A stretch of DNA of 38,136 nt from Actinomycetota bacterium (GTDB lineage: Bacteria; Actinomycetota; Acidimicrobiia; IMCC26256; VFJJ01): NCBI GenBank assembly GCA_009886115.1, contig VFJJ01000115.1:1-38136 (forward strand), given 5' to 3'. This document shows, piece after piece, positions 1 through 38,136 of this stretch (within the stretch, counting starts at the first letter, position 1; every line of letters starts with the position of its first letter). Both the position numbers and the translations under genes were made by a program. The notes under the pieces were generated by a model, which made no database searches, had not been told where the DNA came from, and saw only the letters and a program-made list of their open reading frames with translations.

Positions 1-38
1 CATGTGGCGGGGGCCGGCATGTGGCGGGGGCCGGCATG
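1..38. repeat. 17-bp tandem repeat at the left edge
   Basis: A 17-base unit beginning catgtggcgggg is present twice in a row and followed by a further partial catg. It lies upstream of the first gene, and the array may continue beyond the window edge. The rest of positions 39-168 holds no gene I can support; a purine-rich GGGGGACGGG stretch just before the first start can serve as its ribosome binding site. Confidence 0.7.
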
Positions 39-168
39 CGAAGAACGCGGGAACCTGTGAACCCGTTGGGCGAGTCCCGACAGGGGTGCCCAGCGATGTC
101 AGCACGACCAGGCACGGCGTACGCTCCGTCACGGCTCGGACGATGGTCGATCTGATGGGGGACGGGCG

Positions 169-1875
169 ATGCTCGATCTGGTGGTGCGGGGCGGGCTCGT
201 GGTCGACGGCTCAGGACTCCCGGCGTACCGGGCCGACGTGGGCGTGCATGACGGCCGGATCGTTCGCGTCGGCACCGTTGACACCGACGGCACCGTCGGC
301 ACCGGCACCGAAGCAGCGTGCACCGTCGACGCCACCGGGCGGGTCGTGATCCCCGGGCTGATCGACATCCACACGCACTTCGACGCTCAGCTGAGCTGGG
401 ACGCGACGGCAACCCCGATGCTCGAGCACGGCGTCACCACGGTGGTGACCGGGAACTGCTCGCTCTCGCTCGCGCCACTCCGAGCCGATCAGCGCGGCCG
501 CATGTCACGCATGTTCGGGCAGATCGAGCAACTCCCCCAAGCGCTGTTCGAGGACGGCGTCGACTGGAGCTGGGAGACGTTCGCCGAGTGGATCGCCGTC
601 CGAGAACGCAGTCTGGGCATCAACCTGGCACCGCTCGTGGGGCACAGCGCGCTGCGGATGTACGTGATGGGCGACGATGCCCACGAGCGCGCGGCGACCC
701 CGCGCGAGATCGCCGAGATGCAGGGCGAGCTCGCCCGGGCCCTGGCCGCAGGCGCGGTGGGTCTCAGCGTGAGCTGCGTCGACATCGACGAGACCGGAAA
801 GCCCGTCCCCAGTCGCCTTGCGGCACCCGAGGAGATCGATGCCTTGGCCGAGACGCTCGGGGCGGCGAGCGCGATGTTGCAGATGGTCCCTGAGTACTGG
901 GACGCCACGGCGCTGTGCCAGCGCATCGACGAGCTCGCGGAGCTGTCGATCCGCTACCAGATCCCGACCACGTTCTCGCCGTTGCTCGACCAGACGCCCG
1001 GCCTCGTCGACACCGTGCTCGCCCATCTCGACGCGATCAGCTCGACGGGCGGGCGCATCTACGCGCAGGTGCAGCCGCGCGGGATCGACGTGAACTTCAT
1101 GCTCAGCGAGTGGAACTTCGCCCTGTATCGCTGCTCGGGTTGGTCGCAGGTCCTGCGGATGTCAGACCGCGACGATCAGCTTGGCGCATATGGCGATCCT
1201 GAGATCCGGAGCCGCCTGATCGCGAGCGCCTATCCCAGCGACGACCCCGTCCGCCGCGAGCAGCTCGACACTGCGTACGTGAGCGCGGTCGGCGATCGCT
1301 CGCTGTCGTCGCTGATCGGTCGAAACCTCGCCGACATCGCCCGCGAGCGGGGAGTCACGCCAGCCGAGGCGATGATCGACGTCGCTGTGGCCGACGGGCT
1401 CGAGACCCGCTTCACCAAGCCGCCATCATCGAACTGCGACCCGCAGACCATGGGCCGGATGCTGGGCCATCCGGCCGTGCTCATCGGGGCCTCCGACGCC
1501 GGCGCCCACGTCCGTGGATTCTCGACGTACGGCGACACCGCGGTCGTGCTCGGCGAGCTCGTGCGCGATCGCGCCATGTTCAGCCTCGAGCATGCCGTGA
1601 AACGAATGACGAGCGACCTCGCCGCCGCCTGGAACCTCCCCGACCGTGGGCTGCTCCGGCCGGGATACAAGGCTGACATCACGGTGTTCGACCCGGCGAC
1701 GATCGACCGTGGTGTCGAGGTCGATGTCGCCGACATGCCCACGGGATGTCGACGGTATCTTCGGGGCTCGGTCGGAGTCGACGCAACGATCGTCAACGGG
1801 TGCGTCGCCTGGACCGCTCATGGGGGATACACCACGCACCGGGCCGGTCAGATCGCCTCGCGACGGGTCGCCTGA
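169..1875 (+). CDS. N-acyl-D-amino-acid deacylase-like amidohydrolase
   Basis: A 568-residue metal-dependent amidohydrolase of the D-aminoacylase/dihydroorotase superfamily. The N-terminal beta-sandwich strand (LVVRGGLVVDGSG) is followed by the metal-binding HxH motif in GLIDIHTHFDAQ (His68, His70), a TTVVTGNCS segment with Cys97, and late in the protein GASDAGAH, whose Asp443 is the expected metal or catalytic Asp. The family hydrolyses N-acyl-D-amino acids or cyclic amides in the cytoplasm; the substrate cannot be told from sequence. The ATG start has a purine-rich stretch just upstream. A Gly/Thr/Asp-rich insert at residues 36-48 is encoded by near-repeats of ggcaccg. The gene stands alone, convergent with the nitroreductase. 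Confidence 0.9.
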   Translation: MLDLVVRGGLVVDGSGLPAYRADVGVHDGRIVRVGTVDTDGTVGTGTEAACTVDATGRVVIPGLIDIHTHFDAQLSWDATATPMLEHGVTTVVTGNCSLSLAPLRADQRGRMSRMFGQIEQLPQALFEDGVDWSWETFAEWIAVRERSLGINLAPLVGHSALRMYVMGDDAHERAATPREIAEMQGELARALAAGAVGLSVSCVDIDETGKPVPSRLAAPEEIDALAETLGAASAMLQMVPEYWDATALCQRIDELAELSIRYQIPTTFSPLLDQTPGLVDTVLAHLDAISSTGGRIYAQVQPRGIDVNFMLSEWNFALYRCSGWSQVLRMSDRDDQLGAYGDPEIRSRLIASAYPSDDPVRREQLDTAYVSAVGDRSLSSLIGRNLADIARERGVTPAEAMIDVAVADGLETRFTKPPSSNCDPQTMGRMLGHPAVLIGASDAGAHVRGFSTYGDTAVVLGELVRDRAMFSLEHAVKRMTSDLAAAWNLPDRGLLRPGYKADITVFDPATIDRGVEVDVADMPTGCRRYLRGSVGVDATIVNGCVAWTAHGGYTTHRAGQIASRRVA

Positions 1876-1926
1876 CCGACTCGCCATCGAGTCGGGCGCC
1901 CCGCGCGCGAACGGGTCACGGGCGGG

Positions 1927-2583
1927 TCAGGGGCCCCAGAGGGGTTGGTCGATCTCCCAGCCGACGGGGGTGCCCCACTGGTTGCGGTACGACACCTCGT
2001 GCACGGGACGGCGCGACGCGACGCCCCACTTCCCGGTGGGGTAGCCGAACGTGACGCAACAGGCCATGTTCCAGCCCTCGCCCGTCGGCACACCGAGCAC
2101 GGCGAGCGCGGCGTCGGCTTGGAACAACATCACCGACGTGAGCGCAGAGCCGACGCCCTCGGCCCGGGCCGCGAGCTGCGCCGACCAGATCGCGGGATAG
2201 ATCGAGCCGCCGCTCGAGTCGTGCTGCGAGAATCCCAACAACAGCAGGGGATAGGTCTCGAAGTTGTCGGCGAGGTACTGGGCCGAGCGGCGCATCGTCA
2301 CGAAGGCGACGCTGTCGGGGTGCTCGGGGTCGGCCGCGGCGGCATCGGCCCGGGGCTTGTAAAAGGTCGTCCACAAGGCGCCGAGGCACTCTCGGTAGAT
2401 CGGCCCGAGCCCGGCCTTGACCGCGGGATCGTCGACCAGCATGAAGCGCCAGTTCTGCTGGTTCCCCCCCGAGGGGGCACGAATCGCAGCATCGAGGATC
2501 TCCTGCTGGATCGCCTCGGGAATCGGATCGGGCTTCACCCGGCGCATGGCCCGGGTCGTGTAGAGCGCTTCGAAGACATCCAT
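1927..2583 (-). CDS. nitroreductase family protein
   Basis: A 218-residue FMN-dependent nitroreductase-fold protein. Its N-terminus, VFEALYTTRAMRRVKPDPIP, is the usual arginine-bearing FMN phosphate-binding start, and APSGGNQQNWRF near residues 37-48 is the second FMN-contact motif. Such enzymes reduce nitroaromatics, quinones or enones with NAD(P)H; the actual substrate is unknown. The ATG start lies 47 bp from the divergent VOC gene. A CATTGT hexamer ends 7 nt before the start on the minus strand, so the mRNA may be leaderless. The protein ends at DQPLWGP, convergent with the amidohydrolase. Confidence 0.88.
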   Translation of the reverse strand: MDVFEALYTTRAMRRVKPDPIPEAIQQEILDAAIRAPSGGNQQNWRFMLVDDPAVKAGLGPIYRECLGALWTTFYKPRADAAAADPEHPDSVAFVTMRRSAQYLADNFETYPLLLLGFSQHDSSGGSIYPAIWSAQLAARAEGVGSALTSVMLFQADAALAVLGVPTGEGWNMACCVTFGYPTGKWGVASRRPVHEVSYRNQWGTPVGWEIDQPLWGP

Positions 2584-2630
2584 GGCCCCGACAATGGCAC
2601 ATCAGGTGCCCCGGAGGCGAGGATGAGCCC

Positions 2631-3149
2631 ATGTCGAACCCGAACACCGGCGCCGCTATCGCGCACATCTGGCCGGGCCTGTTCCAACAGGCCTTCGTGG
2701 TCGCCGATCTCGACCACGCCATGAAGACCTTCACCGAGCAGCTCGGGGTGCCCCGCTGGCTGGTGATGCCCGACACGCCGTCGACGTTGCAGACGCCGAC
2801 GGGCACGGTCGAGGTCGGCTGGCACCTGGCCTTCGGTTACTGCGGCGACACCCAGATCGAGCTGATCGAGCCGGTGTCGGGGCCGTCGCACCACGCCGGG
2901 TTCCTCGCCGAACGGGGAGGCGGCCCGCACCATCTCGGCTACCTCGTCACCGATCCGGCGATCGCGGATGCCGCGGCCGATGCCTTCGAGGCCGCCGGCG
3001 TCGCGTGCCTGTTCCGCATCGACATGCCCGACGGGATGATCGTCCGGTACTTCGACACCTCGCCGTTGCTCACCGAGGTGATCCTCGACGGCCCCGAGGC
3101 GTCGTTCTCGGCCATGTGCTCAGCACTCCACGATGGGCTGATCCCGTGA
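2631..3149 (+). CDS. VOC (glyoxalase/bleomycin resistance) family protein
   Basis: A 172-residue vicinal-oxygen-chelate protein. The first beta-alpha-beta module begins FQQAFVVADLDHAMKTFTEQLG; the second contains HHLGYLVTD and ends in VRYFDTSPLLTEVIL. The layout resembles methylmalonyl-CoA epimerase-like or ring-cleavage dioxygenase-like single-chain VOC proteins, which bind a divalent metal through His and Glu side chains. Its stop overlaps the start of the next gene by 4 bp (GTGA), so the two are almost certainly co-translated and may act on the same keto acid or CoA intermediate. The substrate is not identifiable. A GGAGG lies about 14 nt before the ATG, rather far for a ribosome binding site. 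Confidence 0.85.
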   Translation: MSNPNTGAAIAHIWPGLFQQAFVVADLDHAMKTFTEQLGVPRWLVMPDTPSTLQTPTGTVEVGWHLAFGYCGDTQIELIEPVSGPSHHAGFLAERGGGPHHLGYLVTDPAIADAAADAFEAAGVACLFRIDMPDGMIVRYFDTSPLLTEVILDGPEASFSAMCSALHDGLIP

Positions 3150-4069
3150 CCGCCGCCGCGCCCGGCGCCGCGGCCCCGATCATCATCGAGGCGGCGATCA
3201 ACGGTGTCACCCGTCCCGAGCGCAATCCCCATGTGCCGCTTGCTCCCGAAGACATTCGTCGTGCGGCCGGCGCGTGCTACGACGGCGGCGCCTCGGTGGT
3301 CCATGCCCACCACGACGAGTTCGGCCTCCCGGCCGAGGTGGGCGCGGCCCGGTACGCCGAGGCCTGGGCGCCGCTGGTTGCCGAGCGCCCCGATGCCTTG
3401 TGGTACCCCACGATCGGCAGCGGGCCGACGATGGCCGACAAGCTCGCGCACATCGAGCCGCTCGTCGCCACTGCCGGATTGCGCATCGGGCTCGTCGACC
3501 CGGGTTGCATGAACCTCACCTGGGCCGACGACGACGGTCTCCCGGCGCGTGAGAGCCATCCGTACGTGAACTCGATCGCCGACATCCGGTACGCGTTCGA
3601 GCTCTGCGAGCGGCTCGAGCTGGGCCCGTCGATCGCGATCTACGAGCCCGGCTGGCTCAACAACACGTTGGCGTTCTGGCGTCGCGGTCGGCTGCCTCGG
3701 GGCGCCATGCTCAAGCTGTACTTCGGCGGGCCCAACGGGTACTTCGCGAGAGGGCGCGGCGTCTCTTTCGGCCTCGCCCCCACAGCGAAGGCGCTCGATG
3801 CCTACCTCGAGATGCTCGAGGGCTGCCCGTTGCCGTGGTCGGTCACGGTCATGGGCGGCGACATCCTCCGCAGCCCGGCGTGCCGGATGGCGGTGATGGC
3901 CGGCGGCCATCTCCACGTGGGCCTCGAAGACCATTGGAGCGATGATCCGGCCCGGGCCCATCTCACCAATGAAGCGCTCGTAGCCGAGGCCGTCGAGATC
4001 GCCGCCAGTTGCGGACGGCGTCCGGCGACGTGCGCGGAAGCCGCCGAGATCCTCGACCTTCCGCGGTGA
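3146..4069 (+). CDS. BKACE family beta-keto acid cleavage enzyme (DUF849)
   Basis: A 307-residue TIM-barrel protein of the 3-keto-5-aminohexanoate cleavage enzyme family. These zinc enzymes condense a beta-keto acid with acetyl-CoA to give acetoacetate and a new CoA ester. Family features visible are IIIEAAINGVTRPERNPHVP at the N-terminus (Glu14), the metal-binding strand SVVHAHHDEFG (His53, His55), LKLYFGGPNGY, and the C-terminal GGHLHVGLED. I chose the GTG at 3146 because it overlaps the preceding stop as GTGA and starts the recognisable domain; the open frame further upstream is a shadow of the VOC gene. The real keto acid substrate is unknown; the VOC partner may supply or epimerise it. 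Confidence 0.88.
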   Translation: MTAAAPGAAAPIIIEAAINGVTRPERNPHVPLAPEDIRRAAGACYDGGASVVHAHHDEFGLPAEVGAARYAEAWAPLVAERPDALWYPTIGSGPTMADKLAHIEPLVATAGLRIGLVDPGCMNLTWADDDGLPARESHPYVNSIADIRYAFELCERLELGPSIAIYEPGWLNNTLAFWRRGRLPRGAMLKLYFGGPNGYFARGRGVSFGLAPTAKALDAYLEMLEGCPLPWSVTVMGGDILRSPACRMAVMAGGHLHVGLEDHWSDDPARAHLTNEALVAEAVEIAASCGRRPATCAEAAEILDLPR

Positions 4070-4081
4070 CGCTGTGCCCGT

Positions 4082-4702
4082 TCACGCGCCAGGGGTGAAC
4101 TCGACCAGCCCCAGGACGCCCTCGCCGCCAGCCACCTTCTCCTCGCCGACGAGCCCGACGCCCGGTGCGTCGTACTTGTGCTCGATGGTGTCGGGCTCCA
4201 GCGGACTCCAGTCCTCGGTCTCCACCACGGCATCGAAGACGCCTGCGGGAACGGTCCTCGACTCGGTGACGCTCAGGATCTCGAACATGTCCTCGGCCTT
4301 GCCCTCGTAGTACTCCTGGCGGAATGCCGCACCAGCGCTCGGTTGGGCGGGCATCACGATCCCCGGCACCGCGCCGTCGACAGTCGAGATCCCCATCACC
4401 AGCTTGCGCTCCTCGAGCACGGTGACCTCGACGCGCTCGGTCTCGCCGTCGCTCTCACCGACGAGCACCCAACGGGACCCGGGTAGGAACGGCAGGTACG
4501 GGTTGTCGATGCGATCGACGAAGTTGGCCGGGTCGATGACGGGGGCGTAGACGCCGCCGTCGCCCGGATCGACGACGGGAGCTGCGTCTTGCGTGGACGA
4601 CGTCGAGTCGTCGTCGCCGCAACTCGTGAGCCCGGCAGCAGCGCCGATCGCGGCGAGTGTCACGAGCATGATCCGGGCGGAGAGGTTCGCTCTCGTTGAC
4701 AT
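4082..4702 (-). CDS. putative lipoprotein, internally shortened
   Basis: A 206-residue predicted lipoprotein. A hydrophobic signal (residues 10-27) ends in the lipobox LTSC with Cys28, followed by an Asp/Ser-rich linker. The mature domain starts DRIDNPYLPFLPGSRW and contains PGIVMPAQP, FRQEYYEGKAEDM and HKYDAPGVGLV. From memory, this resembles a widespread secreted family (NPY.PL.PG..W start) whose members carry about 50 more residues with a DWYAQD..GNVWYFGE block between the MG(I/V) strand and the PGIVMPA strand. Here the two strands are joined directly near residues 104-112. AAGGAGCAGCC before the ATG is a good ribosome binding site. It converges on the BKACE gene. Function unknown. Confidence 0.75.
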   Translation of the reverse strand: MSTRANLSARIMLVTLAAIGAAAGLTSCGDDDSTSSTQDAAPVVDPGDGGVYAPVIDPANFVDRIDNPYLPFLPGSRWVLVGESDGETERVEVTVLEERKLVMGISTVDGAVPGIVMPAQPSAGAAFRQEYYEGKAEDMFEILSVTESRTVPAGVFDAVVETEDWSPLEPDTIEHKYDAPGVGLVGEEKVAGGEGVLGLVEFTPGA

Positions 4703-4835
4703 GGCTGCTCCTTGGCGCAGGGTGAACGCCGGTGCCCGTGTGGTGGGTGTGATACCGGGTCGATGGTGCGCCGTAGCGCCTGAACGGCGCCTGAACGTGT
4801 GCCGGACGGGGGTCGGATCGGCGGGGCTGGCCGGA

Positions 4836-4841
4836 TAGTGT
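4836..4841 (+). promoter_or_regulatory. -10-like box, putative leaderless start of arsC-like gene
   Basis: TAGTGT lies 8 nt before the ATG at 4850, placing the expected transcription start at or next to the A of ATG. No ribosome binding site is visible, which fits a leaderless mRNA. A TAGTGT hexamer also occurs in the likely subtilase promoter. No good -35 box is evident. Confidence 0.45.
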
Positions 4842-4849
4842 CTGCGACC

Positions 4850-5221
4850 ATGACGAGCACGAGCGGGTCGACACCGGAGCTGATCGTCTTCCACAACCCC
4901 GGCTGAGGTCAGTCGCGGGGTGTGGTCGACATCCTGAAAGAGCGGGGCATCGAGTTCGGTGTGGTCCAGTACCTGAAGGACGTCCCCGGACGTGAGGTCT
5001 ACGAGCGCATGCTCGATCTGCTGGCTGACCCGCCGGCCGATCTCGTCCGCAAGGACAAGCGCTTCGCTGAGCTGGGCCTGATCGCCGACGATTACACGAC
5101 CCGAGAGTCGGTCGTCGAGCTCCTGCTCGTCCACCCTGAGCTGATGCAGCGTCCCGTCATCTTCCGCGGCGACCGTGCTGTGCTGGCCCGTCCCTCCGAG
5201 AAGGTGCTCGAGCTGTTTTGA
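4850..5221 (+). CDS. arsC: ArsC-type reductase, predicted selenoprotein (Sec19 = TGA 4904-4906)
   Basis: Read through the in-frame TGA at 4904-4906, this gives a 123-residue ArsC/Spx-family protein, close to the family length. The N-terminus ELIVFHNPG-Sec-GQSRG aligns with the family motif HNPxCxxSR, so Sec19 falls exactly on the catalytic cysteine. The three substrate-binding arginines of the E. coli type all have counterparts: Arg67 in LVRKDKRF, Arg101 in MQRPVIF and Arg114 in ARPSE. The family uses glutathione or glutaredoxin to reduce arsenate, though several members have other thiol-redox roles. A stop at TGA would leave an 18-residue peptide. A downstream hairpin (4916-4936) suits a bacterial SECIS. 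Alternatives are a pseudogene or a sequencing error; the intact arginines and hairpin argue against both. Confidence 0.85.
4907..4936 (+). promoter_or_regulatory. putative bacterial SECIS element of the arsC-like gene
   Basis: Just after the TGA, bases 4916-4923 can pair with 4929-4936 as 8 pairs (two of them G-U), leaving the apical loop GGUCG at 4924-4928. The loop begins 18 nt after the last base of the TGA and starts with GG. The E. coli fdhF SECIS also has a GGUC loop, at nearly the same distance. SelB binds such loops to deliver Sec-tRNA. The pairing was found by eye; no folding energy was computed. Confidence 0.6.
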
Positions 5222-5262
5222 TGTGACCCTCGGCGCTCGGGCCCGGCGTGGCCCGCCGTCGC

Positions 5263-5607
5263 TCAGCTGGGCTCGTCAGTTGCGGGACGGGGTCGTAGGT
5301 CGTCGTCGGGGAGGCAGGGCAGCCCCTCGACGTACGTGGCGAGCTCGGCCATGACGCGGGCGGAGCGGGTGTCGAAGATGGTGGCGCGCATCTCGCTGAA
5401 GGTTCCGTCGACGATGGCCGTGCGGCTGGCGTCGAGCTGCCCGCGGAGATACTCCCAGTCGTCCCGCAAAGCCACGGGGACGTTCGAGATGCTCCGCTCG
5501 AGCACCCGATCCGCGAGTGTCAGCGCATCGGCCTGAGCTTCGACGAGCTCGCCGGGGTCCGCCATCTGCTCGAGCGACCCTGTCCCGTCGAAGGCTCCGA
5601 GGGCCAC
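5263..5607 (-). CDS. hypothetical protein, about 114 residues
   Basis: I do not recognise a family. The reading frame encodes an apparently helical, acidic protein with segments such as EQMADPGELVEAQADALTLA, DDWEYLRGQLDASRTAI, FDTRSARVMAELATYVEGLP and an Arg/Pro-containing tail. Amino acid use looks like real coding, unlike the Arg-rich shadow frames. The start is uncertain: GTG at 5607 is the first plausible codon, but no ribosome binding site precedes it, and the ATG in EQMADPG is another option. It converges on the arsC-like gene and diverges from the NifU-like gene. Confidence 0.5.
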   Translation of the reverse strand: MALGAFDGTGSLEQMADPGELVEAQADALTLADRVLERSISNVPVALRDDWEYLRGQLDASRTAIVDGTFSEMRATIFDTRSARVMAELATYVEGLPCLPDDDLRPRPATDEPS

Positions 5608-5685
5608 GAGCTGATGACGAGCGGGGCCCGACCTGCGCCGATGCAGCCCCCGGTGACGTCTCGGGCTGCGGTCGCCGATGTTGCC

Positions 5686-5691
5686 TATGAT
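5686..5691 (+). promoter_or_regulatory. -10-like box upstream of NifU-like gene
   Basis: TATGAT is an unusually good -10 hexamer for this GC-rich DNA. It lies about 80 bp before the ATG at 5773 and after the divergent hypothetical gene. No convincing -35 box stands at the standard distance. Confidence 0.35.
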
Positions 5692-5772
5692 CGCCCCCCG
5701 GTCGGTGCGCAGCTCGGGCACGCGATTGCGAGCGCGTCGAATCGGCCCGAGGCAACCAGCGAGGAGTCGGCG

Positions 5773-6039
5773 ATGCCCAGGATCGAGGATCTCGGAACGC
5801 CCTACGAGGTGGCGTTCAACGACGTGCGGGCGCTGGTGCGGCCCGACGGAGCCGACTTCGAGGTCGTCGAAATCGACACCGAGACCGGCACGGTCCACCT
5901 CAAGCTGGTGCTCGAAGGCGCCAACTGCGAGGAGTGCGTGATGCCCGTCGACATCCTCCAGGCCATCGCCCGTGACGTGATGTCGCGCCAGGTCCCGTCG
6001 ATCCGGGCGGTCACCATCGACGATCCCCGGGCCGACTGA
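5773..6039 (+). CDS. NifU-like small CxxC protein
   Basis: An 88-residue protein resembling the C-terminal NifU/Nfu domain, which binds or transfers Fe-S clusters through a CxxC pair. The core is VHLKLVLEGANCEECVMP (Cys52 and Cys55), followed by a helix DILQAIARDVM and a closing strand PSIRAVTIDD. The N-terminal 30 residues are shorter and different from classical Nfu, so a cluster-carrier role is an inference. GAGGAG shortly before the ATG supports the start; the frame upstream is open but not conserved-looking. It lies between two redox genes with predicted selenocysteine. Confidence 0.65.
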   Translation: MPRIEDLGTPYEVAFNDVRALVRPDGADFEVVEIDTETGTVHLKLVLEGANCEECVMPVDILQAIARDVMSRQVPSIRAVTIDDPRAD

Positions 6040-6222
6040 CGGACCGGTCGGTCACCCGTCACCGGGGAGGCGCCTGCCGTCCGCTGCTCTCGTCCGCTGC
6101 TCCGCCGGTCTGTTGTCTGTGTGGTTGATGTTGTCAGTGTTGCTCATGACATGATCTGACGGTGTATGGTGGCGATGGCGGCGTGTGCCGTGTTCGGAGC
6201 GGACCGCCCGGAGGGGTGACGC
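6040..6222. other. intergenic stretch between NifU-like and small membrane protein genes
   Basis: No gene is supported in these 183 bases. The stretch is less GC-rich than its surroundings around 6110-6170 and contains ttgatgttgtcagtg and tcatgacatgatctga. It probably holds the promoter for the downstream gene pair, but no clean -35/-10 pair stands out. GGAGGGGTGACGC before the GTG at 6223 is the ribosome binding site. Confidence 0.4.
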
Positions 6223-6519
6223 GTGCACTCGAGCTTGAAGCTGAAATCGGTGCTGGTCTGGCTGATCATCGGATATGTCGGTTACCTCATCTGGAACCAG
6301 CCCGGCTTCTCGGGCGGCGACATCGGCACGTTCGTGGGCAAGACCTGGGGCCTGGCCGGAGATGTGCTCTCGAAGTTCGGTGACTTCATCGGCAACCTCA
6401 ACGAGTCGACCGACACCCCGTCGAACCCCACGATCGGATCGCCAGCGAGCGCCACGATCGCAACCACCATCACCACGCTCCAGGCGGCGATCTTCACGAC
6501 GACGACCCTGGTTCCGTAA
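6223..6519 (+). CDS. small single-pass membrane protein with Thr-rich tail
   Basis: A 98-residue protein starting at GTG, preceded by GGAGG. Residues 8-24 (KSVLVWLIIGYVGYLIW) form one transmembrane helix after a short basic N-terminus. A Gly-rich segment with two short amphipathic stretches follows (FVGKTWGLAGDVLSKFGDFI), then an extracellular-type Ser/Thr/Pro-rich tail ending in TTTTLVP. No family recognised. It lies 14 bp upstream of the PH-domain membrane protein and is probably co-transcribed with it. Confidence 0.7.
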   Translation: MHSSLKLKSVLVWLIIGYVGYLIWNQPGFSGGDIGTFVGKTWGLAGDVLSKFGDFIGNLNESTDTPSNPTIGSPASATIATTITTLQAAIFTTTTLVP

Positions 6520-6533
6520 CGGCCGGGACTCGG

Positions 6534-7160
6534 ATGCGTCCGACGCTGCGAGAGCCGGAGCTGTCAGGCAACCGGGACGGGCGCTTCGGGGCCCTGCTCG
6601 ACGACATCCTGCGGTTCTACGGATTCCAGACCCCCGACGAGATCGTCGACGGCCACCTCGCTGTCGGCGGCCAGCGTCCCGAGCGCCACATCCTCACCGA
6701 ACGCCCGAACCCGATCGGGTTGTTCATCAACCGTCGCTTCACGATCGCGTTTCTCGTCGGTCTCGTGCTGCTTCTCGGGGCCGGCCCCGGGACTCCGCGG
6801 CTCGTCGGCGCGCTGGTGATGGTCGCTCTCGCCCTGATCTGGACGTCCAAGTACGTGGCGCTGCACTACACGAGGTACGTGATCACCTCGCTCCGGGTGC
6901 TGCGGGTCTCGGGCGTCTTCGGGCGCAAGGCCGACTGGATCCCCTGGATGCGCGTCACCGAGGTCTCGTTCCATCAGAACGTGATCCATCGGCTCGTGCG
7001 GCTGGGCTCGATCCGCATCGACTCGGCGAACGACATCGACACGCTCAAGGAGCTCACCGACATCCGCAACCCGGGCGACTTCCACCGGCGCTTGGCCCAT
7101 GTGGTGAGCGGATTCCAGAAGCACTCCACGTTCGACCTCGACGCCGTGGTCGGCGACTAG
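6534..7160 (+). CDS. bacterial PH-domain membrane protein
   Basis: A 208-residue protein with a soluble N-terminal segment (1-60), two hydrophobic segments near 69-84 and 89-105, and a C-terminal bacterial pleckstrin-homology (YdbS/bPH2-like) domain from about 110. Typical elements are HYTRYVITSLRVLRVSGVFGRKADWIPW and the strand RLGSIRIDSANDIDT. The N-terminal LDDILRFYGFQTPDEIVDG looks like an added regulatory segment. The domain is common in actinobacterial membrane proteins of unknown role. It is transcribed with the small membrane protein before it and followed by a long hairpin. Confidence 0.8.
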   Translation: MRPTLREPELSGNRDGRFGALLDDILRFYGFQTPDEIVDGHLAVGGQRPERHILTERPNPIGLFINRRFTIAFLVGLVLLLGAGPGTPRLVGALVMVALALIWTSKYVALHYTRYVITSLRVLRVSGVFGRKADWIPWMRVTEVSFHQNVIHRLVRLGSIRIDSANDIDTLKELTDIRNPGDFHRRLAHVVSGFQKHSTFDLDAVVGD

Positions 7161-7171
7161 ATCGTGCCCGA

Positions 7172-7235
7172 CTTCCTCCGCAAATTTGCGCGGAAATGCG
7201 CTCGGGGTGCGCACTTCCGCGCAAATTTCGGGAAG
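7172..7235. terminator. long palindrome after the PH-domain gene (terminator or palindromic repeat)
   Basis: The arms 7182-7201 and 7209-7228 pair over 20 bases with one mismatch around a 7-base loop. Further pairing outside (7178-7180 with 7229-7231, or CTTCC 7172-7176 with GGAAG 7231-7235) lengthens it. The AAATTTGCGCGG core is markedly AT-richer than its surroundings. It lies 11 bp after one stop and 26 bp before the next ATG. There is no T-run, so it may be a factor-independent terminator of the actinobacterial type or a dispersed palindromic repeat. Confidence 0.6.
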
Positions 7236-7249
7236 GGTGGCTCGGCCGG

Positions 7250-7255
7250 TAGCGT
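7250..7255 (+). promoter_or_regulatory. -10-like box, leaderless start of CMD gene
   Basis: TAGCGT sits 6 nt before the ATG at 7262 and no ribosome binding site is present, matching the TANNNT plus short-spacer pattern seen at other starts in this window. Confidence 0.4.
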
Positions 7256-7261
7256 GGGCCG

Positions 7262-7816
7262 ATGACTTGGCTTCCTGAGACCGTCGACGGCGACACCGAA
7301 CTCGACCGGGTGTTCGGGCTCCGTCCCGAGCTGTACGCCGAGACGCGAGCCTGGTACGGGCACATCTTCACGCCGCCCGTGTGCGACCCCGTGATCCTCG
7401 AGCTGGTGCGCCTGCGCGTGGCCGAGCTGCACCGCTGCGACTCGGAGCTGGCCATCCGCTACGAGGTGGCGCGATCGGCCGGGCTCGACGACGACAAGGC
7501 CGCGGCCGTGGCCCGCTGGCCCACCGATCCCCGGTTCAGCGAAGCCGAGCGGGCCTGCCTCGCCTTCGCCGAGGCGTTCGTGATCGACGTGCACTCGGTG
7601 ACCGACGCCGACACCGAGGCGGTGCGCCGTCATCTCAGCGATCCCGAGCTCATGGGCCTGTGCAACGCCCTGGCGTGCTACGACGGCTTCATGCGCTTGC
7701 GCATTCTGCTGGGTGTCGGCCCACCGGCGGGCGCTGGCGCCGGTGCCGCCTCCTCAGCCGTCGGCCGTCCGATCTTGGTCGCGACCCCCACGGCCGATGC
7801 CCACACGCTGTTCTGA
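7262..7816 (+). CDS. carboxymuconolactone decarboxylase (CMD/AhpD-like) family protein lacking the second Cys
   Basis: A 184-residue all-helical CMD/AhpD-like protein. The core reads VILELVRLRVAELHRC and continues with DSELAIRYEVARSAGL. In redox-active family members this is a CxxC pair followed by a His; here Cys59 is kept but the second position is Glu62, so the classical disulphide peroxidase chemistry is not possible. The C-terminal half (FSEAERACLAFAEAF, DPELMGLCNALACYDGFMRLR) is the usual second helical segment. The last 30 residues are low-complexity Ala/Gly. The neighbouring downstream gene is a paralogue carrying Cys-x-x-Sec at the same place, so the two may form a hetero-oligomer. 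Confidence 0.8.
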   Translation: MTWLPETVDGDTELDRVFGLRPELYAETRAWYGHIFTPPVCDPVILELVRLRVAELHRCDSELAIRYEVARSAGLDDDKAAAVARWPTDPRFSEAERACLAFAEAFVIDVHSVTDADTEAVRRHLSDPELMGLCNALACYDGFMRLRILLGVGPPAGAGAGAASSAVGRPILVATPTADAHTLF

Positions 7817-7870
7817 GCTACTCGTACCGGTATTCAATCTTTGACTACAGAGTGCCCGTCTGGAGAACCG

Positions 7871-8389
7871 ATGCCCCGTATCTCCCTCCCCGATGTCGAC
7901 AGCGACGATCCCGTCGCTTCGAGCCCGTTGGCCCATCAACCCCAGTTACTGTCCGACTTCATGACCGCGTACGGCACGTTGTGGAGCCACGGCGTGCTCG
8001 ATGGCGCGACCAAGGAGGTGGCTCGTCTCCGCAATGCGAGGGTCACCGACTGCGGTTTCTGAAGGAACGTGCGCTTCGCAGTTGCGAAGCATGAAGGCCT
8101 CACCGAGGACCTCGTCGCCCAGATCGACGACGGCTACGAGGACAGCACGCTTTCGCCCCGTCACAAGGCCGTGCTGCGGTTCTCCGACGCGTTCCTCCGT
8201 GATCCCCACGGGCTCTCGGAGTCGGCCCGAGCGGAGCTCCTCGAGCACTACAGCGCCGAGCAGATCGTCGAGCTCGCGGCGGGTCTGGCCATGTTCATGG
8301 GCACGTCGAAGATCGCCGTGGCCCTCGGCAACGCGCCCTCAGACATGCCCGTGATGGAGCTGCCGACCCCCGTCCGCCCATCGACCTGA
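7871..8389 (+). CDS. CMD/AhpD-like protein, predicted selenoprotein (Sec64 = TGA 8060-8062)
   Basis: Read through the in-frame TGA at 8060-8062, this is a 172-residue CMD-domain protein of normal length. The family core is KEVARLRNARVTDCGF-Sec-RNVRFAVAKHEGL: Cys61 and Sec64 form a CxxU pair where relatives have CxxC, and Glu49 matches the proton-relay Glu of AhpD. The His usually four residues after the second Cys is Arg68. Downstream are LSPRHKAVLRFSDAFL and a Met/Gly-containing last helix, both family-like. The ATG at 7871 follows GGAGAACCG, a good ribosome binding site; TTG 7841 is less likely. The expected role is a thiol/selenol peroxidase or disulphide reductase. A perfect 7-bp hairpin follows the TGA. 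Confidence 0.87.
8063..8090 (+). promoter_or_regulatory. putative bacterial SECIS element of the CMD selenoprotein
   Basis: Bases 8073-8079 (GCUUCGC) pair perfectly with 8084-8090 (GCGAAGC) around the loop AGUU at 8080-8083. The loop starts 18 nt after the last base of the TGA and has G as its second base, as required by the bacterial SECIS consensus. The spacing equals that of the arsC-like hairpin. Found by eye; folding energy not computed. Confidence 0.6.
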
Positions 8390-8406
8390 GGGCTGCCGTG
8401 GGTGGC

Positions 8407-8412
8407 TAGCGT
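8407..8412 (+). promoter_or_regulatory. -10-like box upstream of Pro-rich membrane protein
   Basis: TAGCGT lies about 60 bp before the GTG at 8472. A transcript from here would have a short leader of about 53 nt that includes GGAGG at the right distance from that GTG. Confidence 0.3.
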
Positions 8413-8471
8413 TGACCGTCGAGCCGCCCGGGCGCACCGGGCGGCCCTGGAAACCTCAGCTCGGAGGCGTC

Positions 8472-9437
8472 GTGGCGACCCAGGCAGGCCCCAAGACCAA
8501 GATGGCGACCGGCATCGTCCATGCCGGCGCGCTCATCGCCATCATCGGCACGTTCCTGAAGTGGGTCACCTTCAGCGACGAGGTCAACGATGCCTTCGAC
8601 TCGTTCGGCGAGATGCCGAACGAGACGGGGATCGACGGCGGCGACGGGTTCATCATCATCGTGGTCGCTCTGGTCGCCGCTGTGCTCGTCATCGTGGGCA
8701 AGAAGGCCAACAAGGTGCGCGGGATGGGGATCGTCGCGATCGTCGCCGCCGTCGTGTCGTTCCTCGTGTACATCGCCAACGCCGCCGACGTCAGTAGCGC
8801 CAACGACGATCTCGCGGTCTTCGGCTTCGAAGAGGGTCTGAGCATCGGTGTGGGGATCTGGGTGGGGATCATCGGATCGTTGGTGATGCTCGTGGGGGCG
8901 ATCATGTATCTGGTCTCGGGGTCGAAGGCCGCATCCGTGTGGCCGCCGGCGGGTGGGCCCGGTGCGCCGGCTCCGGGTGGATGGCCGCAGGCTCCGCAGG
9001 CCGGTCAGGTCCAGCCCGGTGGTTGGCCGCAGGCTGGTGCTCCGCAGGGCCCGGCCCCTGCTCCTGGCGGATGGCCGCAGGCTGGTGCTCCGCAGGGCCC
9101 GGCCCCTGCTCCTGGCGGATGGCCGCAGGCTGGCTACCCCCAGGACTCCACGTACAGTGCCCAGCCCGGCTACCCGCAGCCCGATGCGGTTCCGGCGCCG
9201 CCCCCCGGCTCGGGGTCGTTTGCCCCGCCGCCGGCTGCAGCGCCGCCGCTTCCGCCCCTGCCTCCGCTTCCTACACCCGGCGCTGGCGTGCCCACGAGTG
9301 CCGACGCCGGTGCCACCCGGGCGCTCTCGGCCGAGGAGATCGAGACCGCGCGGCGGCTTCGGGCCGGCGAGCAGCCGCCCCCGCCCCCGCCCCCGCCTCC
9401 GGGGCCTCCCCCTCCGCCTCCGGGGGCTCCGCAGTAG
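8472..9437 (+). CDS. four-TM membrane protein with Pro/Gly-rich repeat tail
   Basis: A 321-residue protein. The GTG at 8472 was chosen because GGAGGCGTC precedes it; upstream in-frame codons lack a ribosome binding site. Transmembrane segments are near residues 14-31, 60-76, 85-103 and 125-149, with an acidic loop between the first two. Residues 155-321 are a low-complexity tail: repeats of the type PAPGGWPQAGAPQGPA, then Pro/Ala runs, a short helical patch ALSAEEIETARRLRAGEQ, and a final polyproline stretch. Such tails occur in actinobacterial DUF4190-like and signalling membrane proteins. The tail may bind partner domains; function unknown. Confidence 0.8.
   Translation: MATQAGPKTKMATGIVHAGALIAIIGTFLKWVTFSDEVNDAFDSFGEMPNETGIDGGDGFIIIVVALVAAVLVIVGKKANKVRGMGIVAIVAAVVSFLVYIANAADVSSANDDLAVFGFEEGLSIGVGIWVGIIGSLVMLVGAIMYLVSGSKAASVWPPAGGPGAPAPGGWPQAPQAGQVQPGGWPQAGAPQGPAPAPGGWPQAGAPQGPAPAPGGWPQAGYPQDSTYSAQPGYPQPDAVPAPPPGSGSFAPPPAAAPPLPPLPPLPTPGAGVPTSADAGATRALSAEEIETARRLRAGEQPPPPPPPPPGPPPPPPGAPQ
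9024..9134 (+). repeat. 48-bp direct repeats inside the Pro-rich tail
   Basis: A 48-base unit is present at 9024-9071 and again, apparently identical, at 9072-9119, followed by a partial third copy. It encodes the 16-residue Pro/Gly/Gln repeat. Identical DNA rather than just identical protein suggests recent expansion. Confidence 0.8.
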
Positions 9438-9502
9438 AACACGCTCGGTGCCACCGGTCGTCGCGCTCGCTCGCAGGGCGCCGGCCGGGCGAGACTGCGC
9501 CC

Positions 9503-9856
9503 ATGCAGACACCCGAGAAGATCGGCAACATCATCGTGGCCGTCGTCGACATGGACGCCGCCGTCACCTTCTACGGCACCACCATGGGCCTCGAGCTCAA
9601 GTTCCGTGACGGTGACCGCTTCGCAGCGTTCAACGGTGGCGGCGTGACGCTGGCACTGGTGTCGGGCGAGGAGGACGTCACCGGTGGCGTCACCGCCCCG
9701 TCGTTCAAGGTCGCCGACGTGGCCGGCGCCGTCGCCGATCTGGTGGCTGGCGGGGCCACCGTCGTCCTCGGTGCCACCGATGGCCCGCATGAGACCCGCG
9801 CCGTCGTGCGAGACCCGTCAGGAAACACGCTCGTCCTCTACGGCCCCAAGGCCTGA
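9503..9856 (+). CDS. small VOC family protein
   Basis: A 117-residue single VOC module pair: KIGNIIVAVVDMDAAVTFYG, GDRFAAFNGGGVTLALVSG, APSFKVADVAGAVADLVAGG and ETRAVVRDPSGNTLVLYGPK, the last being the typical C-terminal strand with DPSGN. Such proteins include glyoxalase I, fosfomycin/bleomycin resistance proteins and many of unknown substrate. No ribosome binding site is visible; a GAGACT hexamer 6 nt before the ATG suggests a leaderless transcript. It converges on the thiolase gene, with an 79-bp gap containing GC-rich inverted repeats. Confidence 0.85.
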   Translation: MQTPEKIGNIIVAVVDMDAAVTFYGTTMGLELKFRDGDRFAAFNGGGVTLALVSGEEDVTGGVTAPSFKVADVAGAVADLVAGGATVVLGATDGPHETRAVVRDPSGNTLVLYGPKA

Positions 9857-9935
9857 CGGGGCAGGGCCGCCGTTGCTGCCTCGGCCGCGGCGGCAGCCCT
9901 TGAGGGTCGGGCGGACCGCGAGGTCGAAGAAGGCG

Positions 9936-11114
9936 CTACAGGCGCTCGATGATGGTGACGTTGGCCTGGCCGCCGCCTTCGCACATCGTCTGGAGGCCGT
10001 AGCGGCCGCCCGTGCGCTCGAGCTCGCCGAGCATGGTGGTCATGAGCCGAACGCCGGTGGCGCCAAGGGGATGGCCGAGCGCGATGGCCCCGCCGTTGAT
10101 GTTCACCTTGGCCAGATCGGCGCCGGTCTCTTTCTGCCAGGCCAGCACGACCGAGGCGAAGGCCTCGTTGATCTCGATGGCGTCCATCTGGTCGAGGGTC
10201 ATGCCGCTCTTCTTGAGCGCGTAGGCCGTCGCCGGGATGGGCGCGGTGAGCATGTAGATCGGGTCGTCGGCCCGCACGCTGATGTGGTGGATGCGGGCCC
10301 GCGGCTTCCACCCGTAACGCTTCACGGCATCCTCCGACGCGATCAGCATCGCCGAGGCGGCGTCGGAGATCTGGCTCGACACCGCCGCGGTGAGCCGGCC
10401 CCCTTCCAGCAGCGTCGGGAGCTTGGCCATCTTCTCGAGCGTCGTGTCGCCGCGGATGCCCTCGTCGCGGGCGTGGACGTGTTCGGTGCCGTCGGCCAGC
10501 GTCACGGTCATGGGCACGATCTCGCGCTCGAACCGGCCCTCTGCGGTGGCCCGCGCGGCCCGCTGGTGCGACTCGAGAGCGAAGCGCTCCATGTCCTCGC
10601 GGGAGATGTCCCACTTCTCGGCGATCATCTCCGCTCCCCGGAACTGCGACACCTCGCCGCTGCCGTAGCGCGCCACCCAGCCGGTGGAGCCGGTGAACGG
10701 ATCGGTGAAGCCGAACTGCTCGGCGACGAGCATCGCCGAGGAGATCGGGATGGCGCTCATGTTCTGGCATCCGCCGGCCACGATGAGGTCGCTCGTTCCG
10801 CTCAGCACCGCCTGGGCGCCGAAGTGCACCGCCTGCTGCGACGACCCGCACTGGCGGTCGACGGTGACCCCGGGCACCTCCTGCGGCAGCCCGGCGGCCA
10901 GCCAGCACGTCCGGCCGATGTCGCCGGCCTGGGGCCCGATGTTGTCGAGCGTGCCCCACACCACGTCGTCGACCTCGATCGGATCGACGCCCGTCCGCTC
11001 GACGAGCGCCGTGAGGATGTGCGCCCCGAGGTCGGCCGGATGCACCCGGGCCAGGCTCCCGCCCCGCTTGCCCACGCCCGTCCGGCACGTGTCGATGATG
11101 TAGGCCTCGGCCAT
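9936..11114 (-). CDS. fadA6: FadA6-like thiolase (acetyl-CoA acetyltransferase)
   Basis: A 392-residue thiolase. Cys89 in TVDRQCGSSQQAVHFG is the acyl-accepting nucleophile; NGGAIALGHPLGATG carries the active-site His, and TMCEGGGQANV the second catalytic Cys. The start at ATG 11114 follows TGGAGGAAACCC. The sequence, including QFRGAEMIAEKW and MLTAPIPATAYAL, recalls mycobacterial FadA6, which thiolytically cleaves the ring-opened beta-keto C-ring product of cholesterol degradation. That assignment rests on recollection of the family and on the steroid operon upstream. A general acetoacetyl-CoA thiolase is the alternative. It is the last gene of the minus-strand cluster. Confidence 0.88.
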   Translation of the reverse strand: MAEAYIIDTCRTGVGKRGGSLARVHPADLGAHILTALVERTGVDPIEVDDVVWGTLDNIGPQAGDIGRTCWLAAGLPQEVPGVTVDRQCGSSQQAVHFGAQAVLSGTSDLIVAGGCQNMSAIPISSAMLVAEQFGFTDPFTGSTGWVARYGSGEVSQFRGAEMIAEKWDISREDMERFALESHQRAARATAEGRFEREIVPMTVTLADGTEHVHARDEGIRGDTTLEKMAKLPTLLEGGRLTAAVSSQISDAASAMLIASEDAVKRYGWKPRARIHHISVRADDPIYMLTAPIPATAYALKKSGMTLDQMDAIEINEAFASVVLAWQKETGADLAKVNINGGAIALGHPLGATGVRLMTTMLGELERTGGRYGLQTMCEGGGQANVTIIERL

Positions 11115-11119
11115 GGGTT

Positions 11120-11169
11120 TCCTCCAGGTGGTAAGGAGCGTGAGATCGCCCATCGTTGTGCCTGGAGGA
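11120..11169 (-). promoter_or_regulatory. inverted repeat covering the thiolase ribosome binding site
   Basis: On the minus strand, UCCUCCAGG (from 11169-11161) can pair with CCUGGAGGA (from 11128-11120) around a 32-base loop. The second arm contains the GGAGG ribosome binding site of the thiolase gene. It may mask the site or be an operator; by-eye observation only. Confidence 0.35.
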
Positions 11170-11186
11170 TACCGGTGCCTCGATGC

Positions 11187-11753
11187 TCAGTCCCCGGTCG
11201 TGCCGTCGGTGAGCTCGCGGAGGATGTCGGCGTGGCCGACGTGGCGAGCGGTCTCCTCGATCATGTGGACGAGGATCCAACGCAGGCTCACCGACCGTCC
11301 GCCGTAGGCACGCGTGCCGACGGCCGACAGGCTGTCGAGGGTGGCTGCTGCTGCCACGATGCGCCGCGACGCCTCGCACTCCTGCACGTAGTCGGCAACG
11401 GCTTGGGCGATCGACGCCTCGGCGATGTCGTCGAAGTCGGGTTCTTCGCCGGCTTGGTAGCCGGCCTCGGGGCCGTACAGGCCCTCGACGTTCTCGCCAG
11501 CGAAGCGGCGGCGGAACCAGACCCGTTCGACCTCGGCGCAATGGCGGACCAGGCCGACGATCGTCGTCTTCGACGCCACGTGCCGCGCCCTCCCCTGCTC
11601 GTCGGAGATCCCCGTGGCCTTGAGCACCAAGGCCTGGCGGTACCAGTCGAGGAACTCGGTGAGCGTCGAGCGCTCATCGGCGTCGGGCTGTGGGTCGGTG
11701 CGGGGATCATCGACGGGCGATGTCGTCGGTTCGGTGTGCGGTATGTCGGTCAC
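11187..11753 (-). CDS. DinB/DUF664 family protein
   Basis: A 188-residue four-helix-bundle protein of the DinB/DUF664 (mycothiol-transferase-like) superfamily. Recognisable parts are LTEFLDWYRQALVLKATGIS, LVRHCAEVERVWFRRRF and the closing ILVHMIEETARHVGHADILRE. The His residues in the second and third segments are the usual divalent-metal ligands. Actinobacterial relatives include mycothiol- or bacillithiol-dependent transferases, but the substrate is unknown. The GTG start at 11753 overlaps the preceding stop by 4 bp (GTGA), so translation is coupled to the oxidoreductase gene. Confidence 0.85.
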   Translation of the reverse strand: MTDIPHTEPTTSPVDDPRTDPQPDADERSTLTEFLDWYRQALVLKATGISDEQGRARHVASKTTIVGLVRHCAEVERVWFRRRFAGENVEGLYGPEAGYQAGEEPDFDDIAEASIAQAVADYVQECEASRRIVAAAATLDSLSAVGTRAYGGRSVSLRWILVHMIEETARHVGHADILRELTDGTTGD

Positions 11754-12814
11754 GGCCGGCCGAAGGCTTGGCGGGGCAGGGTGAGGGGGAGATCGAGCGA
11801 GCTCACGAGACCGGGAGGGGCGTCGCACACGGCGGGGATGGCGTTGACGATCCGCATCGTGGTGGCGAGCATGCCTTCGGAGCTGAACGTGTCGGGGGTG
11901 CCGACGGTGAGCTCGCACTGCATCTCGGGTTCGCCGTCGACGACGACCCGGTAGGTGCCGTCGCGTCGGGCCGTCGGCCATTCGGCGGCGATGTCGAGCG
12001 CCATCCGGTTGACGTGCTCGATGACGATCGCGTCGCGACCGTCGACCACGCCGATCGTCTCGAAGCGAACGGCGCCAACGGTTCCGGCCTCGATCACGCC
12101 ACATGCCACCTCGAGGCGGCGCGGTGTCAGCGCACGCTCGTACGTCTCACGGATCTCGTCGAGCTCGACACCCATGGCATCGGCGATCATGCGGACCGGC
12201 GCGCCCCAGGTTCCGCCCTGAGCACCGTTGAGCGCCATGAGGGGAACGTGCTCGACGGGCTGGCCGAAGCCGAACACCTCACGCATGACGAACTCGACCG
12301 GGTAGTCCCAGTAACAGAAGATCTCCTGCACCCGTACCGAGCGCACCGTCTTCGACATCGTCATGAGGCCCAGGACGAACTGGTCGCCCGCGAACCCGGG
12401 CTCGATGCCCGAGGCGTAGAGGGTTGCTCCACCCCGCTCGGCAGCCACCTCCAGACGTTGCCGGTTCGTAGGGTGGTAGGCCGGCGGGTACACGAGCGCC
12501 GCGGTGGTCACGGTGACCACGTTGATGCCGGCCTCGAGGAAGCGCACATAATCGGGCACGGCCACGGCGTCGAGGCTCGGGCCGCTGGCCGTGTAACAGA
12601 TGCAATCGGGAGCGAGCGCGATCAGCGCGTCAGCGTCGTTGGTGGCCGCCAACCCGATGGGTGCGCCGCCTGCAAGCACGCCTGCGTCGACGCCGACCTT
12701 CTCGGGCGAGTGCACCCAGACTCCCACGAGCTCCAGGTCGGGTCGCTGCGTGATCGCCCCGATCGCTCGCGATCCGATGCCCCCGGTTCCCCACACCGCC
12801 ACTCGTATCGTCAC
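11750..12814 (-). CDS. NAD(P)-dependent oxidoreductase, dihydrodipicolinate reductase-like fold
   Basis: A 354-residue protein with an N-terminal Rossmann motif VAVWGTGGIGSRAIGAI and the order seen in the amine dehydrogenase / 2,4-diaminopentanoate dehydrogenase-like family (DapB_N fold): GINVVTVTTAALVYPPAY, ATLYASGIEPGFAGDQ and a C-terminal domain. Actinomycetes carry many copies of unknown substrate, several near steroid or fatty-acid genes. The GTG start follows a 98-bp gap that holds a heptamer repeat. It overlaps the DinB gene by 4 bp. Whether it acts on steroid intermediates is not shown by the sequence. Confidence 0.85.
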   Translation of the reverse strand: MTIRVAVWGTGGIGSRAIGAITQRPDLELVGVWVHSPEKVGVDAGVLAGGAPIGLAATNDADALIALAPDCICYTASGPSLDAVAVPDYVRFLEAGINVVTVTTAALVYPPAYHPTNRQRLEVAAERGGATLYASGIEPGFAGDQFVLGLMTMSKTVRSVRVQEIFCYWDYPVEFVMREVFGFGQPVEHVPLMALNGAQGGTWGAPVRMIADAMGVELDEIRETYERALTPRRLEVACGVIEAGTVGAVRFETIGVVDGRDAIVIEHVNRMALDIAAEWPTARRDGTYRVVVDGEPEMQCELTVGTPDTFSSEGMLATTMRIVNAIPAVCDAPPGLVSSLDLPLTLPRQAFGRP

Positions 12815-12844
12815 CTGCGGACCCTATTCCCTGGCCCGACGGCT

Positions 12845-12876
<32 letters not shown>

Positions 12877-12912
12877 CGCCCGCGGCCTCGTTCGCCGCGT
12901 GTCTCGCTGGGC

Positions 12913-13572
12913 TCAACCGTCCGGAACGGGTCCGGGCGTGCGCCAGTGGTCGACGAGCGAGTGGCCGAGCTCGGCGAAGAGCGCTCGGAGCGCTGGGAGC
13001 GAGATCCCCATCACGTTCCCGGCGCAGCCGTCGATACCGTCGATGAACGCCGCCCCGAGCCCCTCCAACGTGAACGCGCCGGCACAACCGAGCGGCTCGC
13101 CGGTGGCCACGTAGGCCGCGATCTCACGATCGGACGGCTCGCCGAAGCGAACGGTCGAGGCGATGGTCGCCGACGCCTCCCGGTGGTTGGCGGTGTCGAT
13201 CACGCAGTGGCCGGTGACGAGCGTTCCGGCCTTGCCCCGCATGGCCTGCCAGCGCTCGATGGCCTGGACGGTCGACGCGGGCTTGCCATACGGGCGGCCG
13301 TCCAGATCGAGCACCGAGTCGCAGCCGATCACCAGCGCGGCGGGTGCGGCCGGCCCGGCCTCGCGGACCGACGCCGCGGTGAGGAGGGCGGCGACAGTTC
13401 GGGCCTTGCGGCGGGCGAGCTCGAGCGCGATCTCTGCTGGCGCGCCGATGACCCCGTCCTCGTCGACGCCGCTCACCACCACCTCGGTCTCGAGCCCGGC
13501 GAGGCGCAGCACCCGCAACCGCGACGCCGACGCCGACGCCAGCACGAGCCGATGAGAAGCGAGCAGTGCCAT
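12913..13572 (-). CDS. maf: Maf-like nucleotide pyrophosphatase
   Basis: A 219-residue Maf/Ham1-fold protein. The N-terminal [19 protein letters not shown] is the phosphate-binding loop, followed by SGVDED, a helix with ELARRKA, the central [18 protein letters not shown] (Asp and Lys of the active site), TGHCVI and the C-terminal [19 protein letters not shown]. Maf proteins hydrolyse non-canonical or 5-methylated pyrimidine nucleoside triphosphates and are linked to septum control. The ATG at 13572 is preferred: it starts right before the domain and is preceded by GGTGA, while the upstream TTG lies inside a palindromic repeat. Its place inside a steroid cluster is unusual. Confidence 0.88.
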
Positions 13573-13583
13573 GCCGTAGTTCA

Positions 13584-13633
13584 CCAACTGTCAGCGTGGC
13601 GGGCCGTATCCGGCCCCTGACGCTGACAGTTGG
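13584..13633. repeat. palindromic repeat, copy 1 (imperfect)
   Basis: Two 23-base arms (13584-13606 and 13611-13633) flank the spacer TATC; 20 of 23 positions pair, with a 3-base mismatch block. The arm begins CCAACTGTCAGCGTGGCGGG. The same sequence recurs as copy 2 at 14907-14954. It lies between the acyl-CoA dehydrogenase stop and the maf start. Confidence 0.9.
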
Positions 13634-13652
13634 GAGGGGTGGGGGGTCGGCC

Positions 13653-14894
13653 TCAGCGGGGCTCGCGGGGGAGGCCGAGGACCCCTTCGCCGAGCACGTT
13701 GCGTTGGATCTCGGAGCTGCCGGCGTAGATGGTGTGGGCCCTGTCGTAGAGGAACGCGGTGAGGTTGCGGGCCACGTCGGGACTGGTATCGGCTGAGCCG
13801 CCGTACACCTGGCCGCCGATGCCGGCGATCGTCATCGAGAGCTCGGAGAGGTGGCGGTGCCATTGGCTCCAGTAGAGCTTACCGATGCTGCTCGCCGGAC
13901 CGGCCGCGCCCGACGCTGCCGCGGCCGAGAGCACCCGGAGGTTGTTGTAGCGCATGATCTCGAGGCCCACGTACGAGCGGGCGAGCTCCTGGCGCACGAC
14001 AGCGTCGTCGGCTTTCCCGCAGCGTTGCGCCGCCGTCAGCACTCCCTGGTACGTGCGGGCGTAGCCGAGCTGCTGGCCCAGCGTCGAGGCGCCCCGCTCG
14101 AAGTCGAGCGTGCCCATGGCGACCTTCCAGCCGCCGTTCACCTCGCCGACGATGTTTTCGGCGGCCGTGCGAGCGCCGTCGAAGAACACCTCGTTGAACT
14201 CCTCGCCGCCGCTCATCTGGGTGAGGGGGCGGACGGTGATCCCGGGCTGGCGCATGGGTACGAGGAGGTACGAGATGCCCCGGTGCTTGGTGGGCGCATC
14301 GGGATCGGTGCGGCACACGACGAAGCACCAGTCGGAGTGCTGCCCGTAGCTCGTCCACACCTTCTGCCCGTTGATGACCCACTCGCCGCCATCAGCGCCG
14401 TCGCCGCCTCCGGCGTCAGCACCACCGTCGCCGCCGGGGTCGAGGACGGCCCGGGTCTGCACGTTGGCCAGGTCGCTACCGGCGTCGGGCTCGGAGTAGC
14501 CCTGGCACCACAGCTCCTCCACACTCAGGATCTTGGGGAGGAAGCGGGCCTGTTGCGCGGGCGTTCCGAAGGCGATGAGCGTGGGGCCGAGCAGCGTCTC
14601 GCCCATGTTGGGCAAGCGGTTCTTGGCCTCCGAGGCCGCGTACTCCATGTGGAAGACGACCTGCTGGGTGAGCGTGGCGCCCCGTCCGCCGAACTCGGCC
14701 GGCCAGGACAGGCCGATCCAGCCGCCGTTGGCCAGCTCGCGCTCCCAGCCCACCTCCACGTCGAACGGCACCTCGTCGGTGCCCGGCCCGCCCTGGCCCT
14801 TCAAGCCGGCGAAGGGCCCGCGCACGTGCTCGTGCAGCCACGTGCGCACCTCGTCGCGGAACTCGGCGTCTTGGGGTGTGAGGGTGAGCTCCAT
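13653..14894 (-). CDS. fadE30: acyl-CoA dehydrogenase (FadE30-like)
   Basis: A 413-residue flavin acyl-CoA dehydrogenase. Family segments are ELANGGWIGLSWPAEFGGRG, CQGYSEPDAGSDLA (flavin/substrate loop), INGQKVWTSYGQHSDW, GASTLGQQLGYAR and the C-terminal TIYAGSSEIQRNVLGEGVLG. In that last motif, Ala replaces the Glu that many short-chain members use as base, so the base must lie elsewhere, as in other subclasses. A Gly/Asp-rich insert at residues 157-177 is unusual. The ATG at 14894 follows GGAGGGAACCC. Position next to an ipdF-like SDR, as in mycobacterial steroid gene clusters, suggests the FadE30 role on the C/D-ring indanone acyl-CoA. Confidence 0.85.
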   Translation of the reverse strand: MELTLTPQDAEFRDEVRTWLHEHVRGPFAGLKGQGGPGTDEVPFDVEVGWERELANGGWIGLSWPAEFGGRGATLTQQVVFHMEYAASEAKNRLPNMGETLLGPTLIAFGTPAQQARFLPKILSVEELWCQGYSEPDAGSDLANVQTRAVLDPGGDGGADAGGGDGADGGEWVINGQKVWTSYGQHSDWCFVVCRTDPDAPTKHRGISYLLVPMRQPGITVRPLTQMSGGEEFNEVFFDGARTAAENIVGEVNGGWKVAMGTLDFERGASTLGQQLGYARTYQGVLTAAQRCGKADDAVVRQELARSYVGLEIMRYNNLRVLSAAAASGAAGPASSIGKLYWSQWHRHLSELSMTIAGIGGQVYGGSADTSPDVARNLTAFLYDRAHTIYAGSSEIQRNVLGEGVLGLPREPR

Positions 14895-14906
14895 GGGTTC
14901 CCTCCG

Positions 14907-14954
14907 CAACTGTCAGCGTGGCGGGCCGGATACGGCCCGCCACGCTGACAGTTG
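14907..14954. repeat. palindromic repeat, copy 2 (perfect 22-bp arms)
   Basis: Arms 14907-14928 and 14933-14954 are perfect reverse complements over 22 bases around the spacer GATA. Relative to copy 1 the spacer is the reverse complement, so the two copies are inverted to one another. It lies in the 73-bp gap upstream of the acyl-CoA dehydrogenase start, a few bases from its ribosome binding site. A hairpin here could attenuate transcription or protect the mRNA. Confidence 0.92.
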
Positions 14955-14967
14955 GAGTGTTTTCTCG

Positions 14968-15747
14968 CTAGGGGTGTTGCGACGACACCGAGACGACCTC
15001 GCCGGCCATGAAACAGGCGAGATCCGACGCCAGGAACACGATCACGTTGGCGACCTCCCAGGGCTCGGCAGCCCGCTTCATCACCTCACGCTCCGAAAGG
15101 TCGGCGAGCAACTCGTCGCTCGTGACCTTGGCGAGAAAGGGGTGCATGGCGATCGACGGCGACACGGCATTGACCCGGATCCCGTGCGGCGCACCTTCCA
15201 CCGCCGAGCAGCGGGTGAGGGCCATCACCCCGGCCTTGGCCGCGGCGTAATGGCATTGGCCCTCCTGGGCCCGCCATCCGACCACCGAGGCGTTGTTGAC
15301 GATGGCGCCCGTCCCCCTGGGGATCATGTGGCGCAAGGCCGCGCGGGTGCAACGCATCGTGCCGGTGAGGGTGATGCCCAGCACGGCGTTCCACTGGTCG
15401 TCGGTCATGTCGACGAGGTTCACGGTGCCGCCGAGGCCGGCGTTGTTCACCAGCACGTCGAGCCCGCCGAAACCCGCGGCGTCGGCTGCGCCAACCGCGA
15501 ACTCGATCATCCGTTGCACGTCGTCCTCGACCGTGACGTCGCAGGGGATCGCCGGAACGTCGCCGAGCGCGGCGGCCGACTCGGCGAGGCGGCGCTCGTG
15601 CTTGTCGGAGATGATCACGAAGGCCCCCTCCTCCTGGCAGCGCTTGGCCGTGGCGAAGCCGATGCCGGTACCGGCCGCCGCGGTGACGAGCACCGTCTTG
15701 CCGGACAGGAGGTTGCGACCCTCGGGGTACGGGGGGACGGTCGTCAT
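14968..15747 (-). CDS. ipdF: short-chain dehydrogenase, IpdF-like
   Basis: A 259-residue classical SDR. The cofactor loop is VTAAAGTGIGFATA (residues 21-34), NNAG is at 101-104, and the catalytic set is Ser154, Tyr167 and Lys171 in NNASVVGWRAQEGQCHYAAAK. The start ATG 15747 overlaps the ipdC stop as ATGA. In mycobacterial steroid degradation IpdF is the hydroxy/keto reductase acting on HIP-CoA, encoded next to fadE30, and here the SDR also adjoins an acyl-CoA dehydrogenase. The generic SDR call is certain; the IpdF identity is inferred from context. Confidence 0.85.
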   Translation of the reverse strand: MTTVPPYPEGRNLLSGKTVLVTAAAGTGIGFATAKRCQEEGAFVIISDKHERRLAESAAALGDVPAIPCDVTVEDDVQRMIEFAVGAADAAGFGGLDVLVNNAGLGGTVNLVDMTDDQWNAVLGITLTGTMRCTRAALRHMIPRGTGAIVNNASVVGWRAQEGQCHYAAAKAGVMALTRCSAVEGAPHGIRVNAVSPSIAMHPFLAKVTSDELLADLSEREVMKRAAEPWEVANVIVFLASDLACFMAGEVVSVSSQHP

Positions 15748-16958
15748 CGCGCCACCGCCACGGTGTCGCCGGTCACGCCGCCGCCGCCGCCCCTGACGGC
15801 TGCGCTCCCTGTGCTCGCGGTGCCCGCGGTGCTCGCGGTGCCCGACGTGCCCGCGGTGCCTGCCCGCTCGAACGACATCAGGATCGCGTTGGCGTCGTTG
15901 ACGATCGACTGGAGGATGTCGTGACACGAGTCGAGCCGGTCGATGAGACCGAGCACCACGCCACCCGACATCACGCCTTCGTCGGGTCGACCGTCGACCA
16001 TGGCCACCTTCAACAGCACGGGGGTGTTGGCCGCCATGATCACCCCGGCCCAGGGCATGTCGCTGGCCTTCTTCATGGCCAGCCCCTCGTGGATGAGCGC
16101 CCGCCACGATGTGCCCGTGCTCTTCTTGAACGCCAGGGCGTTCTTGATCGCGCCGGGGAGAGACCGGATCTTGCCGGCCTTGACCATGCTCTGCACCACG
16201 CTGTTGTCGAGCACCCGGTGGGGCACGCCGTCGACGGCGGTCGTCCAGATGGTGCCGGTGACCCCGCGTGCGAGGTACTCGGCCTTGGTGGCCTCGGGCA
16301 CGCGGGAGTCGCTCGACATGAGAAAACGGGTGCCCATGGCGATGCCGTCGGCGCCGTAGGCCAGCGCAGCCACCAGGCCCCGTCCGTCGTAGAACCCACC
16401 AGCGGCCAGCACGGGAACGCCGGCCGGGCGGCACACGTCGATCACTTGCGGCAACAACACCGTCGTCGGGACGGGTCCGGTGTGGCCGCCACCTTCACCA
16501 CCCTGGATGATGAGCGCGTCGGCTCCCCATTCCAGAACCTTCTCGGCGTGGCGCTTGGCCCCGATGGACGGCATGCAGATCGCCCCGGCTTCCTTCAGCC
16601 GCACGATGAGGTCTTTGCGGGGAGCCATGGCGAAGGACGCGACCTTCACGCCCTCGGCGATGAACACGTCGATGCGCTTGTCGACGTCGTCGGCGTCGGA
16701 CCGGAAGTTCACTCCGAAGGGCTTATCTGTCTGATCCTTGATCTGTTTCACCGAGTCGCGGAACTGCTTGAAGTCCATCGTCGACGCGCCCAGGATCCCG
16801 AGCCCGCCTGCGGCCGCTGTGGCCGTCGTGAGATGGGCACCGGCGATCCAGCCCATGCCCGTCTGCACGATCGGGTACTCGATGCCCACCAATCGACAAA
16901 ATGGTGTCTGCAATGCCGGGTGCGCTCTCGCTCTCGCTCTCGCAGCGTCGTCGCTCAC
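15744..16958 (-). CDS. ipdC: nitronate monooxygenase-family flavoprotein, IpdC-like
   Basis: A 404-residue FMN TIM-barrel protein of the nitronate monooxygenase/2-nitropropane dioxygenase family. Key parts are PIVQTGMGWIAGAHL, KPFGVNFR, the active-site GGEGGGHTGPVPT with His159, AAGGFYDGRGLVAALAYGADG (phosphate-binding) and MGTRFL. In mycobacteria IpdC is a flavin dehydrogenase in C/D-ring degradation and follows ipdB, as here. GTG 16958 overlaps the ipdB stop by 4 bp. The last 40 residues are a degenerate Ala/Gly/Thr/Ser repeat (AGTAGTSGTASTAG and on) not expected in the family and encoded by near-repeats of cggtgctcg. The start codon is followed by a gctctc repeat giving ARARARA. Confidence 0.88.
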   Translation of the reverse strand: MSDDAARARARAHPALQTPFCRLVGIEYPIVQTGMGWIAGAHLTTATAAAGGLGILGASTMDFKQFRDSVKQIKDQTDKPFGVNFRSDADDVDKRIDVFIAEGVKVASFAMAPRKDLIVRLKEAGAICMPSIGAKRHAEKVLEWGADALIIQGGEGGGHTGPVPTTVLLPQVIDVCRPAGVPVLAAGGFYDGRGLVAALAYGADGIAMGTRFLMSSDSRVPEATKAEYLARGVTGTIWTTAVDGVPHRVLDNSVVQSMVKAGKIRSLPGAIKNALAFKKSTGTSWRALIHEGLAMKKASDMPWAGVIMAANTPVLLKVAMVDGRPDEGVMSGGVVLGLIDRLDSCHDILQSIVNDANAILMSFERAGTAGTSGTASTAGTASTGSAAVRGGGGGVTGDTVAVAR

Positions 16959-17740
16959 GGCTTCACCTCGTTGTCGCGTAAAGACTTGGGGTCGAGGACG
17001 TCGCGAATGAGGCGCAGCTCCTCGGCGGTGGGGGAGCGGGTCGCGGCCAGGTCGGCCGGGATCACGAGCTCGAAGCCGGTGTTCGCCACCACGTCGTCGA
17101 CCGTGACGCCGGGGTGCACCGACCGCAGGCGCATCCGGTGATCGGGCGTCTCGAAGTCGAGCACCGCCTTGTTCGACACGACCCGGCGGATCTCGTGGAA
17201 CTCACGGGCCGTGCGACCAGCGGCGGCGGCCCGGTCGTACCCGACACCGCTCACGCAGTCGACCGATTCGACGAAGGCCCGGGTCGTGTGTGCCGGCACG
17301 AAGTACGACGTGGGATGGTTCACCGTGTTCCCCGGGGCGCCTCGAACCCCGAGAAGCTGCGACTTCGGCTTGGCCCACGGGCCGATGCAGGCGATGTTCT
17401 GATTGCCGAACCGGTCGACCTGGGTGGCGCCCATCATCACGTGGCGCTTGCCCGACCACACCATGTCGAACACGTTGCGGAACGGCATCCATCCCTCGAC
17501 GATACGGGGGTGGTCGGGGCCGACACCGACGGGGATCGGTTCGGCCAGCAAGATCGCCTCGCCGTCGGTGTAGAGCAGGTCGGGCTCGAACGTGAGCGAC
17601 GCCATGCGCACGGCGATCATCGGGATCGTGCCGATGGGCGAGGCCAGGATCTCGCCGTCGCCCCGCCAGGCCTCGGCGCAGGCCACCACGCACAGCTCGG
17701 CCAGGCTGTATTCCTCGGTCGGGCTGAGATCAGCGCTCAT
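16955..17740 (-). CDS. ipdB: IpdB, beta subunit of ring-C hydrolase (CoA-transferase fold)
   Basis: A 261-residue CoA-transferase family I beta-type subunit. Recognisable segments are YSLAELCVVACAEAWRGDG, LTFEPDLLYTDGEA, MGATQVDRFGNQN, GAPGNTVNHPTSYFVP and the C-terminal VVANTGFELVIP. IpdAB uses this fold not to transfer CoA but to hydrolyse the ring-C carbon-carbon bond of the COCHEA-CoA intermediate. ATG 17740 overlaps the ipdA stop (ATGA). The set echA20-ipdA-ipdB-ipdC has the same order as in Mycobacterium, which is the main reason for the specific name over generic CoA transferase. Confidence 0.9.
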   Translation of the reverse strand: MSADLSPTEEYSLAELCVVACAEAWRGDGEILASPIGTIPMIAVRMASLTFEPDLLYTDGEAILLAEPIPVGVGPDHPRIVEGWMPFRNVFDMVWSGKRHVMMGATQVDRFGNQNIACIGPWAKPKSQLLGVRGAPGNTVNHPTSYFVPAHTTRAFVESVDCVSGVGYDRAAAAGRTAREFHEIRRVVSNKAVLDFETPDHRMRLRSVHPGVTVDDVVANTGFELVIPADLAATRSPTAEELRLIRDVLDPKSLRDNEVKP

Positions 17741-18597
17741 GACGACACCCCCAGCCCCAGACGGGCTCGATACTCGGCATGGTCGCCGATGGCCACGTAC
17801 TTCTCGAAGAACTCGGCCCAGGCCTCGGGCGTCTTGGCCGAGTCGGCGTACTCGCGTTGGAACGCCTCGGCCCGGGCGTAGTCGGGCAGGCAGTGCGTGA
17901 AGTGGGCGCCGAAGGGCGCCTCGACGACTCCGTGCGTCATCGACCGGTTGAGCTTGATCGACGACTCGTGGCCTTCCTTCACGAAATCGGCCGTGGCCAC
18001 GACGCGCTCGCACGACACGTAGGCCTTCTTGGCGGCCCGGCAGAACAGATCGTCGAAGAACCAGTCGGTGCCGAGATACTGGGCGTTGCCTCGGGCGTCG
18101 GCCCGGTTGGCGTGCACGATCGCGGCGTCGAGGTGCAGCGCAGGCATGGCCACGAAGTCGAGCCCGTCGTCATAGGGCGAGGCGACTGTCCTCAAGGAAG
18201 GGTTCACGTCGAGGATCGCCGAGCCCAGACCGGCCCGACACGGCAGGAACGACACCCGCCAGGCTGCAGCTTGGAGCCCGAGCTGCAGCATGCCCTCGTC
18301 GAGCTCCATGGCCTCGATCGTCGCGTTCTGCCGGGCAGCCCGGAAATGCGGCTCGAGGGGGATCGAGTCGAGCGAGACGAAGCCGTAGACGACCTTCTTC
18401 GCCTGCCCCGTGGCGCACAGCATCCCGACATCGGGCCCGCCGTACGAGACGATCGTGAGGTCGCGCAGATCGCTGCGCAGGATCTCGCGCACGATCGACA
18501 TGGGCTTGCGGCGCGAGCCCCATCCCCCGATCCCGATGGTCATCCCCGAGCGCAGCTCGGACACCACCTCGGCCTCGGTCATCCGCTTGTCGGCCAT
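17737..18597 (-). CDS. ipdA: IpdA, alpha subunit of ring-C hydrolase (CoA-transferase fold)
   Basis: A 286-residue CoA-transferase family I alpha-type subunit, starting MADKRMTEAEVVSELRSGMT with the glycine-rich GIGGWGSRRKP loop (residues 21-32). The segment IEAMELDEGMLQLGLQAAA carries Glu98 and Glu101; one of them should match the catalytic Glu of IpdA (around residue 105 in the mycobacterial protein). PCRAGLGSAIL, ALHLDAAIVHANRAD and GNAQYLGTDWFFDD follow the family pattern. It forms a heterodimer or tetramer with IpdB, encoded 4 bp overlapping. The ATG lies 18 bp after the echA20 stop, in the same operon. Confidence 0.9.
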   Translation of the reverse strand: MADKRMTEAEVVSELRSGMTIGIGGWGSRRKPMSIVREILRSDLRDLTIVSYGGPDVGMLCATGQAKKVVYGFVSLDSIPLEPHFRAARQNATIEAMELDEGMLQLGLQAAAWRVSFLPCRAGLGSAILDVNPSLRTVASPYDDGLDFVAMPALHLDAAIVHANRADARGNAQYLGTDWFFDDLFCRAAKKAYVSCERVVATADFVKEGHESSIKLNRSMTHGVVEAPFGAHFTHCLPDYARAEAFQREYADSAKTPEAWAEFFEKYVAIGDHAEYRARLGLGVSS

Positions 18598-18615
18598 GAA
18601 CTGTCGTTCCCTCTC

Positions 18616-19440
18616 TCAGGGTTTCTCGGTGACGGGCTCGGTGAGCGGCTGCCCGGGGACGGCGTGCCCGGCAACGGGTTGTGTGCCGACGGGTTGCTTG
18701 GTGACGAAGGCCTGGCGGGCCTCGTCGGCGACGGGGGTGAGGTTGAGCTCGAACGTGAAGCCCATCTCGCGTCGGAACGAGCGCTTCACGTCGATCGGGT
18801 CGATGGCGTTCAACGACTCCTTGGCCCGCCTGATCACCAACGGAGACTTGGCCGCGATGATCGCGGCGATCTCGCGGGCAACCGTCAGCAGCTCCGCGCG
18901 CGGTACGACCCGCTCGACCGACCCCCAGCGCAGCAGGTCGGTCGCGGGGATCCGGGCACAGGTGAGCGCGGCCCAGCGGGCCTTGTGCATCGGGACGAGG
19001 CGCTGGAGCTGGGTCGACGAGCCCAGCCCGCCCCGGTCGACCTCGGGCAACCCGAAGAACGCGTCGTCGCTTGCAACCACGATGTCGGCGTTCCCCGCGA
19101 TGCCGACACCGGTGGCCAGACAGAAGCCGTGCACGGCTGCGATGACGGGGACCTCGCAGTCGTAGATCGCGGCGTAGGCCTCCGCGTTGGCCCGGCTCAC
19201 CGCGATGACGGCGCGGGGTCCCCCCTCGGTCATCTCCTTCACGTCGACGCCGGCCATGAACCCCTTCTCGATGGCCGAGTGGAGGATCACGACGTGGACG
19301 GACGGGTCGCGCCCGAGTGCGGTGACGGTCTCGGCCAGTGCCCGGAACCCATGGGAATCAAGGGCGTTCACCGGCGGGAAGTCGATCGCGATCTCGGCGA
19401 TGGAGTCGCGTTCGCCGGTCCGCTCGATCGTGAGGCCCAT
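18616..19440 (-). CDS. echA20: enoyl-CoA hydratase family ring-D hydrolase, EchA20-like (paralogue 1)
   Basis: A 274-residue crotonase-fold protein and the first gene of the ipd operon. Crotonase parts are DFPPVNALDSHGFRALAET, MAGVDVKEM (residues 62-70), VPVIAAVHGFCLATGVGIAGN (oxyanion-hole strand) and FGLPEVDRGGLGSS. The C-terminal RAKESLNAIDPIDVKRSFR is shared almost exactly with the second paralogue at 23028-23828. In mycobacteria EchA20 hydrolyses the D ring of the HIEC-CoA intermediate. Here the usual GGG of the oxyanion loop is ATG (Ala-Thr-Gly), and there is an extra Pro/Val/Thr-rich tail of about 25 residues. Start ATG 19440; a TACGCT box 6 nt before it suggests a leaderless mRNA. Confidence 0.88.
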   Translation of the reverse strand: MGLTIERTGERDSIAEIAIDFPPVNALDSHGFRALAETVTALGRDPSVHVVILHSAIEKGFMAGVDVKEMTEGGPRAVIAVSRANAEAYAAIYDCEVPVIAAVHGFCLATGVGIAGNADIVVASDDAFFGLPEVDRGGLGSSTQLQRLVPMHKARWAALTCARIPATDLLRWGSVERVVPRAELLTVAREIAAIIAAKSPLVIRRAKESLNAIDPIDVKRSFRREMGFTFELNLTPVADEARQAFVTKQPVGTQPVAGHAVPGQPLTEPVTEKP

Positions 19441-19446
19441 GGTCGG

Positions 19447-19452
19447 AGCGTA
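19447..19452 (-). promoter_or_regulatory. -10-like box, leaderless start of the ipd operon
   Basis: On the minus strand TACGCT lies 6 nt before the ATG at 19440. It is followed by CCGACC, similar to the spacers of the second EchA20 gene and the arsC-like gene (CCGCGACC, CTGCGACC). No KstR2-type CAAGnnCTTG palindrome was seen nearby. Confidence 0.4.
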
Positions 19453-19512
19453 ATGCGACAGGCCCGCCGGGGGCCTACCACGGCCGTCCTCCCCGGCCCG
19501 CAGGTCGAGGCC

Positions 19513-19518
19513 TACCCT
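19513..19518 (+). promoter_or_regulatory. -10-like box, leaderless start of the GH4-like gene
   Basis: TACCCT lies 6 nt before ATG 19525, with no ribosome binding site. With the minus-strand box at 19447-19452 it makes a compact divergent promoter region of 84 bp. Confidence 0.35.
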
Positions 19519-19524
19519 GAGCCG

Positions 19525-20979
19525 ATGGCTCGACCGAAGATCGTGATCATCGGAGGTGGGAGCCACCAGTGGGCCCCCACGCTCATCGCCGACTTCGCCC
19601 TCACACCGTCGACGGCCGAGGCCGAGATCGTGCTGTGCGATCTCGACGCCAGCCGGCTCCCCCGCATGGTGCGCTACGGGGAGTTGGTCGCCGAGCACCA
19701 CGCCGCGGGCCTCACGGTCACCGCGACCACCGACCGCGCTGAAGCCCTCGCCGGAGCCGACTTCGTGGTCGTCAACATCTCGACCGGGGCCCTGGCGAGC
19801 ATGCGCCACGACCTCGAGATCCCGGCGCGCTACGGCGTGGTCCAGCCCGTTGGCGACACGGTGGGGCCGGGCGGGATCAGCCGGGCTCTGCGCAACATCC
19901 CGGTGTTCCTCGACATCGCCCGCGACATCGAGCGCTTCTGCCCCGACGCCTGGTTGTTGAACCTCACCAACCCGATGACCCAACTGTGCCGGGCCGTGAC
20001 GCGCGAGACGACCGTCAGCACGATCGGGCTGTGCCACGAGGTCACCATCGGCAGCTTCTGGATGTCGGTGCTTCTCGACGCATTCGGCCGCGACGTCGAC
20101 CCGGTCGTCACCGGGGTCAACCATCTCCCGGTCGTGACCGAGCTCCGCGTCGACGGCATCGACGCCCTATCACGCCTCTCGGAGTTGCTCGCCGACGAGG
20201 CCGGGCTCGATCGGCCGTTGCCCGACTGGCTGCAGGACGTGATGCGCGGCCTCGACGCCGAGCCCGGCGCGTTCAGCCACCCGGGAGGTTCCGAGGTCGA
20301 CGGTCCGTGGACCGTCCGCCGTCTGGCCGCTCAGCACCGGGTCAAGCTGGGTTTGCTCGAACGCACCGGCGCGTTGCCGCTGGCCGGTGACCGTCACCTC
20401 GTCGAGTTCTTCCCGGGCTTCCTGACCGAGCGTTCGGGTTGGGGCTCGGCGTGGGGCGTGGCGCTCACCTCGATCGCCGAGCGCGAGGCCGAAGAAGCGA
20501 ACTACGTGAGCGCGCTCGAGGCCCGCATCGCAGAGGCCCGGGTGCCGAAGCGGCGATCGCAGGAGCAGCTCTCGTTGCTGGTCGACTCGCTGCTCACGGG
20601 CGAGCGGCGAGTGCTGCCGTTGAACATCCCCAACGCCGGGCAGTGTCCCGACCTTCCGCTCGACGTGGTGTGCGAGGCCATGTGCGTGGTCGATGCCGCG
20701 GGGGTGCGCGGACGGGATGCCGCCCGGGCCCCGGCGGCGCTGGCCGAGCAGCTTCGCCGGGTCAGCGGCTCACAGGAACTCACCGTGGGAGCGGCTGTGA
20801 GCGGTGACCGTGATCTCGTGATCGCCGCGCTCATGGCCGACCCGCTGTGCGGCCGGGTCGACTTCGCCGACCTGGCACCCATGGCCGACGAGCTCCTCGC
20901 CGCCACCGCCGCGTGGCTCCCGCAGTTCAGACACTCCGAAGGTCGGCGCCGGCCAGCGGCGACTGATCACTTGATCTGA
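19525..20979 (+). CDS. glycoside hydrolase family 4-like protein
   Basis: A 484-residue protein of the NAD- and Mn-dependent GH4 family (alpha-galactosidase, 6-phospho-glucosidase and glucuronidase types). The N-terminal Rossmann strand is KIVIIGGGSHQWAPTLI; LCDLD binds the cofactor. The later LNLTNPMTQL, TIGLCHEV (Cys170, His171) and TGVNHLPVVTEL (His200) supply the metal ligands. GH4 enzymes cleave by an oxidation-elimination route. The sugar and anomer specificity is not predictable here. The large open frame extending upstream is a shadow of the minus-strand ipd genes; the ATG at 19525 opens the domain. The 3' end overlaps the convergent nucleotidyltransferase gene by 13 bp. Confidence 0.87.
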   Translation: MARPKIVIIGGGSHQWAPTLIADFALTPSTAEAEIVLCDLDASRLPRMVRYGELVAEHHAAGLTVTATTDRAEALAGADFVVVNISTGALASMRHDLEIPARYGVVQPVGDTVGPGGISRALRNIPVFLDIARDIERFCPDAWLLNLTNPMTQLCRAVTRETTVSTIGLCHEVTIGSFWMSVLLDAFGRDVDPVVTGVNHLPVVTELRVDGIDALSRLSELLADEAGLDRPLPDWLQDVMRGLDAEPGAFSHPGGSEVDGPWTVRRLAAQHRVKLGLLERTGALPLAGDRHLVEFFPGFLTERSGWGSAWGVALTSIAEREAEEANYVSALEARIAEARVPKRRSQEQLSLLVDSLLTGERRVLPLNIPNAGQCPDLPLDVVCEAMCVVDAAGVRGRDAARAPAALAEQLRRVSGSQELTVGAAVSGDRDLVIAALMADPLCGRVDFADLAPMADELLAATAAWLPQFRHSEGRRRPAATDHLI

Positions 20980-21491
20980 TCCCACCGGTCGTGCACGTCC
21001 CATTCCGTCGCCCAGTGCTCGACGTAGGAGCGATCGAACGGTCGACCGGTCTGGAGGATGGACGCGATGTCGTCTCGATCGCGAGGCCTCCAGGCGATCA
21101 GCTTGTGCACGATCACATCCTCGACCGTGAGGAAATGCCGCTCCGAGCGAGCGATCGCCAACTCCTGGTACTCGACGACCGGGAGAAGGATGTCGGCCTT
21201 CATCCCGTCGCCTCGAACGAACAACACGTGTGGCTCCTCGCCGTGCGCTGACATGACCCGCACGTCGAATCCCTCGGCGGTCAGCCGTTCCACGAGCCCA
21301 GGAACACGCTCGACCAGGAAGTCGGCGTCGGTGGTCATGCGAGGTGTCGCCCGATAGCGACCGGCGGCGAGCGCACCGATGACCGTCCACGCGGCCCCGA
21401 GCTCATCGAAGATCGCGCCCAGGGGCTCAATGAATTCCGAGGGCTCGCGCACGTCGGTACAGCTCCAGTTCTGGTCGATCGCCCGCCTCAT
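20967..21491 (-). CDS. nucleotidyltransferase-fold protein, possible toxin
   Basis: A 174-residue protein with a minimal nucleotidyltransferase motif: TVIGALAAGRYRATPRMTTDADFLVE (residues 36-61, split as Gly39, Arg51, Asp55 and Asp57). It continues with the substrate-loop segment KADILLPVVEYQE and RHFLTVEDVIVHKLIAWRPR. This layout matches AbiEii/DUF6036-type proteins, many of which are toxins of toxin-antitoxin or abortive-infection systems that modify tRNA or protein. The ATG start lies inside the preceding small gene (65-bp overlap). A housekeeping role is possible. Confidence 0.78.
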   Translation of the reverse strand: MRRAIDQNWSCTDVREPSEFIEPLGAIFDELGAAWTVIGALAAGRYRATPRMTTDADFLVERVPGLVERLTAEGFDVRVMSAHGEEPHVLFVRGDGMKADILLPVVEYQELAIARSERHFLTVEDVIVHKLIAWRPRDRDDIASILQTGRPFDRSYVEHWATEWDVHDRWDQIK

Positions 21492-21648
21492 CCCCCAACG
21501 GCGGTGTGCCGTCTCGGGCGCGCTCGGAGTTCAGCCAGGCGATGATCGCCGCTCGGCGCTCGGGGGTCGGTTCCTCGTCGGTCTCGGCCTCGCGCAGGTC
21601 GGCGGCCAGCCGGGCCATCTTGGCCTTGTCGCGATCGCTCACCGCCAT
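21427..21648 (-). CDS. small helical protein, possible antitoxin
   Basis: A 73-residue charged protein, MAVSDRDKAKMARLAADLRE and onward, with a helix-turn-helix-sized arrangement (EPTPERRAAIIAWLNSERA) and a 20-residue tail. No family recognised with certainty. It precedes and overlaps the nucleotidyltransferase gene by 65 bp, the usual antitoxin-toxin order. The ATG at 21648 is chosen because TACACT sits 6 nt before it (leaderless); upstream in-frame codons are open but less likely. Confidence 0.6.
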   Translation of the reverse strand: MAVSDRDKAKMARLAADLREAETDEEPTPERRAAIIAWLNSERARDGTPPLGDEAGDRPELELYRRARALGIH

Positions 21649-21654
21649 GGCCCG

Positions 21655-21660
21655 AGTGTA
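21655..21660 (-). promoter_or_regulatory. -10-like box for the toxin-antitoxin-like pair
   Basis: TACACT on the minus strand, 6 nt before ATG 21648, fits the leaderless pattern seen at other starts here. Confidence 0.35.
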
Positions 21661-21706
21661 CGGCTCGCGCATCGGGACGACGTCCGCGCTGCGGCGCTCG
21701 TCCGCG

Positions 21707-23005
21707 TCACAACACCGGCTCGCCGGTGGTGGTGACGCCCGCCGTCACCTCGACGGTGCGGGTGCGGGGGATGGCGACGCCGGCGAGGAGGAGGACCAGC
21801 GAGATGGTGATGAGGCCGCCGGCGATGGCGAAGGCGCCCCGGTACGAGGTCCAGCTGGCCACGAAGCCGAGAGCCAGGCCGCCGATGGCGTTGGAGATGT
21901 CGGTGAAGGCGGTGAGGGTGCCCACGACCGAGCCGCGTTCGGAGTCGGGGGCGGCGTCGACGCCGATGAGCACGAACGTCGGATACATGTACGACATGCC
22001 CACGGCCAGCAGCACGGCCGCGGTGTAGATCCCGGCGGGCTCGGGCCACAGGGCCATGAGGTAGAGCGCGGCTGCGGCCGAGACGATGGCGATGGTGGCC
22101 ATCTTCTGCCGGGGCACCGTGTCGTTGAGCTTGGCGCCGAAGAGGCGTGAGCACACGGTCACGACGGCGAAGACGAGCAGGACCGGGGCCACGTCGTGCA
22201 TGCCGATGCTGTCGCCGTACACCGCGAGGAACGAGTTGAACGAGGCCAGACCCACGGCTCCCAGGCAGATCACGATGCCGGGACGGATGGCCGCCGGATG
22301 GGCGAAAGGCTGTCGAGCCCGCGGTGGCCCCGGCCCCGCTGGCTTCGTCGCCGCTGGCCCCGTCCCCGTTGTCCCCGGTGGCCCCGCGGCCGTCCCCGGC
22401 GCGCTTGGCGCGCCGACCCGGGTGGTCTCGGGCACGAACATCCCGAGGGCAGCAGACACCAAGCCGGTGACGCCGCAGGCGATCCACACGGTGTCGTACC
22501 CCGAACGCTGGTACAGGGCCTCCCCGACGAGGGGCCCGAGGGCGATGCCGAGGAAGACCGAGACCGAGAACAGGCTGATGGCCTCGCCCCGTCGCGCAGC
22601 CGGCGCCATGTCGGTCGCCGTGGCGGTCGCGCCCACGTACACCGCGGCGCCTGCGCCCCCGCTCAACACCCGTACCGCCACGACCCACCAGGTGCCGCCT
22701 GAGCTCTCGGCCAGGCCCAGGAGCATCACCGAGACTCCGAAGACCGCCGCGCCGCCAACGCCGGTCGGTCGACGACCGATCCGATCGCCGAGGCGTCCGG
22801 CCAAAGGCCGCACGATCACCGCTCCGAGCGCGTAGGCGCCGAATGCGAGACCCACGCCGCCCGTGCCACCGTGCAGCGGTCCCTTCACATAGCGGCCCAG
22901 CACGGGAGTGAGCATCGACCCGGCGGCGAAGTATGCGCCGTTGTGGAGCATGAGCACCACGAAGCTGCCCGAGACGATCCGCTCGCGCCTCGCCGATGCG
23001 CTCAC
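21707..23005 (-). CDS. MFS transporter
   Basis: A 432-residue major facilitator protein with about 12 hydrophobic helices. The motif between helices 2 and 3 is GRLGDRIGRRP (residues 70-80), followed by RVLSGGAGAAVYVGATATA (motif C-like glycine pattern) and FLGIALGPLVGEALY. Residues 198-232, the central cytoplasmic loop, are a low-complexity Gly/Pro/Thr/Ala insert. The family exports drugs or takes up small molecules by proton exchange; the substrate is unknown. Start GTG 23005. The next gene upstream is the second EchA20 paralogue, only 22 bp away, so it may carry a steroid-derived compound, but this is inference. Confidence 0.88.
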   Translation of the reverse strand: MSASARRERIVSGSFVVLMLHNGAYFAAGSMLTPVLGRYVKGPLHGGTGGVGLAFGAYALGAVIVRPLAGRLGDRIGRRPTGVGGAAVFGVSVMLLGLAESSGGTWWVVAVRVLSGGAGAAVYVGATATATDMAPAARRGEAISLFSVSVFLGIALGPLVGEALYQRSGYDTVWIACGVTGLVSAALGMFVPETTRVGAPSAPGTAAGPPGTTGTGPAATKPAGPGPPRARQPFAHPAAIRPGIVICLGAVGLASFNSFLAVYGDSIGMHDVAPVLLVFAVVTVCSRLFGAKLNDTVPRQKMATIAIVSAAAALYLMALWPEPAGIYTAAVLLAVGMSYMYPTFVLIGVDAAPDSERGSVVGTLTAFTDISNAIGGLALGFVASWTSYRGAFAIAGGLITISLVLLLAGVAIPRTRTVEVTAGVTTTGEPVL

Positions 23006-23027
23006 CCCGTCACTCGAGCGGACCGCG

Positions 23028-23828
23028 TCACCCGAGGAGCTCGCGTCCCTGGCCCATCTCGGCGGCGCGCTTGTCGACGAAGGCGTTGCGGAGCTCGTCG
23101 GAGTCGCCGAAGAGCTGCAGCTCGAACGTGAAGCCCTGCTCGAAGCGGTAGCTGCGCTTCACGTCGACCGGGTCGATGGCGTTGAGCGACTCCTTGGCCC
23201 GGCGGATCACCAAGGGAGACTTGGCCGCGATGACCCCGGCGATCTCTCGGGCCGCGTCCATCAGCTCGGAACGGGGGACGACCCGTTCGACGGTCCCGAA
23301 CTCGAGCAGCTCGGCCGCGCTGATCATCGAGCCCATGAGGAACATGGCCCGGGCCTTCTTCGCCGGGACGAGCCGGGCCAGGTGCGTGGCCACACCCAAC
23401 GCTCCACGGTCGACCTCGGGCAGGCCGAACGACGCGTCGTCGCTCGCCACGACCACATCGGCGTTCCCGGCGATGCCGACCCCGCCGCCCAGGCACATGC
23501 CGTGCACCGCGGCGATGACGGGGACCTCGCAGTCGTACACGGCGGCGAAGGTCTCCCAGCAACCCCGGTTGACGCCGATCATCTCCGTGCGGGTGGGGTC
23601 GTTGGCCAGCTTCTTGATGTCGACACCCACCTGGAAGTGCTTGATCGCCGGGTCGGCCGCCACGATCAGCGCGTGCACCTCGGGATTGCGTCCGAGCCGT
23701 CGGATCGTGTCAGCGAGGTCGAACCAGGCCTCGGCGTCGAGCGCGTTCACCGGCGGGTTGGCCATCACGACTTCGCCGATGTGGTCGCGGATCTCGGAGC
23801 GGATGGGTGACGACTGTGGCAGCGACAT
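23028..23828 (-). CDS. enoyl-CoA hydratase family, EchA20-like (paralogue 2)
   Basis: A 266-residue crotonase-fold protein with NPPVNALDAEAWFDLAD, QVGVDIKKL (66-74), NRGCWETFAAVYDCEVPVIA and CLGGGVGIAGNADVVVAS, FGLPEVDRGALGVATHLARL and a C-terminal RAKESLNAIDPVDVKRSYR. Of the two EchA20-like proteins in the window this one keeps the normal GGG oxyanion loop and, as I recall the mycobacterial EchA20 sequence (NRGC, GALG.ATHL.RLVP), resembles it more closely. Start ATG 23828; TAGGCT 8 nt before it and no ribosome binding site suggest a leaderless mRNA. It runs toward the MFS gene and diverges from an SDR. Confidence 0.87.
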   Translation of the reverse strand: MSLPQSSPIRSEIRDHIGEVVMANPPVNALDAEAWFDLADTIRRLGRNPEVHALIVAADPAIKHFQVGVDIKKLANDPTRTEMIGVNRGCWETFAAVYDCEVPVIAAVHGMCLGGGVGIAGNADVVVASDDASFGLPEVDRGALGVATHLARLVPAKKARAMFLMGSMISAAELLEFGTVERVVPRSELMDAAREIAGVIAAKSPLVIRRAKESLNAIDPVDVKRSYRFEQGFTFELQLFGDSDELRNAFVDKRAAEMGQGRELLG

Positions 23829-23836
23829 GGTCGCGG

Positions 23837-23842
23837 AGCCTA
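23837..23842 (-). promoter_or_regulatory. -10-like box, leaderless start of second EchA20-like gene
   Basis: TAGGCT on the minus strand is followed by the 8-nt spacer CCGCGACC and the ATG. The arsC-like gene has almost the same context (TAGTGT, CTGCGACC, ATG). Confidence 0.4.
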
Positions 23843-23887
23843 ACGAATGGTCGGGCAGGCCAGGTGGCGACGCGAGCGATTGTTTAT

Positions 23888-23910
23888 GCCGTTGCCGTTG
23901 CCGTTGCCGA
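23888..23910. repeat. short gccgtt repeat
   Basis: Three near-perfect copies of gccgtt occur in the 144-bp gap between the divergent EchA20-like and SDR genes, next to an AT-rich attgtttat stretch. No protein is encoded. Confidence 0.6.
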
Positions 23911-23937
23911 GCGCAGCGAGGTCCCGAATCCGCCGGC

Positions 23938-23966
23938 TTGGAGCCGGCACAAACTGCTGCTAGAAC
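23938..23966 (+). promoter_or_regulatory. promoter of the plus-strand SDR
   Basis: TTGGAG and TAGAAC stand 17 bp apart, and the ATG at 23973 follows 6 nt after the -10 box, so the mRNA would be leaderless. It is the clearest -35/-10 pair among the leaderless candidates. Confidence 0.45.
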
Positions 23967-23972
23967 CAGTCC

Positions 23973-24743
23973 ATGAGCTCGATCATCGACCTGACAGGCA
24001 TGACGGCCATCGTCACCGGCGGCGGCAAGGGCATCGGCCGCACCCTCACGACCCGGCTGCTCGACGCCGGCGCCGAGGTGGTCATCTGCGGTCGCTCGGC
24101 TCCTGAGTCGCTGCCGAGCGCGGGCGGACGCACAGCGCTGTTCGTCGCTGCCGACCTGCGAGAGCCCGACCAGATCCAGCGGGTCGTCGACGCCACCGTC
24201 GAGGCCCACGGGCGCATCGACATCCTCATCAACAACGCTGGCGGGACCGGCAGCGTCGACACGGCAACGGTGTCGCCCCGCTACCACGCCGGCATCATCG
24301 CTCTGAACCTCACGGCCGTGCTCAACATGTCGTGTGCCGCGTACCGCCAGATGCGCTCCCAGGACGGTGTGGGCTCGATCGTGAACATCTCGTCGGTGGC
24401 CGGCCTCACCTCGTCGCCCCGCTCGGTCGCGTACGCCGCGGCGAAGGCCGGCGTCACCAACCTCACGCGCTCGCTGGCCATCGAATGGGCGCCGGCCGTG
24501 CGGATCAACACGATCATCGCCGGCCTGATCCTCAACCCGGGCCAGGAGGAGCACTACGGCAGCGACGGCGGCGCTTCGGTGGCGGCGACCATCCCCATGG
24601 GCCGGATGGGCCGTCCCGACGACGTGGCCGACGCCTGCCTCATGCTGTGCTCGCCGTTCGCGGGCTGGGTCACCGGTGCGAACTGGGAGGTCCACGGCGG
24701 GGGCGAGCGTCCCGTGTACCAAGCCGCCGCCGGCATCGTCTGA
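23973..24743 (+). CDS. short-chain dehydrogenase
   Basis: A 256-residue classical SDR. Cofactor loop TAIVTGGGKGIGRTL (11-25), INNAGGTG (86-93), catalytic Ser140/141 in VNISSVAG, Tyr154 and Lys158 in SVAYAAAKAG. All residues expected for a functional oxidoreductase are present. The C-terminus GRPDDVADACLMLCSP and GANWEVHGGGE follows the family. Near EchA20 in mycobacteria lie two SDR genes of the steroid regulon, and the divergent EchA20-like gene here argues for a role in C/D-ring degradation. Substrate not determinable from sequence. Confidence 0.88.
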   Translation: MSSIIDLTGMTAIVTGGGKGIGRTLTTRLLDAGAEVVICGRSAPESLPSAGGRTALFVAADLREPDQIQRVVDATVEAHGRIDILINNAGGTGSVDTATVSPRYHAGIIALNLTAVLNMSCAAYRQMRSQDGVGSIVNISSVAGLTSSPRSVAYAAAKAGVTNLTRSLAIEWAPAVRINTIIAGLILNPGQEEHYGSDGGASVAATIPMGRMGRPDDVADACLMLCSPFAGWVTGANWEVHGGGERPVYQAAAGIV

Positions 24744-24842
24744 CTTCCGAGGCTTGTCTGCGGGTGCCCGTTACGGCGCCAGAACCCGCCTGGCTCTGCG
24801 GATCCATCGTCCGGGCCCGCTTCACAGCGCGACGGAGTGCAG

Positions 24843-25709
24843 TCACACCTTGAAGCCGCCGCCGGCGACGTCGATGGTGACGCCGTTCACGAAGCTGGCG
24901 TCGTCGCTCAGCAAGAAGGCCATCACGGCGGCGGTCTCGTCGGGATCCTGGTAGCGCCCGGCCACGAAGCGCTGGCGCGGGTAGTCGTCGACGGTCGTCC
25001 CGGCATCTGCTGCCATGCCCAGGAACTGCGGGTTCGACCGGCCACCCGTGGGGTTCACCCCGAGCGGTGAGGCGGCGTTGACCCTGATCCCGTGCACGGC
25101 GAGCTCCTCGGCCATCTTCGAGACGATCCGGTTGGCGCCGGCCTTGGCCGCCGAGAACGCGCCGACGTTCAAGCCGCCGGTGTGGGTGGCGAAGCTCGAC
25201 ATCACCACGATGGCTCCGGGCCGGCCCCCGGCCACCATGGCGGCCGCCGCGGCCCGGGCCACGAGCCAGGCCCCTTTGAGGTTGAGCGCGATGGCGCGGT
25301 CGAAGGCCTCCTCGCTCACGGCCAGCAGCGAACCGTCGCCGATGGGTGCGCCCGTGCCCCCCGAAACGGTCGCGCACAACGTGACCGGGCCCAGCTCGCG
25401 CTCGGCCGCGGCCACGGCGCCGTGCACGGCATCGGAGTCGGACGGGTCGGCGTGTGCCACGATCGCCTTGCGCCCCATGGCCCTGATGGTCGACGCCAGC
25501 TCTTCGAGCTCGCCGGCGGTGCAGCACGCCGTGTCGGGAAGGCGGCCGTCGCCATCGGGCTCGACCACTCGATCGACGACGGCCACGTCGGCGCCACCCG
25601 TCGCCAGCCTGATGGCCAGGGCCCGACCGACGTACGGCGGACGGGCTGCGCCGAACACGACGGCGACCCGTCCGGCGAAGGGCGTGGCGGAATAGGGGAG
25701 GCTGGCCAT
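24843..25709 (-). CDS. SDR-fold protein lacking the catalytic tyrosine
   Basis: A 288-residue SDR-fold protein. The cofactor loop is the atypical VVFGAARPPYVGRALA (residues 17-32) instead of TGxxxGIG, the NNAG motif is replaced by TVSGGTGAP, and in NVGAFSAAKAG Phe185 stands where the catalytic Tyr is expected, while Lys189 is kept. Ser171/172 remains. A 25-residue insertion (DRVVEPDGDGRLPDTACCTA) follows the second strand. The protein may bind cofactor or substrate without normal hydride transfer, or use other chemistry. GGAGTCGACC before the ATG is the ribosome binding site. It is co-transcribed with the FadD3-like ligase 42 bp upstream. Confidence 0.85.
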   Translation of the reverse strand: MASLPYSATPFAGRVAVVFGAARPPYVGRALAIRLATGGADVAVVDRVVEPDGDGRLPDTACCTAGELEELASTIRAMGRKAIVAHADPSDSDAVHGAVAAAERELGPVTLCATVSGGTGAPIGDGSLLAVSEEAFDRAIALNLKGAWLVARAAAAAMVAGGRPGAIVVMSSFATHTGGLNVGAFSAAKAGANRIVSKMAEELAVHGIRVNAASPLGVNPTGGRSNPQFLGMAADAGTTVDDYPRQRFVAGRYQDPDETAAVMAFLLSDDASFVNGVTIDVAGGGFKV

Positions 25710-25751
25710 GGTCGACTCCGAGCTTCTGCGCTGGGTCAGAGGGTGGGGGCG

Positions 25752-27359
25752 CTACGCCTTCGACTGCAGCTCGATCGCCCGCTGGCGCAGCTCGAACTTG
25801 AGCACCTTGCCCGAAGCGTTGAGCGGGAAGGCATCGACGATGTGGACGGCCCGGGGCGCCTTGTAGTTCGCCATCTCGTTGCGGCTCCAGGCGATGAGCT
25901 CCTCGGCCGTGACCGACGCCCCGGTGCGCACCTGGACGAACGCCACCCCCACCTCGCCCATCCGCTCATCGGGGATGCCCACCACCGCCGCGGCAGCGAC
26001 CCCCGGGTGCGCCATGAACGTCCCCTCGATCTCGGCGGGATAGGCGTTGAAACCACCGACGATGAACATGTCCTTCAGGCGATCGGTGATGATCACATAC
26101 CCGCGATCGTCCATCGTGCCGATGTCGCCGCTGTGCAGCCAGCCCTGGGCATCGATGGTCTTGGCGGTCTCGTCGGGATCGTCGAGGTAGCCCAGCATGA
26201 GGTTGTACCCGCGTACGACGATCTCGCCGGGCGTGCCCCGCGGGACCTCGTTGCCCTCGGTGTCGACCACGAGCACCTCGACCCCGTCGATGGCCCGACC
26301 CGAGGTGCGCGCGATCGTCTCGGGGTCGTCGTCGTGACGGCACATCGTCGCGATGCCGTGGGTCTCGGTGAGGCCGTATCCGGTGACGATGTTCTTGAAC
26401 GTGAGCTCGCGCCGCATGCGATAGATCATCTCGACGGGGATGGCCGCGGCCCCCGTCACCGAGAGGCGCAGCGACGAGAGGTCGTAGCTGGCGAGGTCGG
26501 GATGGTTGAGGATCGTCATGTAGATCGCAGGCGGTCCGGGCAGCATCGACACCCGCTCCTCGGCCACCCGGGCCATCACCTGCGGCACGTCGAACACCGG
26601 CTGGGGAATGACGGTGACCCCCTTCATCAAGCTCGCCAGCAACCCCGAGTTGAGCCCGAAGGAGTGGAAGAACGGGTTGATGATCAGGTATCGGTCGCCC
26701 TGCTCGAGCCCGACCACGTCGGCCCAGGAGTCGTACGCGCGCAGTGTCGCACCGTGGATGAGCATGGCCCCCTTGGGCATCCCGGTCGTGCCCGAGGTGA
26801 ACAGCAGGTTGCACAGATCGTCGGGCTGTACGGCCAGCGCGCGGGCCTCGGCGGTCTCGGTGTCGACGGACGCGGCGCGGGCGAGGAAGTCGGAGAACGC
26901 CACGCACCCTTCGGGGACGACCCCCCGGAGCACGACCGTCTCGCGCAGCTCCGGGAGCTCGGCGCCGTGGTCGCGCAGCATCTGCACGTAGTCGGCGTCG
27001 AGGAAGCTCGTGACGGTGAAGAGCATGCGGGCCTTGGACTTCGCCAGGATGTAGCTCGCTTCGCGGCCCTTGAAGCGGGTGTTGAGCGGGACGAGCACCC
27101 CGCCGGCGCTGTGGATCCCGATGGCGGCGACCGCCCACTCGTGGATGTTGGGCGCCCACACCGCGACCGTCTCGCCCGGCGCGAGACCCGATGCGATGAA
27201 TGCCCGGGCCGCTTCGTCGATGCGCTCTGCGTACTCGGGAAACGTCCAGCGGATCTCGCGGTCGCCATCGCGGTCGACCATGGCCTCGATGTCGGGGTAG
27301 CGCTCAGCCGCGCTGCGCACCAGTCTCGGGATCGTGCCCCACTCGACGTCTCCTCGCAT
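25752..27359 (-). CDS. fadD3: acyl-CoA ligase, FadD3-like
   Basis: A 535-residue ANL-superfamily ligase. The ATP/phosphate loop is LLFTSGTTGMPKGAM (Thr188 to Lys196), the aryl/acyl and adenine motifs FKNIVTGYGLTETHG and GWLHSGDIG follow, then DRLKDMFIVGGFNAYPAEIE hinge and the C-terminal catalytic Lys near 518 in LNASGKVLK. Enzymes of this type activate carboxylic acids by adenylation and thioesterification. FadD3 is the HIP-CoA ligase opening the C/D-ring branch; the name rests on co-occurrence with the ipd genes and overall resemblance. A medium-chain or other ligase is possible. ATG 27359 is preceded by TAGGAT at 7 nt, so the mRNA is probably leaderless. Confidence 0.87.
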   Translation of the reverse strand: MRGDVEWGTIPRLVRSAAERYPDIEAMVDRDGDREIRWTFPEYAERIDEAARAFIASGLAPGETVAVWAPNIHEWAVAAIGIHSAGGVLVPLNTRFKGREASYILAKSKARMLFTVTSFLDADYVQMLRDHGAELPELRETVVLRGVVPEGCVAFSDFLARAASVDTETAEARALAVQPDDLCNLLFTSGTTGMPKGAMLIHGATLRAYDSWADVVGLEQGDRYLIINPFFHSFGLNSGLLASLMKGVTVIPQPVFDVPQVMARVAEERVSMLPGPPAIYMTILNHPDLASYDLSSLRLSVTGAAAIPVEMIYRMRRELTFKNIVTGYGLTETHGIATMCRHDDDPETIARTSGRAIDGVEVLVVDTEGNEVPRGTPGEIVVRGYNLMLGYLDDPDETAKTIDAQGWLHSGDIGTMDDRGYVIITDRLKDMFIVGGFNAYPAEIEGTFMAHPGVAAAAVVGIPDERMGEVGVAFVQVRTGASVTAEELIAWSRNEMANYKAPRAVHIVDAFPLNASGKVLKFELRQRAIELQSKA

Positions 27360-27382
27360 GGCCGGGATCCTAGGCTCGGCCC
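27360..27382. promoter_or_regulatory. 23-bp divergent leaderless promoter pair
   Basis: The ATG codons of the minus-strand ligase (27359) and plus-strand lipoprotein (27383) are separated by 23 bp. A CCTAGG palindrome gives TAGGCT at 27371-27376 on the plus strand and TAGGAT at 27372-27367 on the minus strand. The two -10 boxes overlap by 2 bp and stand 6 and 7 nt from their ATGs. Each -35 region would lie inside the other gene. Confidence 0.55.
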
Positions 27383-27868
27383 ATGGTGCGACTTCAGGCC
27401 GGCGGGTTCGGCGCGATCGTCAGGCGGGTGCTCGGCGCGGCACTCGGGCTCGTGGTGATCGCCGGCTGCGGCGGAGGCGACGACCCGGGCGAAGCCGATC
27501 GGCTCGCCGCTGCCGACCTCACCGTGGGCGTCTGCTTCGACGAGCCGATCGTCGCCGCCGAGATCGATGCGGTCGACACCGTCGCCTGCGCGGGAGCCCA
27601 CGTCTACGAGGTCTATGCGTTGTTCGACCTCCCCCTCGGTGCCGCCGCGGCCTTCCCCGGAGACAGCCCGGTGGGCGCCGCCGCCTTCCAAGGGTGCGTG
27701 AATCAATACTCGGCCTTCGTGGGCTCCGAGTACGACGGGCGGACGAGCACCGTGGGCATCTTCCCGCTGGCGCCATCGGAACGCAGCTGGGGCGAGGGCG
27801 ACCGGTCGGTCACGTGCTCGGCGTTCCTCCGCAACGGCGACAAGGCGGTCGGCACCCTCGCAGGGTGA
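27383..27868 (+). CDS. Septum_form-domain lipoprotein
   Basis: A 161-residue predicted lipoprotein. Residues 10-28 are the signal, with lipobox VIAGC (Cys29). The mature domain has the pattern of the actinobacterial Septum_form family: VGVCFDEP, VDTVACAGAHVYEVYALFDLP, a Cys in AFQGCVNQYSAFVG, PLAPSERSWGEGDRSVTCSAF. Four or five paired Cys residues suggest disulphides outside the membrane. The family is associated with cell division genes, but a defined activity is not known to me. Next to a steroid ligase by a shared promoter, it may just be a chance neighbour. Confidence 0.75.
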   Translation: MVRLQAGGFGAIVRRVLGAALGLVVIAGCGGGDDPGEADRLAAADLTVGVCFDEPIVAAEIDAVDTVACAGAHVYEVYALFDLPLGAAAAFPGDSPVGAAAFQGCVNQYSAFVGSEYDGRTSTVGIFPLAPSERSWGEGDRSVTCSAFLRNGDKAVGTLAG

Positions 27869-27903
27869 GGGTGTGACACGACCAGCTCTGCACGGGCCGG
27901 CCG

Positions 27904-29256
27904 TCAACGCCAGGCGACGACCGGACCGGCGACGGCCTCGAGGCGAGCCAGGTCGCTGAAGTCGACGGGTACCTCGATCACGGTGACGCCCCGCTTCGCG
28001 CCGGCGGCGAGGAGCACGTCGCGATGGTGCTCGATGCTCGTCACGCGCACGGCCCCCGAGACTCCCGTCGACCCTTCGCCGGAGGGCCCGGTCTCGGAAT
28101 GGCACCAGACCTCGAGCACGAGCGGCGCGTCGATGCGCCGAGCACAGTCGATCGCCAGGAGCGTCGTCCGATCGACGGGACCCGTGCTGACGGCGACGGC
28201 CGGCGTGCGGGGCGTGCGCGTACCGCAGGCGATCGCAGCCGCGGCAGCGATACCGGGCGCGACCATCGACGGCACCACGACGCTGCCCAGTTCGATGGTC
28301 GAGAACGTGCGGGCCACCCAGAACCCGGCCGGGCCGGGATCGGCGACGACGATGTGGCCCGGGCCCATCGTGGCGCGGATCTCGGCGACCGCCCGCCCCG
28401 GCGACATCGGGAACCGGTCGTCGACGAACAAGGGCTGGCACACGGCCGACATGCGTGAGAGGAAGTCGTTGGGACGAATGGTCGCCGGGGCATGTGGCCA
28501 CGAGCGGGCGAGCTCCGCGAGGTGGCGCGGGTCGACCTCGACCACGTCGCTGAGCGCCCACCGGCTCCGATCGCCGGCCTCGGATGGGTCGACCCCGGTG
28601 GCCACGACCAGATCGACGTCGGCGAAGCCCAGCAACTCGAAGTCGCGCTCCTGCAGACCGACCGTGCCCATGTGGTGCGGGCTGTTCCACTCGAAGACGC
28701 CCTTGGCGCCCCACGTGTTGGCGACGGCGAACCCCGTCGCCGCAGCGAACGCCCGCAGCCCGTCGACCGCCCCGGCTCGCACGACGCCGGGCCCGGCGAG
28801 CACCACGGTGTGGGCTCGGGCGGGGATCGCCGGCAAGGCCGCCGAGACCCCCGCAACCGTCTCCGCCGAGGGCATCACGAGACCCTCGGACGCCGACTCG
28901 GTGATCGGGAACCCGAGGCGGAGCACGACCGTCGCCCCGGCACCGGCGTTGACGATCAGGCCGGCCTCGGCGATGGCCCCGGGGAGATCGTCGGGCACGG
29001 CGACGGCGATCTCGGTCGGGGTCGCGCCCACGGCGGTCGTGATCCGAAGGTGCGGTCCCTCGAACACGGCGCAGCCGGCCGCCGGGCCCACCCGACCGTC
29101 GCCGTCGGCGATGAGCGCGGCGAGGACGGGGTTCCCCTCGACGATCTTCCGGAGGCCTCCGCCGCGCACGGTGTGACCGGCGACGGGTGGGCACACCACG
29201 CGTTCGACGCCGATGGCCGACAGGCACCGACCGAGCAGATCGGGGAGCGCTTCCAT
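27904..29256 (-). CDS. ThDP-dependent enzyme-like protein, probably non-canonical
   Basis: A 450-residue protein with the outline of the acetolactate synthase/ThDP-enzyme family: an N-terminal PYR-like domain (LIADGDGRVGPAAGCAVFEG), the central Rossmann-like module (AHTVVLAGPGVVRAGAVDGL, ANTWGAKGVFEWNSPHHMGT, DLVVATGVDP) and a C-terminal PP-like domain. It is about 100 residues shorter than usual. Where the GDG-(x)n-N metal/pyrophosphate motif is expected the sequence reads VSTGPVDRTTLLAIDCARR. Thus it likely does not bind ThDP normally. The gene starts 20 bp after the LivG-like ATPase stop in the same operon and may work with the transporter's ligand. Function unknown. Confidence 0.6.
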   Translation of the reverse strand: MEALPDLLGRCLSAIGVERVVCPPVAGHTVRGGGLRKIVEGNPVLAALIADGDGRVGPAAGCAVFEGPHLRITTAVGATPTEIAVAVPDDLPGAIAEAGLIVNAGAGATVVLRLGFPITESASEGLVMPSAETVAGVSAALPAIPARAHTVVLAGPGVVRAGAVDGLRAFAAATGFAVANTWGAKGVFEWNSPHHMGTVGLQERDFELLGFADVDLVVATGVDPSEAGDRSRWALSDVVEVDPRHLAELARSWPHAPATIRPNDFLSRMSAVCQPLFVDDRFPMSPGRAVAEIRATMGPGHIVVADPGPAGFWVARTFSTIELGSVVVPSMVAPGIAAAAAIACGTRTPRTPAVAVSTGPVDRTTLLAIDCARRIDAPLVLEVWCHSETGPSGEGSTGVSGAVRVTSIEHHRDVLLAAGAKRGVTVIEVPVDFSDLARLEAVAGPVVAWR

Positions 29257-29276
29257 GGTCGAGGCGCTGTGGGGGC

Positions 29277-30086
29277 TCAGCCCAGATAGGCCGCGCGAAC
29301 CGCCGGGTTGCTGCGAACCTCGTCAGGGCTCCCCGTGGCGATCACCTGACCCAGGTTGAGTACCACGATGCGGTCGCACATCGCCATGACGAACGCCACG
29401 TCGTGCTCGACGAGGACCACCGAGCACCCTTCGTCGTCGCGGACCCGACGGACGGTCTCGCCGAGGTTGTGCGTCTCGGTCTCCTCGAGACCCGACGTGG
29501 GCTCGTCGAGCAGGAGGACCTTCGGACGGTCGACGATGGCTCGAGCCAACTCGACCATCCGGGCCCGACCGATGGGAAGCTTCCCGGCCGGCTCGTCCTT
29601 GACGTCGGTGATCCCGCACGTCTCCATGACCTCACGCGAGCGAAGCCGGCGTTCCTGCTCGCGTCGACGGCGACTCGGTGCCGCCACGAGGTCGGCGAGG
29701 AGCCCGCCGCCCCCGCCGTGCCACTCGAGCGCAGTGAGCACGTTCTCTTCGACGCTCAGCCATCCGAACGTCTGCTGGCGCTGGAAGGTGCGCCGCATGC
29801 CGTTGCGTGAGCGCCACGTGGCTGAACGCGACGTGATGTCGACGCCGTTGAGCACGATGCTGCCGGAGGTGGGCGTGCGGATGCCCGAGACGACATCGAA
29901 CAGGGTCGTCTTGCCGGCACCGTTGGGCCCGATCAGCCCCACGATCTCGCCCGGCGCGACCTGGATGTCGGCGTCGGTGAGCGCCGCGACGCCCCCGAAA
30001 CGAACGTTGATGCCCCTGGCCTGGAGGATCGGCGCTCCTCGGGGCGGCGCGGCATCGGCGGTTCCGGCTGGGCTGGTGGTCGACAC
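29277..30086 (-). CDS. branched-chain amino acid-type ABC transporter ATPase (LivG-like)
   Basis: A 269-residue ABC ATPase. Walker A is GLIGPNGAGKTTLFDVVSG, the Q-loop region includes RRTFQRQQTF, the signature is LPIGRARMVELARAI (a LivG-type variant of LSGGQ), Walker B is VLLLDEPTSGLEE and the H-loop is VVLVEHDVAFVM. A 22-residue N-terminal extension precedes the domain. GTG 30086 is preceded by GAGGAG. The neighbouring gene encodes a substrate-binding lipoprotein, but no permease (LivH/LivM) or second ATPase is in the window, so the transporter is incomplete here. Substrate unknown. Confidence 0.88.
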   Translation of the reverse strand: MSTTSPAGTADAAPPRGAPILQARGINVRFGGVAALTDADIQVAPGEIVGLIGPNGAGKTTLFDVVSGIRTPTSGSIVLNGVDITSRSATWRSRNGMRRTFQRQQTFGWLSVEENVLTALEWHGGGGGLLADLVAAPSRRRREQERRLRSREVMETCGITDVKDEPAGKLPIGRARMVELARAIVDRPKVLLLDEPTSGLEETETHNLGETVRRVRDDEGCSVVLVEHDVAFVMAMCDRIVVLNLGQVIATGSPDEVRSNPAVRAAYLG

Positions 30087-30178
30087 GGGGCGTGCTCCTC
30101 GTGGGTGGTGAGCCTCAACGACGCTAGATCAGACCCTCGGTCGCGGCAACCAGGCGCTCGACGGACCGGGGATGGCGA

Positions 30179-31657
30179 TCACTCCACGCACGTGAGCGGT
30201 GAGACGACCTCGAATCGACCGACCACGAGGGTGATCGAGCCCTGGGTGACGGTCTCCTCGGCGACTCGGAGCAGGCTCGTGCAGGCGACCGGCGCATCGT
30301 GGTTGGCCGGCCACGTGCTCGGTCCGACGCCGGCGAAGGGGTACGACAGACCCGAGGCACCCTGCGTGAACGACGCGGCCGTCGGCTCCGGGCCGGCTCG
30401 TTGGAGGATGGCCAAGAAGAGATCGGCCGACCAGTATCCGGCAGCCACCGCGGGGCGTCCGATCACCGCATCGTCGGCGCCGAGGGCCCGGAGGTCGGCC
30501 ACCATCTGGGCCACGGCGGGATTCCCCGTGTCTTGCACAGGTGAGAACGGGGTGGCCACGAGGCTGCCCAACAACGGCAGGCGCAACGCGTAGTTGGTGA
30601 CGTACGCCGGGTCGTGGGTCGAGGGGTTGACCTGGATGCCCGGGTACTCGAGCTCGGCCAGCGCCCGGGACAGGCCCACGACCGATGCCGGTTGGCCCAG
30701 GTGGAACACGACCGCTGGAGGGGCGCCACCCGCCGAGGTCATCACCCGGCTGGCCCACGGGGAGTAGTCGAATCGAGGCGTCGTGGGGAGCCCGCCGTCG
30801 ACGAGCACCACCTCGAACCCGGCTTCGACGACCATGTCGGCCAAGCGGGCGATCGCCACCTCGCTCGCCGGGCTGACGGTGTCACCGACGATGGCCGCGG
30901 TCGGGGCGGAGGCCTCCGGGCCGACGAGCACCTGCTGGGCGACAGCATCGACGAACGCCGACGACGCGAGCGCATCGGCGGTGATCCCCTGGGAGCCGAG
31001 CGGCTGCTCGATGCACCCGGTGACACCGAATCCGAACGGGTCGTGGCAGAAGCCGGGCGTCGGACCCCATCCCACGTACGGGATGCCTGCCTGCTGCAGG
31101 GGCGCGACCTGCGACGGCGCCAGTGCGGTCGACACCAACGGAACGACGGCGAAGTAGCGCTGCTCGCTCGCGATGCGTTCGATGGCGTCGCCCGCTCGGA
31201 CGCTGTCGCCGCGATCGTCGATGACCTCCACCAGGTCGACGGTTCGACCGTGCACGCCTCCGTCTGCGTTCGCACGTCGAAAGCGGGCCCGGGCGCCGAG
31301 GTCGGCGAGCTCATGGGCCGATCCCGTCGGGTGGGTGAGCGAGGCCAATCCGACGACGGCGATCGAGCGGTCGGTCACGCCGGGGGTGATCGCTCTGGCG
31401 ACGGTCGTTTCGGGCGCCGCGGTGCTGGTCGACGGCGCCTCGACCGACTGCTCGGTGACGCCTTTCGTTCCCGCCAGCCCGGGAGGAGATGTCGACGAGA
31501 TCGGGGCGTCGCTCCCCGACGAGCACGCCGTGAAGCCCGTCACGAGCACCAGCACCAGGGCACTCAGCCTGGCCGATCTCACCGGGCCACACGACGGTCG
31601 GGGCGTGTTCGCGTCGGCGCCGCCGGGACGTTGCGGGTGAGGCCGAACGAGATGCAT
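30179..31657 (-). CDS. ABC transporter substrate-binding lipoprotein, LivJ/amide-type
   Basis: A 492-residue periplasmic-binding-fold lipoprotein. Signal residues 30-44 end in FTAC with Cys45, followed by a Ser/Thr/Pro linker (50-85). The two-lobed domain begins RSIAVVGLASLTHPTGSAHELADLGARARF and has RTVDLVEVIDDRGD, PLQQAGIPYVGWGPTPGFC and TAAIVGDTVSPASEVAIARL. It resembles receptors for branched-chain amino acids, amides or aromatic acids. I prefer ATG 31657: GGGAG lies 6 nt upstream, whereas the ATG at 31663 directly abuts it. It is transcribed toward the ATPase gene and diverges from the subtilase. Confidence 0.85.
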   Translation of the reverse strand: MHLVRPHPQRPGGADANTPRPSCGPVRSARLSALVLVLVTGFTACSSGSDAPISSTSPPGLAGTKGVTEQSVEAPSTSTAAPETTVARAITPGVTDRSIAVVGLASLTHPTGSAHELADLGARARFRRANADGGVHGRTVDLVEVIDDRGDSVRAGDAIERIASEQRYFAVVPLVSTALAPSQVAPLQQAGIPYVGWGPTPGFCHDPFGFGVTGCIEQPLGSQGITADALASSAFVDAVAQQVLVGPEASAPTAAIVGDTVSPASEVAIARLADMVVEAGFEVVLVDGGLPTTPRFDYSPWASRVMTSAGGAPPAVVFHLGQPASVVGLSRALAELEYPGIQVNPSTHDPAYVTNYALRLPLLGSLVATPFSPVQDTGNPAVAQMVADLRALGADDAVIGRPAVAAGYWSADLFLAILQRAGPEPTAASFTQGASGLSYPFAGVGPSTWPANHDAPVACTSLLRVAEETVTQGSITLVVGRFEVVSPLTCVE

Positions 31658-31995
31658 CGTCATCTCCCGGGCCGAGGCGCTCACCGTCGGCGACCTTACC
31701 GCGCAGGCCTGCTCAGCGGTCGCGTGCTCGGTGACGTGCGGAGAGAATCGCGGCACGAGTGGGGCCGCGCCATGGTCGTGATCGCAGTGAGCGAGTGAGC
31801 GCGAACGCTGGGTGACGACGTTGGTGAATACCCCTGGGGTTCTGCCAGGGTCTCGGCTGCACATCGGCGATGAGCTGGGTAAACATCCAGGGGCCTCGAA
31901 GATGCGTTGTGTGACCAAACACCACCGACCGTGACAAATTGCTTCTGAGGGGTTAGTGTCCAGGCATCGGCGTCCAGTCACTCGGGGGAGGATCT
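31658..31995. other. 338-bp divergent intergenic region
   Basis: No gene is supported between the substrate-binding protein and the subtilase. The region is less GC-rich than average around 31800-31960. It contains a degenerate gcagtgagcgagtgagcg heptamer-like stretch near 31783, similar to the repeat at the right edge of the window, and the likely subtilase promoter at 31931-31959. Confidence 0.55.
31931..31959 (+). promoter_or_regulatory. promoter of the subtilase
   Basis: GTGACA and TAGTGT stand 17 bp apart, a good sigma-70-type pair (5 of 6 matches in the -35 box). The GTG start follows 36 nt after the -10 box, with GGGGGAGGATCT as ribosome binding site. Confidence 0.5.
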
Positions 31996-34900
31996 GTGGG
32001 CCGCACGCCCAGCCAGGGCACACGGACGCGTCGTTCCCGCTCGTGGTCGGCCCGAGCCGCCCTGTCCGGTCGGCTCGTCGTCCAGCGACGGCGACGGCTC
32101 GTTCGGGTCACTGCAGCCCTCGCCGGTGTGGTGGTGATCGTCCCGCTGCTCCCCGCCGATGCGCTCGGGCCGGTGACCGTGGGTGAGTACCGCATCGAGA
32201 ACCTCGCCCCGGTCCGGGAGGTCGTCGGTCACAAGTCCGAGAGCAGCCGGCTCGCCCAGACCGACCCCAGCCTCGTCGGCATCGCCAGCCCGGCGCTCGT
32301 CGACGTGCTCGTGAAGCTCGACTACGACGCTGCCGCCGTGTACGAGGGCGGCGTCGCCGGGCTGGAGGCGACCAGCCCCGAGATCACCGGCCGTCCCCTC
32401 ACGCTCGACGATCCTGCGCTGCTGGCCTTCGACGAGTTCGCCGCCGGTGTCGAGGAGCGATTCGAGAACGACCTCGGGGTCGTCGCGCCCGGCGCCGACG
32501 TCATCGCCACGATCAGCATCGTCTACGGCGGGGTGGCCGCTAGCGTCCCCGGCGATCAGATCGACGACATCCTCGCCATCGATGGCGTCGTCGCCGTCCA
32601 GCGCAACGAGCTTCAACACGTCCTCACCGAAACGCCGACGAACCCCGAGAGCAACGGCGGCGACGACGACGGCACGGATCCCGGGCCGTTGCCGGATTCC
32701 GGCGGCGGGAGCCCGACCAGGCCCGTCGATCCGAGAACCGATCTCATCGGATCCTCGACGGTCATCGACTGGATCGGCGGTCCCGTGCTCGCCGGCCGGG
32801 GCGTCACGGTCGGGGTGCTCGACAGCGGCGTGTGGCCCGAGCATCCGTCGTTCGTGGCATCGCCGCTCCTGGCCGGCTTCGAACGGCCGGATGTTCCGTG
32901 CCAGCTCGGAGACAACCCCCTCACCGCCGAAGCAGATCCGTTCGCCTGCAACGCCAAGCTGGTGGGGGCCCGGGCTTCGACCACGTTCTACGACGCCGCC
33001 GCGGCGCAGGGCCTCGTGCCACCCGACCGGTATCCGGGGTCGGCCCGCGACGGCGACGGCCACGGCACCCACACGGCCACGACCGCCGCTGGGGCCCGGG
33101 TCGAGCAGGCACCGGTCCTCGGTCTCGACCGCGGTCCCGTCCAAGGGGTCGCACCCGGCGCCCAACTCGTCGTGTACAAGGTGTGTGGGCCCGCAGGGTG
33201 CTACGCCTCCGACACCATGGCCGCGGTCGAGCAGGCCATCCTCGATGGGGTCGACGTCATCAACTACTCGATCAGCGGCGGCAAGGACCCGTTCAACGAT
33301 CCCACGGAGCTCGCCTTCCTCGACGCCTACGCGGCCGGGATCTTCGTCTCGGCGTCGGCTGGCAACGGCGGGCCCACGGCGGCGTCCGTCCAGCATCTCG
33401 CTCCGTGGGTCACCTCGGTGGCCGTGTCGACCCTGGCTCGCGGGTTCACCACGACCGTGCACGTCGAGTCAGCCGGCGAGGCCACGATCGATCTCACCGG
33501 GGCGTCGATCCACCCGACCGGGCTGCCCGTTGCCACGCCGATCGTTCGGGCGCCGGGAGACGGGTCCTGCCGCACACCGCTGCCCCCAGAGACGTTCCAC
33601 GGTGAGATCGTGATCTGCCTGCGCGATCCCCTCGGCTCTTCGGCGGTGGTGGGTCGCGTCCGCAAGGGGATCAACGTGAAGATGGGCGGAGCCGGCGCCA
33701 TGGTGCTCGTGAACCCCGATCCGGGCGTGACGGTGTCCGACAGCCATGTGCTGCCGACGGTGCACCTCGATCAGGCGACCGGCGCCCAGCTCCTCGCCTT
33801 CCTCCTCGAGCTTCCCGCGAGCACGGCGAGCTTCGCGGCCGGGTCGGCCACGTCCGCTGTCGGTGACCAGATCGCCGAGTTCTCGAGCCGTGGGCCGGGC
33901 GGCCCGTTCCTCAAGCCCGATCTCACCGCGCCGGGCGTCGAGGTGCTCGCGGGCCATTCCCCCACCCCGGCGGAAGGCTCAGGTGGACCCTCGGGCGAGT
34001 ACTTCCAGTCGCTCAGCGGAACCTCGATGTCGGCGTCTGTGGTCGCGGGGGCCGCCGCGCTGATCAGGGCCAAGCATCGCGATTGGACCCCGGGGCAGAT
34101 CCAGTCGGCCCTGGCGACCACCGCCACTTCCACCGTCGCTCTCGACGGCACGGCCTCCTCGCCCTTCGACCAGGGCTCCGGCCGCGTCGACCTCCCCCGG
34201 GCGGCTCACCCCGGTCTCACCATCTCGGCGACCCACGCCGACTTCCTCGCGCTCGGCTCGAACCCGCTGACCCAGGTCGACCTCAACCTGGCCTCGATCC
34301 ATGCCACCGTGATGCCAGGCTCGATCTCGACGACGCGCACGGCGGTCAACGTCTCCGGGAGGACCCTCTCGTACTCGGTCGAGACCGCCACGTCCGACCC
34401 CGGGGTGGCGGTGTCGGTCTCGCCATCGTCGTTCACGGTCGAGCCCGGCGCGTCGGTCACGCTCGCGGTCACCGTCGAGGCGCCCGGAGTCGCTCCTGGG
34501 CGGTACTTCGGCGAGATCCGCATCACCGAGCAATGGAACGGGGCGCCGGCTCTGCATCTGCCGGTCGCCTTCGACCGTACGCAAGGCGGCGTGTCGCTCG
34601 CCACGACGTGTCGGCCCGTTGCGCTGCGGCTCCGAGACACGGCGAGGTGCACCGTCACCGCCCAGAACCAGACGTTCGGACCGGCCGACGTGAAGATCCT
34701 CACCACGGCCGATCGGCGATTGCGCGTGCACGGCGCCGAGGGTGCCGAGCGGATCGGCACCGCCAGCGTCGGCGTGGTCGGCACGCTCCCGGGCGTGGTG
34801 GCTTCGGCTCCCAGCCTGGTCTCTGCCGGACCGTCGCGCTTCGTCGACCTGGCGACCATCCCCGGGTTGGTGCCCTTGGCGCTCGGTGACGAGTCGGCCA

Positions 34901-35580
34901 TCGACTTCCCTGTGCCGTCGTACGTGTACGGCGACCACAGCTACACCACGATCGGGATCATCTCGAACGGCTACGCCGTGGTCGGAGGCGCCAACGGGGT
35001 GGCCGACATCGCGTTCGAGCCTCAGATGCTTCCCGACGCCGCCCGACCCAACAACGTCCTGGCGCCGTTCTGGACCGACTTGGAAGGCCACGACGGCAAG
35101 GACCTCTGGGCCGCCACGCTCACCGACGCCAGTGGTCGCGACTACGTCGTGTTCCAGTGGAACGTGCATCTCTACGGTGACAGAGCGCAGACCCGGGTGT
35201 TCCAGCTCTGGATCGGCCTCAACGGGGTCGAAGAGATCGCCTTCGCCTACGACCCGGTTCGGCTCCCGGCCCCCCCGGCCGTCGGCACGGTGACCGTGGG
35301 CGCCGAGAACTCCTTCGGCAACCGTGGAGCGGTGCTCGACCCCGCGGGAAGGGCGGGCCCGACGGCCGACCTGGCCGTCGTCAGCACGTTGGGCTCGGCC
35401 GGTGGCCGCCTCTCGTACACCGTCACGCTGACCGCGGTCCGCAAGGGCGTGGCCGAGCTCGTGACCCTGCTGAACACGCCTGTGGTGCGCGGCGTCACCG
35501 TCGACGTCGTGAAGCTGAGCGTCACCGGATCGGTCGGTTGGAGATCGACCATGACGTCGCGCCCCACCCGGGAGCGGTGA
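31996..35580 (+). CDS. secreted subtilisin-like serine protease (S8) with PA-type insert
   Basis: A 1194-residue extracellular protease. Residues 1-57 carry a long Arg-rich N-region and a signal helix (TAALAGVVVIVPLLPADA). The propeptide (about 60-210) contains VPGDQIDDILAIDGVVAVQRNE; a Gly/Asp/Pro linker follows. The catalytic triad is Asp276 (VGVLDSGVWPEHPSF), His356 (DGDGHGTHTATTAAG) and Ser677 (SLSGTSMSASVVAGAAAL). Between His and Ser lies a protease-associated domain (CRTPLPPETFHGEIVICLRD). C-terminal regions are a Fn3-like sandwich and a further beta-rich domain with a WTDLEG/LWAATLTD/FQWNVHLYG pattern. No transmembrane anchor or sorting signal is visible, so it is probably secreted. 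Start GTG 31996 has a strong ribosome binding site. Confidence 0.93.
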   Translation: MGRTPSQGTRTRRSRSWSARAALSGRLVVQRRRRLVRVTAALAGVVVIVPLLPADALGPVTVGEYRIENLAPVREVVGHKSESSRLAQTDPSLVGIASPALVDVLVKLDYDAAAVYEGGVAGLEATSPEITGRPLTLDDPALLAFDEFAAGVEERFENDLGVVAPGADVIATISIVYGGVAASVPGDQIDDILAIDGVVAVQRNELQHVLTETPTNPESNGGDDDGTDPGPLPDSGGGSPTRPVDPRTDLIGSSTVIDWIGGPVLAGRGVTVGVLDSGVWPEHPSFVASPLLAGFERPDVPCQLGDNPLTAEADPFACNAKLVGARASTTFYDAAAAQGLVPPDRYPGSARDGDGHGTHTATTAAGARVEQAPVLGLDRGPVQGVAPGAQLVVYKVCGPAGCYASDTMAAVEQAILDGVDVINYSISGGKDPFNDPTELAFLDAYAAGIFVSASAGNGGPTAASVQHLAPWVTSVAVSTLARGFTTTVHVESAGEATIDLTGASIHPTGLPVATPIVRAPGDGSCRTPLPPETFHGEIVICLRDPLGSSAVVGRVRKGINVKMGGAGAMVLVNPDPGVTVSDSHVLPTVHLDQATGAQLLAFLLELPASTASFAAGSATSAVGDQIAEFSSRGPGGPFLKPDLTAPGVEVLAGHSPTPAEGSGGPSGEYFQSLSGTSMSASVVAGAAALIRAKHRDWTPGQIQSALATTATSTVALDGTASSPFDQGSGRVDLPRAAHPGLTISATHADFLALGSNPLTQVDLNLASIHATVMPGSISTTRTAVNVSGRTLSYSVETATSDPGVAVSVSPSSFTVEPGASVTLAVTVEAPGVAPGRYFGEIRITEQWNGAPALHLPVAFDRTQGGVSLATTCRPVALRLRDTARCTVTAQNQTFGPADVKILTTADRRLRVHGAEGAERIGTASVGVVGTLPGVVASAPSLVSAGPSRFVDLATIPGLVPLALGDESAIDFPVPSYVYGDHSYTTIGIISNGYAVVGGANGVADIAFEPQMLPDAARPNNVLAPFWTDLEGHDGKDLWAATLTDASGRDYVVFQWNVHLYGDRAQTRVFQLWIGLNGVEEIAFAYDPVRLPAPPAVGTVTVGAENSFGNRGAVLDPAGRAGPTADLAVVSTLGSAGGRLSYTVTLTAVRKGVAELVTLLNTPVVRGVTVDVVKLSVTGSVGWRSTMTSRPTRER

Positions 35581-35592
35581 GCGCTGCTGCGA

Positions 35593-35615
35593 CCGGGTCC
35601 GGGTCCGGGTCCCGG
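35593..35615. repeat. ccgggt triplicate with small hairpin
   Basis: Three copies of ccgggt (35593-35610) run into cccgg, which can pair with the preceding ccggg (35599-35603). The stem is short and no T-run follows. It may be a weak terminator after the subtilase. Confidence 0.4.
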
Positions 35616-35680
35616 AAGCGGGTCGGGGACGTGCGATAGCGTCCGGTCGCTGAGACGTCACGGGTGAAAGGGCCGAAGCG

Positions 35681-36598
35681 ATGCGTTTCCACCAGGCGGT
35701 GGCGTTTCTGGAGACCGACCAGCTCCTCGAGCTGTGTCCGGTCGTCGACGAGACGGGCTACGCCGGCATCTACGTCTCCGACCACATCTTCTACCCGCAG
35801 GAGCTGCGGTCGCGGTACACGTACTCGCCCTACGAGGACGGCTCACCGATCTGGTCGCCCGACGCCGACTGGCCCGATCCGTGGTGCCTCGTCTCGGCGA
35901 TGGCCGCCGTCACCACGAACCTCACCTTCACGACCGGCGTCTACATCGCCCCCGCACGCGACCTCTACACCGTGGCCAAGCTCGTCGGCACGGCGGCGGT
36001 CATCAGCCGGAACCGCGTGCGCCTGGGCGTTGGAGTCGGGTGGTGCAAGGAGGAGTTCGTCGCCACCGGACAGGAGTTCCACAACCGGGGCCGCCGGCTC
36101 GACGACATGATCCCTGCCTTGCGCGCCATGTGGAAGCGGTCACCCGAGACGGGCGGCTGGGTCGAGTACCACGGTTCTCACTACGACGTTCCGCCGATGC
36201 GGATGAACCCTGTGCCCACGGCGCCGGTCCCGATCTACGGCGGCGGGCACAGCGAACCGGCGTTGTCCCGTGCCGCCCGGCTGTGCGACGGCTGGCTCGC
36301 CGGCAGCGCGTACACCGTCGACGAGGCGCGGCATTACCTGGCGCGCCTGCGCGAGCACCTGGTGCGGAATGGCCGCGAGAGCGAGATCGGCAACGGATTC
36401 GAGATCTACCTGGCCCTGGGAATCCCGCCCGATATCGACGTGTACCGGAGCTTCGAGGACGCCGGCGTCACCGACATGATTTGTGCCCCATGGATGGTCG
36501 CCGAGGTCTCCGACAGCCGCGACTACCGGTCGGCGCTCGACGCCAAGGTGGCGGCCACCGAGGCGTTCGCCACGGACGTCATCGCCAAGATGGGCTGA
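35681..36598 (+). CDS. LLM-class F420-dependent oxidoreductase-like protein
   Basis: A 305-residue luciferase-like TIM-barrel protein, MRFHQAVAFLETDQLLELCP, with GYAGIYVSDHIFYP, LTFTTGVYIAPARDLYTVAKLVGTAAV, RVRLGVGVGWCKEEFVATG and PVPIYGGGHSEPALSRAARLCDGWL. This order matches the F420-dependent (TIGR03619-like) subgroup common in actinomycetes. It would transfer hydride between F420H2 and an unknown substrate. GAAAGGGCC precedes the ATG. A TAGCGT box near 35637 may be the -10 element. It is followed closely by the lipoprotein gene (8-bp gap). Confidence 0.88.
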   Translation: MRFHQAVAFLETDQLLELCPVVDETGYAGIYVSDHIFYPQELRSRYTYSPYEDGSPIWSPDADWPDPWCLVSAMAAVTTNLTFTTGVYIAPARDLYTVAKLVGTAAVISRNRVRLGVGVGWCKEEFVATGQEFHNRGRRLDDMIPALRAMWKRSPETGGWVEYHGSHYDVPPMRMNPVPTAPVPIYGGGHSEPALSRAARLCDGWLAGSAYTVDEARHYLARLREHLVRNGRESEIGNGFEIYLALGIPPDIDVYRSFEDAGVTDMICAPWMVAEVSDSRDYRSALDAKVAATEAFATDVIAKMG

Positions 36599-36606
36599 GC
36601 GCCGAC

Positions 36607-38058
36607 GTGGCCGACCTCCGCGTGAACCGAAGCCGGGTGCCCGGGGTGCACGGCGTGCGTGCGACCGTGTTCACCGTGGTGCTCGCGCTCATGGCTGCCT
36701 CGTGTGGCGGCGGTGACGGTGAAGGCGGCCGGCCCGAGGGCGAGGTGTCCTGGCCCTTCTCCACCGGTGGTCGAGTGCTGCACGTCCCCGACGTCATCGA
36801 CGATCTCGTGCTGCTCGAGGTGCAACTCGGCAGGGGCGCCAGCGAGACCGGTGCGGTGATCGCCGTCGACCGCTCGAGCGGCGAGGAGCAGTGGCGCTAC
36901 CAGGCACCGGGCGAGGCGCGTCTGATCCGGGCCCGGTCGGGGGTCGCGCCCTTCGACGGTCCGCCGCTCGTCCTCCGCGACATGGTGATCATCGCGTCCG
37001 CTGCGCCCGACGGGGCCGGAACGCTCACGGCCCATCCGCTCGACGGCTCCGACGAGGAGTGGTCGGTGCCCACGGGCAACGGCTCGGGCCCACCGCTCGC
37101 CAGCGGCAACGACGATCGCATCGTGTTCAGGCAGAGCGCGGCCGATGCCGGGACCGACGACCGTGTCGTGGCCGTCGAGACCAAGAGCGGCAAGGAGAAG
37201 TGGGAGTCAGACGAGGCCACGGTCGGGGAGCCGGTCGTCGTCGGCGATGACGTCGTGTACGAGACCGTCGACGGTGACACCGTGATCGTCGAGGCTGGTG
37301 ACGGCGATGGGCGGTTCATCGCCCGCAAGCGGGCGTTCCGCGGCGCCGTCTCCGAGGTGTACGTGCTCCGCGATGTCGGCGGCGATCTCGTGGGCCTGTC
37401 CAGCGAGGAGCTCCAGGAGCAATGGCGGACGTCGACGCCGGCTGCCACGTGCGACGTGGGAGTGCTCGAAGCCGACGACGAGCTGATCGTGATCTCGTCG
37501 GAGTGCAGCGACGACCGGATCGCCGTCCTGGCCATCGACCCCGAACTCGGGACGGTCGAGCCGATCGTCGCGATCAGCGCTGGTCAGGTCGAGCAGGTGC
37601 TCGTCGACGAGCAGGTCATGGTCGTGACGACCTCGTCGCTCGGCGGTGGCTCCCGGGTGACGGTCGTCGACCTCGAAGAACGCGACGAGCTGTGGCGTCG
37701 CGACTCGGACCAGGTGTTCGTCAACGTGGCCCTCGACGACCGCTCGGTGTACCTGGTCGACGACGACCGGCACCTCGTCGCCCTCGACCGTGAAACCGGC
37801 GAGGAGCGGTGGTCGATCGACGAGCAGGCGCTGACGCTGGTTCCCGTGGTCGTCGACGGCGTGGTGTACGTCTCGGTCTCGACGGGCCGGGCCCCTGCTG
37901 GCGCCTCGGGCGTCGAGCCTGCGCAGCTCCGGGCGTTCGACGCCAACGACGGCGACGAGCGTTGGTCCCTCGACATCTCGGGGAGCGCCGTCATCGTCGC
38001 CGATCGAGGTCGGTTGTACGTCGCCGACGGCGAGGGCGTGGTCAGAGCCGTGACGTGA
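36607..38058 (+). CDS. PQQ-like beta-propeller lipoprotein
   Basis: A 483-residue predicted lipoprotein. The signal (about 17-32) ends in AASC with Cys33 and a Gly/Asp/Glu linker. The rest is a beta-propeller of WD/PQQ-type blades: AVDRSSGEEQWRYQ, AVETKSGKEKWES, VVDLEERDELWRRD, ALDRETGEERWSID and FDANDGDERWSLD, each ending in W. Such domains scaffold proteins outside the cell; cofactor binding is not implied. Start is uncertain: GTG 36607 gives a normal N-region, later GTG codons near 36655 are also possible, and no strong ribosome binding site is present. It is probably co-transcribed with the LLM oxidoreductase. Confidence 0.82.
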   Translation: MADLRVNRSRVPGVHGVRATVFTVVLALMAASCGGGDGEGGRPEGEVSWPFSTGGRVLHVPDVIDDLVLLEVQLGRGASETGAVIAVDRSSGEEQWRYQAPGEARLIRARSGVAPFDGPPLVLRDMVIIASAAPDGAGTLTAHPLDGSDEEWSVPTGNGSGPPLASGNDDRIVFRQSAADAGTDDRVVAVETKSGKEKWESDEATVGEPVVVGDDVVYETVDGDTVIVEAGDGDGRFIARKRAFRGAVSEVYVLRDVGGDLVGLSSEELQEQWRTSTPAATCDVGVLEADDELIVISSECSDDRIAVLAIDPELGTVEPIVAISAGQVEQVLVDEQVMVVTTSSLGGGSRVTVVDLEERDELWRRDSDQVFVNVALDDRSVYLVDDDRHLVALDRETGEERWSIDEQALTLVPVVVDGVVYVSVSTGRAPAGASGVEPAQLRAFDANDGDERWSLDISGSAVIVADRGRLYVADGEGVVRAVT

Positions 38059-38072
38059 CGCGTCGCGTCGTC

Positions 38073-38114
38073 GCAGTGAGCAGTGAGCAGTGAGCAGTGA
38101 GCAGTGAGCAGTGA
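38073..38114. repeat. heptamer tandem repeat (gcagtga x6)
   Basis: Six perfect copies of gcagtga follow the propeller gene by 14 bp. A degenerate form occurs near 31783. The unit length equals that of the gctcagc repeat at 12847. Confidence 0.92.
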
Positions 38115-38136
38115 GCGGCAGTGCCGGTCGGGACCG

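Follow-up and report, generated by a model that had tools for sequence, protein, structure and literature searches.

A predicted AhpD-fold selenoprotein of the Acidimicrobiia and its conserved upstream paralogue without a CxxC motif

The window, which is the whole stretch of 38,136 nucleotides analyzed here (contig VFJJ01000115.1 of the Actinomycetota assembly GCA_009886115.1), contains a frame for a CMD/AhpD-like protein that is interrupted by one TGA codon. This raises the question whether the TGA is a stop, an error or a site of selenocysteine (Sec) insertion, and what the encoded protein would do. The gene has the following features.

7871 to 8389, plus strand: gene of a predicted CMD/AhpD-fold selenoprotein of 172 amino acids with the pattern E49-x11-C61-x2-U64-x3-R68 (sequence, Pfam, alignment, AlphaFold model)
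7862 to 7866, plus strand: ribosome binding site GGAGA, five to nine bases 5' of ATG 7871 (sequence)
8051 to 8053, plus strand: codon of the putative resolving Cys, C61 of CxxU (sequence; invariant in the alignment)
8060 to 8062, plus strand: in-frame TGA, read as U64 at the site of the second (peroxidatic) Cys of CxxC (homologue column)
8073 to 8090, plus strand: predicted bacterial SECIS hairpin of 7 bp, GCUUCGC-AGUU-GCGAAGC (comparison across homologues)

The frame extends from ATG 7871 to a terminal TGA at 8387-8389, with the single internal TGA at 8060-8062, and is translated around U64 as ...RLRNARVTDCGF-U-RNVRFAVAKHEGL... or, over a longer stretch, as ...KEVARLRNARVTDCGF-U-RNVRFAVAKHEGL.... 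A first, sequence-only reading had described a TGA at the second Cys of the CxxC motif in an otherwise intact 172-residue CMD frame, preceded by a ribosome binding site, and both the sequence and the Pfam assignment agree with this description. The protein matches Pfam CMD (PF02627) with 29.3 bits at a gathering cut-off of 23 and is a member of this family. It is also related by sequence to TIGR01926 (peroxidase-related, AhpD-like, COG2128), where it is not filed as a member, its 47 bits (E 2.4e-12) lying under the cut-off of 81.8. Membership in NF053654 (YciW-related (seleno)protein, cut-off 310 bits) was found neither for this protein (38.4 bits) nor for the product of the gene upstream (46.1 bits). 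The AlphaFold model is of high confidence (pLDDT 93.6, pTM 0.88). Its best fold matches in the PDB are the AhpD-like proteins 3c1l, 2gmy, 2prr, PA0269 and 6k40, and the debrominase Bmp8 (6ohj/6ohi) is a weaker match.

Insertion of Sec requires a dedicated machinery, whose presence had been proposed as a check, and all of its genes were found. One contig of the source genome (5.4 Mb in 224 contigs) harbors selB (320 bits), the adjoining selA (459 bits) and a tRNA-Sec gene (66 bits, anticodon UCA); selD (398 bits) lies on another contig, C57. The adjacent selA and selB (L036 6571-9839, L009/L037) lie on contig C73, with the tRNA-Sec gene approximately 32 kb away. Alignment with CMD/AhpD homologues, the other proposed check, gave a U64 column that holds only Sec or Cys. 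Close homologues occur in 10 other genomes among the 58 of the order, six with TGA at the identical codon and four with Cys. A scan of species genomes yielded 45 loci, all with a TGA or Cys codon at the U64 site, although one of the two search patterns required Cys there, so that a third residue may be under-sampled. These loci belong to Acidimicrobiia, other Actinomycetota (two Yinghuangia species), Myxococcota/Deltaproteobacteria, Gammaproteobacteria, Chloroflexota and Binatota. Close pairs of Sec versions have a dN/dS of about 0.1-0.2 in the region 3' of the TGA and no further stop in the frame, which points to purifying selection on this region.

The loop of the hairpin at 8073-8090 begins 18 nt after the UGA and carries a G at its second position. 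At least six of the seven stem pairs are formed in 25 of 27 distinct Sec homologues and in none of 21 Cys homologues (Fisher 1e-11, a value that overstates the difference because the sequences within both sets are related). Every one of the 23 aligned Sec versions has this G in the loop. The stem survives G-U changes and one double change from C-G to U-A, and stem pairing amounts to 94% compared to 30-53% in slid controls. The hairpin is missing from its exact register in two Sec homologues, L060 and L063, the latter having a shifted version. On a tree built without the Sec residue, approximately 3.8 of 4 independent Sec/Cys contrasts on supported branches were as expected and none was opposed; about four such contrasts are too few for significance. 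One contrast lies within a single genus, where G038 has TGA and the full hairpin, whereas G037 has Cys and the hairpin is absent. Taken by itself, the hairpin does not differ significantly from shuffled sequences (z -1.2 to -1.4), and its difference from synonymously recoded versions of the window gene is weak (P about 0.2). Thus for the hairpin it is the comparison across homologues alone that is decisive. A search of the genome with the Rfam model SECIS_1 gave no match, but this model was equally silent in all 14 control genomes and is therefore uninformative.

A second candidate selenoprotein gene is located in the same part of the window.

4850 to 5221, plus strand: predicted ArsC-family selenoprotein with TGA at 4904-4906 in NPG-U-GQS (UxxS) (frame, family profile, hairpin)

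It has a SECIS-like hairpin of 8 bp whose loop lies 18 nt after the UGA, just as it does in the CMD gene. With UGQS in an ArsC frame it resembles the Sec arsenate reductases (COG1393/TIGR00014, UxxS) of the set described in 2005, from which it differs in scoring 86.5 bits, short of the TIGR00014 cut-off of 106. The argument that two cases of TGA in place of a redox residue within 4 kb make chance improbable stands, 4850-5221 being the second case. A chance origin is rejected because the TGA of the CMD gene is conserved in more than 25 homologues, Sec machinery is present and a SECIS hairpin follows. Three more CMD proteins of the genome likewise have TGA in frame in place of the second Cys codon of CxxC. 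They are encoded on contigs C9 (L018, 7664-8008, minus strand), C122 (L020, 2690-3196, plus strand) and C23 (L025, 40232-40717, minus strand), with the motifs DCRTU, DCHIU and GCFVU, respectively, and an Arg four residues further on in each.

That the TGA might be a true stop, or a sequencing or assembly error in a Cys gene, leaving a pseudogene or a short peptide, is a concern with a single draft genome of 224 contigs, but the recurrence of TGA at this very codon across many independent genomes, the SECIS element kept in TGA versions only, the purifying selection 3' of the TGA and the complete Sec machinery render it extremely improbable. Sec insertion at UGA 8060-8062 is on these comparative grounds very nearly certain. 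The initial reading of the codon as Sec in a Cys-x-x-Sec motif is thus borne out by the machinery, the Sec and Cys homologues, the SECIS hairpin and the selection after the TGA, and 7871-8389 is practically certain to be a genuine selenoprotein gene, neither a pseudogene nor an error.

AhpD-like CxxU proteins (COG2128/TIGR01926) and CMD-domain CxxU proteins were reported as selenoproteins from the Sargasso Sea in 2005 (PMC1088965), and AhpD-like/CMD CxxU selenoproteins were listed again later (PMC9312934, PMC13188914). Since selenoproteins of both the CxxU AhpD-like and the UxxS ArsC type date back to that time, a point absent from the first reading, the protein of the window belongs to a known kind. 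It shares with this kind the CMD/AhpD fold, the CxxU motif, a bacterial SECIS just after the UGA and widespread Cys homologues. The lineage of the window differs in its score below the TIGR01926 cut-off, in an Arg in place of His137 and in a pseudo-CMD partner.

The active site was compared with the relay of Mycobacterium tuberculosis AhpD, which consists of Glu118, Cys130, His132, Cys133 and His137 (PMC3141380). E49, C61 and U64 align with Glu118, Cys130 and Cys133 and are invariant in the alignment save for the Sec/Cys exchange, so that the pattern Glu-x11-Cys-x2-Cys(Sec) of M. tuberculosis-type AhpD peroxidases is present. The fold and the positions of the Glu and of the CxxC are common to the window protein, M. 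tuberculosis AhpD and Pseudomonas aeruginosa PA0269 (2ijc, 2o4d, 7xw1). The differences from both are Sec for the second Cys, R68 for the proton-relay residue His137 and F63 for His132; two of the five relay residues thus differ, both relay histidines being absent. It had been suggested that the Arg, standing where His is usual, may tune the selenol. The replacement is real; its connection with Sec did not hold. All aligned homologues, whether with Sec or with Cys, have R68, which is therefore a trait of the subfamily that is not linked to Sec.

The gene directly upstream encodes a second protein of this fold.

7262 to 7816, plus strand: partner gene of a CMD-fold paralogue (pseudo-CMD) of 184 amino acids, in which CxxC is replaced by C-D-S-E (Pfam, model, loci)

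The partner protein matches Pfam CMD with 37.6 bits, and its model (pLDDT 84.7) matches AhpD folds, with Bmp8 (6ohj/6ohi) among the matches. None of 45 partners contains a CxxC. Their alignment shows no conserved residue in the Sec/Cys column, where counts refer to the untruncated rows, several partner rows being truncated there. When fused, partner and catalytic sequences were aligned jointly, the partners fell on the catalytic half. In 44 of the 45 loci, which cover several phyla, the catalytic gene is immediately preceded by the partner. The stop of the partner and the start of the catalytic gene overlap as ATGA in 22 loci and touch in five more. In three loci both are fused into one reading frame, namely in two cultured Yinghuangia species (L047, L048) and in L054; the fusion L047, at 1455-2492, is that of Yinghuangia soli. 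When the partner was searched independently, it was matched in eight of the 58 genomes of the order, with the catalytic gene adjacent in all eight; at E 1e-15 no partner match was found in genomes of the order without the catalytic gene. A second pair of like make-up is present on contig C9 of the same genome, where the Sec-type copy L018 has a pseudo-CMD partner upstream.

Could the upstream gene be a mere tandem duplicate, functionally unlinked to the selenoprotein? A gap of 54 nt separates the two genes in the window, with no overlap, and one locus (L080) has no recognizable partner. However, these two observations stand against the adjacency in all other loci over several phyla, the ATGA overlaps, the three fusions, the lack of partner matches in genomes of the order without the catalytic gene and the fact that the partner is always without CxxC, yet keeps its fold. 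An unlinked duplicate is accordingly improbable, whereas a functional tie between the selenoprotein and its upstream partner is, as judged from the gene arrangement, very likely. The comparison of loci indicates that 7871-8389 is the second, catalytic half of a conserved two-gene unit with 7262-7816, a pairing that the first reading had missed. The near-universal adjacency, the start-stop overlaps and the natural fusions suggest that the partner and the Sec protein probably form a hetero-oligomer.

A distant pair was observed on plasmid pJCM12687 of Mycobacterium branderi (L089 2501-3483), where a partner and a CQYC protein overlap by ATGA in the order SDR-partner-catalytic-SDR-P450 and are annotated as two hypothetical proteins. 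A match on a Novosphingobium plasmid was rejected as a pair, a single gene having been matched twice.

AhpD-like proteins fused into dimers, in which the N-terminal domain has no cysteines and the C-terminal domain carries CxxC, are known from the bacteria Corynebacterium ureicelerivorans and Comamonas aquatica (PMC11429811). In its anatomy, as seen in the adjacency and the three fusions, the unit described here resembles these dimers and the Sestrins in having one inactive and one active AhpD-like domain, and the inactive-first order of the bacterial dimers is that of the fusions L047, L048 and L054. Sestrins begin with the redox-active domain and carry a DDYDY hinge (PMC11429811). In contrast to the fused dimers and Sestrins, the lineage of the window mostly has separate, apparently translationally coupled genes, and its active half frequently contains Sec. 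Literature searches for a CMD pseudoenzyme pair and for selenoproteins of Acidimicrobiia found nothing relevant, and the two-gene, Sec-containing version appears to be undescribed in the literature searched.

The distribution of Sec and Cys within the unit was analyzed on the tree. Parsimony requires 6-7 Sec/Cys changes, at least two of which are forced by well-supported branches, and a single origin of the Sec forms as one clade was rejected (p-AU 8e-4). This comparison indicates repeated exchange between Sec and Cys at the U64 site. The idea that the Cys form marks genomes without Sec machinery was also rejected. Three of the four genomes of the order with the Cys form (G036, G037 and G044) keep selA and tRNA-Sec, and only G052 is without selA and without a tRNA-Sec above the cut-off; therefore Cys does not arise simply through loss of the Sec machinery.

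Taken together, 7871-8389 with practical certainty encodes an AhpD-fold selenoprotein, which would most likely act as a small selenol/thiol peroxidase or reductase together with an inactive CMD paralogue. According to the comparative data, SelB, aided by the hairpin at 8073-8090, would bring Sec-tRNA(UCA) to UGA 8060-8062 and Sec would be placed at the peroxidatic position of C61-x-x-U64. There U64 may attack a hydroperoxide or another electrophilic substrate, and C61 may resolve the intermediate to a selenylsulfide. By analogy with M. tuberculosis AhpD, a thioredoxin-like reductant (dithiol donor) would then reduce the selenylsulfide. The partner 7262-7816 might supply a scaffold or a substrate-binding or regulatory surface within the putative hetero-oligomer.

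A peroxidase rather than another redox reaction has even to slightly better than even chances. The CxxU protein could instead serve as a redox enzyme in one particular pathway, catabolic or biosynthetic, and not as a general peroxidase, which would leave its reading as a selenoprotein unchanged. Examples would be a reductive dehalogenation as in Bmp8, or a reductase or isomerase for CoA-linked or P450-derived intermediates. In five related genomes (G034, G036, G037, G038 and G042) the pair shares its region with a selection of genes for a family III (CaiB-type) CoA-transferase, an AMP-binding ligase, an SDR and a P450, gene families having been checked for part of the genes per genome. The same five regions contain a third CMD protein, whose own state at this site, Sec or Cys, varies without regard to that of the pair. 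The pair of M. branderi is likewise flanked by SDR and P450 genes, the catalytic and the partner folds both match the CMD-family debrominase Bmp8, and the bmp8 gene cluster includes a P450 (PMC7918430). Such P450, SDR, CoA-transferase and acyl-CoA-ligase neighbors in relatives could indicate a specific metabolic reaction and not peroxide defence. However, the neighbors in the window differ from that cluster, antioxidant and peroxidase-related fold matches outscore Bmp8, and CxxU with the conserved Glu is the arrangement of AhpD peroxidases. A pathway-specific role is thus a serious possibility, though judged the less probable one. Such regions of related genomes (L102, L103, L104, L105 and L106) contain, besides the CMD pair, genes for CoA-transferase III, an APH-like kinase, an AMP-binding ligase, SDR and P450 as well as a further CxxU/CxxC CMD protein.

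As a tentative and less probable reading, the two genes may encode an obligate heteromer of a seleno-enzyme and a pseudo-enzyme, a bacterial two-gene counterpart of the Sestrin-type pair. The inactive subunit would bind or sense a specific lipid- or P450-derived substrate and guide the Sec subunit towards it, with the use of Sec or Cys following the redox demand.

The gene adds a well-supported AhpD-like selenoprotein lineage in the Acidimicrobiia. Beyond the known kind of selenoprotein, it brings a conserved inactive partner and a repeated exchange of Sec and Cys. As this exchange is not simply due to loss of the machinery, the lineage is useful for asking when Sec repays its cost. The conserved inactive partner, encoded by an overlapping or fused gene, offers a simple bacterial system for the role of pseudo-AhpD domains, and what these domains do is a question shared with the Sestrins.
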